Origin: Nitrospira sp.
GTDB lineage: Bacteria; Nitrospirota; Nitrospiria; Nitrospirales; Nitrospiraceae
DNA: 40,623 nt
Direction: 5' to 3'
NCBI GenBank assembly: GCA_005116965.1
Contig: SWDG01000006.1
Location: 391,963-432,585, forward strand
Shown here: positions 1 through 40,623 of the stretch, one piece after another
Position numbering within the stretch: the first letter of the stretch is position 1
Layout of the letters: every line of letters begins with the position of its first letter
Notes under the pieces: model-generated
Seen by the model: only the letters and a program-made list of their open reading frames with translations
What the model was told of the DNA's origin: nothing
Database searches by the model: none
Made by a program: the position numbers and the translations under genes

Positions 1-2
1 TG

Positions 3-77
3 CATGGTCGATGGGACGAAACGCATTGCGCCATCGTCGATGATGAGATATTGTTTGCGATTATTGAAGGTGTGTGA
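3..77 (+). CDS. possible 3' end of a truncated upstream gene
   Basis: An open frame enters from the left edge and stops at TGA 75-77. It gives 24 residues beginning HGRWDETHCAIV and ending FAIIEGV. The composition looks protein-like and no start is visible, so it may be the C-terminus of a gene lying mostly outside the window. The product cannot be named and chance is not excluded. Confidence 0.25.
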   Translation, partial: HGRWDETHCAIVDDEILFAIIEGV

Positions 78-78
78 C

Positions 79-124
79 GCGGATAGAACATGGCGAACCC
101 GGTTCTTCAATGGATCCGCCTAAC
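79..124 (+). repeat. 46-bp dispersed repeat, copy 1
   Basis: Begins GCGGAT and ends ATGGATCCGCCTAAC. The outer GCGGAT and ATCCGC are inverted, and an inner GAAC/GTTC can also pair. It matches the segment at 3250-3295 at 36 of 46 positions, in the same orientation. It lies 30 bp before the methyltransferase start. It could be a MITE or an insertion-sequence end; the family is not recognised. Confidence 0.55.
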
Positions 125-153
125 CTAGTCGGGCAACCCTCGCGGAGAACACT

Positions 154-915
154 GTGAGCCACGATCACACCATCATTCAGCAGTTTTCGTTGCAGGCCAA
201 ACCATTCGCTGAGTTGCCTGGGCATTCCGATGCCCTGCAACTGTTGGTTCAATGCGCTGGAGCCGCTCGATCGGATGTGGTGCTTGATGTCGCCTGTGGT
301 CCTGGCTTAGTGACCTGCACGTTTGCCGAGCATGTCGCCCATGTGACCGGCATCGACATCACGCCCATCATGATCGAGCAGGCGACAAAGAGACAACACG
401 AAAGAAATCTCCAGAATATCGCGTGGCACATCGGCACGGTGCTGCCCCTTCCATTTCCGGATGCGCGGTTTTCCATTGTGGTGACCCGCTATAGCTTCCA
501 CCACTTCCTTGATCCGATGGCGGTGCTGTTGGAAATGGTGCGGGTGTGCAAGCCTGGCGGCAAGGTCATGGTTGTTGATGCGGTGCTCCCCGCTGAAAAA
601 GCTGCTGCGTACAATAGGATGGAGAAACTGCGTGACCCGTCGCACATGCGGGCCCTCAGCGTTGAAGAGATGTCCCACATGGTTCACGCATCGGGATTAC
701 GTCATATTAGAATGGCACGCTATACGGTCGAGATGGAGCTTGAAGCACAACTTGCCGCGTCGTTCCCCAATCCAGGTGACGACGAAAAGCTCCGGCAACT
801 CGTCACGGCGGATATTGGGCGCGATGACCTCGGTGTAGGGGCCCATCGTGTTGGCCGCGACATTCACTTCACGTACCCTATTCTGATCACCGTCGGTGAA
901 AAAGTCGCCGAATAA
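154..915 (+). CDS. class I SAM-dependent methyltransferase
   Basis: 253 residues with a GTG start at 154, preceded by GCGGAG at a suitable distance. The glycine-rich SAM motif I is VLDVACGPG (about residues 42-50), followed by the acidic end of strand 2 in GIDIT and by LPFPDARFSIVVTRYSFHH, typical of the Methyltransf_11/UbiE-like fold. The conserved post-motif VCKPGGKVMVVD is also present. No quinone-specific features are clear, so the substrate is unknown. It stands alone, with a repeat upstream and a gene-free stretch downstream. The fold assignment is firm; the role is not. Confidence 0.88.
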   Translation: MSHDHTIIQQFSLQAKPFAELPGHSDALQLLVQCAGAARSDVVLDVACGPGLVTCTFAEHVAHVTGIDITPIMIEQATKRQHERNLQNIAWHIGTVLPLPFPDARFSIVVTRYSFHHFLDPMAVLLEMVRVCKPGGKVMVVDAVLPAEKAAAYNRMEKLRDPSHMRALSVEEMSHMVHASGLRHIRMARYTVEMELEAQLAASFPNPGDDEKLRQLVTADIGRDDLGVGAHRVGRDIHFTYPILITVGEKVAE

Positions 916-1298
916 GTCCATCAACCGGACGCCTCCACGCGGCGCGCCCCGGCGCCGCTCATGGGAAGTGGCGTGAAGGTAAAGTCGTTCAGACTCGACC
1001 CCAGCAGACTGTGTCACCTATAACCCCAATAACCCCGGATTCCGCAGTTGAGTTGAACCGAGGTAGAATCGGCGGCCAAATTCTTCTTGGAACACTGGAG
1101 GTTTGGCATGCGCCCACGTCACCGCTCTATCCGAAGATTCGCTTCGTCTTCAGAGGAAAAAGAAGGGGGACACTGTCCCCTTTTCCCGCTTTGCTATGAC
1201 AGACGTGCTAAGCTGATGCCGTGCGCCATCATCGCATTCTATGGTGCAGTGGGGACACAGATGGCAAACACCGCGCGTGAATGAAAGGATAGACGTCG
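916..1298. other. gene-free stretch with REP-like palindrome
   Basis: Short open frames here show no recognisable protein. The one notable element is the GGGGACA/TGTCCCC palindrome at 1166-1180, with a single GGGGACA half repeated near 1250. No promoter can be called with confidence for the downstream GroES gene. Confidence 0.4.
1163..1184. repeat. REP-like palindrome / possible terminator
   Basis: GGGGACA-C-TGTCCCC forms a perfect 7-bp stem with a one-base centre, preceded by AAG and followed by TTTT. It can act as an intrinsic terminator on either strand. The GGGACA...TGTCCC type also resembles REP palindromes associated with RAYT transposases, but no transposase is recognisable here. Confidence 0.5.
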
Positions 1299-1613
1299 AT
1301 GAACTTACAACCATTGCATGATTGGGTCTTGATCCGGACCGGCGAACCGAGGGAGAAGAGCGCCGGCGGCATTATCATCCCGGACAGCGCGCAAGAGAAA
1401 CCGGTTGAAGGAGAGGTCCTCGCCGTGGGGGCTGGTCGCTTTGTCGAGGACAAGGATTCGAAGGAAAAGGTCAAGAAGAAGACCTTTGTGAAGACCACCC
1501 TCAAACCGGGCGAACGTATCCTGTACGAAAAACACGCCGCCAGAGACGTGGAGGGCGACGATGTCGCGTTGGTGCTCGTTCGTGAAGAGGATGTCTTGGG
1601 CTATCTTCCGTAA
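1299..1613 (+). CDS. groS: GroES-family co-chaperonin (stand-alone, divergent)
   Basis: 104 residues, the usual Cpn10 size. It begins MNLQPLHDWVLIR, close to the family N-terminus. The mobile-loop region KSAGGIIIPDSAQEKP (about 21-36) is followed by GEVLAVGAG and ends in REEDVLGYLP, as in GroES. AAAGGA lies 9 bp before the ATG. A lysine-rich stretch (DKDSKEKVKKK, about 52-62) replaces the usual roof-loop sequence, so this is a divergent paralogue. No groEL is adjacent; it would have to work with a chaperonin encoded elsewhere. Confidence 0.9.
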   Translation: MNLQPLHDWVLIRTGEPREKSAGGIIIPDSAQEKPVEGEVLAVGAGRFVEDKDSKEKVKKKTFVKTTLKPGERILYEKHAARDVEGDDVALVLVREEDVLGYLP

Positions 1614-1681
1614 TTGGCATACTTCACAGAAAGACGAGGGCACGCACATCGGGACCTGACTTCACCCTCAGACATCTGACG

Positions 1682-1728
1682 CTGACCCTGATTTCTGCCT
1701 CGTCGCTTGAGCACGGCGGCAGGGTCAG
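1682..1728. repeat. inverted repeat CTGACCCTG/CAGGGTCAG
   Basis: Perfect 9-bp arms at 1682-1690 and 1720-1728 are separated by 29 bp, between the GroES-like and PII-like genes. There is no T-run, so a terminator is doubtful. It may be an operator or repeat remnant. Confidence 0.35.
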
Positions 1729-1814
1729 AACATGGCCGCACAACATAGCCTGGCAGGAAGACCACCCGATCAAGGACCGGCCGGCCAACGGCACAACGGT
1801 CCAGGACTACGATT

Positions 1815-2126
1815 ATGAAGATGCTGCAGATTGTCTGTGGGGAGAAACTTGAAGAGGAGATCCTCGCCCTGTTTCAGGGCCTGGGGATCAAGGGCTATAC
1901 GATGATCAAGGGTGTGGGAGGCAGTGGTCAAACCGGGACGGTCTCCGGAACCGGTGGCTCGATCGATCGCAATACGTTGTTCATGGTCGCGCTCGAAGAT
2001 GATCACATTCACATGACACAGGTGCTGAACGCCGTGAAAGAGATCCATGCCAAATATGTGCACGGGTACCGTGGCCTTGAAATCCCGCTCAAAGTCTTTC
2101 TGCAACCCTGCGAAATAGTCCTGTAA
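1815..2126 (+). CDS. PII-like (GlnB-fold) small protein
   Basis: 103 residues. The pattern MKMLQIVCGEKLEEEILALFQGLGIKGYT, then GVGGSGQTGT, LFMVALEDDHI and a C-terminal LKVFLQPCEIVL, fits the ferredoxin-like beta-alpha-beta fold of PII-like proteins. The canonical uridylylation T-loop of GlnB is not evident, so it is probably a divergent relative rather than GlnB/GlnK. AGGA at about 1802 precedes the ATG. No ammonium transporter or metal exporter is adjacent to suggest a partner. Confidence 0.7.
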   Translation: MKMLQIVCGEKLEEEILALFQGLGIKGYTMIKGVGGSGQTGTVSGTGGSIDRNTLFMVALEDDHIHMTQVLNAVKEIHAKYVHGYRGLEIPLKVFLQPCEIVL

Positions 2127-2500
2127 CGAGGTGAGGTCATCCTGAACCTGGCATGGCCAAGTGGAGCGGAAGCCAGCCACCAGACCATCCACATCACGCA
2201 CCGCCGAGGCTCTGAACACTCAATGCACAATAGCGATAGCTTGATAGAGCGAGGGGTTTCCCCGTTTGCCAACAAGGGTTTGAATGGCCACACAATGACG
2301 CCTAACTATTTTCTCTCACCGCGCAGCATAAACAAACAAGTCAATAGTCATGCCTGACACACAAGCGGACTACAGAGGGTCACTCGCTTCCAGGCACAAA
2401 AATGAGTATTGGATCGTTGGAAGAACGGGACGCAAGAAATTGGCGAAGAGCGCATGGTTGGCGTATAATGCCGCCAGCCAATTGCTGGTAGCACAATGTA
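2127..2500. other. gene-free stretch
   Basis: No convincing coding sequence. It contains an isolated GCCTAAC heptamer near 2301 that resembles an attC end, but no matching partner site or stem was found. Otherwise nothing definite is visible. Confidence 0.4.
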
Positions 2501-2748
2501 ATGAGTAAGGCGTCTCAGGCTCTCAAAAAAACGATTTGGCAGAAACTTGAAAAGCTCCCCGCTCGCAAGCAGGCGGAGGTATTGAGTTTGAGGCACTGGG
2601 CATCACCCAGGCCAGGCCAACCACGTCGATTTATGACCACTCAGCCGCCCTGGTAAAGCAGAAACGGATCAAGAAGCTCTCCCTTTCCAAAATCGCGGCC
2701 ATCGTGCATGAAGTTCGTCATGCCCACGCTTCGGCGCGTAGTTTTTGA
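2501..2748 (+). pseudogene. frameshifted antitoxin of a PIN toxin pair
   Basis: ATG at 2501 opens MSKASQALKKTIWQKLEKL and then PARKQAEVLSL, typical of small antitoxins of the DUF2281-like kind. The frame then shifts near 2585. Another frame continues as EALGITQARPTTSIYDHSA and then KRIKKLSLSKIAAIVHEVRH, stopping at TGA 2746-2748. The two halves make one plausible antitoxin of about 80 residues. Its end overlaps the toxin start (ATG 2708 or 2720), the usual arrangement of such operons. The intact start frame stops early, so the gene is probably dead. Confidence 0.6.
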
Positions 2749-3144
2749 TACCAACGTCCTGATCACCGCCTATCTCTGCCCTGGCATTCCACGCACGGCG
2801 TTGGACATCATAAGAAGTGGCCGTATCATACTGGTGTCGGCTCAGCCGGCCATCAAGGAATTCGTGCGAGTGCTGGGATATCAGAATTTTGGCTTTCCCC
2901 TGAAGAGATTGCACCACTGGTTGACAATCTGATGTCCTTATCCACAATCGTGCACCCTCGTCATACGGTCGATGTGGTGACACACGACCCAACCGATAAC
3001 CTTTTTCTTGAGATTGCACTGCAAGGAAAGTGTTCGGTGTTGGTGCCAGGCGATCGCCATCTCTTGGATCTTCGCCGATATCGGCGTACTCGCATCGTCA
3101 CACCAGCCATATTTGTTCGTTCCTTTAGCCCGCATTATTCATGA
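2720..3144 (+). pseudogene. frameshifted PIN-domain toxin (VapC-like)
   Basis: The first part reads MPTLRRVVFDTNVLITAYL with the first PIN aspartate (FDTN) and a conserved Glu in AIKEFVRVLG. Near 2898, within CCCC, one base appears missing: the first frame ends at 2932, while the next frame continues as EEIAPLVDNLMSLSTIV, HDPTDNLFLEIAL and GDRHLLDLRRY, supplying the remaining acidic residues. The joined product would be about 140 residues, the normal PIN length, for an RNase toxin. With the antitoxin also frameshifted, the module looks inactivated. Confidence 0.7.
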
Positions 3145-3249
3145 CGGTTCGGGACGAGGGGGACGGCTTATTCCGACTCGCATATGAACCCCGTGATACA
3201 TGGTTACCCCGTTGTACTCTTTGAAACGGAACCAGTGACGGCGTATTAT

Positions 3250-3295
3250 GCGGATCGAAAATGGCAGATTCGGCTCTTATATGGATCCGCCTAAA
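3250..3295 (+). repeat. 46-bp dispersed repeat, copy 2
   Basis: Second copy of the element at 79-124, same orientation, 36/46 identical, with perfect GCGGATC/GATCCGC outer arms. It lies 53 bp before the small gene at 3349. The two copies enclose about 3.1 kb of accessory genes. Confidence 0.55.
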
Positions 3296-3348
3296 CATTG
3301 TTAGAGCGCTAGGCAAGCGCACGACAGACGGGCAGCAGAGGCGAGGGT

Positions 3349-3557
3349 ATGGCGACATATAAGCAGATTCAAGCCGACGTGAAGAGACAGTACGGACGAA
3401 CAGTCAAGACATGTTGGATCGCCCATGTTAAGGAGCTGAATGGCCTCAGGCCTCGGAAAGCACCAAATCGAATATCGGCTAGGAAACGAAAGTTCCTTGC
3501 CCCCTCAAGTTCCGACCGCTTATCGAGGCGTCGATGCACCGTCTGGGAATGTTGTGA
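3349..3557 (+). pseudogene. frameshifted small conserved protein (KTCWIAHVKEL type)
   Basis: ATG at 3349 with GAGG upstream gives MATYKQIQADVKRQYGRTVK, then TCWIAHVKELNGLRPRKAPN, strongly resembling a small conserved family of about 70 residues whose function I do not know. After AAG near 3491 the intact continuation lies in another frame: VPCPLKFRPLIEASMHRLGM and Leu, stopping at TGA 3555-3557. One missing base explains the break. Read straight through, the first frame runs on to 3714 with unrelated sequence. A sequencing or assembly error at this point cannot be ruled out. Confidence 0.6.
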
Positions 3558-3564
3558 GGACTTT

Positions 3565-3714
3565 ATGTCCGAGACATACACCGTTGACTTGAGCGCCTAC
3601 GACGAGCGCAATACGGATAGACAGAAAATCGAGAACGGCGTCGGCGTGCCATGCCGTATTTGTGACGCCGTTTTCCGTCGCATACGGATAACTTGGCGCT
3701 ACTGCGCCGAGTGA
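3565..3714 (+). CDS. possible small zinc-binding protein
   Basis: 49 residues from ATG 3565. The end reads CRICDAVFRRIRITWRYCAE, with a CxxC pair and a later Cys, reminiscent of a short zinc-finger tail. It is in the same frame as the run-on of the preceding broken gene, so it could be mere read-through sequence. It lies just upstream of the AAA ATPase. No homologue is recognised. Confidence 0.3.
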   Translation: MSETYTVDLSAYDERNTDRQKIENGVGVPCRICDAVFRRIRITWRYCAE

Positions 3715-3745
3715 AGGGGTACGACAGAGCCGCCGAGAGAAAGCC

Positions 3746-5911
3746 TTGAAAACTCTGACAGTTAATCTCGATAACTGCTATGGCATCAGGAAGCTGGAGG
3801 CCAAGCTTGACTTCTCCGCGGCCAAGGCAATCGCTGTCTATGCTCCAAACGGCTCGATGAAGACCTCGCTGGCGCAGACGTTCCAGGACATTGCCAGCGG
3901 CGTTGACTCGAAGGATCGCATCTTTCCCGCGCGCGTCTGCAAACGCGTGGTGAAGGACGAAACCGGCGCCGACCTGCCGAAGGAAAGCGTGCTGGTGGTG
4001 CAGCCCTATGACGAAGTCATGGGACATACCGCGAAAACCTCGACGCTGCTCGTCAATCCGGCCCTGCGCAAGGAGTACGAGGCTCTGCATGCCGAGATCG
4101 ACGAGGCCAAGACAGCCCTGCTCAAGGCTCTCCGTGAGCAGTCTGGCTCCAAGAGGGACATCGAAAAGGAGCTGTCATCTGCATTCACGGCCAATGACAA
4201 CAAGTTTTATGTCGCGCTGAACCGCATCAAGGACGAGGTGGCCGACCGGCCTGACGCACCGCTCAAACAGGTTCCTTACGATCTGATCTTCGATGACAAG
4301 GTCGTGAGCTTCCTGGAGCAAAAGGACTTCAAGACCGCCATCGACGAATTCATCAAGAAGTACAACGAGCTGCTGGCCGCCTCCACCTATTTCAAGAAGG
4401 GCGTCTTCAACTATTACAACGCTGCGCAGATCGCCAAGCAGCTTGCCGACAACGGCTTTTTCGCTGCCAAGCACTCCGTGAACCTCAACGCGGAAGAGAA
4501 GAAGGAAATCACGACGCAGAAGGAACTAGAGGACCTGATCGCCAAGGAGAAGGAAGCGATCTCGAATGACAAGGGGCTGCGCAAAAAATTTGCCGAGATA
4601 GAAAAGCTTATCCAGAAGAACGCGACTGTCCGCGAGTTCGAAGCCTATCTACTTGACCATGAAGAACTGCTAACCAAGTTCGCCAACATGGCTGACTTTC
4701 GGCAGGAAGTCTGGAAGGCTTACATCGACAGTAGGTTCCCGTTGTACAAGGCTCTACTGGACAAGTACCAGGCGGCAGAGGCGCGACGCAAGGAGATCGA
4801 AACGCAGGCGGCCAAAGAGCAGACGCAGTGGCACACCGTCATCGACATGTTCAATGACCGCTTCTTCGTGCCCTTCAAGCTGGAGGCCTCCAATAAGGTG
4901 GATGTGATCCTTGGTCAGCAGGAGATGCTCAGCCTGGGCTTTGTATTCCACGACGGCGCCGAGCAGGCTGCGGTTGACCGCGCATCACTGCTGCAGGCGC
5001 TCAGCACGGGCGAAAAGAAGGCTCTGTATGTGCTGAACATACTGTTCGAGGTCGAGGTCAGGAAACAGGCCGGTCAGGACACACTCATTATCATTGACGA
5101 CATTGCCGACTCATTCGATTACAAGAACAAGTACGCCATCATCCAGTACCTGATGGACATCTCTGAGAGTCTCCACTTCAAGCAGATCATCCTGACGCAC
5201 AACTTCGACTTCTATCGCACGGTGCAGAGCCGGTTCGTTGGCTACGGCAACTGCCTGATGGCATCAAAGACGACAACGGGTGTTGCGCTGGAGAAGGCAG
5301 CAGGGATTCAGAACGTCTTCGTCAACGACTGGAAGCCTGCTTTCTATGCGGACCCGAAGAAGAAGATCGCTTCTATCCCCTTCATGCGCAACCTGATCGA
5401 ATACACGAAGACCGATACTGACCCTGAATTCGTTAAGCTCACTTCGCTGCTGCATTGGAAGTCGGACTCTGATCACGTGACCGTTGCCGACCTTGACGCG
5501 ATTTACAACGGCCTCTTTACTAAAACCATTACGTCTCCCGATGGCGCCAAGTCAGTGATAGCCCTCATCAAGGAGGAAGCAGGTAAATGCCTCGCTGCGC
5601 CGGAAGGGATCAACTTTGAGAACAAGGTGGTCCTGGCAATCGCAACGCGGCTCGGGGCTGAGCAGTTCATGGTGAAGAAGATCAACGACTCGGCTTTTGT
5701 TGCTGCCATTGCCAGCAACCAGACAGTGAAGCTCCTGAGAAAGTTCAAAGCACTGTTTCCCGGCGACCGAGCGACCATCGCCGTTCTGCAGCGCGTTTCG
5801 TTAATGACGCCCGAGAACATTCACCTGAACTCGTTCATGTACGAGCCGATCTTGGATATGTCCGACAACCATCTGCGGAAGCTCTATCAGGAAGTCCAGT
5901 CGCTGGCGTAA
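3746..5911 (+). CDS. large AAA (AAA_13/PrrC-RloC-like) ATPase, candidate defence gene
   Basis: 721 residues with a probable TTG start at 3746. An N-terminal P-loop YAPNGSMKTSL (about 32-42) lacks the usual Gly before Lys. A long charged helical insert (about 105-370) is probably a coiled coil. It is followed by the ABC-type signature LSTGEKKALYVL (419-430), Walker B TLIIIDDIAD (446-455) and H-loop ILTHNFDFY (482-490). The C-terminal about 220 residues contain no motif I can name. The layout matches SMC/RecF-like ATPases of the AAA_13 group, which includes the PrrC and RloC anticodon nucleases. It stands alone beside broken toxin-antitoxin genes, which suggests anti-phage function; that role is inferred. 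Confidence 0.8.
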   Translation: MKTLTVNLDNCYGIRKLEAKLDFSAAKAIAVYAPNGSMKTSLAQTFQDIASGVDSKDRIFPARVCKRVVKDETGADLPKESVLVVQPYDEVMGHTAKTSTLLVNPALRKEYEALHAEIDEAKTALLKALREQSGSKRDIEKELSSAFTANDNKFYVALNRIKDEVADRPDAPLKQVPYDLIFDDKVVSFLEQKDFKTAIDEFIKKYNELLAASTYFKKGVFNYYNAAQIAKQLADNGFFAAKHSVNLNAEEKKEITTQKELEDLIAKEKEAISNDKGLRKKFAEIEKLIQKNATVREFEAYLLDHEELLTKFANMADFRQEVWKAYIDSRFPLYKALLDKYQAAEARRKEIETQAAKEQTQWHTVIDMFNDRFFVPFKLEASNKVDVILGQQEMLSLGFVFHDGAEQAAVDRASLLQALSTGEKKALYVLNILFEVEVRKQAGQDTLIIIDDIADSFDYKNKYAIIQYLMDISESLHFKQIILTHNFDFYRTVQSRFVGYGNCLMASKTTTGVALEKAAGIQNVFVNDWKPAFYADPKKKIASIPFMRNLIEYTKTDTDPEFVKLTSLLHWKSDSDHVTVADLDAIYNGLFTKTITSPDGAKSVIALIKEEAGKCLAAPEGINFENKVVLAIATRLGAEQFMVKKINDSAFVAAIASNQTVKLLRKFKALFPGDRATIAVLQRVSLMTPENIHLNSFMYEPILDMSDNHLRKLYQEVQSLA

Positions 5912-6566
5912 AGAACTAAGGGATATTGTCAGTGGCAGTTTATCGAAGTCAATCGACGCTTTCAGTGCTCCAGTTCTCGAATCAAACAAACGGCGGCTCA
6001 TGTCGTGGCGGATACCAGTCACCGTAGCCGAGAGTCAGCAACCAGACCAAAGCTGCCATGCATGGCAGCTAGCTCGCCGCCAGTACTTGGCCGATAGCGG
6101 CCATCACGGACGGTCAATCTTGCCGTTTCTCAGCCAAAACTCTCGATCCAATCCGATACCGAATATCAGATCGTAAGTCATTCCAACTAATGCAGGCGTG
6201 AATAGTCCAACGATACTGGCACGTTGCAACGGTAGTATATAGCTCTGTCGCCGGCACCATCTCTTCTTCGCTCTGTACCCTTAATAACGCTTGACTCTCA
6301 TACCTAATGCGCCCAGGGTGATGTTATGGCGTATTGAGCCACGCCGACCCTCCCATCCTCGCGCGTCACATTCTCTCCCTCCCTTGTCTTGCGCGACCGA
6401 TTCCCTGGTCTCCGCCGCTTTTGCGGCGAATGTTCCTCGAAATACCTGTGTAGACATCCTTTGTCCAAGAGCAGTGCTCGCTTGGGGTGGCAGAGGTGCC
6501 TCCGCACGGGAGTGGAGCTGAGGTCTATCGATCACATCAGTCAACGCAGATATAAGGAGCCACGCC
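5912..6566. other. gene-free stretch before erpA
   Basis: About 650 bp without a supportable gene. It contains a perfect 20-bp palindrome (6051-6070) and a CGCCGC-TTTT-GCGGCG hairpin (6413-6428). Antisense open frames here have no family features. The stretch probably holds the promoter of the erpA-for cluster, but no clear -35/-10 pair could be chosen. Confidence 0.4.
6051..6070. repeat. perfect 20-bp palindrome
   Basis: Each half is AGCTGCCATG and its exact reverse complement, with no loop. It lies about 140 bp after the AAA ATPase stop. It could be a dimeric regulator site or a cruciform; it is not a terminator, as it has no T-run. Confidence 0.5.
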
Positions 6567-6887
6567 ATGATTACGATCACACCGACGGCAGAAGGAAAGA
6601 TCCGAGAACTCATGCAGGAAGAGAAAGACACGGTTGGCCTGCGCGTCTACGTGAAGGGCGGTGGGTGCCATGGCTATCAGTACGGCATGGCCTTCGAGTC
6701 CGTCATGAGTGAAGACGACACCGTCATCGAAAAAGGCGACGTCAAGGTCATCATGGACTCCCAGAGCGCCCCGTTGCTGGCTGGCTGCGAGGTCGATTTT
6801 CACGACAGCGTGCAAGGCTCCGGCTTTGAGATCAAAAACCCACAAGCCAAAACGACCTGTGGGTGCGGCAGTTCATTCAGCGCATAA
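6567..6887 (+). CDS. erpA: A-type iron-sulfur carrier (ErpA/IscA/HesB family)
   Basis: 106 residues. The three cluster-binding cysteines of the family are visible: Cys34 in GGGCHGYQYGM, and Cys98/Cys100 in TTCGCGSSF. AAGGAG lies about 9 bp before the ATG. Such carriers deliver Fe-S clusters to apo-enzymes. The position directly before forA-forB, whose product binds [4Fe-4S] clusters, makes a dedicated maturation role plausible. It could equally be the general ErpA of the cell; the symbol is chosen on sequence type only. Confidence 0.9.
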   Translation: MITITPTAEGKIRELMQEEKDTVGLRVYVKGGGCHGYQYGMAFESVMSEDDTVIEKGDVKVIMDSQSAPLLAGCEVDFHDSVQGSGFEIKNPQAKTTCGCGSSFSA

Positions 6888-6946
6888 CGTCATCACACGG
6901 TACGCCGGATCGTCGGCCACCGCCGTTCGATAGAAAGGGACTCGCC

Positions 6947-8155
6947 ATGGACAGTACAGCCATCATCGGAACCACAAATAAGAAGGGGCAAGTCATCACC
7001 GAGCCACGCGTGATGATGAACGACGCGCCTCGCACCCCGTCATTTTTTACCGGCAGTGAAGTCATTAAGGAGGCCGTCAGGCGCGCGAACGTCGATGTGA
7101 TGGTGGCGTATCCCATCACACCCCAGAGCGAGGCAGCCGCCCTATGCGGCGAGCTCTTTGCCGAGGGCTATATCGGTGATTATTTCCGTGGGGAAAGTGA
7201 ATTTGCGGTCATGTCCCAATGCGCCGGTGCAGCCTTTGGCGGGGCCCGTGTCTTCACGACGACCGCCGGGCCTGGCACGATGCGGGCCATGGAAAATTTT
7301 CCGATGTGGGCCGGATCCCGATTGCCGATCCAATGTATCGTCACCTGCCGGGGCATCAATTCCCCCTTGTCGATCCAACCGGACACGATCGAGATCGCCT
7401 ACCTTATGAATACGGGCATGCTCGTCTGGCACGCAGAAACCGCGCAGGATTTCTATGACTGGATCCTCAAGGGCTATATGGTGTCGGAAGAGCCGGACGT
7501 GCATTTACCCTTGGCCCTCTGTTGCGACGGTTTCTTCGTGACCCATACGAAAGACGTCGTCGACCTGACACCCGCCGACATGTGCCTGCCGCCCTATGAT
7601 CCCTATCGCGCACCCGTCCCCTGCATGGATATGGAATGTCCACCGGTCAGGATGATGCGCGATCCCTTCGTGATGAAGAGCAACTACATCAGCTACGCCA
7701 CGCACGCGAGCTGGCAACAGGAAATCTGGGCCGCTGCGGAACGCTCGCGCAAGCACACGATCGCGTGGCTGGATGGCTTGATCGAGACAGAAGACGTCGA
7801 TGCCGACATCCTCATCGTCTCCTCAGGAACCGCGGTCTCCCAGGGGCGGGAAGCCATCCGCCTGCTGGCCGATGAAGGCATTCGCGTCGGACTGGTGAAA
7901 ATCAAAACCCTGCGCCCATGGCCGGAGGAAGAACTTCTCGAGGCGACCAAACATGCCTCACATATCATCGTGCCCGAGTTCAATGTCATCGGATGGATGG
8001 CCAAAGAAATCAAAGCCACGATCCCGAATAGCAAGCGAGTCGTCGCCGGACCGCGCGTCTGCGGCGGCATGACCTTGCCACCGGAAGTGATCGTGGAAGA
8101 AGTCAAGAAGGCGATCGGCATGCGATCCGGCGTGCTGGCGGGACGTGGCGGATGA
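6947..8155 (+). CDS. forA: 2-oxoacid:ferredoxin oxidoreductase, alpha subunit
   Basis: 402 residues from ATG 6947 (AAGGGA upstream). An upstream in-frame ATG at 6863 would overlap erpA and is unlikely. The sequence has the pyrimidine-binding domain pattern VDVMVAYPITPQSEAA, GESEFAVMSQCAGAAFGGAR and TTTAGPGTMRAMENF, and the C-terminal domain ADILIVSSGTAVSQGREAI of POR/OFOR alpha chains. With the beta subunit it interconverts 2-oxoacids (pyruvate or 2-oxoglutarate) with acyl-CoA, CO2 and reduced ferredoxin. In Nitrospira and Aquificae such enzymes drive the reductive TCA cycle. Substrate preference cannot be read from the sequence. Confidence 0.92.
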   Translation: MDSTAIIGTTNKKGQVITEPRVMMNDAPRTPSFFTGSEVIKEAVRRANVDVMVAYPITPQSEAAALCGELFAEGYIGDYFRGESEFAVMSQCAGAAFGGARVFTTTAGPGTMRAMENFPMWAGSRLPIQCIVTCRGINSPLSIQPDTIEIAYLMNTGMLVWHAETAQDFYDWILKGYMVSEEPDVHLPLALCCDGFFVTHTKDVVDLTPADMCLPPYDPYRAPVPCMDMECPPVRMMRDPFVMKSNYISYATHASWQQEIWAAAERSRKHTIAWLDGLIETEDVDADILIVSSGTAVSQGREAIRLLADEGIRVGLVKIKTLRPWPEEELLEATKHASHIIVPEFNVIGWMAKEIKATIPNSKRVVAGPRVCGGMTLPPEVIVEEVKKAIGMRSGVLAGRGG

Positions 8156-8252
8156 ACCGGATACACGGACAGAACGACGGCACAGTAGTTGGCTACGGAC
8201 GAGATGTACCCACACACCGCATTTGCGGATTACAGAGAGAGCGAGGTATCCG

Positions 8253-9143
8253 ATGAGTCTTGATTATGTAAAATTCACCCCGGGATTCGACACATTCATG
8301 CCGAAAGAATATCGGGACATGGTGGAGCACGGGCCCTTCGGGAAGAAAACGACCGTGTCGCAGATGGGGAGTTTCAAAGAAATCCTCGAAGAGCATCCCA
8401 TGTGCGCCGGCTGTGCGATGACCCTGTTCATCCGGCTTGCGGTCATCGCATTCCCAAATCCGGAAGATACGATTACCGTTGGAACGGCAGGCTGCGGCCG
8501 GCTGGCGATTTCGCAGGCGGCGATTCCCTTCGTCTACGGCAACTATGGGGACCAGAACGGCGTCGCCAGTGGGCTGTCGCGCGGATTGCGGATTCGTTTC
8601 GGCGATAAACCCAAGGACGTCGTTGTGATGGCCGGTGACGGCGGCACCGCCGACATCGGATTCCAGCAAGTCCTCCATTCCTGGTTCAGGAAGGAACGGT
8701 TCACGACGATCATGCTGGATAATGAGGTGTACGGGAATACGGGCGGACAAGAGAGTGGCATGACGACCAGAGGGGCGGTGCTCAAGATGGCCCCGCTCGG
8801 CAAGAAGTTCGAGAAAATGGATATGGTCGCCATGGCGAAGATCGCTGGCTGCGCCTACATCGCCACCGTCGTGCCGAATAACCCGCGTCGGGTGGAAAGC
8901 TGCATCAAGAAAGCCGTGCTGATTGCTCGCGAAGTCGGTCCGACTTACATCCAGGCCTATACATCCTGCAATATCGAGTATGCGATCCCGACCGACCAGG
9001 TGATGGCAGACGCCAAGACCGTCGAAGATGACCGGTACAAGTTTGCTGAGTATGTGAGCGAGGATGCCAAGGCGTATTTAGCCGAGCGATACGGGTACAA
9101 AGAGTTCGCCCAGAAGCCGGTGGCGGCAGTCACGACGGTGTAA
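8253..9143 (+). CDS. forB: 2-oxoacid:ferredoxin oxidoreductase, beta subunit
   Basis: 296 residues; ATG 8253 follows GAGCGAGG. Cluster ligands are Cys51 and Cys54 (MCAGC), Cys81 (AGCGR) and a later Cys in YTSCNIEY. The thiamine-diphosphate motif starts at GDGGTADIG (128-136), with the Asn-rich partner LDNEVYGNTGG about 27 residues on. It pairs with forA, 97 bp upstream. The gamma and ferredoxin-like delta subunits are not encoded next to it, so they are either absent (two-subunit enzyme) or elsewhere. Confidence 0.92.
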   Translation: MSLDYVKFTPGFDTFMPKEYRDMVEHGPFGKKTTVSQMGSFKEILEEHPMCAGCAMTLFIRLAVIAFPNPEDTITVGTAGCGRLAISQAAIPFVYGNYGDQNGVASGLSRGLRIRFGDKPKDVVVMAGDGGTADIGFQQVLHSWFRKERFTTIMLDNEVYGNTGGQESGMTTRGAVLKMAPLGKKFEKMDMVAMAKIAGCAYIATVVPNNPRRVESCIKKAVLIAREVGPTYIQAYTSCNIEYAIPTDQVMADAKTVEDDRYKFAEYVSEDAKAYLAERYGYKEFAQKPVAAVTTV

Positions 9144-9149
9144 TCGAAT

Positions 9150-9197
9150 GGGTGGAAGATTCCAGATGCCCATACGACCCGCTCGAATCTTCCACCC
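9150..9197. repeat. 13-bp perfect inverted repeat after forB
   Basis: GGGTGGAAGATTC (9150-9162) and its exact reverse complement (9185-9197) enclose 22 nt, starting 7 bp after the forB stop. The stem is strong but no T-run follows. It could attenuate transcription or protect the forAB mRNA end, lowering expression of the small genes downstream. Confidence 0.55.
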
Positions 9198-9240
9198 GTC
9201 GGCCGATACGCCCTGTCGACGATCGAACAGGAGAGGAATC

Positions 9241-9489
9241 ATGATGGACATGCCATCAACTGACACAAGTACGAAGCCCCGCTATACACTGAGCTATGGC
9301 CTACGGCTGGATAAAGGCACGGCGAGCGAGCTCACTCACCCGCGTGTGCCCATTCTCCTGCCCGATGGCTCGGTCGGCAGCATGACGCTGCACGTGATGA
9401 ACGGCACGGCGGATGAAATCAAGGCGCAGCTCCTCGACAGCATCGACGCGTTCTTCGACATCTACGCCGATGTGTACGCCGACGTGTAA
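9241..9489 (+). CDS. small unrecognised protein in the for cluster
   Basis: 82 residues from ATG 9241, preceded by AGGAGAGG (a second ATG follows at 9244). The sequence has a beta-rich start (RYTLSYGLRLDKG), a middle LLPDGSVGSMTLHVMNG and an acidic end IYADVYADV. No known domain is recognised. The position after forB recalls the small accessory subunit of five-subunit oxidoreductases, but sequence support for that is lacking. The strong ribosome site and codon use say it is a real gene. Confidence 0.65.
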   Translation: MMDMPSTDTSTKPRYTLSYGLRLDKGTASELTHPRVPILLPDGSVGSMTLHVMNGTADEIKAQLLDSIDAFFDIYADVYADV

Positions 9490-9509
9490 GGCTCAACCGT
9501 CTGTGACCG

Positions 9510-9544
9510 AGACGTCGGTATTGCTCAAGATCCTTCCGACGTCT
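9510..9544. repeat. 9-bp inverted repeat between small genes
   Basis: AGACGTCGG (9510-9518) and CCGACGTCT (9536-9544) are separated by 17 nt, a few bases before the AGGAGG of the next gene. It could form a hairpin controlling that gene or act as an operator. Confidence 0.4.
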
Positions 9545-9564
9545 TTGGTAGGAGGCCCTCGATC

Positions 9565-9981
9565 ATGCAAACACTCGACATCCATCGCCCCGAGATGCCA
9601 AATCTACAGTTCGTCCTATTGGTCACGGCGCTCTGTACGTCTCGTCTAACGACACTCAATATTCCCTATGCCCTCCGTGCCACCATTTTCAACCGGTGCT
9701 GGACGCTCATTCATGACAGCCCTCCGCCCGGCAGACCCGAGGAGCGGGTCCTGGACCTCCGACCCTGGACTGAGCTCACCGTCGAGGCGATGGTAGAGAC
9801 CATACGCGTCGCGCTCATGGAGGCTGAGATTCAAACCTTGGCCTGGGATCATGCACCGAGCGAGCCGACCGGCACCAGCACCCCTGAAGCCACGCCCCTG
9901 ATCGAACGACTCGCGCAACTGTATCCTCGGCCACCCGAGGAAACCGACAGCGACCAGACAGCAGACGCGGTCCCGCACTGA
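9565..9981 (+). CDS. unrecognised protein in the for cluster
   Basis: 138 residues; ATG 9565 has a good AGGAGG 9 bp upstream. The first part has a hydrophobic helix region (LQFVLLVTALCTSRL), a middle RPWTELTVEAMVETIRVALMEAE and a proline/acid-rich tail. It does not match the gamma or delta subunits of oxidoreductases. It is co-directional with erpA-forA-forB, 75 bp after the preceding small gene. The function is unknown. Confidence 0.6.
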   Translation: MQTLDIHRPEMPNLQFVLLVTALCTSRLTTLNIPYALRATIFNRCWTLIHDSPPPGRPEERVLDLRPWTELTVEAMVETIRVALMEAEIQTLAWDHAPSEPTGTSTPEATPLIERLAQLYPRPPEETDSDQTADAVPH

Positions 9982-10066
9982 CAGGCCTGCAACTTGCTGG
10001 ATCTCCCACACTGTCTGCGAACTCGACGACTTTGAAACCACAAGTTCTTGCAGGATGACTTCACTG

Positions 10067-11038
10067 TCACCACGCGTAGGCTTCCGGTGCGGCGCCACCA
10101 GGGCCGGGGAAAATCTCATCCAGCTGCTTCATGGTCTCCTGGCTAAGGACAAGGTCGAGTGCCCGCATGGAGCCATTCAGCTGTTCCATCGTACGCGGGC
10201 CGACAATGGGTGAAGTGACGACCTTTTGATGCAACAGCCAAGCTAATGCGACATCCGCCGGTCGTTCATCAATCCGAGCGCACAGCGCCTCATACGCTTC
10301 CAATTTATGACGAGACCTGATCACCTCTTGTTTTAGGTCCTCGCTCGCTCGACGCCCACTGTCTACGGACTGTAGAGCACCAGCCAAAAGGCCACGTCCC
10401 AGCGGACTCCACGGGATCAGCCCGATGCCATAGGCTTCGCAGGCAGGAATGACCTCCAGTTCGATCGTACGCGCATTGAGATGATAGAGACTCTGCTCCG
10501 ATATAAGCCCTAAGAAATTTCGGCTGCGCGCAGTTTCTTGAGCTTGAGCTAAGTGCCACCCGGCGAAATTGCTACTGCCTACATACACGACTTTGCCTTC
10601 TCTGACTAGCTGCTCCATCGCCTGCCAGACTTCCTCCCACGGTGTCTCTCGATCGACATGATGCATCTGATACAGATCGATCCAGTCTGTTTGAAGCCGG
10701 CGTAGACTCGCTTCACAGGCTTGCTTGATATGGCGAGCCGACAGGCGAGACTGGTTGGGCCACTCCCCCATACGACCGAATACTTTGGTAGCCAGCACCA
10801 CCTTCTCCCGACGGCCTCCGCCTTGTGCGAGCCACCGACCGATGATCTGCTCTGTCCACCCTTCGCCAAGTTTCCACCCATACACGTTGGCCGTATCGAA
10901 AAAGTTGATTCCGAGATCTAACGCTCGATCCATTATGGCGAAGCTGTCCTGCTCACTCGTCTGCGGCCCGAAATTCATCGTGCCGAGGCAGAGCCGACTG
11001 ACCTTTACGCCTGACCGACCAAGATGTCTGTATTCCAT
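10067..11038 (-). CDS. aldo/keto reductase
   Basis: 323 residues from ATG 11038 (AAGG 10 bp upstream); a GTG two codons earlier is also possible. The catalytic tetrad of the family is visible: Asp48 and Tyr53 in FFDTANVYG, Lys85 in ATKVFG and the His in DLYQMHHVD. It ends in the NADPH-site region SPIVGPRTMEQLNGSM. It is an NAD(P)H-dependent carbonyl reductase of the YajO/general-stress type; the substrate is unknown. It converges with the gene at 9565 and diverges from the RTX gene. Confidence 0.93.
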   Translation of the reverse strand: MEYRHLGRSGVKVSRLCLGTMNFGPQTSEQDSFAIMDRALDLGINFFDTANVYGWKLGEGWTEQIIGRWLAQGGGRREKVVLATKVFGRMGEWPNQSRLSARHIKQACEASLRRLQTDWIDLYQMHHVDRETPWEEVWQAMEQLVREGKVVYVGSSNFAGWHLAQAQETARSRNFLGLISEQSLYHLNARTIELEVIPACEAYGIGLIPWSPLGRGLLAGALQSVDSGRRASEDLKQEVIRSRHKLEAYEALCARIDERPADVALAWLLHQKVVTSPIVGPRTMEQLNGSMRALDLVLSQETMKQLDEIFPGPGGAAPEAYAW

Positions 11039-11094
11039 AAGCACGCAGCCTTCTCTCTGGGAATTCAGCAGAAAGAGTTAGATGATTCGTCTCA

Positions 11095-11246
11095 GCCTAA
11101 TAGGCTGCGGAAAAACTCGGTTGAAGCCAACAGTATGGCTTGAATGCTCAGTACGGAGCTCCCGCCGGGGAATCGCAGGAAGCTCAAAAGTCTGTCCAGC
11201 AAGGCCGCAGCGAGCGAAGAGGCGAGGCGTACGCTTCGGTACGTTG
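11095..11246 (+). repeat. probable dispersed intergenic repeat
   Basis: This stretch, including the GCAAGGCCGCAGCGAGCGAA part and the GAGGCGAGGCGTACGCTTCG part, has the look of a dispersed intergenic repeat I associate with Nitrospira genomes (from memory, not checked). It runs from the divergent promoter region into the first about 34 codons of the RTX frame, where the composition shifts abruptly to Gly/Asp-rich repeats. Confidence 0.4.
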
Positions 11247-12505
11247 ACGATGTCCTGCTCGGTGAAGACGGAAACGACGCCATCCAGGGACAAGACGGCA
11301 ACGACATCCTCAAAGGCGGCAACGGCAACGACCAGCTGAACGGTGAGGCCGGGGCCGACACCTTGAACGGTGGCGACGACTTTGACAGGCTGGACGGTGG
11401 AACTGGGGCCGACACCATGAATGGCGGCGACGGGAGCGATATCTACATTGTGGACAATGTGGGTGATGTGGCGAAGGAGTCATTTGACGACGACCTAGGT
11501 GGGTTTGATTCCGTGGAAGCCTCTGTCACCCATACTCTAGGCTTTGGGATTGAGGACCTCAGGCTGACGGGCTCTGACGCCATCAATGGCACGGGTAATG
11601 AGAAGAACAATTTCCTCTCTGGTAATGACAATAACAACATCCTTTCGGGACTGGCTGGCGACGACTCCTTCTTCGGCGGCAGCGGCAATGACCTCCTGAA
11701 CGGAGGGACCGGAGCCGACTTCATGAACGGCGGGGACGGCAATGACCAGTTGATCGGTGGAGCCGACAACGATTCCCTCTCCGGCGACTTTGGTAACGAC
11801 CTACTGAACGGGGGAACCGGCGCCGACAGCATGAACGGAGGCGACGGAAGCGATACCTATATTGTAGATGACGCGGGCGATGGGGTAAGCGAATTTTTTG
11901 ACACGGATGGCGAGGTCGACATCGTGCAGGCGTCCGTGACCTATACCCTGGGCAGCTGGATCGAGAACCTCACACTGACCGGCGCCACCACCATCAATGG
12001 CACGGGCAACGAGAAGGGTAACGTCATCACCGGCAACAGCGCCAGTAACGCGCTCTCCGGTCTGGATGGCAACGACCAGCTGAAGGGCGGCAGCGGCAAT
12101 GACCTGCTTGATGGCGGCAGCGGCAACGACGTGCTGCACGGTGGGTCCGGGGCCGATGCTCTCATCGGTGGCTTAGGTGCCGATATCTTCAAATACAAAT
12201 CGGTCAGCGAAAGCCCTGCTGGCAGCGGCAAAGATGTCATCATCGATTTTAATGGACTGGGCACTGCGGTAAGCGACCAGATCGACCTGTCCACCATCGA
12301 TGCCAATGCCTTGGCAGCCGGCAACCAGGCCTTCACCTACATCGGCGGCGCGGCATTTACGGCGGCGGGCCAGCTCCGATATGCCGGCGGGGTCCTGTCG
12401 GGCAGTACCGATGCGGATACGGCACCGGAGTTCCAGGTTCAGCTGCTCGGCGGCCCGGCGCTCTTCGTCAATCCGACGTCGGCGGGCACCGACATCCTCT
12501 TGTAA
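11144..12505 (+). CDS. RTX calcium-binding repeat protein, 5' end doubtful
   Basis: 453 residues from ATG 11144. From about residue 38 it consists of GGxGxDxL nonapeptides (GEDGNDAIQ, GGNGNDQLN, GGTGADTMN and others) that bind Ca2+ in a beta-roll, interrupted by two longer units of the type YIVDN...SVTHTLG...LTGSDAINGTGNE. The C-terminal about 110 residues (GADIFKYKSVSES to TDILL) resemble the serralysin-type M10 C-terminal domain used as a type I secretion signal. No catalytic domain and no ABC/HlyD/TolC genes are nearby. The first about 34 residues are basic and come from the probable repeat sequence, so the gene may be 5'-truncated or start later. Confidence 0.75.
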   Translation: MLSTELPPGNRRKLKSLSSKAAASEEARRTLRYVDDVLLGEDGNDAIQGQDGNDILKGGNGNDQLNGEAGADTLNGGDDFDRLDGGTGADTMNGGDGSDIYIVDNVGDVAKESFDDDLGGFDSVEASVTHTLGFGIEDLRLTGSDAINGTGNEKNNFLSGNDNNNILSGLAGDDSFFGGSGNDLLNGGTGADFMNGGDGNDQLIGGADNDSLSGDFGNDLLNGGTGADSMNGGDGSDTYIVDDAGDGVSEFFDTDGEVDIVQASVTYTLGSWIENLTLTGATTINGTGNEKGNVITGNSASNALSGLDGNDQLKGGSGNDLLDGGSGNDVLHGGSGADALIGGLGADIFKYKSVSESPAGSGKDVIIDFNGLGTAVSDQIDLSTIDANALAAGNQAFTYIGGAAFTAAGQLRYAGGVLSGSTDADTAPEFQVQLLGGPALFVNPTSAGTDILL

Positions 12506-12522
12506 TCAACATACGCCCTTGG

Positions 12523-12549
12523 AAGGGCGCCCCTGTCCGGGGCGCCCTT
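12523..12549. terminator. strong hairpin between convergent genes
   Basis: AAGGGCGCCCC and GGGGCGCCCTT form a perfect 11-bp GC-rich stem with loop TGTCC, 18 bp after the RTX stop and about 70 bp from the end of the converging regulator gene. It lacks a long T-run but is well placed to stop transcription from both sides. Confidence 0.7.
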
Positions 12550-12620
12550 CGTAGGCCGATACGAAGATCTTGAAATCCTTGCAGGCTATGGAGAAGAAAT
12601 CCGGGTCACGAGGGAATAGC

Positions 12621-14069
12621 CTACCCTTCCCCTCCTTGGTCATCCTTGTACGCCGACGGAATGCCGTAGCGTTTACACTTTTCCCAGAGCGCCTTTCGAG
12701 ACAGCCCCAAAATTTTCGATGCGGTCGTGCGACTCCCATCCACGCGCTCCAACACGGAAACAATATAGTCCTTTTCGAAGCCTTCTCGTGCAGCAGCAAG
12801 TGAGGTCAGGGTCGTATCTTTCTTCTTTTTCCCTCCGGTCAACCCTTCGCTGCAGAAGCCACAGGATTCCTGTGGAACACCCCCCAGATAGGGGCAGGAT
12901 TGCAATCCACAGAGGTCAGCCGGTTGCACCGTCGTTCCCTCCCGTCCAAGCGCCACGGCCCGCTCAACCATATTTTCCAACTCTCGCACATTTCCCGGAT
13001 AGGAATAGCGAAGCAACAATTCATGCGCCTGCTGGGAAAACCCACGCAGTTCCTTGTGCAGTTTCAGCGAGCATGTTTCGAGGACATGCTCAGCGATAAC
13101 CAGAATATCTTCTTGCCGTTGTCTGAGCGGCGGAACGATGATCGGCACGACGTTGAGCCGGTAAAAGAGGTCTTCTCGGAATCGACCCTGCGCCACCTCT
13201 TTGCGAAGGTCTTTCTGTGTGGCGCACACAAGTCGCACATCCGTTTCGATCGGCTCATTGCTCCCGACCCGTTCAAAGGTACGTTCCTGCAGGGCGCGCA
13301 AAAGTTTCACCTGTACGACAGGCGAGATTTCGCCGATTTCGTCAAGGAACAAGGTCCCTCGATTCGCCATTTCGAATCGCCCGCGTCGTTGGCGTAACGC
13401 GCCCGTAAAGGCCCCTTTCTCATGGCCGAAGAGTTCCGCTTCCAGCAGCGTCTCCGGCAACGCGGCGCAGCTGACCTTGATCAACGGATACCCTTTCCGC
13501 GGGCTGTTCTGATGCAGCGCATTGGCGACAAGTTCCTTGCCTGTTCCACTCTCCCCCACGATCAGGACGGTGGAATCGGTCTCAGCCACGAGCTTGATTT
13601 TGTCCAGTACACCGCGCATCTGGCTGTTTGCCCCTAAAATACCATTGAAGCAGAACTTGTTTTCGAGCTGATGTTTGAGATCCTGATTCTCCCGGCGGAG
13701 CGCGATCATGCCACCGACCCGTTCAACGATCAGCAGCAATTCATCCATCTGGAATGGCTTCGTGATGTAATCAAACGCCCCCAGCTTCATCGCCTCAACA
13801 GCCGTTTCGACTGATCCATGTGCGGTAATCACGAGCACCTCGGTCTGGGGCTCCTTACCTTTGGCCGTCTGAAGCACAGTCAGCCCATCCACACCCGGCA
13901 ACCGCAGGTCGGTGATCACCACATCATAGGTCTTCGCTCGTATCGCTTCGAGCCCTTCCGTGCCGGTCGAAGCCGCCTGAACCTCGCAGCCAACAGCCTC
14001 CAAAGCATCCATCATGGAAAGACGCATCAAGGGCTCATCGTCGACCAGCAGAACAGTCAACCCTTTCAT
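12621..14069 (-). CDS. NtrC-type sigma-54-dependent response regulator
   Basis: 482 residues from ATG 14069 (GAGGGA upstream). The receiver domain has acid pocket Asp10/Asp11, phospho-acceptor Asp54 (VVITDLRLPG) and Lys105. The AAA+ domain has Walker A GESGTGKE (172-179) and the sigma-54 loop GAFTGA (219-224). It ends with a Fis-type helix-turn-helix (SRTTASKILGLSRKALWEKC). Between the AAA+ and DNA-binding parts lies a Cys-rich linker (CGLQSCPYLGG, SCGFCSEG) that could bind metal or sense redox. The start overlaps the kinase stop by four bases (ATGA), so the two are translated together. The target genes are unknown. Confidence 0.93.
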   Translation of the reverse strand: MKGLTVLLVDDEPLMRLSMMDALEAVGCEVQAASTGTEGLEAIRAKTYDVVITDLRLPGVDGLTVLQTAKGKEPQTEVLVITAHGSVETAVEAMKLGAFDYITKPFQMDELLLIVERVGGMIALRRENQDLKHQLENKFCFNGILGANSQMRGVLDKIKLVAETDSTVLIVGESGTGKELVANALHQNSPRKGYPLIKVSCAALPETLLEAELFGHEKGAFTGALRQRRGRFEMANRGTLFLDEIGEISPVVQVKLLRALQERTFERVGSNEPIETDVRLVCATQKDLRKEVAQGRFREDLFYRLNVVPIIVPPLRQRQEDILVIAEHVLETCSLKLHKELRGFSQQAHELLLRYSYPGNVRELENMVERAVALGREGTTVQPADLCGLQSCPYLGGVPQESCGFCSEGLTGGKKKKDTTLTSLAAAREGFEKDYIVSVLERVDGSRTTASKILGLSRKALWEKCKRYGIPSAYKDDQGGEG

Positions 14070-17000
14070 GCTTCCCTCTCCGCAAAGGAACGTTCTCGTG
14101 ACACGGGCAGGCACAGCGTGAACGTCGTTCCTTTTCCAACTTCGCTCTCGACTAAAATTTTTCCGCCATGCCGCTCCACAATACCAAGGTTGACCGAGAG
14201 GCCAAGCCCCGTCCCCTCTCCTTCCCCTTTGGTGGTGAAGAAGGGATCAAAGATCCGCGGGAGAACCGATGCGGGAATGCCGGACCCCGTATCGCTCACC
14301 TCGACCCGGCAAACGCCCTCAGCCACGGAAGTCCTGATCGTCAGCACTCCGCCGTTTTTCATGGCCTGTACGGCGTTCAAGATCAAATTCATTAAGACCT
14401 GTTCGATCATATGCCGATCAACCATCACACTGGGTAAGTCATTGGTTGGAAATGTTTCCAAATGAATACGATTGGAGGCAAAGAGATGCGTGGTCAGTCC
14501 TAACACTTGGCCGACGATGCGATTGATATCAGCCGGGCTGAAAGCCGGTTCGTGCTGCTGTGAAAAATCGAGCAACTGCCGAACGATCTTTTGAACACGA
14601 CGGACGCCATGTTCCATGGAAGCCCAATATTCCTCTTGACGTGCCTGGGAGAGTGTTCCCTTTCGAAGGTTGTAAAGACAATTGAGAATCCCTCCGAGAG
14701 GATTGTTGATTTCATGGGCCACCCCCGCCGCCAGTTGACCGACTGAGGCCAGCTTTTCCGCATTGCGAATCTGTCGCTCCAGCTTCTTGGTCTCCGTCAT
14801 GTCACGCGCGATGCCAAGCACTCCAAGGATCTCCCCGTCGGCCCCTTGAAGGGGAGAGACGCTGACCATGACGGCACGCACTTCACCCAGCCGAGTGACA
14901 ACTTCAACCTCGTACACCTGCTTGGCACCGATATCCAGTGTACTCTTGAGACGCCGTCCCCGATGGCGCCGGGAGAGCAGTGAGAGATACGGCCGTCCGA
15001 TCAAATCATCCTTGCGATAGCCCCACGCATTGACCTTACTGTTGACATAGGTAAACTGCTGATCCAGATCGAGTGTATAAATGACGTCGTTGGCATTCTC
15101 GAGCAGATTTTCGAGATACTGCTTCGTCTCTTCGATTTCTCTTGTGCGTTCTCGAACGTTCAGTTCAAGATCTTCGCGGTGTGATTGCAGTTGGTGCTCG
15201 AGCTTTTTCCGATCGGTAATATCGCGAAGCTGGACCATCACCAGCAATTGTTCGGCCCCACCCACGCGAATCAGATCCATTTCCACTGGGACCTCATGGC
15301 GATCGGCATGGTACACGGTCATGTTCTGAGTCGCGACCTGACGTTGCTCCGTGCTGACATCGCACAACCAGCCCGTGAAGGCTCGGTGGTGCAGCTCCGG
15401 GACGATATCAAGAAAGTGTTTCCCGATAATCTCCGACTCGGCATAGCCCAGTACCTGTTGTTCCCGTTCATTGACGGCCACGACTGCCCCCGTCGCACTC
15501 ACCATAAATACCGAATCAGCGACGAAATCGAAGAGGGACTTATAGCGGGCTTGCGATGCTGTCAGCTGCTGTGTACGCTCCGACACCGCCTGTTCAAGCC
15601 CAATCGTGTACCGCTGAAGTTCCTGCTCTAACCGGTGCCGTTCCGTCACGTCCCGGACGAACGCACGAGAGTGAACCAGCCCGCCACGCGCTTGATTCAA
15701 AAGCGCCGTGGCATGAATTTCCACCTCGATCGGTCGGTGATCCTTCGCCAACAGTATCGTTTCGATTGCGCCCTGTCCCAAACAAGCAAGCTGTTCCAGA
15801 AAGTGGGACACCTGTGATTCCTGTCCGATCGGAACGAGATCCAACAGTTTCATCCCCAACACTTCGTCATGGGTATATCCGAGTTTATCGAGGCCGGTTT
15901 TATTGACATGGGCCAGCCGACCATCTCGATCAAATTGGCAGATCATTTCCGGCGCATGTTCGATCAAATCCCGATACTTCTCTTCCAACTGCCGAACCTC
16001 TGTCATCCGCTGTTCAATCTGCCCAAATGAGCGTTGCAGATTGCTCGCCATCTGATTGAACGCGTGCGCTAGTCGTTCAATTTCATCACCAGTCTTGATC
16101 TCCAGTCTTTGCTCCAAGCGTCCGCTCCCGATCTGCTGTACCCCATCATGCAACATCCGGATCGGCCGAGCGATTCGGCGGGCGACGATGACTCCTGTTA
16201 CAGAGAGCACGACTAACACCATCATGCTGAAGAACAAGACCTTGACCATCAACTCCCCCAGTGGGGCAAAGGTTTCTGATGGATCTTGGCGAACGACCGT
16301 AATCCAACGCTTCCCACCAATACTGCTTGTTGCAAGCTGATCGGCAAACCGTACCGGTGCAAACCCGATCAGGGCGCGCTTGTTTCCGTGCGAGTCGTCG
16401 GCGGCCACTGCCCATCCTGGCTTTGGAGCCCCCAGCGTACTGACCAATTCAGAATCGATCGAGTGGGCTTCTGGCGGAAGCACAGGACAAATCACAACAC
16501 TCCCGTCCGAGGTGAACAACATGGCATGGCCTGTCAGGTCGAACGAACCCTCAGCGATGGACTGAAACAATGTGTCGCGCCGAAGAAGGATCGTCACGGC
16601 GCCGACCACACCCCGATGTTGATCATCCAGAATCGGCGCAGCGACGATGACGACGTGAGTCCCAAAGGCTGGATCGAAGGCGATTTCACCCACATAGGGA
16701 TGCTGGCTGCCGCCTTTGACCACGGCCTGCCACCAGGCGGTCTTGGCATAGGAATATTCGACCTGGGGAATCGAACTGACCACCAACGCTCCCTGTCCAT
16801 CGGTCACCAAGATACCGACATAGTCTGACTTTCGGATCTCGTGCCATCGGATCAAATAATTGGTGACAATCCGGTTGACGAAGAGGGGGAATTCGCTTCG
16901 CTTGTCTCGCTGCCCCCACCGCTGTTGCCAATCCTTGATGATGTCCGAAATGCTCTGCGCGTCTTTGCCCTCGTACGTTCGGTTAGCTTCCGAAACGGCG

Positions 17001-17245
17001 GTGCGAAGAAATGGCGCGGTCGCAAGTTGTTGGGCCTCGTTCATGCCCCGCGTCACATGCATTTCGATCCGGCGGGCGGCCTCGACGGCCACTTCTTTGA
17101 AATTCGTCCCCGTCGACTCCTGCAAGGCGCGTCGTTCTTCGACATAGATGAGGGCAAGCATGAGGGTGAGCGGCAGGAGACCGACCATCACGATCGCCGC
17201 GATGATCTTCTGCTGGAGACTGTGAGACTGGCTCCAGAGTGCCAT
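14066..17245 (-). CDS. membrane sensor histidine kinase with Cache, HAMP and three PAS domains
   Basis: 1059 residues. TM1 at about 13-35 and TM2 at about 334-356 enclose a periplasmic Cache-like sensor (about 40-325). Then come HAMP (about 355-408), three PAS domains (about 423-540, 565-680, 705-820), the HisKA H-box with His844 (GVAHEINNPLGG) and a HATPase domain with DTGSGIP and TGLGLSVN. It would phosphorylate the sigma-54 activator encoded immediately downstream. The signal is unknown; Cache domains usually bind small organic ligands. The upstream region to 17397 is short and repeat-like, with the divergent M16 gene beyond it. Confidence 0.94.
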   Translation of the reverse strand: MALWSQSHSLQQKIIAAIVMVGLLPLTLMLALIYVEERRALQESTGTNFKEVAVEAARRIEMHVTRGMNEAQQLATAPFLRTAVSEANRTYEGKDAQSISDIIKDWQQRWGQRDKRSEFPLFVNRIVTNYLIRWHEIRKSDYVGILVTDGQGALVVSSIPQVEYSYAKTAWWQAVVKGGSQHPYVGEIAFDPAFGTHVVIVAAPILDDQHRGVVGAVTILLRRDTLFQSIAEGSFDLTGHAMLFTSDGSVVICPVLPPEAHSIDSELVSTLGAPKPGWAVAADDSHGNKRALIGFAPVRFADQLATSSIGGKRWITVVRQDPSETFAPLGELMVKVLFFSMMVLVVLSVTGVIVARRIARPIRMLHDGVQQIGSGRLEQRLEIKTGDEIERLAHAFNQMASNLQRSFGQIEQRMTEVRQLEEKYRDLIEHAPEMICQFDRDGRLAHVNKTGLDKLGYTHDEVLGMKLLDLVPIGQESQVSHFLEQLACLGQGAIETILLAKDHRPIEVEIHATALLNQARGGLVHSRAFVRDVTERHRLEQELQRYTIGLEQAVSERTQQLTASQARYKSLFDFVADSVFMVSATGAVVAVNEREQQVLGYAESEIIGKHFLDIVPELHHRAFTGWLCDVSTEQRQVATQNMTVYHADRHEVPVEMDLIRVGGAEQLLVMVQLRDITDRKKLEHQLQSHREDLELNVRERTREIEETKQYLENLLENANDVIYTLDLDQQFTYVNSKVNAWGYRKDDLIGRPYLSLLSRRHRGRRLKSTLDIGAKQVYEVEVVTRLGEVRAVMVSVSPLQGADGEILGVLGIARDMTETKKLERQIRNAEKLASVGQLAAGVAHEINNPLGGILNCLYNLRKGTLSQARQEEYWASMEHGVRRVQKIVRQLLDFSQQHEPAFSPADINRIVGQVLGLTTHLFASNRIHLETFPTNDLPSVMVDRHMIEQVLMNLILNAVQAMKNGGVLTIRTSVAEGVCRVEVSDTGSGIPASVLPRIFDPFFTTKGEGEGTGLGLSVNLGIVERHGGKILVESEVGKGTTFTLCLPVSRERSFAEREA

Positions 17246-17345
17246 AAGGGTGCTCTGCTAAGAATGCGGAACCTGTGAAGGGTGAAGCCCGCTTCGCCGA
17301 CTCAGCGAGGCTGAGCGTATCTCGTGAAACGAGTCCCACTCAAGA

Positions 17346-17404
17346 GTTTCATGTTGCAAGTTTCAGGTTTCAAATTGCTGGAGGCGCAGCCCTCAACATG
17401 AAAC
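17346..17404. repeat. 11-bp inverted repeat spanning the M16 start region
   Basis: GTTTCATGTTG (17346-17356) and CAACATGAAAC (17394-17404) are perfect inverses. The surrounding 17280-17470 is rich in TTTCA/GTTTC and CACGCGTCACGCTTCACG motifs, suggesting a dispersed repeat. The chosen M16 start ATG lies inside the right arm, so folding could hide it. Confidence 0.5.
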
Positions 17405-19017
17405 GAGAAACATGGAACTCGAACCTTGCGGGTGAGCCACGAACGAAGCTTCACGCGTCACGCTTCACGATCTGTTCTCTTGTCATGGCCCTCAGTCTCG
17501 TCTTCAACGTCAATGCGCTGTCGGCAGCGATGCCGAGTCTCGCCGAACGGGTGATCGAGCATCGGCTGGCAAATGGGCTGACCGTGCTCATGGTCGAACG
17601 ACATCAGACGCCTGTCGTCTCCATCAACATCACCTTCGCAGTGGGTGGGATCGATGAGCAAGTCGGCCAAACTGGACTCGCGCATCTCTATGAGCATATG
17701 GCCTTTAAAGGCACGCGTGTCGTCGGCACGACAAGCTATGAGAACGAACAACCGATTTTGAACCAACTCGCGCTCGTCGGGACCGAGCTCGACCAACGTC
17801 AGCGTGATTTGGTCACTAAAGGGAGTGGAGCAACGGCTGAAGAGCGTGCCGCGATTGCATCGCTCCAGAATCGCCTCGTTGAGCTACAGACGCAGGCCTC
17901 GCGCTACGTGGTCGGAAATGAAATGGCGTTGTTGTATCAGCGGCATGGCGGTGTCGGATTGAATGCATCGACGGGCAAGGATGTGACGCGATATATGATT
18001 AGTCTGCCGTCCAATCGGTTGCCCTTATGGGCGGCGATTGAATCAGACCGAATGGCCAACCCTGTGTTGCGCGAGTTCTATAAAGAACGCGGTGTGGTGA
18101 TGGAAGAACGGCGTCTGCGGAACGACGACAGTCCGAACGGTCTGTTGTTTGAGACCTTCACGTCGGCCGCGTTTCGCGCTCATGGCTATGGGGTTCCAAC
18201 CATCGGATGGGGATCGGATATTCTGTCGCTGACACCCGCCGCCACGGAAGCCTTCTTCAAGACCCACTATGGGCCCAATCGTGCCACGATAGCGTTGGTC
18301 GGTGATATCAATCCACAAGGGACCATCGCGTTGATCGAGCAGACGTTCGGGAAAATTCCTGCCGCACCGCCGGCGCCGCCGTTGGTGACGATCGAACCGG
18401 AGCAGCGAGGCGAGCGGCGAGTCGACGTGGAGTTTGATGCCGAGCCGGCTATCGTGATTGGGTACCACAAGCCAACCCTGGGGGATTCAGATGACGATGT
18501 GTTGGACGTGATCGACGCGGTACTGAGCGATGGACTGACGTCTCGCTTGCATCACAAGCTGGTACGGGAGAAGCGGCTGGCTGTCTCAGTCGGGTCGGAT
18601 GCCAGTCATCCGGGGGTGCGGGCGCCGAATCTCTTCGTCGTCACAGCGACACCCTTAGCCCCTCATACGACAGCGGAAGTCGAAACCGCGATCTACGAGG
18701 AGTTGGAGCGGTTGAAGCGGGAGCCGGTTTCCCCTCAGGAATTGGAAAAGGTGCTCAACAATCTGGATGCCGATCTCGTCCGAGGCCTACGATCAAATAG
18801 TGGCCTGGCTGCTCAGCTGTCCTTATATCAGGCGGTGGCAGGCGGCTGGCGCTACATCGTGACATCACGTGACAAGGTTGCCAAGGTCACGGCGGCTGAT
18901 GTGCAGCGAGTGGCGACGCAGTACTTTACAAAATCAAACCGTACCGTGGCGGTCTTAGTGAAGAAACAGACTGAGAAGGCCGTTGCTGGAGTACCCGCCG
19001 GTGAGGTGAGACCATGA
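17398..19017 (+). CDS. M16 zinc peptidase, catalytic member of the pair
   Basis: 539 residues if started at ATG 17398. The open frame extends up to GTG 17275, but that part is repeat-derived. A hydrophobic segment (SLVMALSLVFNVNALSA) ends in a likely signal-peptidase site, so the protein is exported. The zinc motif HxxEH is present as HLYEHMAFKG (His96, Glu99, His100). The following M16 pattern includes the late substrate-binding domain. A 60-residue insert (about 115-170) separates the motif from the downstream part. The stop overlaps the next M16 gene by four bases, as in heterodimeric pairs. Confidence 0.9.
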   Translation: MKRETWNSNLAGEPRTKLHASRFTICSLVMALSLVFNVNALSAAMPSLAERVIEHRLANGLTVLMVERHQTPVVSINITFAVGGIDEQVGQTGLAHLYEHMAFKGTRVVGTTSYENEQPILNQLALVGTELDQRQRDLVTKGSGATAEERAAIASLQNRLVELQTQASRYVVGNEMALLYQRHGGVGLNASTGKDVTRYMISLPSNRLPLWAAIESDRMANPVLREFYKERGVVMEERRLRNDDSPNGLLFETFTSAAFRAHGYGVPTIGWGSDILSLTPAATEAFFKTHYGPNRATIALVGDINPQGTIALIEQTFGKIPAAPPAPPLVTIEPEQRGERRVDVEFDAEPAIVIGYHKPTLGDSDDDVLDVIDAVLSDGLTSRLHHKLVREKRLAVSVGSDASHPGVRAPNLFVVTATPLAPHTTAEVETAIYEELERLKREPVSPQELEKVLNNLDADLVRGLRSNSGLAAQLSLYQAVAGGWRYIVTSRDKVAKVTAADVQRVATQYFTKSNRTVAVLVKKQTEKAVAGVPAGEVRP

Positions 19018-20486
19018 GGACGATGAGGGGTAAGGGGGGAGGGGTGAGGGGAGGTGGAATCGCTGGCTTGGTTGGCGTAGCCATGCTGCTGGCGTCAGTC
19101 ACCACGGTGTGTGCGGGGGAACTCTCACTCGGTGATCCCAGAACCATGGTGTTTAAGCCGGTGGAATTTTCACCACCGGAACCCGAGCGGGTCGTGCTGG
19201 ACAACGGCATGGTCCTCTATTTGCTGGAAGACCATGAATTGCCGTTGGTGTCGATCACGGCGACGATGCGAACAGGGAGTTGGCTTGACCCAAACGATAA
19301 GATCGGACTCGCTGGCATGACCGGGGCGGTAATGCGGACCGGTGGGGGTGGCGGTCTTTCCGCAGAGCAGGTTGATGCCGAACTGGAGCAATTCGCGGCT
19401 AATGTGAGTATCGGGATTGGGCGGCAATCAGGGTCGGCGTCTCTCGATGTCCTGAGCAAAGATGTGAAGCGGGGGTTGGAGATCTTCGCCGGTCTCATTC
19501 GGACCCCGGCGTTCGATCCCGCACGTGTCGAATTAGTCAAGCTGCAGGCTATTGAGGGGATCCGCCGCCGTCAGGATAATCCCGGTTCCATCGTCGGTCG
19601 TGAATTTGCCAAGATGCTCTATGGGGCTGCTCATCCGAGTGCCCGAGAGAGCTCGCTGGATTCGGTCACACGCATCACGAGGGACGATCTCGTCACCTTC
19701 CATCACAACACGATTCACCCGAACGGGATGATCCTCGGTGTGACCGGTGATTTTAAGAGAGATGAGATGGTGGCCTCTCTCCGCGCAGTATTCGGAAATT
19801 GGAAAAGGGGAACGGTGCCTGAGTTGAGGATCGTCGATGTTCCGGAGGCGGAGCTGTCTAGGCCGGTTGTCCGGTTCGTCGGTAAAGAGACCTCGCAGAC
19901 CCATCTTCGGGTGGGACATCTTTCGATCAAGGAGAATGATCCCGATTACGTGGCGTTGGCCATCGCGAACGATATTTTGGGCGGGAGTTCATTTCGAAGC
20001 CGCCTCTTCAACGATGTGCGGACGAAACGGGGGCTGGCCTATTCCGTTGGCAGCCGTCTCAATACGGGGATGCATGATCAGGGTGTCTGGCTGATGCGGG
20101 CGGAAACCAAGTTGACCTCCACGCAGGAAGTGATTGAGCGGTTCGTGGCGAATATCGAACGAATTCGCGCCGAGCCGGTGACCGATGCCGAGCTGGCGGA
20201 GGCGAAGGAAGCGTACGTGAATTCGTTCGTGTTTTCATTTTCCAGTCCGTCGGCGATCGTCAGCCGGTTGGTTGAGCTAGAGTACGATGGATTGCCGAAG
20301 AATTTTCTGCAACAACTGCGCACCAAGGTCGTGCAGCTGACGAAAGCGGATGTCTTGGCGGCGGCCAAGAAACATTTGCGCCCGGATCGCTTGAAGATCG
20401 TGGCCGTCGGGTCAGGGGAGGCGTTGCCGAAGGCCCTTTCGATATTTGGAGAGGTGAAAGAAATCACGCTCAGTCCTGAAGGGTAG
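19014..20486 (+). CDS. M16-family protein without the zinc motif (partner subunit)
   Basis: 490 residues, start ATG 19014 overlapping the preceding stop. The N-terminus has a G-rich stretch then a hydrophobic signal (IAGLVGVAMLLASVTTVCAG). The position equivalent to HxxEH reads GLAGMTGAVMRTGG, so the zinc ligands are lost. The C-terminal domain keeps the arginine/tyrosine motif KRGLAYSVGS. Such inactive members pair with the active one to shape the peptidase cavity in the periplasm. It is translationally coupled to the catalytic partner. Confidence 0.9.
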   Translation: MRTMRGKGGGVRGGGIAGLVGVAMLLASVTTVCAGELSLGDPRTMVFKPVEFSPPEPERVVLDNGMVLYLLEDHELPLVSITATMRTGSWLDPNDKIGLAGMTGAVMRTGGGGGLSAEQVDAELEQFAANVSIGIGRQSGSASLDVLSKDVKRGLEIFAGLIRTPAFDPARVELVKLQAIEGIRRRQDNPGSIVGREFAKMLYGAAHPSARESSLDSVTRITRDDLVTFHHNTIHPNGMILGVTGDFKRDEMVASLRAVFGNWKRGTVPELRIVDVPEAELSRPVVRFVGKETSQTHLRVGHLSIKENDPDYVALAIANDILGGSSFRSRLFNDVRTKRGLAYSVGSRLNTGMHDQGVWLMRAETKLTSTQEVIERFVANIERIRAEPVTDAELAEAKEAYVNSFVFSFSSPSAIVSRLVELEYDGLPKNFLQQLRTKVVQLTKADVLAAAKKHLRPDRLKIVAVGSGEALPKALSIFGEVKEITLSPEG

Positions 20487-20575
20487 ATAGGACGCACAGT
20501 GATGAAGAAAACTCGCAGCAACAATAACATTGTCGGATTCGCACCTTCCGCATTCCCTGTTGGCTATAGGCTGTC

Positions 20576-21418
20576 ATGCCGTTAGAAGACGACTTTTGCG
20601 ACATCCTCAAGAAAGCGCGGACCGGACAAGGGTTGTCGGTTGGCGACGTGGCCCGAATGACGGGGCTGCCCGGCGGGGATATTACGGCGCTGGAACGTGG
20701 CGATCAGCCGCGAGACCATGCGGAGGTGCGCGCACTGGCCAAGGCGTTGGGCTTGCGGGCTGAGCCGCTGGAGCAAATTGCCATTGATAAGTGGGAGCCG
20801 GTTGCCCAACGGACACCTCCCTGGGTAGAGATGGTTCAGGGCTCCATCAGTGGGTATGGCGTGCAAGGGTATATCGTGCATGATGAAGGTGAAGCGTTGT
20901 TGGTGGATACGGCCTATAACGCCCATGCGATGCTCGATATGCTTCGACGACTGGGTGTGCGCCTCGTCGGCATTTGTCTCACGCATGGCCATGCGGACCA
21001 TGCGGATGGGATCCAACAGATTTTCGGCCATCGCGAAGTTCCAGTGTATCTTGGCCCAGAAGATCGAGACCTATTGAGTTGGCGACCACGGGCGGATGTA
21101 CTCGTTGCACCGATCGATGGATTGTCGATCAGCGTCGGACGCCGTACGGTGTATTGTGTGACGACACCGGGCCATACACCTGGCGGCATCTGTTATCGGC
21201 TGGATGACGCACAACTCCCGGTCTGTTTCGTTGGGGATACCCTCTTTGCCGGATCGATTGGTCGGTCCAATCCCAAGGAGCTGTATTCGGCTCATCTTAA
21301 TTCGGTTCGTGACCGTCTGCTGACCCTCTCTCCTCACTATCGCCTTCTGCCAGGGCATGGGCCTGCCACAACCGTTGAGGAAGAACTCGATCACAATCCG
21401 TTTGCGACGATTCAGTAG
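20576..21418 (+). CDS. HTH (XRE) - metallo-beta-lactamase fusion protein
   Basis: 280 residues. Residues about 8-65 form an XRE-type helix-turn-helix (LSVGDVARMTGLPGGDITALERG). Residues about 85-270 form a metallo-hydrolase of the glyoxalase II type: THGHADH (136-142), TPGHTPGG, GDTLFAGSIGR and LPGHGP supply the metal ligands. The hydrolase domain is probably a thioesterase or similar; the HTH could bind DNA or serve as a protein-contact module. It is co-directional with the M16 and M50 genes, 11 bp before the latter. Confidence 0.88.
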   Translation: MPLEDDFCDILKKARTGQGLSVGDVARMTGLPGGDITALERGDQPRDHAEVRALAKALGLRAEPLEQIAIDKWEPVAQRTPPWVEMVQGSISGYGVQGYIVHDEGEALLVDTAYNAHAMLDMLRRLGVRLVGICLTHGHADHADGIQQIFGHREVPVYLGPEDRDLLSWRPRADVLVAPIDGLSISVGRRTVYCVTTPGHTPGGICYRLDDAQLPVCFVGDTLFAGSIGRSNPKELYSAHLNSVRDRLLTLSPHYRLLPGHGPATTVEEELDHNPFATIQ

Positions 21419-21429
21419 ACAGGGATGCC

Positions 21430-22410
21430 ATGGATGGATCGGGACGGCATGAACATCGAGATCTTGAGAACACGCCTGTTCTTGATGCCAGGGAAGGGCC
21501 TGCTCCAGAAATCATTGATGTGACGGAGATCGATGATGAGGAAGAGCCGTCGTTTTTTTCCAAGTGGGCATTACCGATCGTCCTCTTTCTCCTGACGGTC
21601 TTTACGACGTTGTGGGCTGGAGCCTACCAAGCCTACCACGGCCCGGTACGAGGCCCTTTGAATTTTCTCCTGGCTTCTCCTGAGACGCTCTGGCGGGGGA
21701 TCCCCTTTGCCGGTGCGCTGCTGTTTATTCTCACCACACACGAGTTGGGGCATTATCTGTTATCCAAGATCCACCGAGTTCCCGCCTCCTTGCCGCTGTT
21801 CATTCCTGGACCGCCGCATTTCATTGGGACGTTCGGTGCCATCATCCGCATGCGTGGTCCGATTCTGAGCCGCCGTGCGCTGTTTGACATCGGCGTCGCT
21901 GGCCCCTTAGCGGGCTTCGTGGTTGCCGTCGTGGCATTGATCGTGGGACTGAATCTGTCCACAGTCGTGGATCGAACCGGCACGTTTGGATTGCAACTCG
22001 GCGAGCCGTTGCTGCTACAGTTCATGGCCTGGGTGATTATCGGGCCGCTCCCGCCGGAGGCAGACGTGGTGCTCCACCCGATCGGCTTCGCCGCCTGGTT
22101 TGGTCTCTTCGTGACCTCGTTGAATCTTCTTCCGATCGGCCAGCTCGATGGCGGGCATGTGGCGTATGCCCTCTGGGGAAGAAGGCAACGGACGATGGCG
22201 CTCGCCTTTCTCCCGATCTTGTTGGCCTTGGGCTTCTTCGGCTGGCCAGGCTGGTTGCTATGGGCGTTCATGGCAGGACTTTGGGGTCTCGGCCATCCCC
22301 CTGTTATCGATCCTCATGTACCATTGGGTCGCAACCGGACCATTGTGGGCTGGATTGCCTTTGTTGTGTTTGTCGTCACCTTTGCACCGGTTCCGTTTTC
22401 CTTTCACTAA
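21430..22410 (+). CDS. M50 (site-2-type) membrane metalloprotease
   Basis: 326 residues with about six to seven hydrophobic segments after an acidic cytosolic start (EIIDVTEIDDEEEP). The zinc motif HELGH (104-108) lies in TM2, and the third ligand is the Asp of NLLPIGQLDGGH (about 235-246), both typical of EGY1/S2P-like proteases that cut substrates within the membrane. It is closely spaced after the HTH-hydrolase gene. The substrate is unknown. Confidence 0.92.
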   Translation: MDGSGRHEHRDLENTPVLDAREGPAPEIIDVTEIDDEEEPSFFSKWALPIVLFLLTVFTTLWAGAYQAYHGPVRGPLNFLLASPETLWRGIPFAGALLFILTTHELGHYLLSKIHRVPASLPLFIPGPPHFIGTFGAIIRMRGPILSRRALFDIGVAGPLAGFVVAVVALIVGLNLSTVVDRTGTFGLQLGEPLLLQFMAWVIIGPLPPEADVVLHPIGFAAWFGLFVTSLNLLPIGQLDGGHVAYALWGRRQRTMALAFLPILLALGFFGWPGWLLWAFMAGLWGLGHPPVIDPHVPLGRNRTIVGWIAFVVFVVTFAPVPFSFH

Positions 22411-22482
22411 TCCGCTTCGTTGCCTCCTCTGTTCTCATTCGCATCGTTCTCCTGATTTTCTTGTTGGTTTCCTCTCGTGATC

Positions 22483-22542
22483 CTACAGGAGAAGAATGTT
22501 ACGGCTGGTGCCCCTACGACCCGTTGTCCGAAATGTCAGCCT
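22483..22542 (+). pseudogene. truncated start of a zinc-ribbon gene (duplicate of 26103 gene)
   Basis: CTACAG, then ATG 22496, then codons for [12 protein letters not shown], match the start of the intact gene at 26103-26109 (VGASTTHCPKCQ), including CTACAG upstream. One base is missing after the ATG, so the ATG frame gives MLRLVPLRP instead. Similarity ends after the first CxxC. The rest of the gene is gone, replaced by 230 bp of unrecognised sequence leading into the integrase remnant. Confidence 0.55.
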
Positions 22543-22770
22543 CCACGTTGCAAGGAGGTGCTGAGGCACACCTTGTTCTGTGCATCGGAGCCAGTCGTTC
22601 CATACGATGGCTGTGCGCAGTTCAAGATCCGAGCCTACTATTCTGCGGGGGCTCGCAATGCACAGGACAAGGTCCGCCCCAACGCCTGTGCGTTCTACTT
22701 GACAGGGCTACAGGCTCAGCGCAAAAATCTGCCGCTCCTATTCCGTATCCTCATGGACTTGGGAAGGGAT

Positions 22771-23079
22771 AACTACTTCGTTATGCCGTCAGCTCCGATT
22801 CGGATCAGACCGGGAGAGGATGGACGGCTGATCGTGCAGCTTCACGAGACGAGCCTTCAACGGGCGGTCAAGGGGGCCGTTCGAAAAGCCGGAGTGGTCA
22901 AGCATGTCGGCTGCCATACCTTCCGGCATACCTTCGCCACTCACCTGCTGGAAGCCGGATACGACATCCGCACGATTCAGGAATTGATGGGACACAAAGA
23001 TGTCAGCACGACCATGATTTACACCCACGTGCTGAACAAGAGAGGCCACGGAGTCCGGAGTCCGATTGATGGACCCTGA
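22771..23079 (+). pseudogene. intI: integron integrase (IntI) remnant, C-terminal part
   Basis: About 102 residues at the end of an open frame starting at 22477 match the IntI C-terminus: [18 protein letters not shown], then [40 protein letters not shown] and a tail VRSPID. The catalytic His and Arg (HTFR), the GH and the nucleophilic Tyr (MIYTH) are kept. The N-terminal domain, the first catalytic Arg and the IntI-specific insert are missing, so it cannot be active. Sequence between 22543 and 22770 is open but unlike any integrase. It is oriented with its 3' end towards the cassettes, the reverse of class 1 integrons. Confidence 0.85.
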
Positions 23080-23080
23080 G

Positions 23081-23103
23081 GGCTTATACAGGCTGTATAA
23101 GCC
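23081..23103. repeat. 23-bp perfect palindrome after intI
   Basis: Arms GGCTTATACAG and CTGTATAAGCC around one central G, 1 bp after the integrase stop. A degenerate relative lies at 23216-23236 and a single half (CGCTTATACGG) near 23182. It could be a terminator (no T-run), a regulator site, or part of the attI region. Confidence 0.7.
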
Positions 23104-23215
23104 GGGAGGCGTTTGGGGCTGGAAGGTTCGGACATGATGAAAATACAGGGTTGTAGGCGAATGGCCGGGGAAAGTGGAAACCGCTTATACGGAAAGACGC
23201 AGTCTGTGTCGGGTG

Positions 23216-23236
23216 GATTATACAGACTCTATAATC
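23216..23236. repeat. 21-bp palindrome related to the one at 23081
   Basis: Arms GATTATACAG and CTCTATAATC around a central A, with one mismatch. The core TTATACAG-N-CTNTATAA is shared with 23081-23103. It ends 3 bp before the core site GTTAGAC where the first cassette joins. Confidence 0.6.
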
Positions 23237-23239
23237 AAT

Positions 23240-23246
23240 GTTAGAC
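23240..23246 (+). other. attI-type core site GTTAGAC
   Basis: GTTAGAC fits the integron recombination core GTTRRRY. It lies 160 bp after the integrase stop and 16 bp before the first cassette gene, whose AAGGAG follows directly. In integrons the crossover falls between G and TT, so the first cassette would start here. Confidence 0.65.
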
Positions 23247-23262
23247 CTCCAAGGAGAACCTC

Positions 23263-23925
23263 GTGGCGCTTGAAGACCGTGTTCGAACTCGGATCGAGGA
23301 TCTCATTCGCGACAGCAATCGCCTATCAGCAGGCAACGACCATGGCCAATCCGTAGACGAACGCCGTCGCGGAGAATGCTCCGCATGGCTTACGTCGGCA
23401 CAGAACGTCGTCCACATAGTCTGCCAATCACCGACCTCTCCATACCGCCAGAAGGCGGATGCCGTCGTAACAAAGAAATGGGGATATGTCATCCACGATG
23501 GTGTTGCCGAATTAAGTGCGGTCCTGACGAATCTGCTTCGGGATGCAGATGCAGGTCTTCTCGCGTTGGTTGCCGATCAAGCTCGGGCAGAGACATTCGA
23601 TAACTTTCTCGATCACGCGGAGGCCTATATCGCTGAGTTACGCAAGAACGAAGCCGGAGTCATTGCAGGAGTCGTTTTTGAGGATTCCCTTCGCCGAGTT
23701 TGCAGGAAGCAGTCGATCGCGGAAAAGGGCATTAAGCTCGATCAATTGATTTCTGAGCTCACTGCCAAAGGAAGTCTCTCGGCTGTCAAGGCCAAGCGAG
23801 CACGGGTGGCGGCTCATGTCAGGACCAAGGCTAGCCACGCTCAGTGGGATGAATTCGATATTTCTGACGTTAAGGCAACCATTGCGTTCTCGCGCGAACT
23901 CGTCGCATCCCATCTCGATGCGTAG
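23263..23925 (+). CDS. HEPN-like cassette gene
   Basis: 220 residues; GTG start 7 bp after AAGGAG. The C-terminal region (about 125-215) has a helical pattern with GVIAGVVFEDSLRRVC, GIKLDQLISEL and VRTKASHAQWDEFD, containing R187-x4-H192, the HEPN RNase motif. The N-terminal half is unrecognised. HEPN proteins often act as RNases or as helpers in toxin-antitoxin and defence systems. The stop TAG directly touches the attC, as is usual in cassettes. A cassette origin is well supported; the activity is inferred. Confidence 0.72.
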   Translation: MALEDRVRTRIEDLIRDSNRLSAGNDHGQSVDERRRGECSAWLTSAQNVVHIVCQSPTSPYRQKADAVVTKKWGYVIHDGVAELSAVLTNLLRDADAGLLALVADQARAETFDNFLDHAEAYIAELRKNEAGVIAGVVFEDSLRRVCRKQSIAEKGIKLDQLISELTAKGSLSAVKAKRARVAAHVRTKASHAQWDEFDISDVKATIAFSRELVASHLDA

Positions 23926-23983
23926 GCCTAACCCTTCGTTCCAGCGGACCGCCTCCGGCGGCCGCTGAACTCAAACTTTAGGC
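23926..23983 (+). other. attC recombination site of cassette 1 (58 nt)
   Basis: Starts GCCTAAC (RYYYAAC type) and ends TTTAGGC (GTTRRRY with G replaced by T). Inside, GTTC-C-AGCGG-A-CCGCC, loop TCC, and GGCGG-CCGCT-GAAC make a long hairpin whose left arm carries two extra unpaired bases (C42 and A48 of the decade), the hallmark by which integrases tell attC strands apart. Confidence 0.82.
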
Positions 23984-24000
23984 GGAAAGATGATTATGCT

Positions 24001-24471
24001 ATGACCGAGCCCCAACCACTATCGGTTCTCCGGGCGAAAGGCTGGTCCGGGGTTCCGTCTTCCCCCGGCGTTTACTGGTGGTACTTTCTACGAACCGAAC
24101 TCGACCGCTTACGGGTAGCCGAATTGTGCGACGTGCCCCGGTTGCAGTTGCGATTCGCGACGGACGGAAAAGTGTGCCTCTATCACGGGATGGCCAACAA
24201 TCTCGCAGAACGTGTGGAATGGCACGCTGCTCAGAAGCTAACGCTAAAGTGTTTGGAGTCGGGCTTACTCTCGACGTTCCGGTTCAGTCTCCTTGCTCTG
24301 AATGACTTCGACTACTTGGGCGGGTCGCCTCAGATCGACGACTTTTTCGACAGCCTTTCGATTAGCTGGCTAGCAGCTAGGACCCGGGACGAGGCCGAGG
24401 CGCTAGAGCGTCTCGAACTTCAGGGTACGTATCATTATCCGCTCAACATACCAGGGCAACAGGAGGCCTGA
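24001..24471 (+). CDS. GIY-YIG-like nuclease-fold protein, cassette gene
   Basis: 156 residues. The GIY-like start SPGVYWWYF (Gly23, Val24, Tyr25) and CLYHGMANNLAERVEWH (YIG-like Tyr61-His62-Gly63, then Arg71 and His75) resemble the GIY-YIG fold. It ends with ALERLELQGTYHYPLNI, similar to the Glu and LNI end of that fold. A nuclease is likely, but the catalytic set is incomplete to the eye. It begins 17 bp after attC1. No attC separates it from the next gene, so the two share a cassette. Confidence 0.6.
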   Translation: MTEPQPLSVLRAKGWSGVPSSPGVYWWYFLRTELDRLRVAELCDVPRLQLRFATDGKVCLYHGMANNLAERVEWHAAQKLTLKCLESGLLSTFRFSLLALNDFDYLGGSPQIDDFFDSLSISWLAARTRDEAEALERLELQGTYHYPLNIPGQQEA

Positions 24472-24570
24472 ACTCGTGGCATTTGTCCGGCATCTGAAGT
24501 CCGCGCGGAGCTTCTACAAATGGCGATTCGTGAAGTCGAGCGCTCGGGCCACATAACCTCAGAGGTCGTC

Positions 24571-25014
24571 ATGAGGCCAAATTGCACCACCGTGTATCTC
24601 GTGTCTTGCGTCAGCCAGAAACGGGAACACGCATGCGCTGCCCGTGACTTGTACGTGTCCGATTTGTTCCTCAAGGCGCGCCGGTTCGCCGAAGCGTCAG
24701 GGTGCCTTTGGTTCATCCTGTCCGCCGTGCATGAATTGGTCGCGCCTGATCAGGTGATTGCGCCCTACGAGCGGACGCTCAACACGATGCGGGCAGTCGA
24801 CCGCCGCGCGTGGGGCGAGCGCGTTGCCGCTCAGCTTGCCGAGGCGGTGTCAGACCTGTCGCGGGTGGTGTTCCTAGCTGGCGAGCGGTATCGTGAATTC
24901 CTCGCCCGGCACCTCGCCAGTCGCGGCGTGGAGGTGTCGGTCCCGATGGAGTGGCTGCGAATTGGCGAGCAGTTGAGTTGGCTGGGGCAGCATTCGCCTC
25001 CGCCCGCTGTGTAG
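24571..25014 (+). CDS. DUF6884-like protein, cassette gene
   Basis: 147 residues from ATG 24571 (AGAGG upstream); an earlier ATG at 24520 would add 17 residues. Pattern: VYLVSCVSQKREHACAARDL, YVSDLFLKARRFAEASG, WFILSAVHELVAPDQVIAPY, then VVFLAGERYREFLA. This fits DUF6884, a family of unknown function with similarity to nucleotide-modifying or defence proteins. It is paired with the GIY-YIG-like gene and closed by attC2. The start choice is uncertain. Confidence 0.65.
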   Translation: MRPNCTTVYLVSCVSQKREHACAARDLYVSDLFLKARRFAEASGCLWFILSAVHELVAPDQVIAPYERTLNTMRAVDRRAWGERVAAQLAEAVSDLSRVVFLAGERYREFLARHLASRGVEVSVPMEWLRIGEQLSWLGQHSPPPAV

Positions 25015-25015
25015 G

Positions 25016-25109
25016 TGCTAACCATGCGCTGCAGCGAACCCGGCCATCGCGCTCCGGTTACAATCCAACGCCCTCGTGGGCCGGGTCGCTGAGCTTGGGC
25101 CGTTTCGGC
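25016..25109 (+). other. attC recombination site of cassette 2 (94 nt)
   Basis: Starts TGCTAAC and ends GTTTCGGC, a worn GTTRRRY. The left arm GCT-G-CAGCGA-A-CCCGGCC pairs with the right arm GGCCGGG-TCGCTG-AGC, leaving an extra G and A unpaired, again the attC signature; the loop is about 30 nt. TTGGGCCG before the end is also typical. The last base changes suggest the site is decaying. Confidence 0.75.
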
Positions 25110-25383
25110 TCCTTCAGGATAACGTCAGAAGGGGAGAGGAAAATAGGGACAAGTTGGTTTTCTAACGGAAGTGCGAGCGGGATGTGGCTTTGAAATGGTG
25201 ACGAGAGAGTTGTGATGATCCAGATGGTGATCTTAAAAGTGCAGTCGGCAATCTGTTGTCGGTCGCGGCGTCAGGAGCATTGGCTTGCAAGACCACACAA
25301 GGATGTTCTACCGGTTCAAAAGAACTGTACAGTTGCCTGCAAGATGAACGAATCCAGTTGGAAAGGGAAGGCTTGATGAATCG
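25110..25383. other. stretch after attC2 without a clear gene
   Basis: A 61-codon open frame (25202-25387) without a start codon gives protein-like sequence (LLSVAASGALACKTTQ), possibly the end of a lost cassette gene. Nothing else was recognised. Confidence 0.3.
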
Positions 25384-25728
25384 CTAAAGACGACGATTCC
25401 TAGTACGTCGAACAGAGCTTCGTGTCCTACTGGACCCGCGAGCTAAGAGCCACTTCTTAAACGACGCTTGGCTTTCACCGGACGGTCTGCCCGCAAGAAG
25501 GCCTTCGATACTGATGTCCTCGTCGAGCTTGTCCCAGTGAATCCCGTGCCCTCTGGCGATCAATCGCCAGTTTTTGCGTTCTACGGGTGTGGCATGAATC
25601 AGGCGAGGAAACCAAGCAAGTGGCACGGACAAGCTCCGCCCATCGCTCAGCTCTACGGTGAGAGTGTCTTCTGTCAGTATCACTGTTTCGGCTACCGGCA
25701 ATGAAATATCAACTGCCGAAGTATTCAT
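25384..25728 (-). CDS. DUF2442 protein
   Basis: 114 residues, usual for the family. The core reads VILTEDTLTVELSDGRSLSV, PLAWFPRLIHATPVERKNW, GIHWDKLDEDISIEGLLAG. DUF2442 proteins commonly pair with DUF4160 proteins in toxin-antitoxin-like operons, and here the gene overlaps the DUF4160 end. It lies antisense to the cassettes. With DUF4160 broken it may persist as an orphan antitoxin. The C-terminal tail (SSRTRSSVRRTRNRRL) is arginine-rich and may be non-native. Confidence 0.85.
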   Translation of the reverse strand: MNTSAVDISLPVAETVILTEDTLTVELSDGRSLSVPLAWFPRLIHATPVERKNWRLIARGHGIHWDKLDEDISIEGLLAGRPSGESQASFKKWLLARGSSRTRSSVRRTRNRRL

Positions 25729-25945
25729 TCCATCCCTCCAGAAGGGTATTCTTGTGCTCGGTCACGCGTGTATGAATCCGAACGATTTCTGGACGTGAAA
25801 ATCCTCCGCTTTCTTGCAATCGAATCGGATCAAGCCAAAACTTTGCCACCTTATCTTGTCGTTCAATGTGGATATGCGACGGTTCATCACGATCGCCCGC
25901 CTAAAAGTAGAACCGATAAGGACCAACCCTCAGAACTGTCGGCAT
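25709..25945 (-). pseudogene. DUF4160 protein with premature stop
   Basis: ATG 25945 opens MPTVLRVGPYRFYF, then TAG at codon 15 (25901-25903), then AGDRDEPSHIHIERQDKVA, KFWLDPIRLQESGGFSRPEI and WNEYFGS, stop at 25709. Apart from the TAG (expected Tyr) it is a full-length 78-residue DUF4160 protein. It overlaps the DUF2442 start by 20 bases. It is a probable toxin inactivated by one base change; suppression of the amber codon or a sequencing error are other options. Confidence 0.8.
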
Positions 25946-25946
25946 A

Positions 25947-25974
25947 AACCTGCACTCACATGAGAGTGCAGGTT
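25947..25974. repeat. 11-bp hairpin upstream of DUF4160
   Basis: AACCTGCACTC and GAGTGCAGGTT around a 6-nt loop, ending 1 bp before the DUF4160 start codon on the minus strand. It could be an operator for autoregulation of the pair or hide the ribosome site. Confidence 0.6.
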
Positions 25975-26102
25975 AGCACGTCTGCTCTTTCAAGCTGAAG
26001 CGATCTGCTACTTCTCTGCGGATCGACTTGTTGGGGTTGAGTGTCTAACTGCTGCACTGTTCTGATGATTTTCTTGTCGGACTCCAGGCGCGGCTCTACA
26101 GT

Positions 26103-26864
26103 GTGGAGATGCTGAGCGTCGGAGCCTCCACCACACATTGTCCAAAATGTCAGGCTGAACGGCTAGATGAGGCGCCGGAGTGTGTCCGATGTGGGATCAT
26201 CTTCGCCAAGTATCGGCCGGATTTTCAGAAAGCGCGTCTTCCCTCACCCTCCTCGTCAATTGCGAGATCTCCATGGCTGCTGACAGCCAAGCAATGGCTG
26301 ATTGAGTCAGACACGACGACCGATTCGATGACGTTCTACGGTCGCGCCGCTCTATTGGTGGTCCTGGTGTGGTGGGGCTGGAAGTTTATCACCACGCCGC
26401 TCGAAACCAATTACACCGGTCAGTCGTTTCTTCACCTGATCAATCTGCCCTTTCATGAAGCGGGACATGTGATGTTCATTCCGTTCGGTAGGTTTATGAC
26501 GATTCTGGGCGGAACGCTCGGCCAGATTCTCATGCCGCTGATCTGTCTTGGGACGTTCCTTGTGAAGACCCGCGATCCCTTCGGGGCTGCGGTGGCCTTG
26601 TGGTGGACGGCGGAAAGCATGATGGATATCGCGCCCTATATCAACGATGCGCGAGCACTTGACCTCATGCTTATCGGGGGAGTAACTGGAAAAGAAACCG
26701 ACGGACATGACTGGAACAACATTCTCACAATGTTGGGCTTATTGGAGTGGGACCATCGGTTAGCTCATCTCACGTACAACGTCGGGATTCTCCTCATGCT
26801 TGGCTCCTTCCTCTGGGGCGGAGCCCTCTTGCTGCGGCACTACCGTCGGCTCTCGCCACACTGA
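26103..26864 (+). CDS. zinc-ribbon membrane protein with HEAGH motif
   Basis: 253 residues from GTG 26103, or 251 from ATG 26109. The N-terminal zinc ribbon has CPKC (THCPKCQ) and CVRCG. There are about four to five membrane segments from residue 80. NLPFHEAGHVMFIPFGR holds an HExxH zinc-metalloprotease motif near a membrane segment, recalling M50 proteases, but no second ligand motif is clear. Its start is duplicated, broken, on the other side of the integron. No partner is identified. Confidence 0.75.
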   Translation: MEMLSVGASTTHCPKCQAERLDEAPECVRCGIIFAKYRPDFQKARLPSPSSSIARSPWLLTAKQWLIESDTTTDSMTFYGRAALLVVLVWWGWKFITTPLETNYTGQSFLHLINLPFHEAGHVMFIPFGRFMTILGGTLGQILMPLICLGTFLVKTRDPFGAAVALWWTAESMMDIAPYINDARALDLMLIGGVTGKETDGHDWNNILTMLGLLEWDHRLAHLTYNVGILLMLGSFLWGGALLLRHYRRLSPH

Positions 26865-27049
26865 TCTTTCCTCACGCGTGGATGTTCAACAGAGTCCTGA
26901 GTAATGGACATGGTACTTCGCACTTCCAAAACACCAATCCATGCGGTAGGGTAGCAACGTTTAAAAAAATCCGCATGACTCTGCGCGATGCACTGTAATG
27001 ATTCTCGTGTAATGAGGCATTGTTCAACGTAGAAAGATAAGGTGACAGG

Positions 27050-28528
27050 GTGAGGCGATGGAGTGTACTTGTAGGCGTCCTCATCGGATGCCTTCCATCT
27101 GTGGTCTTCGCACAAACCACGAATACTTCAGATCATGTATCGCAGGTATCTGAGTATCAGTCGGAAGTCTTCTCCGGCAGGGAAAAGGCGCCCAAGAGTT
27201 TTCCGGGACGATTTTTCGGAGCCTATTTCGAAGGGATGAATGCGACTGGTGCACTAGAAGCCGTTGGCCCAGAGCCGGTGCGCCGGCTTCCCCCAGCACC
27301 ATTCAGTTCTCCACCCTTCCCGATGTCTGAGCATATCGGTCCGACAATTGGTGTCCCGGATACAACCCCCAATAACCTGCCTCTCATGAAAGCCTTGTCT
27401 GACACCGACATCGGGCAGGCACTCAGAAGGGCGAGAGTCAATGTTTACGGATGGATTGTCCCATCCTTCAACGCGAGTACGTCGCGCGACACGAACATTC
27501 CTCTCACCTACGCGATTGTTCCCAATAGCGCACAGCTTTCTCAGGCCATCATCAGTGTGGAGCGCGGCCTGGATACCGCACAGACCAGTCATCTCGATTG
27601 GGGGTTTCAGATCACTAATTTGTACGGTAGCGATTATCGCTACACTGCGGCAAAAGGAATTCTCGATGGTCAGTTGCTCGCCCGCAATCAACTCTATGGC
27701 TATGATCCGCTGACGTTTTACGGGCAAGTGTATGTGCCGTGGGTCGCCCAAGGGATGGTTGTGAAAGTCGGCCGGTTCATCTCACCGGCCGATATTGAAG
27801 CGCAGTTGGCACCCAGCAACTATCTGGCGACCCATTCGGTCATGTTCACCTATGATCCGTATACGTTCATGGGCATTCTGGCAACTATCAGGCTGAATCC
27901 TCAATGGACGGTTGATGTCGGTGTTCATGGGGGAAACGACATGGCGGTGTGGTCTGAATCTGCTCAACCAAATGGTCATTTCATGGTCAAGTGGCTTTCC
28001 GGCGACAATAAAGATGCCATCTGGGTGGGGGCCAATTCAGTTGGGACAGGCAAGTACACAAAGGGGCACGACAATCTGCAACATATGGTCGGCGTATGGT
28101 CTCATCGATTCAATGATGCCATTCACATGATGAGCGAAGCGTACTATATCTATCAATTCGACGCGGCCAAGGGAGGAACCTGTGTCTTTGGGCCGACCAG
28201 GCCGTTTGCATCGGGTGGAGGTTGTGGTCCGACGATTCCAGGCCTTTCAGACTCGATTGGTGGTGTGAACTACTTTCAAGTCAAGCTGTCCGAGAAAGAC
28301 TATCTGACAATTCGTAACGATATATTCGCTGATCTGAAAGGGCAACGAAGCGGTTTTAAGACTGTCTATACCAGTCACACGCTCGGGTGGTCACACTGGC
28401 TCTCCAATGAACTCATCGTGCGTCCAGAAATCCGCTATGATCATGGCTGGAGTCACGCCACGCCCTATGACAACGGGACCCGTAAAGATCAGTTTGCGTT
28501 CATCACGGACTTCATTATTAAGTTTTGA
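27050..28528 (+). CDS. outer-membrane beta-barrel protein (BBP2/OmpL-like)
   Basis: 492 residues; GTG start after AAGGTGA. A signal peptide (1-22, ending SVVFAQ) is followed by a mature chain with alternating aromatic strands (LTFYGQVYVPWV, GWSHWLSNELIVRPEIRYDH) and a C-terminal aromatic strand (KDQFAFITDFIIKF) needed for barrel insertion. It resembles the OmpL-like barrel porin family. Probably a porin; cargo unknown. It converges with the lipoprotein gene, only 4 bp apart. Confidence 0.82.
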   Translation: MRRWSVLVGVLIGCLPSVVFAQTTNTSDHVSQVSEYQSEVFSGREKAPKSFPGRFFGAYFEGMNATGALEAVGPEPVRRLPPAPFSSPPFPMSEHIGPTIGVPDTTPNNLPLMKALSDTDIGQALRRARVNVYGWIVPSFNASTSRDTNIPLTYAIVPNSAQLSQAIISVERGLDTAQTSHLDWGFQITNLYGSDYRYTAAKGILDGQLLARNQLYGYDPLTFYGQVYVPWVAQGMVVKVGRFISPADIEAQLAPSNYLATHSVMFTYDPYTFMGILATIRLNPQWTVDVGVHGGNDMAVWSESAQPNGHFMVKWLSGDNKDAIWVGANSVGTGKYTKGHDNLQHMVGVWSHRFNDAIHMMSEAYYIYQFDAAKGGTCVFGPTRPFASGGGCGPTIPGLSDSIGGVNYFQVKLSEKDYLTIRNDIFADLKGQRSGFKTVYTSHTLGWSHWLSNELIVRPEIRYDHGWSHATPYDNGTRKDQFAFITDFIIKF

Positions 28529-28532
28529 GTCG

Positions 28533-29267
28533 CTATTCGCGGCGCGGGGGATGTGCCAAGGGCGCATGCCCGGTGAAGAGCCGAAGCTCCTCGACCATGC
28601 GCGAACCTATCGCACGGATAGCCTGCTGCCTTGCCTCCTGAAGTGCCGCCGCGTCCTCGACGAAGACTGCTGCCCCCTTCACCGTTGAGTGCCCTTCAAC
28701 AGCCTGGAGGGGAGTGTGCCAATCAGAGTGGACCGCCCACAGACTGCCTGTGATCATCACGAGCGCATCGCTTTCGGTGCCCGGGGCCAGGTAGGCGGCG
28801 ATTAAGGTCGGATACAACCAGGCAAAGCGGTTGTTGTACCGGTCGACGGAAGCAAGTCCATCGACGATCAAGACCACATCGGCTCCATGTCGAGCACCAG
28901 CCTGGCGGATTCTGCGGATATCCTCACCTTGCAGCGTGGCATCTGTTAGCACGAATGCTTCCTGGAGGACATGCGTATTTTGTAGTGGAGCCAGCTCGCG
29001 GAGTAGCTGGTCTCTATCCCTGGCCAGCCACTCTACCTTTCGGATGGACTGCCTGTTTGGAAAATCGTGACTCGCGAAAAAGATACCGAGCCGAAAGGGT
29101 GTGGGAAGGTGAACGCTCTGGCTCGCGAGGGGCTGACTCTCAGGGATTGGGGTAGGCTCGACATGTAGGGCTTTGTTCATCGCCCTTCGATCGAACCCTT
29201 GGCTGCTCGCACAGCCGGCCGACAGTGCCACTATGAACGATGTCGCAATTATAAGTAGTTGAACCAT
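28533..29267 (-). CDS. lipoprotein of unknown function
   Basis: 244 residues from ATG 29267, with GAAGGA upstream; the frame extends further but lacks a better start. The signal MVQLLIIATSFIVALSAGC ends in lipobox LSAGC. The mature part has an alpha/beta look (FRLGIFFASHDF, ADVVLIVDGLASVDRY) like small outer-membrane-anchored GNA1162/LpoB-type proteins, but this is not a firm match. Convergent with the porin gene. Confidence 0.75.
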   Translation of the reverse strand: MVQLLIIATSFIVALSAGCASSQGFDRRAMNKALHVEPTPIPESQPLASQSVHLPTPFRLGIFFASHDFPNRQSIRKVEWLARDRDQLLRELAPLQNTHVLQEAFVLTDATLQGEDIRRIRQAGARHGADVVLIVDGLASVDRYNNRFAWLYPTLIAAYLAPGTESDALVMITGSLWAVHSDWHTPLQAVEGHSTVKGAAVFVEDAAALQEARQQAIRAIGSRMVEELRLFTGHAPLAHPPRRE

Positions 29268-29333
29268 CGCTTCCTTCACTACTCCTTCGGTCGGTTGATT
29301 GAACTGGTGTACCATGGCCGGCTGCTGAGGTGG

Positions 29334-29801
29334 TTACTCAACGATTGGAAGAATGCGATCGGCGACTGCCTGTACCACACGTTCTTGTTCGGTCACCGCT
29401 TTCAATCCTTTGAAACTGAGATAGTGTCCTCCATGACTCGGTGCCTGAATCGTGGCGCTGACTTCGACTCGATCTCCATCTTCGACTTCCGGATCGCGGA
29501 CAACTGGTCTACCGCAAATACCTAACACCGCCACCGGAATCGTCGCCTCATCGTCCTCAAGACGGAACAAGTACGCCCCATAACAATTATCTCCATTGGC
29601 AATCGGGTAGGGCTCCAGGGGGTGCACATCCCGCGCAATGCCTCGTAAGGTGACATGCCGAAGGTGATAGTCTCGCGGTTCTTCGAGTATGGCTTGGATG
29701 CTGGTCGGTTCCTCTGCCCATACCGGTATCGGTGTGTCTGCTCCGAGAAGTGTGAGCAGCGCAATGACGAGAGAAGCGATGATTCGCGCCGAAGTGGTCA
29801 T
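29334..29801 (-). CDS. exported OB-fold-like protein
   Basis: 155 residues from ATG 29801. The open frame runs 95 codons further upstream, but that part lacks protein character and overlaps the divergent M20 gene's start. The signal peptide ends near VWAEE. The mature part (VTLRGIARDVHPLEPY, DDEATIPVAVLGICG, DGDRVEVSATI) has the strand pattern of OB folds like the tRNA_anti-like group. No clear Shine-Dalgarno. Role unknown. Confidence 0.65.
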   Translation of the reverse strand: MTTSARIIASLVIALLTLLGADTPIPVWAEEPTSIQAILEEPRDYHLRHVTLRGIARDVHPLEPYPIANGDNCYGAYLFRLEDDEATIPVAVLGICGRPVVRDPEVEDGDRVEVSATIQAPSHGGHYLSFKGLKAVTEQERVVQAVADRILPIVE

Positions 29802-29913
29802 GCTGGGTGAAAGGCATTTTATCATCATTCTGAGTTTAGAACTCGGGGCTGCTTTCTCTTGCGAGACATGATCGCTATAATTCCCCGTCTTTTTATCAAG
29901 GAGGATCACTCGT

Positions 29914-31281
29914 ATGGTCAATGAGCGGCAACTGAGGGTCTTTGTCAAGGAATCACGGTCGAAGTTTGAGGATCTCTTGGGGCAGATGGTGGAGGTGCCG
30001 TCGATCAGTATGGATTCATCCCGCGCAGGCGATATGCGACGTATGGCTGACCTTGCGAAGCAGTATTTGGTTGGGATGAATGCCAAGGTTCATGTGGTAG
30101 AGACCGGTGGGTGCCCCATCGTTTCCGGCGGGTGGATGGCAGGGCCTGAGTATCCGACCGTCACAATCTACAATCATCTGGACGTGCAGCCGGCGCAGGA
30201 GCCGGAATGGAGGCAGGCGCCGTTTGCCTTTACGAATAAACACGGGATGTATCGAGGGCGAGGAGCGACCGATGACAAGGGCCCGGCTCTTACGGCGATG
30301 TTTGGTGCTCAATATGCGATCGAGCAAGGTTGGCCAATCAACATCCGATTCTTGTGGGAACTTGAAGAAGAGATCGGAAGCCCCCACTTTGCCGCAGGGC
30401 TGAGAAACCACAGTGCGATCCCACGACCGGATTCCGTGGTGGTGTCGGATACGATCTGGATTGCCAAGGGGCGGCCTGCGGTGCCATACGGCTTGCGCGG
30501 CCTGCTCGGCGCACGGCTGATTCTGCGCACAGGGGAGAACGATGCACATTCGGGTGTGACTGGAGGAGCTGCTCGTAACCCGCTGGCCGAGTTGATAGAG
30601 GTGGCGAACAGCTGTGTTGAGGCGAGGACCGGTAGGGTTAAAATTCCTGGTTTCTATGACGATGTGGTTAAGCCCACGACCACTGAGATCAAGGATTTCC
30701 TGAAGTCCGGTTTTGAAGTGGGACGTTTCAAGAAAGCCTACGGATTTCGATCTCTTCGCGTGCAGGATCCCGCCGATGTCATGCGACGAATTTGGGCATC
30801 TCCGACCTTTGAAATCCATGGCCTCAGTGGGGGATACCAGGGACAGGGAGTGAAGACCGTTGTGCCCGGTCATGCCGAGCTCAAGGTCAGTATGCGGCTC
30901 GTTCCAGATCAGGTACCGGAGAGAGTGTTTACCGTGTTGAAGAAGCATGTGGCGAAGGTGAATCCAGATGTGAAGGTGGAGAGGGAGGGCATGCTCCATC
31001 CATTCAAGGGCAGTTTCGAAGGATCATATGTGGATTGTGTAAAACGTGCCGTAAAGGCAGGGTTTGGTAAAGATCCCGCATTTGTGCGAGAAGGAGGATC
31101 AATCGGTGCGGTGGTTACCATGCAGAAAACCTGGCAGGTGCCAATCCTCTTCATAGGCTTAAGCCTGCCTGAGCATGGATATCATGCTCCCAACGAATAT
31201 TACGATTGGGGTCAGGCTTCAGGGGGGATGAAGACGTTCGCTCATTACTTTTCAGAGTTAGCAAAGATAGGGAAGGCATAG
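29914..31281 (+). CDS. M20-family metallopeptidase (dipeptidase-like)
   Basis: 455 residues; strong AAGGAGGA upstream. The zinc and catalytic motifs are present: NHLDVQP (His ligand, catalytic Asp), GRGATDDKG (bridging Asp), ELEEEIGSP (catalytic Glu-Glu), VVSDT (Asp) and LPEHGYHAPNE (His ligand). The middle dimerisation domain is normal. Likely a cytosolic dipeptidase or amidohydrolase of the ArgE/DapE/CPG2 group. It is divergent from the OB-like gene and probably single-transcribed. Confidence 0.93.
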   Translation: MVNERQLRVFVKESRSKFEDLLGQMVEVPSISMDSSRAGDMRRMADLAKQYLVGMNAKVHVVETGGCPIVSGGWMAGPEYPTVTIYNHLDVQPAQEPEWRQAPFAFTNKHGMYRGRGATDDKGPALTAMFGAQYAIEQGWPINIRFLWELEEEIGSPHFAAGLRNHSAIPRPDSVVVSDTIWIAKGRPAVPYGLRGLLGARLILRTGENDAHSGVTGGAARNPLAELIEVANSCVEARTGRVKIPGFYDDVVKPTTTEIKDFLKSGFEVGRFKKAYGFRSLRVQDPADVMRRIWASPTFEIHGLSGGYQGQGVKTVVPGHAELKVSMRLVPDQVPERVFTVLKKHVAKVNPDVKVEREGMLHPFKGSFEGSYVDCVKRAVKAGFGKDPAFVREGGSIGAVVTMQKTWQVPILFIGLSLPEHGYHAPNEYYDWGQASGGMKTFAHYFSELAKIGKA

Positions 31282-31411
31282 GGTCTGTTTTTGATCACCT
31301 TGGACAGTCTGAGAAAAACTGGGGAAAGTCGATTTTTGAACGTCGGTGTCCCAAAAATGCCTGACTACCATGTTTGCCATACAGTCTCTCGTTCTAGAGC
31401 CATATCCTCAA

Positions 31412-31426
31412 ATGATTTGAAATCAT
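31412..31426. promoter_or_regulatory. 15-bp palindrome upstream of cutA
   Basis: ATGATTT-G-AAATCAT is perfect. It lies in an AT-rich stretch about 145 bp before the chosen cutA start and could be a regulator site. No clear -35/-10 pair is evident. Confidence 0.35.
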
Positions 31427-31572
31427 AAGGCATTGTAAATACGCATAATATTCAGTTCTGACCTTTTTGGGAAAGGCACAGATGTTGCTCAATGGGAAGC
31501 TGGGGAGCGGGTCGCGCCGTTGAAAGGATCCAGGTTGCTTGTCGAGAGGCGCTTGAGTATCCTGACTATCCT

Positions 31573-31902
31573 ATGGGGACTGAATCCATCCAGGTAGTGG
31601 TTGTCATGGTCACAACGGCAAGCCAAGATGAAGCGATGAAGATTGCCGACCATGTGGTACAGTCTCGCCTGGCTGCTTGCGTTTCTACGATTCCCACCGT
31701 GCGTTCAACGTACTGGTGGGAAGGAAAGTTGATGAACGACCAAGAATCACTACTGCTGATCAAGACAACGTCTGAGAAATTCAGTTCTCTGGAAGAAACA
31801 ATACGGAAGATCCATTCGTACAAGGTGCCGGAAATAATAGCGATTCCTGTTTGCCAAGGGTTTCCACCATATCTAGAGTGGGTTCGCCGAGAAACCTCCT
31901 AG
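31573..31902 (+). CDS. cutA: CutA1-type divalent-ion-tolerance protein
   Basis: 109 residues from ATG 31573; the frame extends to 31492, but the extra N-terminus is not in the family. The CutA pattern is clear: VVVMVTTASQDEAMKIADHV, VQSRLAACVSTIPTVRSTYW, WWEGKL, ESLLLIKTT, HSYKVPEIIAIPV and YLEWV. A trimeric small protein reported in copper tolerance; its molecular role is unsettled. Stand-alone, 291 bp after the M20 gene. Neither possible start has a good ribosome site. Confidence 0.92.
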   Translation: MGTESIQVVVVMVTTASQDEAMKIADHVVQSRLAACVSTIPTVRSTYWWEGKLMNDQESLLLIKTTSEKFSSLEETIRKIHSYKVPEIIAIPVCQGFPPYLEWVRRETS

Positions 31903-32029
31903 ATAATGCGGTTGGAACCAGATCGTCGAAACACTATTTTGGGGTTGACCAATGGGGGGCTAGATCGGTAGTTTACAGGGTAAGTTTTGACATGCCTTCC
32001 AGTACAAGTAGGCACGGGAGACGAAGGTT

Positions 32030-33049
32030 ATGAGCCAGACAAACATTCAAGACGGCGATGCCTATACCGTTGTGGTTTTCAGAGGGTCCACGGCAAAGCC
32101 TATCCGCTTCAGCTTTTCGAAGAAACTACTCCGCCGATTGTTGATCTGTGCGGGGTTGGTCGTTCTTGCCGATCTTCTCGTGGTTTCTCACTATGCCATC
32201 AGAACGGGAGAGGTATGGGAGTTAGCAGCTTTTCGTGCGGAAGCCATGAGCGCACGAGAGCAGACCGCAGCCTTCTCCACGGCTATTGATGACTTGAAGA
32301 AGCGTCTTGGGGCAATGAATGAGGTGAATCAAAGGCTTCGGGTCATGCTCGGCATAGAAGTACTCAAGACGGGAGATATGGCAAATGGTAGGGGTGGAGA
32401 AGAGGTGCCGATTTCTGAAGAAGGAGGCTCGATACCCGGTAGAACCGAACTGAATGTCTCCTCAGGTATCTCCAAGCAAACATCTGAGGGTAATCAAGAA
32501 CACTCGTCGGCTGTTGGTCTAGAGCCTTCTCGAGATGCCCTCCTGGCAATTACATCAGTGAAAGAGGGATTGGAATGGCTTTCAAAGCAAGCCACGATGC
32601 AGGAACGTATTCTTGACGAGTTATCACAAGCAGCTGAGCAGCGCTCGTCTCGCTGGGCCTCGACGCCTTCGATTTGGCCAGTCAAGGGGTGGGTCACGTC
32701 TGGGTTTGGCCCGCGAATTTCTCCTTTCACAGAGAAGCCCGCCTGGCATGATGGGTTGGATATCGGTGCTGCCCCAAACACCCCGGTCCGTGCTCCGGCC
32801 CAAGGTCGGATTACATCCGTAGGATACGATCCTAAGCTCGGGAACATGGTCCGCGTCGATCATGGATTCGGAGTTGAAACCCTCTACGGACATCTGGCGA
32901 AGGCATTGGTGAAGGAAGGCCAAAGGGTTGAGCGTGGCGATGTCATTGCGCTCGTCGGGAGTTCGGGTCTTTCCACCGGTCCTCACCTGCATTACATGGT
33001 GAAATTGAACGGCCAAGCGCTTGACCCAACCAAGTACATTCTGGAATAG
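32030..33049 (+). CDS. M23-family peptidoglycan endopeptidase
   Basis: 339 residues. One membrane anchor at about 33-53 is followed by a helical stretch (60-105) and a Ser/Glu-rich linker. The C-terminal LytM domain has all zinc and catalytic residues: His240 and Asp244 (HDGLDIG), His288 (YGH), and His319/His321 (GPHLH). GAAGG upstream of the ATG. Likely cuts peptide cross-links in the periplasm during growth or division. Followed by fhs after 171 bp. Confidence 0.92.
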   Translation: MSQTNIQDGDAYTVVVFRGSTAKPIRFSFSKKLLRRLLICAGLVVLADLLVVSHYAIRTGEVWELAAFRAEAMSAREQTAAFSTAIDDLKKRLGAMNEVNQRLRVMLGIEVLKTGDMANGRGGEEVPISEEGGSIPGRTELNVSSGISKQTSEGNQEHSSAVGLEPSRDALLAITSVKEGLEWLSKQATMQERILDELSQAAEQRSSRWASTPSIWPVKGWVTSGFGPRISPFTEKPAWHDGLDIGAAPNTPVRAPAQGRITSVGYDPKLGNMVRVDHGFGVETLYGHLAKALVKEGQRVERGDVIALVGSSGLSTGPHLHYMVKLNGQALDPTKYILE

Positions 33050-33220
33050 CAGACCGTTTCTATATAATTGAAGTCAGTCCAACCTGTTTCCGCTGCTTCT
33101 CGAAAGTCCAACAGTCAGCTGCCTGATCCCATTGGGTTCTGCCCGATCCGCTACGCCCCTTGATTACAACCTATGCTATACTGCGGTCCCGTATAATCTA
33201 GATAACGAGACGAGAGCCTC

Positions 33221-34903
33221 TTGACCGATCTCGACATTGCTCAATCCGTTACCCTTCGCCCTATCCTAGAAATTGCTTCCCAGCTTGGGATCCGTGCCGA
33301 AGAGCTTACTCTCTATGGGCGGGACAAGGCCAAAATATCGCCTCAAATCTTGGATCGCCTGGATATTGTACCGCGAGGACGGTATGTACTTGTCACAGCG
33401 ATAAACCCAACCCCCTTGGGAGAGGGAAAGACGACAACATCAATCGGTCTTGCCATGGCGCTCACTCGGCTTGGGCGTCGGACCGCGCTTACTCTCAGGC
33501 AACCCTCGCTCGGTCCTGTGTTTGGAGTGAAGGGCGGGGGTACGGGTGGGGGGCATGCCCAGATTGTGCCCATGGAGGATATCAACCTTCACCTGACGGG
33601 AGATGCCCATGCGGTGGCTGCTAGCCACAATCTGCTTTCAGCATTCCTCGACAATCATCTGTTCCATGGCAACCTCCTCTCGATCGATCCAACTAGAACT
33701 CCATGGCCTCGGACACTGAGCGTCAATGATCGTGCTCTCCGAGACGTATTATTGGGGGAAGAAACCGGCAGACGTCGGGGCCAATTCGTCATCACCGAGG
33801 CTTCAGAGGTTATGGCGGTGTTGGCACTTGCGAAGGATTACAAAGATCTCCATGAACGGCTTGGCCAAATAGTGGTCGGGTTCACAATGTCAGGAACACC
33901 CGTCAGGGCTGAGGCGCTTAGATGCGTAGGGTCGATGGCGGTGCTCCTAAAGGACGCCCTCAAGCCGAATCTGGTTCAAACGCTAGAAGGGACCCCCGCA
34001 TTTGTGCACACGGGACCGTTCGGCAACATCGCCCATGGGAACTGCTCGGTCATTTCCGATGCCATTGCACTTCGATGCGCTGACTTTGTCGTGACCGAGG
34101 CGGGCTTCGGCAGCGATCTTGGAGCGGAGAAGTTTTTCAATATCAAGTGCCGTGCGTCAGGGTTCACTCCGACCGTGGCGGTTGTTGTGGCCACCTTACG
34201 GGCGTTGAAACTTCATGGCGGGGGTGGCGTCGCCAAGGCTGGCGTTGCGCTGCCTTCGAGTCTCACGGGCCCGAACCAGCAGGCCTTATCGAAGGGGATC
34301 GCAAATCTGGAACAGCATGTCGCCAATGTCCTGGCGCATGGGGTTCCAGTCGTGGTCGCCGTCAATGCCTTCAAGGATGATCCTCAGGATGAGTTGGACT
34401 GGGTTCGGGAACAGTCACTGAGGATGGGTGCAGTCGATGCGGCGGTCTCTACGCATTGGTCCGACGGTGGGAAGGGGGCCGAACAGCTCGCGGCTGCAGT
34501 CCTCAAGGCATCTGAGAGACCTGCCCAATTCAGGTATCTCTATGATGTGTCATGGCCGATCAGAAAGAAGATAGAAACCATTGCCACGCATATGTATGGA
34601 GCTGCTGGGGTCTCGTTCGAGCCGGAGGTGGAACGTCAAATAGATACGGCCGAAGCGTTGGGGTATGGGGGCTTGCCCGTTTGCATGGCGAAAACGCCGC
34701 TGTCGCTTTCACACGATCCCACGGTGAAGGGGAGGCCGACTGGATTTACGGTTCCGATCAAAGAATTGAGGATCCTAGCTGGTGCCGGGTTTGTGACGGC
34801 GGTCTGTTCAGGGATTCAGTTGATGCCAGGGTTGCCCAAGACACCGATCGGTGAACGGATTAGGCTTGATCCGAGCAGCGGAAAAATAGTGGGGCTTTCG
34901 TAG
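33221..34903 (+). CDS. fhs: formate-tetrahydrofolate ligase
   Basis: 560 residues, normal for the enzyme. The start is TTG 33221, with GAGAG close upstream. The P-loop is TPLGEGKTT (about 64-72); the conserved LRQPSLGPVFGVKGGGTGGG and the late segments ELDWVREQSLRMGA and LPKTPIGERIRL are present. It makes 10-formyl-THF from formate and ATP for one-carbon metabolism. A TTG start and weak Shine-Dalgarno may lower translation. It converges with hflC, 4 bp apart. Confidence 0.96.
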   Translation: MTDLDIAQSVTLRPILEIASQLGIRAEELTLYGRDKAKISPQILDRLDIVPRGRYVLVTAINPTPLGEGKTTTSIGLAMALTRLGRRTALTLRQPSLGPVFGVKGGGTGGGHAQIVPMEDINLHLTGDAHAVAASHNLLSAFLDNHLFHGNLLSIDPTRTPWPRTLSVNDRALRDVLLGEETGRRRGQFVITEASEVMAVLALAKDYKDLHERLGQIVVGFTMSGTPVRAEALRCVGSMAVLLKDALKPNLVQTLEGTPAFVHTGPFGNIAHGNCSVISDAIALRCADFVVTEAGFGSDLGAEKFFNIKCRASGFTPTVAVVVATLRALKLHGGGGVAKAGVALPSSLTGPNQQALSKGIANLEQHVANVLAHGVPVVVAVNAFKDDPQDELDWVREQSLRMGAVDAAVSTHWSDGGKGAEQLAAAVLKASERPAQFRYLYDVSWPIRKKIETIATHMYGAAGVSFEPEVERQIDTAEALGYGGLPVCMAKTPLSLSHDPTVKGRPTGFTVPIKELRILAGAGFVTAVCSGIQLMPGLPKTPIGERIRLDPSSGKIVGLS

Positions 34904-34907
34904 GAAC

Positions 34908-35768
34908 TCAGCGCTGCTTCAAGTATCTGAAGAATTCTGAATCGGGGCTCATCACCAGGGTTGTACCGTCCTTGAAGGCGCTCTTATAGGCTTCCATGGA
35001 ACGGGTGAACTCGAAAAACTTCAGGTCCTGTCGGTAAGCGTCAGCATAGATTCGAAAGGCCTTGGCATCACCGCCGCCTCGAAGTTCTTCCGACTCTTTA
35101 TAGGCTTGAGCCAGGAGAATTTCCCGGTCTTTTTCAGCTTCCGATCTGATTTTTTGCGCTTCCTCAGCTCCCTCAGCGCGATATTGTTTCGCCTGCCGTT
35201 CCCGCTCTGCCTGCATTCGAGCAAAGACCGCCTTCTCATTTTGCTCAGGCAAATCAGCTCGCTTGATTCGGACATCCTGGATCTCGATGCCGTACACCGA
35301 GGCCTTCTCGTGCGCCCGTTCGGTCACAACTTTCATGATGTCGGCCCTGGTGCTGGACACGATTTCGAGCAGCTCATGCCGGCCTAACTCCACGCGAAGC
35401 TCGGAATAGATAATGTCGTGTAACCGTTGGAGTGCACCTCGTTGGCTCTGGAAGTTCTGATAGACCTTCAAGGGATCTACAATGCGCCATTTCGCAAAGT
35501 TGTCGAGCAACAGGGTCTTCTTGTCTGAGGTAATGACATCCTGCGCATTTGAATCGTAATCCAGCAAGCGTTTCTCGAAGTAGGTGACCTCCTGGACGAA
35601 CGGCATTTTCACGTACAGTCCTGGCTCGGTGATGTTGCGAACGGGTTTCCCGAGTTGCACGACAATTGCTGTCTGGATCACGTCTACGACAAAGAGAGGA
35701 GAAGCCCCGAGCACAAACAACGCGACCGTCAGGGCGAGGAGTGCAATCACCAGTCCTTGCTTGGTCAT
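34908..35768 (-). CDS. hflC: HflC, band 7 protease modulator
   Basis: 286 residues. An N-terminal membrane segment (about 7-27) is followed by an SPFH/band 7 domain (VVQLGKPVRNITEPGLYVK, KRLLDYDSNAQDVITSDKKT, FAKWRIVDP) and a coiled-coil with VYGIEIQDVRIKRADLPEQN. With HflK it forms the complex that surrounds the FtsH protease. Its start overlaps the hflK stop by four bases. It is intact, but its partner is not. Confidence 0.94.
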   Translation of the reverse strand: MTKQGLVIALLALTVALFVLGASPLFVVDVIQTAIVVQLGKPVRNITEPGLYVKMPFVQEVTYFEKRLLDYDSNAQDVITSDKKTLLLDNFAKWRIVDPLKVYQNFQSQRGALQRLHDIIYSELRVELGRHELLEIVSSTRADIMKVVTERAHEKASVYGIEIQDVRIKRADLPEQNEKAVFARMQAERERQAKQYRAEGAEEAQKIRSEAEKDREILLAQAYKESEELRGGGDAKAFRIYADAYRQDLKFFEFTRSMEAYKSAFKDGTTLVMSPDSEFFRYLKQR

Positions 35769-36705
35769 GGTCTGGCGTTCCTTGGCTTGAGGGTTGACGA
35801 TAGGTCTGGCCTGGGTTCTTCGCCCTCAAGTTGTGTGGTCGGTTTGGTGTGGGTTGAGGGTCCGGATTTGGAGAGGCGGTCTAGCGGAAGATATGGCAAT
35901 AGGCGCTCTCCGCCTTTCCCGTCGATGATGATTTTTTCCGCATGCGGCAGGATTTCTTCCATGGTTTCGATATAAATCCGCTTACTGATGACGTCCTTCG
36001 CTTGGTTATACTCCTTCAAGGTGGCCAAGAATCGATTCGCTTCTCCTTGGGCACGATTGAGCCGGGCTTGCGCAAATCCCCTCGCCCGGTTGACCAACTC
36101 AGCTGCTTCACCCTTGGCCCTCGGAATGATGTCGTTCCGGTAACTCTGGGCTTGGTTGATGAGCTTTTCTCTATCTTCCTTGGCATTCGTGACATCTTTG
36201 AATGCGGCAGCGACTGCTTCCGGAGGATCGACGTCTTGGAGTTGCACGGCGGCAATTTGTACGCCAGCATGGTACTGATCGAGAATCGTCTGCAGCAACG
36301 TCAAGGTGTCCTGCTGAATCACGGCTTTTCCGGTGGTCAGAGCTTCGTCGATCTTACTCTTTCCGACGACTTCACGCATGGAGGCTTCGGCCGCTTTACC
36401 GATGGTTTCATGGATACGGATTCAATCAGAGGAATCTTGAAGTGCGGGCCTGGCTCTACGGCCCGAACCGGAACGCCGAATCGTTTCACGACACCTTCTT
36501 CATCCGGGGCGACGATAAACACACTCTGCCAGACGAGAAAGATCACCAAAGCGGCGATGATGATATTCCAGGCTCCGCCAGAGGGGATGAGGCTCTTCAG
36601 GCCACCAGGAGGAAGGATGTCCTTGAATTGCGACTGGGCCTGCTTGAGAACTTCCTCAAGCGGGTCAGGCTTTTTGCCCCAAGGATCTTTTGGGTCCCAG
36701 ACCAT
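35765..36705 (-). pseudogene. hflK: hflK with internal deletion and frameshift
   Basis: The 5' part (36705 to about 36412) encodes the Pro/Gly start DPKDPWGKKPDPLEEVL, a membrane segment and the first band 7 strands, ending GPHFKIPLIESV. The 3' part, in another frame, resumes at ETIGKAAEASMREVVGKSKI and runs normally to 35765. About 90 codons of the band 7 core that should lie between these are missing, with the frame changed at about 36410. The product cannot be a normal HflK. The 3' part could in principle start from ATG 36379. Confidence 0.82.
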
Positions 36706-36781
36706 TCAGTAATGTAGGAAATCCAGTGACAATGAATGACAGATCGGCACCATAGCAGACTGTCGTCACAATAGACAAGGT

Positions 36782-37915
36782 CTAGATAACCCTAGTCAGG
36801 ACAAAATAGGCCAGACAAGCTAGAAGCGCAGCGGCAGGGAGCGTCACTATCCATGCGAGGATCATTTCCCGTACAGTAATCCAATGGACGGCGGACGATC
36901 CTTTCAACAGACCAATACCGATGATCGCGGAGCTGCTGAGGTGGGTGGTTGAGACCGGCAGGCCAAGCGATCCGGAGAGAAGCACGAGGGAAGAGGTTGT
37001 GAGATTGGCGGACAATCCTTCTACATGATTCATCGTCGTCACGTGTTCCGCAAGCACTTCTGTGACGCGGCGCCCACCCCAATAGCTGCCGATTCCCATG
37101 GCAATCGCTACGCCGGCAAACACGAGCAGTTGCAGAGCCGCACTCGGCCATGCAGCCTGGAGACTTCCCAGTAACAGCATCGCGGCAATCTTCGGTGCAT
37201 CGTTGATACCTCGGGCCAGGGACGTCAACCCGCTTGAGAGCCAGTGGATGGAGTCGAGGCCAAGCGTTGGGCCGGACAGGCCTGCGCGGTCGCATTGCGA
37301 GGGCACCGATGCGATCGGTACGCCGAGACCTCCGGTCTGAAACAAGGTTCGGGTGCACCCCTGTGCGTCGATCGTGACGAGAGCGCGATGGCTTGGCAGG
37401 ACACAGACACAGAGGCCTTCCCATCGGTTCGCAACCAGGCGCAGAAGAGGGTGTACCAGGCACGAGACGGCAAACGAAAGGAAGGGGCTCAGCAATAACG
37501 GAAGCGCGATCTTTTTTGAAACCGTGTCCCAGATCAAGCCCTCGGTTCCAAACGCCATGAGGCCTGCCCCTACGAGCGAGCCGGTCAAGGCATGTGTGGT
37601 AGAGACCGGAAGTCCGGTTTTCGAGGCAAAGAGCACCCAGAGCACAGCACCGCTTAGGATTGCCGGAGCTAGGGAAGAGGGGATGGCGAGGCCTGGTTCG
37701 ATGAGACCGCTGCTGAACGTCTTGACCATCGCGCTGGCCACGAACGCCGCAGTCGCAGCTCCGATCATCGTCCAACATGTCCCCCAGGCAATGGCTGTTC
37801 GATAATTGGTGACGCCGCTGCCGACCAATGTCGCAATAGCCTTCGACACGTCATTCGTGCCGTTCGCAAAGGCGAGGATAAGGACCAGGGAGAAGGTGAG
37901 GACGGAGAGTTCCAT
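36782..37915 (-). CDS. pit: PiT-family inorganic phosphate transporter
   Basis: 377 residues from ATG 37915; an upstream extension to 37981 is less likely because it would overlap arsS. Two copies of the family motif: FANGTNDVSKAIATLVGSG near the start and ARGINDAPKIAAMLLLG later, plus two GLPVSTTH signatures. About ten membrane segments with a cytosolic loop in the middle. It moves phosphate, and by likeness arsenate, with H+ or Na+. It is 11 bp after arsS, so likely co-transcribed with the arsenic genes. Confidence 0.93.
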   Translation of the reverse strand: MELSVLTFSLVLILAFANGTNDVSKAIATLVGSGVTNYRTAIAWGTCWTMIGAATAAFVASAMVKTFSSGLIEPGLAIPSSLAPAILSGAVLWVLFASKTGLPVSTTHALTGSLVGAGLMAFGTEGLIWDTVSKKIALPLLLSPFLSFAVSCLVHPLLRLVANRWEGLCVCVLPSHRALVTIDAQGCTRTLFQTGGLGVPIASVPSQCDRAGLSGPTLGLDSIHWLSSGLTSLARGINDAPKIAAMLLLGSLQAAWPSAALQLLVFAGVAIAMGIGSYWGGRRVTEVLAEHVTTMNHVEGLSANLTTSSLVLLSGSLGLPVSTTHLSSSAIIGIGLLKGSSAVHWITVREMILAWIVTLPAAALLACLAYFVLTRVI

Positions 37916-37926
37916 GGTGAGTTGTC

Positions 37927-38964
37927 CTACGCCACCGATCCACCACAAGACGAACCGGAGCCGGCCGTGCATCCGTAGCAATGATTGCGCGTCACAATCT
38001 GGCGATGATGGAGCTGCGCCGGGTCGAAGTCTCGGATATGCGATGGTGCTCCATGGTCGACCGGGAGTTCCAGCATCTGGTTGAAATCACAGTCGTAGAG
38101 TCTGCCGTCCCATCCGACTGACAGCGTGTACCGGCACATGACGCCGGCGGCGGCGGCGGGATTGAACGCATTGGCCAGGCGCGCCATGTACTGATCATAG
38201 TTGCCGCTTTCGATGAGGAACTCCAGGAACCGGCTGATCGGCATGTTGGTGATCGTGTAGAGCCGGTTGAACTCAACTCCATGCTTGGTCAGCAATTCTT
38301 TCTTAAACTGTGCTTCGATCGATTCCTGCTTTGGAGGCAGGAACGCGCCGACGGGATTGTAGACCAAGTTCAGGGCGAGCCCGCTATCCGAACGGCCATA
38401 GCCGAACCGGTTCAGCAGGCGAAGCGCCTCCATCGATTTCTCAAAGATGCCGTCGCCTCGTTGGGCATCGGTTTGGCTGGCACGGTACGACGGAAGCGAG
38501 GCGATGATTTCCACCTGGTAGTGAGCCAGGAATTCCGCAAGATCCGCCTGGGAAGGAAGTAGCAACACGGACAGATTGCAGCGATCCATGACATGCCGGC
38601 CAAGTCTGCGGGACTGTTCAACCAGCCAGCGAAAATGGGGATTCAGCTCCGGCGCGCCGCCTGTGATATCCACTGTGGGAATGTCCGTCTTGGCCAGAAC
38701 CCGCATACAGTGCTCTGCCGTTTCTAAGGACATGGTTTCGGGACGATCCGGTCCGGCATCTACGTGACAATGGCGGCAGGTCTGATTACAGAGCTTACCG
38801 ACGTTGATTTGGAAGACCGTGATGCCGCTCGCGCGCAGAGGGAAAATTCCAGCTTGGGTGAGTCGCAGGTCGAACGGTGGAGAACCGCTCGGTTGATCAA
38901 GGATACGGAGTTGTTCAGCCGCTGAGGCGAGGGGGTTGCTTCGGCCAAGCAACGTGAGTGGCAT
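37927..38964 (-). CDS. arsS: ArsS-like radical SAM protein (arsenosugar type)
   Basis: 345 residues. The [4Fe-4S]/SAM motif CxxxCxxC is present as Cys59, Cys63, Cys66 (CNQTCRHC). VDITGGAPELNPHF and the C-terminal domain with MCRYTLSVGWDGRLYDCDFN and NHCYGCTAGSGSSCGG match the ArsS family, which joins adenosyl to dimethylarsinic acid. It begins directly after the arsM stop (TAGATG), so it is translated with it. Confidence 0.92.
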   Translation of the reverse strand: MPLTLLGRSNPLASAAEQLRILDQPSGSPPFDLRLTQAGIFPLRASGITVFQINVGKLCNQTCRHCHVDAGPDRPETMSLETAEHCMRVLAKTDIPTVDITGGAPELNPHFRWLVEQSRRLGRHVMDRCNLSVLLLPSQADLAEFLAHYQVEIIASLPSYRASQTDAQRGDGIFEKSMEALRLLNRFGYGRSDSGLALNLVYNPVGAFLPPKQESIEAQFKKELLTKHGVEFNRLYTITNMPISRFLEFLIESGNYDQYMARLANAFNPAAAAGVMCRYTLSVGWDGRLYDCDFNQMLELPVDHGAPSHIRDFDPAQLHHRQIVTRNHCYGCTAGSGSSCGGSVA

Positions 38965-40152
38965 CTAGCAGCAGCCTCCGTTAGGAGCACAGGTCACAGC
39001 TTCACCGCTCACACGATCACCGGCCCGATTCAAAATGACAAAATGAGGCTGATACCCCTCGCTCTCCAGAACAGTAACTGTTTTGGAGCAGATTTCTAAC
39101 GGCTCGCCGCGGCGATAGACATGGTGATCGTCATCGGCTGCTTCAACGAAGGGACCGGCCAGCAATGCATACTGGCCTTGCCAGGTGCATGGGGTATCAG
39201 CCGGGAAGATGGCCGTCCAACGTGGATCATGGTTGCCGAACGTCACAGGCTCCGCAGCCAAGAGAAAGTGCTCGGCGAACGGAGGAGCGCTCAACAATAG
39301 TTCATCGTCAGGGTTGATCGGCTGCGGAATGCCGCGTTGGTAGGTCGTGCCTCGTTCATCCACGACTCGGCTGAAGGGGCCACGAAGGGTCACATACTGG
39401 ACTGAGGAAGTTGTTTGTGCCGGAGGTAGCTTGTACCCGGTCAGCGTCACAGAAAAGAAATGGATGCCATCAATGACGCGCCAGGGGGAAGACTTCACCA
39501 GATGAATACCAAGAAAGCCGGCTGCCGTCATGCTTCTCATGTAGTCGGTGAGCGTCAAGGCACCGGATAAACAATCGCCCCATTTCTGGGCGTCGTGGAC
39601 GAGGTACTGTGGCACGGTTTGGTCCGATACAATGTCGGAGATGGTGAACCGTCCACCGGGCTTGGCGACCCGATACATTTCCTCAAACACCTTCCTCTTG
39701 TCCGGCGCCAGGTTGATGACGCAATTCGAGATAATCAGATCGATCGTACCGTCTTGCACCGGCATCGCATCGGCCAACCCTTTCCGGAATTCTACGTTCG
39801 ATGCGGAATAACCGAGGTTTGTGGCCACAACCGCCGCATTCTTGCGGGCGATCTCCAGCATCGTATCGGTCATGTCGATCCCGATTACGTGGCCTGTGGG
39901 GCCCACCAAGCGGGAGGCCTCAAAGCAATCGATCCCACCCCCGGATCCGATGTCCAAGACCGTCTCACCGGCCTGCACGGTCTTGAGACCTGCCGGTGTG
40001 CCGCATCCATAGGAGATTGTAAGCACCTCTTCAGGAATGAAGGTTTTGAGATGCCCCATGTCGTAGCTGGTGGGGCAGCACATCTCTTCGCCGGTACTGG
40101 CGGCTTTGGCATAGCGCTCGCTGACCTTTTGTGTGATGTCATCGATGGGCAT
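38965..40152 (-). CDS. arsM: arsenite methyltransferase with C-terminal extension
   Basis: 395 residues from ATG 40152 (AAGG upstream); the frame runs 16 codons further. SAM motif VLDIGSGGGIDCF (about 65-77). The ArsM cysteines are visible: Cys25/26 (EEMCCPTSYD), the Cys of NCVINLAPDKR and the Cys of WGDCLSGALT. The C-terminal about 150 residues exceed the core ArsM length and end in CAPNGGCC, which could bind arsenic or metal. It methylates As(III) with SAM. First gene of the arsM-arsS-pit operon. Confidence 0.92.
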   Translation of the reverse strand: MPIDDITQKVSERYAKAASTGEEMCCPTSYDMGHLKTFIPEEVLTISYGCGTPAGLKTVQAGETVLDIGSGGGIDCFEASRLVGPTGHVIGIDMTDTMLEIARKNAAVVATNLGYSASNVEFRKGLADAMPVQDGTIDLIISNCVINLAPDKRKVFEEMYRVAKPGGRFTISDIVSDQTVPQYLVHDAQKWGDCLSGALTLTDYMRSMTAAGFLGIHLVKSSPWRVIDGIHFFSVTLTGYKLPPAQTTSSVQYVTLRGPFSRVVDERGTTYQRGIPQPINPDDELLLSAPPFAEHFLLAAEPVTFGNHDPRWTAIFPADTPCTWQGQYALLAGPFVEAADDDHHVYRRGEPLEICSKTVTVLESEGYQPHFVILNRAGDRVSGEAVTCAPNGGCC

Positions 40153-40213
40153 ACCGGCCTTATCGTTAAAGTGATCTACCGAGATACGTCTATGTATCAA
40201 CCCTCCCGATCTA

Positions 40214-40241
40214 CGTCAATCCGGTTCTAATCGGATTGACG
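40214..40241. promoter_or_regulatory. 10-bp inverted repeat upstream of arsM, possible operator
   Basis: CGTCAATCCG and CGGATTGACG around an 8-nt AT-rich spacer, about 60 bp before the arsM start on the minus strand. The place and symmetry fit the site of a dimeric repressor. The regulator is not in the window. Confidence 0.55.
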
Positions 40242-40331
40242 GGTGGGGACGGCTGATGTTTACCTAACGGGATAACGTACGACTGTAAGCTGGCTCACAA
40301 AAAAGGTCGCACATCCCACCGGTTGAACCAT

Positions 40332-40535
40332 GTGGCTGATAAGAAGTCGTCTATTGAGGTGAATTCTTACAAGGCGAGGAGTGCGCGTCGAGGGACTTTG
40401 ACTTGGTACCATGAAGTCGCCATGACCATGCAGGGCTGTCCGGGGGAAGAGTGGGCGTTGAAGGCTTACAAAGTCTACAAGGAATATGTGGGCGGAACAG
40501 AGCCAAGCGAGAGTAACATGTGCTGTATGCACTGA
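40332..40535 (+). CDS. small cysteine-tailed protein, divergent from arsM
   Basis: 67 residues from GTG 40332, or 70 from TTG 40323; neither has a strong ribosome site. Middle: RGTLTWYHEVAMTMQGCPGE, then ALKAYKVYKEYVGG, end NMCCMH. It looks coding (amphipathic helices) but no family is recognised. The CC pair next to an arsenic operon is suggestive only. Confidence 0.4.
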   Translation: MADKKSSIEVNSYKARSARRGTLTWYHEVAMTMQGCPGEEWALKAYKVYKEYVGGTEPSESNMCCMH

Positions 40536-40612
40536 ACCCTTTGTGGCCAAGTCTGGGCGAGAAATGGTGCCTGGGTGCATTCAAGATCCTAACGCAACAG
40601 GTGGTGAAACGC

Positions 40613-40623
40613 ATGAGCCGGGC
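40613..40623 (+). CDS. possible start of the next gene, cut by window end
   Basis: ATGAGCCGGGC follows AGGTGGTG by a few bases, which could be a start codon with a ribosome site. Only three full codons are visible. Confidence 0.25.

Follow-up and report, generated by a model that had tools for sequence, protein, structure and literature searches.

Identity of the locus

Is the segment between positions 22699 and 25109 of the window (the whole stretch of 40,623 bases that was analysed) an integron, and in which state is it preserved? It is very probably a chromosomal reverse integron whose integrase was lost, and it represents a fossil of an already known kind of integron. Its sequence identifies it as a reverse integron because a remnant of the integrase gene intI points at attI, the similarity of attI to that of relatives stops at GTT, and both cassettes carry attC sites in the same orientation. 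The following features were assigned:

22441..22547, + strand: left flank, outside the integron; diverged second copy of the 5' end of a zinc-ribbon/M50-like gene
22699..22728, + strand: promoter-like intI leader, TTGACA / 18 nt / AAAAAT (scan match 10/12)
22783..23079, + strand: mini-intI, 98 aa; the first 20 residues of an N-terminal extension (see below) fused in frame with the last 78 of IntI
23082..23102, + strand: attI dyad 1, GCTTATACAGGCTGTATAAGC, common to the 7-locus attI alignment
23215..23246, + strand: attI core; dyad 2 with a worn L box (23215-23236) and R box GTTAGAC (23240-23246)
23263..23925, + strand: cassette 1 gene, 220 aa, no Pfam family
23926..23983, + strand: attC1 (54.1 bits, E 1.6e-10); R' is TTTAGGC instead of GTTAGGC
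24001..24471, + strand: first gene of cassette 2, GIY_YIG_2 domain protein, 156 aa (PF20815, 4.5e-15)
24520..25014, + strand: second gene of cassette 2, DUF6884 protein, 164 aa (PF21818, 1.4e-50)
25017..25109, + strand: attC2, worn (24.7 bits, E 7.6e-4); the R' end is GTTTCGG

An intI-type recombinase gene (as a remnant only), an attI site adjoining it and cassettes bounded by attC sites are present, as in an integron; about 307 codons of an intact integrase are absent. As in reverse integrons, intI and the cassettes run in one direction and the 3' end of intI lies beside attI. A preceding sequence-only reading had set this common direction apart from class 1-3 integrons; the direction is correct, but the layout is not odd within the related lineage. 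Its assignment to the sedentary type holds for the chromosomal location, but not for the long array of such integrons, as only two cassettes are present.

The integrase remnant

Residues 101-198 of frame 22477, which form the tail, matched the integron integrase model TIGR02249 (profile positions 216-313 of 315) with 132.2 bits, which is below the cut-off of 265 bits for the whole protein, and reached 83.5 bits with XerC and 79.7 bits with XerD. This bears out the IntI C-terminus proposed from the sequence alone. In a tree of 109 rows, the remnant stands beside an open-frame integron integrase (support 100/95) and apart from two Xer proteins of the same genome; a grouping with Xer or phage integrases, named beforehand as a refutation, was not seen. 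The nearest open-frame relative (G420) shows 83% identity over the tail.

The sequence-only reading had assumed that the front two thirds of the integrase were lost. This had to be corrected, because the leader, the probable start and the first 20 codons survive and the loss is internal: about 307 codons were deleted in frame from the middle of the gene, and the first 20 and last 78 codons were kept. The most likely start of the integrase part is the ATG at 22783, not 22477. The beginning of the extension is recognizable with 79% over 38 frame residues, translated leader included (E 5e-14). A structure model of the full-length integrase (mean pLDDT 71) was left out of the analysis.

Four changes specific to the window were found in the tail by reading an alignment of ten relatives by eye, three at invariant positions and one at a nearly invariant position, which is a sign of relaxed constraint. 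On the window branch, 7 or 8 non-synonymous versus 26 or 24 synonymous changes were counted in the tail with two outgroups, and 6 versus 16 with a third. The decay is thus recent or weakly shown, as the non-synonymous changes are few. No match above the integron integrase cut-off was obtained in the window's own genome assembly (99.2% complete). Two more eroded integrase tails lie about 29-31 kb distant in the same genome.

The promoter scan yielded 2 matches in the stretch versus 0.4 in shuffles, and TTGACA also occurs in the leaders of 4 of 14 relatives aligned with the window. The promoter-like leader is now situated about 0.5 kb from cassette 1; it is the only candidate seen for the cassette promoter Pc.

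attI and attC sites

A block of about 160 nt 3' of the intI stop can be aligned with six further attI regions; the similarity is lost directly after GTT, where cassette 1 starts. The predicted core site GTTAGAC was found to close this aligned block; the L box is worn in the window. The simple site of L, spacer and GTT resembles attI1 of class 1 integrons (intI1, attI1, aacA34), from which the window differs in the direction of the integrase, the N-terminal extension and the position of attI downstream of intI.

A covariance model trained on 19 attC sites from related integrons ranked attC1 and attC2 first and second in the 40,623 bases, with the third match at only 14.5 bits; the two predicted attC sites were therefore retained, and their rejection by covariance models was not seen. 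The attC of the class 1 cassette aacA34, which was outside the training set, was found by this model at 49.2 bits and is 88.9% identical to attC1 over 54 nt. The fold of attC1, whose R' is without the G of GTT, was reached by none of 200 shuffles (z -3.4). The fold of attC2 is unremarkable (25/200 shuffles equally good, z -1.2), its R' pairs barely with its own R'', and 77% identity over 74 nt connects it to an unannotated stretch of a Nostoc plasmid. From fold shuffles and covariance model together, a chance hairpin was ruled out for attC1 and nearly so for attC2. Both sites follow genes, as had been claimed, but cassette 2 comprises two open reading frames instead of one cassette gene.

Cassette genes and flank

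The protein of cassette 1 distantly resembles HEPN/DUF4145 plasmid proteins (24-34%). The GIY-YIG gene had no match in the plasmid collection, and the DUF6884 protein belongs to the candidate defence family PDC-M57A (PADLOC 1.8e-41). On the left, two stretches of the flank are 71% and 76% identical to 26054-26161, where the zinc-ribbon/M50-like gene starts at 26103; the duplicated 5' end of this gene marks the insertion spot. Among 29 loci of relatives, 16 lack the insert at this place, and their two flanking genes are about 65-140 nt apart.

Relatives and the N-terminal extension

Many related genomes contain relatives of the integron, some intact and some broken, and loci with the same reverse layout are among them; of the phylum's 395 genomes, 107 have a match to the G018 integrase with an E value of 1e-40 or lower. 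Many of these integrases bear an N-terminal extension of about 100 residues. It was present in 22 of the 100 integrase loci searched (14 reverse, none conventional, 8 without layout call) and absent in 78 (14 reverse, 25 conventional, 39 without layout call). The orientation counts rely on the covariance model, because simple attC scanners gave many long chance hairpins; at one locus with extension (L175), a strict scanner found one attC upstream and one downstream, the covariance model the downstream one only.

The extension is possibly HARP-like. Of 10 members, 8 matched Pfam HARP, with E values reaching 1 and a best value of 7.8e-4; these matches were below the cut-off wherever bits were given, and the first Foldseek row was the HARP domain of SMARCAL1 (E 0.095). 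VIA Z values were 4.8 for HARP, 7.0 for T4 UvsW and 6.4 for XPB, and alike for eIF1 (7.2) and CASTOR1 (6.8); a sequence profile of the extension had no match in the PDB.

Two reports describe reverse (unusual) integrons in Treponema denticola and in further Treponema, with intI transcribed toward attI and in cassette direction (PMC3607928, PMC7691350), and the T. denticola-type intI has 1266 bp (PMC7691350). The lineage described here shares this layout and has intI genes of the same length, and four Treponema IntIs match the extension profile at 10.7-30 bits. The window differs by its internally deleted integrase and its two cassettes, and the integrases are far apart in the tree. Passages of a study from 2008 describe deltaproteobacterial clade 15 IntIs as about 120 residues longer due to a shared gene fusion (PMC2426708); the integrases here are likewise lengthened, a comparison by length, as the added part is unnamed in these passages. 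The literature searched contained no link between extension and layout, no reverse integrons in this phylum and no recurrent internal intI deletion.

An ancestral reverse layout was considered and dropped: reverse rows were basal with two Xer sequences as outgroup, but this outgroup is long and the bootstrap unsettled. In the AU test, a single reverse clade was not rejected (p 0.14), and a single conventional clade gave p 0.043.

Internal deletions in other integrases

Inactivation of the integrase is common, affecting nearly one third (passages of PMC2426708) or 43-46% (passages of PMC3108266). For Nitrospira, IntegronFinder 2.0 is reported to have detected two CALINs, which both lie in Ca. 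N. inopinata (PMC9024848). The window is not simply a CALIN (an attC cluster without integrase), since it keeps attI and the intI remnant.

Three other loci carry similar internal intI deletions. Including the window, three of the four deletions are in frame and retain leader and probable start; one gene later acquired a stop (G009:C25), and one deletion is out of frame (G354:C28). A spread of the mini-IntI between genomes was considered and dismissed, as the window's junction was absent among the matches listed in 79 genomes. A count by eye in 77 genomes gave at least 29 intI tails (threshold E 1e-8) and at least 5 heads (threshold E 1e-3, except for one head from a separate search). Selection for keeping the tail was also dropped as an explanation, because this excess is equally well explained if intI erodes from its upstream end while selection acts on the cassettes.

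Alternative interpretations

A reading in which the remnant comes from a Xer or phage integrase, with the hairpins being terminators or palindromes that arose by chance, is hardly credible. The remnant's match to Pfam Phage_integrase and the shuffles that equalled the attC2 fold (25/200) would fit, but 132 versus 84 bits for integron over Xer, the placement in the tree, the 7-locus attI alignment, the attC covariance model and the aacA34 attC match argue against it. It is also decidedly improbable that the integrase tail with attI had already decayed and that the cassettes arrived later via a trans-acting integrase, so that they never belonged to this integrase as its array. The resemblance of attC1 to sites of other backgrounds agrees with such a late arrival, and so do the two additional eroded tails, which indicate that other integrases once acted in this genome. 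However, the GTT of attI is where cassette 1 begins, and the assembly contains no intact integron integrase.

It is quite unlikely that the mini-IntI of 98 aa is maintained as a product whose frame is under selection, such as a repressor binding attI or a spacer that is translated to prevent polarity. The three in-frame deletions with leader and probable start, the open tail frame of the window and its few non-synonymous changes speak in favour of such a product; yet three of four is weak, the stop in G009:C25 and the frame loss in G354:C28 contradict it, and so do the four altered conserved positions in the window's tail and the missing junction among the listed matches. A reverse integron that lost its integrase is therefore preferred.

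Proposed history and role

In this reverse integron, two cassettes may have been inserted at attI by an ancestral integrase with N-terminal extension. About 307 codons would then have been deleted in frame, taking away the SAM-like domain and the larger part of the catalytic domain, and each attC site would have lost part of its R' box. With most of the integrase absent and both R' boxes damaged, the array appears frozen, as the sequence-only reading had proposed, i.e. no longer rearrangeable in cis. The retained promoter-like leader close to cassette 1 suggests that what the locus probably still does is keep three small accessory genes and express them; one or more of these belong to a candidate defence family.

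A broader scenario is rather doubtful: reverse integrons with the extension as a HARP-like domain that binds branched DNA would be an old, widespread form, divergent integrons would have arisen by domain loss and movement of attI across intI, and internal intI deletion would be a "lock and express" step that recurs under selection, the window being one case. If so, an internal deletion would both lock the array and put the cassettes under the intI promoter, because intI lies between its own promoter and the cassettes.

The occurrence of the extension only at reverse or uncalled loci among the 100 searched provides a concrete, testable contrast between the two integron layouts. Furthermore, the apparently independent knock-outs of the integrase form a set in which one may ask if hosts switch the enzyme off while retaining the cassettes, and for what reason.

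The integrase remnant

The integron remnant lies in contig 6 of a 3.73 Mb assembly (99.2% complete), together with the following features (window positions):

21430-22410, M50-like gene, first flanking gene
22477-23079, open reading frame of 200 codons
22783, ATG, most likely the true start of the intI remnant
23240-23246, R box GTTAGAC of attI
23926-23983, + strand, attC1
25017-25109, + strand, attC2
25384-25728, - strand, DUF2442 gene, past the integron and before the zinc-ribbon gene
26103-26864, zinc-ribbon gene, second flanking gene

Residues 101-198 of the 22477 frame matched the integron integrase model TIGR02249 with 132.2 bits, compared with 94.8 for a second integron model and with 84.0, 83.5 and 79.7 for XerA, XerC and XerD, respectively. 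The IntI assignment made in the sequence-only reading is borne out for these residues. Codons 22477-22782 represent leader and flank. Close relatives share the start peptide at ATG 22783 or a near form of it. The leader before this ATG is probably non-coding, because close relatives differ there by single-base gaps. Within the flank, two stretches of the part at 22441-22547 show similarity (71% and 76%) to the 5' end of the 26103 gene. The product of this mini-intI would be a protein of 98 residues that joins the first 20 of the integrase to its last 78. Relative to the protein of G420, the nearest relative with an open integrase frame (405 residues, counted from the corresponding start), it lacks the 307 residues 21-327.

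Internal deletion and decay

Start and end of intI are kept and the middle is gone at four loci, namely the window and contigs of three relatives (G018:C3, G009:C25 and G354:C28). The left break falls within a few codons past LIVQL in three of the four, all right breaks differ, and the frame is kept across the junction except in G354:C28. G009:C25 acquired a stop after its deletion. By eye, 77 genomes of the genus hold at least six full-length open integrases (including that of G085, without the N-terminal extension treated below), at least three broken full-length ones, at least 29 tails (the window's included) and at least five heads. Thus, integrase decay is frequent, in line with two publications, in which nearly one third of intI were classed as pseudogenes (PMC2426708) or 43-46% as inactive (PMC3108266).

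The 78-codon tail differs from that of G420 with a dN of 0.067 and a near-saturated dS of 2.6. Depending on the outgroup, 16-26 synonymous and 6-8 non-synonymous changes fall on the window's branch, four of the latter at positions where, by eye, ten relatives show no variation (three positions) or almost none (one). Since non-synonymous changes are few and four of them affect such residues, the tail probably spent most of its branch as a working gene, with constraint relaxed since.

Two more eroded integron integrase tails were observed on the - strand about 6-8 kb before the window (L054, G000:C6:384132-385939). One of them is frameshifted and has a GTTAG, with ORFs beyond it, about 225 nt downstream.

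Recombination sites

The stretch of about 160 nt that follows the intI stop can be aligned with the regions next to intI at six other loci, all from relatives. Two dyads of the TTATACAG...CTGTATAA type are common to the alignment, as is, among the relatives, a simple site of the CTAAAC-ATT-GTT form; similarity is gone directly past GTT, the expected outcome where different cassettes were inserted. In the window the L box is worn. A first search for the dyad pattern found the window's own locus, in both its copies, and one of 33 other loci (L020). Of 18 integrase loci from relatives, 16 were compared at their integrase ends, which with a second end at one locus and that of the window made 18; a GTT core within about 250 nt of the integrase end, with sequences diverging after it, occurred at 14, and no clear GTT core was seen at L039, L045, L049 and L051. 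At the G420 locus (L273), the sequence right past the attI GTT is not a plain cassette start but a long G+C-rich segment containing inverted repeats.

Both hairpins proposed earlier as attC sites ranked first and second in the whole window in a covariance model trained on 19 attC sites in integrase orientation; 12 related loci supplied them, and both window sites and all plasmid sites were kept out of the training set (attC1 54.1 bits, E 1.6e-10; attC2 24.7 bits, E 7.6e-4; third-ranked match 14.5 bits). As a control, the model recovered the attC of the aacA34 cassette of a class 1 integron with 49.2 bits; attC1 is 88.9% identical to this site over 54 nt (BLAST, E 1e-10, 7.3 billion bases). None of 200 shuffles folded as well as attC1, and the folding of attC2 was unremarkable (equalled by 25 of 200). 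The R' boxes of attC1 and attC2 are damaged (TTTAGGC and GTTTCGG, respectively).

Cassette cargo and insertion place

The protein of cassette 1 (220 aa) matched no Pfam or PADLOC family; among 72,556 plasmid records, 13 gave weak matches to HEPN/DUF4145 proteins, the best at E 1e-4. Cassette 2 carries two genes, for a GIY_YIG_2 and a DUF6884 protein. The latter falls in the candidate defence family PDC-M57A, and among 295 genomes of the phylum, 11 (its own included) contained a match to it.

In 16 of 29 loci of relatives, about 65-140 nt separate the two flanking genes. In most others the first flanking gene lay outside the stretch covered; eight had a gap of 1.4-7.8 kb, filled, among the genes listed and named by reading alone, with varied restriction, toxin-antitoxin or other genes. 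Judged from these neighbourhoods, the integron is one of several cargoes at this spot.

Positions 22411-26102 correspond to a cargo hotspot in relatives. Its genes at L086-L097, named by reading alone, include those of type I restriction systems, a cytosine methyltransferase accompanied by a Vsr-like gene, and PIN/AbrB and other toxin-antitoxin-like genes; often the 5' end of the zinc-ribbon gene is present there a second time in diverged form. An insert occupying the same spot in the relative G010 shares 86.5% identity with positions 25389-26084.

Related integrases and their N-terminal extension

Two CALINs of Nitrospira were named by IntegronFinder 2.0 (PMC9024848). A literature search combining integron integrase, Nitrospira and attC found nothing, a weak result as it missed that paper, which mentions Nitrospira. 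Among the 15 papers listed of 3,050 on a HARP domain, an integrase, tyrosine recombinase or integron, none named a HARP domain, and none of four papers on reverse or inverted integrons (intI reading toward attI, in cassette direction) named Nitrospirota; with coverage of this extent, the absence of an earlier report of the extension and of reverse integrons in this phylum is weak.

In a first survey, 4 of 59 genomes exceeded the integron integrase cut-off. A wider search with the G018 integrase gave matches at E 1e-40 or better in 107 of 395 genomes of the phylum, and 20 of these places were fetched. Ten aligned integrases of the window's kind share an extension of about 100 residues preceding the SAM-like domain. 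Pfam HARP matched eight of the ten at E up to 1 (best 7.8e-4), under the cut-off where bits were shown. For the predicted structure (90 residues, pLDDT 74), Foldseek placed the HARP domain of SMARCAL1 in the top row (E 0.095), followed by XPB N-termini. A second structural comparison gave Z scores of 7.0 for T4 UvsW, 6.4 for XPB and 4.8 for HARP, with eIF1 (7.2) and CASTOR1 (6.8) scoring alike. HARP and XPB N-terminal domains bind branched or damaged DNA. Because the HARP matches are weak and eIF1 and CASTOR1 score like UvsW, XPB and HARP, a HARP-like nature of the extension is an unproven lead.

Open frames of 415-520 aa also occur in many of the phylum's integrases that do not match the extension (e.g. 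L153-L162), so other N-terminal extensions may exist. Among the best 80 integrase loci from named genomes, six carried the extension. Two of these are contigs of a single Elusimicrobia genome, with 80 and 90 bits, and the other four belong to Treponema (10.7-30 bits); the remaining loci scored 1.6 bits or less.

In a tree of 109 integrase rows (L042 and L187 omitted for short matches), the window tail groups with the G420 integrase (support 100/95). Layout changes twice on 51 labelled rows, against a shuffle mean of 17.2, and the extension changes eight times. Reverse rows are closest to the Xer root, but grouping them in a single reverse clade was not rejected (AU p 0.14), and the bootstrap had not settled.

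Layout was called with the covariance model at 100 of 108 tabulated loci, those left out (L233, L235-L240 and L242) all being without extension. The 22 loci with the extension comprised 14 reverse, no conventional and eight without attC calls; the 78 without it comprised 14 reverse, 25 conventional and 39 without attC calls. None of the 100 was mixed. The association has a Fisher p of 1.9e-5, for loci that are related. Some reverse loci (seven of 14 that carry the extension, two of 14 that lack it) had themselves supplied sites to the model, in an assumed-reverse direction; when these donors were dropped, the counts were 7 reverse to 0 conventional with the extension and 12 to 25 without. As reverse loci occur both with and without it, the extension therefore marks part of the reverse integrons, not all.

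Follow-up and report, generated by a model that had tools for sequence, protein, structure and literature searches.

A cassette in the remnant integron of a Nitrospira genome carries two adjacent genes, one for a predicted GIY-YIG nuclease of the GIY_YIG_2 family and one for a DUF6884 protein. Nuclease and DUF6884 recur together, sometimes fused, across at least seven bacterial phyla. The pair is an unlisted variant of the computationally predicted defence candidate PDC-M57 and not something categorically new. We propose, with moderate confidence, that the cassette encodes a two-protein nuclease module in which the DUF6884 protein would provide recognition and the GIY_YIG_2 protein would cut, most plausibly against phage or plasmid DNA.

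The cassette and its integron

The window (the whole stretch of 40,623 nucleotides that was analysed) is positions 391963-432585 of contig 6 in a 3.73-Mb genome that is 99% complete. Relatives searched around this host were Nitrospira-like Nitrospirota. The following features of the window are relevant here.

22477-23079, plus strand: integron-integrase remnant, the C-terminal third of IntI (TIGR02249, 2.5e-38, model positions 216-313 of 315)
23240-23246, plus strand: attI-like core site GTTAGAC, start of the cassette array, read from the sequence
23263-23925, plus strand: cassette 1, a 220-aa ORF without family (no Pfam, meaningful NCBIfam or PADLOC match)
23926-23983, plus strand: attC1, with the top attC-like score in the window and a hairpin
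24001-24471, plus strand: nuclease gene of the GIY_YIG_2 family, read as 156 aa, with its catalytic core preserved and its C-terminus lost (PF20815, 4.5e-15)
24450-24462, plus strand: site of a +1 frameshift relative to homologues (tblastn frame switch, one extra base)
24463-24556, plus strand: out-of-frame remnant of the nuclease C-terminus, stop TAA at 24554-24556 (tblastn)
24571-25014, plus strand: DUF6884 gene, 147 aa from ATG 24571, longest ORF from 24520 (PF21818, 1.4e-50; PADLOC)
24718-24738, plus strand: LSAxxG signature, here LSAVHEL with Gly changed to Glu (judged against 97 relatives)
25016-25108 (approximate), plus strand: probable attC2, degenerate, last site of the array, stem CAGCGAACCCGGCC / GGCCGGGTCGCTG with one bulged A

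The initial annotation had placed two same-strand genes between attC1 and attC2 with no site between them, and this arrangement holds: both open reading frames are present and match Pfam families, attC1 is clear and attC2 is probable. The core-plus-arm score of attC1 is 10, the window maximum, against values of at most 8 in 12 shuffled windows, and none of 200 shuffles gave a hairpin as stable as its own (z = -4.5). attC2 retains a stem of 13 bp in which a single base bulges out. It is rated only probable because its cores are degenerate and its hairpin z is only -1.9. A degraded attC at 24472-24570 had been named as one observation that would refute the two-gene reading. Such a site is rejected: the stretch aligns with nuclease coding sequence, being the C-terminus of that protein, and no hairpin lies between the two genes (z = -0.09). 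Across four integron regions of the genus, a pattern scan found only one attC-like site scoring 7 or more.

The integrase remnant lies on the same strand as the cassettes and is the best IntI match in the host genome, at 131 bits against a cut-off of 265. An IntI profile search of the genome found no full-length intI in the assembly, so that the host has a C-terminal remnant in place of a functional integron integrase. Other members of the genus do have full-length IntI (6 of 59 genomes). In the window (22477-23246) the remnant shares its strand with the cassettes, and in one relative (L132, 7235-7306) an attC-like site also lies past the 3' end of intI, the opposite of the textbook layout.

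Two further observations concern the neighbours of the pair. The protein of cassette 1 (23263-23925) has a C-terminal segment with an R-x4-H motif (RTKASH) that is reminiscent of HEPN RNases. Right after the array (25384-25900, minus strand) there is a DUF2442 gene with a DUF4160-like frame just upstream, an arrangement that resembles a toxin-antitoxin pair. In Nitrospiraceae UBA6905 (L112, 4215-4700), a comparable DUF4160-DUF2442 pair comes after a fragment of DUF6884.

A GIY-YIG nuclease gene with a frameshift

Profile, signature residues and predicted fold all place the first protein in the GIY-YIG superfamily. It scores 56.4 bits against PF20815 (cut-off 22.4). Y25, Y61, G63, R71, H75, E136 and N149 are invariant among nine sequences, and the GIY-YIG signature residues Y25, Y61, R71, E136 and N149 are also invariant among 18. 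The AlphaFold2 model (pLDDT 81) is closest in the PDB to the UvrC GIY-YIG domain (Z 8.4, rmsd 2.6 over 90 residues). It also matches T4 EndoII, Eco29kI and I-TevI, and its nearest PDB folds are GIY-YIG nucleases. PADLOC has no match for the protein, searches of plasmids, phages and viral contigs returned no relatives of it, and NCBIfam offers no meaningful name for either gene of the cassette.

The reading frame is not full length, with a +1 frameshift costing about 34 C-terminal residues. In tblastn with the proteins of Undibacterium (L037) and an Acidobacteriia MAG (L039), the match runs in one frame to 24462 and in the next frame over 24452-24553. The out-of-frame stretch is 64-65% identical to the C-termini of these two proteins (E 1e-10), and the nucleotide alignment places one extra base in the window copy. 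Since the C-terminus matches in the next frame, the nuclease gene carries a one-base frameshift, and its ancestral distance from the DUF6884 gene was 14 nt, as in Undibacterium. By alignment, then, 24472-24553 is the lost nuclease C-terminus and not intergenic by origin. Whether the frameshift is a real mutation or an assembly error cannot be told. The initial annotation had overlooked it, along with the changed signature glycine of the DUF6884 protein and the reduction of the integrase to a remnant.

The DUF6884 protein and its YaaA-like fold

Assignment of the second protein is firm. It scores 171 bits against PF21818 (cut-off 30), and PADLOC identifies it as PDC-M57A (PDLC04712, 1.8e-41), one of the two components of PDC-M57. 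ATG 24571 is the more likely start, as judged from the sequence, rather than 24520: an AGAGG ribosome-binding site (24561-24565) lies ahead of it, and it gives a 14-nt gap equal to that of the Undibacterium relative. Divergence of both genes from their relatives falls mostly at third codon positions. The DUF6884 protein sits on a short tree branch and shares 84% domain identity with a Planctomycetes relative.

Two motifs are of note. The CxxxK motif is present as CVSQK, with Cys in 93 and Lys in 91 of 97 relatives. The LSAxxG motif, which has been named previously (PMC11701544), is altered. The window reads LSAVHE where 91 of 97 relatives have Gly at the last position, and Glu is absent from the commonest residues at this position in the others.

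A model of a natural fusion (pLDDT 94) gives DUF6884 a YaaA-like fold, with matches to DNA-binding YaaA (5caj, Z 9.8) and AF0587 (Z 9.0). YfjM, a DUF6884 protein of Bacillus subtilis, is reported in a Pfam paper to be among the interactors of abasic and ribonucleotide lesions and is modelled there flipping a base (PMC11701544). The window protein also has a weak similarity to DpdC (2.8e-4, PADLOC), which, like the YfjM data, points to nucleobases.

Recurrence of the pair

The initial annotation had read the shared cassette as a sign of joint movement and joint function and had called for a search for adjacent homologues elsewhere. These exist. A genome scan for DUF6884 gave 230 loci, of which the best 80, those most similar to the query, were kept. 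In six of these best 80 of 230 a GIY_YIG_2 gene lies directly upstream on the same strand, with gaps of -10 to +14 nt. The six genomes (Undibacterium jejuense, an Acidobacteriia MAG, an Armatimonadetes genome, a Chloroflexi MAG, Pontibacter roseus and P. harenae) represent five phyla. In every case the nuclease is above the PF20815 cut-off and is the sole PF20815 gene of its genome. Two Rhodococcus plasmids go further and encode DUF7662-DUF6884-GIY_YIG_2 as one protein (WP_258913978.1, WP_255163037.1). Recurrent pairing and fusion across phyla argue for one working unit, and it is very nearly certain that the two genes are linked beyond chance. Joint movement is well supported too, because in Undibacterium the pair travels on a different mobile element (see below).

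A second partner is more frequent. Directly downstream of DUF6884, or fused to it, PDC-M57B is found in 44 of the best 80 of 230 loci. The M57B gene usually overlaps DUF6884 by a few bases where it is not fused, and all 20 downstream partners sampled matched the PADLOC M57B models. This brings the loci with a GIY-YIG-type partner to 50 of the best 80 of 230, which is not a population estimate, as many of the 30 unpartnered loci are near-identical sphingomonad plasmid copies. DUF6884 without a GIY-YIG partner is common on these plasmids.

The association is one-sided. A Bacteroidota sample contained 24 strong GIY_YIG_2 genes, and around 23 of them no DUF6884 lies within about 1.4 kb, which rules out an obligate tie of GIY_YIG_2 to DUF6884; in Bacteroidota the nuclease is usually alone. 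Elsewhere GIY_YIG_2 is rare: apart from the gene already known, nothing in the class to which Undibacterium belongs matched it more strongly than 1e-4 to 1e-5.

Exchange of partners and vehicles

Is M57B itself a GIY-YIG protein? Pfam and PDB searches by sequence gave no GIY-YIG family hit for it. A structure search of the PDB with the model of one fusion (L059) was filled by its DUF6884 half. The assignment rests instead on profile similarity to GIY_YIG_2 (hhalign probability 92%, E 5e-7), on motifs (RGVYFF, VRVGTH, RL-x-QH, an invariant Glu and a conserved Trp-Asn), and on the order of strands and helices in the fusion model, which is in line with it. We regard M57B as GIY-YIG-like, though not proven to be so.

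The partners have been swapped. Mapping the GIY_YIG_2 partnership onto the DUF6884 tree takes five changes, of which well-supported branches force at least two. In Gemmataceae, where the nearest relatives of the window's DUF6884 protein occur, a different upstream gene stands in place of the nuclease. That gene is conserved, encodes 104 aa and has no known function (L036, 2259-2570; L038, 3693-4004). The window protein falls in a group (support 96*) whose other members come from Planctomycetota, Pseudomonadota and Acidobacteriota, which on the tree is a sign of horizontal spread. The vehicles differ too. The Undibacterium pair (L037, 3450-4468), which is intact, comes last among the cargo genes of an element of 4.06 kb. 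A 48-bp repeat of the 3' end of tRNA-Met marks the limits of this element, and an integrase-like gene lies beside the tRNA. Taken with the window and the Rhodococcus proteins, an integron cassette, a tRNA element and a plasmid have each carried the pair.

DUF6884 has other associates. One Nitrospirota genome encodes a HEPN_Swt1-DUF6884 fusion (L012, 862-1902), HNH is also found, and in Variovorax DUF6884 lies beside a type I-E CRISPR system and a DpdB-like gene. On haloarchaeal plasmids DUF6884 overlaps a gene for a tandem GIY-YIG protein, and Hachiman HamA and a helicase follow directly downstream (L020, 4004-6292; L029, 3058-5346). The flanks of 32 paired loci hold KwaB, MADS, Zorya, a methyltransferase and PDC-S01, together with housekeeping and phage genes. 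As a sign of a defence role, such neighbours are only suggestive.

Comparison with known systems

PDC-M57 (PADLOC-DB 2.0) is the nearest known system. Its M57A is DUF6884 and its partner is GIY-YIG-like and adjacent or fused. The window differs in that no M57B gene is adjacent, the partner being a GIY_YIG_2 protein (PF20815) matched by neither M57B model; the nucleases of five GIY_YIG_2 relatives likewise have no PADLOC match. Moreover, the partner is upstream whereas M57B is downstream, and the window copy is on an integron cassette. The Rhodococcus proteins share both Pfam families with the window pair, but they are single fused polypeptides, carry an extra N-terminal DUF7662 and have DUF6884 before the nuclease.

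Taken separately, each protein also has familiar counterparts. The predicted fold and catalytic signature of the nuclease are those of the UvrC N-domain, T4 EndoII, Eco29kI, Hpy188I and I-TevI. However, its identity to these enzymes is about 20% or less, and it lacks both the accessory domains of UvrC and a DNA-recognition domain of its own such as Eco29kI and I-TevI have. The DUF6884 protein resembles YaaA of E. coli (PF03883) and YfjM of B. subtilis in its YaaA-like fold and CxxxK motif. YaaA, which has been linked to peroxide stress, is longer; the window protein differs in its LSAxxG sequence and in being paired with a nuclease. Only a functional analogy can be drawn with GmrSD-type modification-dependent (type IV) restriction, which combines a nuclease and a recognition part as two genes or one fused protein (PMC4619093). 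The families are unrelated, and the window module has no NTPase.

What the module might do

How might two such proteins act together? In the proposed mechanism, DUF6884, with its YaaA-like fold, would be the recognition subunit, binding nucleic acid and inspecting bases. Abnormal or modified bases would be flipped into a pocket built from the CxxxK and LSAxxG motifs. The GIY_YIG_2 protein, a single-domain GIY-YIG nuclease that depends on metal, would do the cutting. The target of the two proteins would be DNA with the recognised base in it, and the DNA of incoming phages or plasmids is the most plausible candidate. Different GIY-YIG types can fill the nuclease role (GIY_YIG_2, M57B or others), either gene can come first, and both parts can be joined in a single polypeptide.

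The components of this proposal are not equally strong. The analysis itself establishes the two families, their motifs, the predicted fold of the nuclease, the repeated linkage and fusion, and horizontal spread on several vehicles; the defence role, the recognition of bases and the split of tasks between the proteins are inferred from these. A role of the intact module in defence or conflict is somewhat favoured, and the small defence module suggested by the initial annotation is plausible in that DUF6884 is PDC-M57A and has PDC-M57B as its usual partner. The base-sensing mechanism is put forward more tentatively. Most PDC candidates, which were derived by guilt-by-embedding, have not been validated (PMC12988326). 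In the library of papers searched, none mentions PDC-M57, which is a computational prediction.

One alternative is that the pair maintains the host genome. DUF6884 would bind lesions such as abasic sites and ribonucleotides in host DNA and the GIY-YIG protein would incise beside them, as UvrC does. The lesion binding of YfjM (PMC11701544) and the closeness of the nuclease fold to the UvrC domain both fit. However, the distribution is patchy, with GIY_YIG_2 in 1 and DUF6884 in 16 of 295 Nitrospirota genomes. A repair role also sits poorly with carriage on a cassette, a tRNA element and plasmids, and with close DUF6884 relatives that group across four phyla. We consider it unlikely.

Perhaps, instead, DUF6884 serves the mobile elements themselves, with or without the nuclease, in plasmid or phage maintenance, anti-restriction or competition between elements. 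DUF6884 does occur in 76 plasmid and 120 phage records, and its neighbours on Sphingobium and Sphingopyxis plasmids include ParB, KleE and antirestriction genes. Yet those plasmid copies mostly lack a GIY-YIG partner and many paired copies are on chromosomal contigs, which makes this quite improbable as the main account. Mobile elements carry defence genes too, so the two readings overlap.

The last alternative, that two unrelated genes were trapped by loss of an attC and are now degenerating, is very unlikely and as an account of the pairing is refuted: the frameshift, the changed signature residue, the integrase remnant and the degenerate attC2 are all compatible with decay, but the same order and the same 14-nt gap outside integrons in other phyla, together with the fusions, mean that the pairing predates the cassette, and the third-codon-position divergence and short DUF6884 branch also speak against it.

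Decay of the window copy itself may hold at the same time as the proposed nuclease module. This copy may be impaired because of the frameshift, the Gly-to-Glu change in LSAxxG and an integrase that survives only as a remnant, and it is doubtful that it still functions.

A broader possibility is that DUF6884 is a general base-inspecting subunit that can be joined to interchangeable effectors in bacteria and archaea, including GIY_YIG_2, M57B, the haloarchaeal tandem GIY-YIG proteins and HEPN. It would then define a class of base-sensing defence systems that has gone unrecognised and that spreads with integrons, tRNA elements and plasmids. At this breadth the idea is speculative and rather unlikely to hold.

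For the family, the analysis gives a predicted defence candidate, PDC-M57, an anatomy: a YaaA-fold protein together with a GIY-YIG-type nuclease. It adds an alternative nuclease partner, GIY_YIG_2, that the PADLOC models do not list, and a unit that moves on three kinds of vehicle (integron cassette, tRNA element and plasmid). It also offers a prediction to test, namely that DUF6884 would recognise bases and the GIY-YIG protein would cut.
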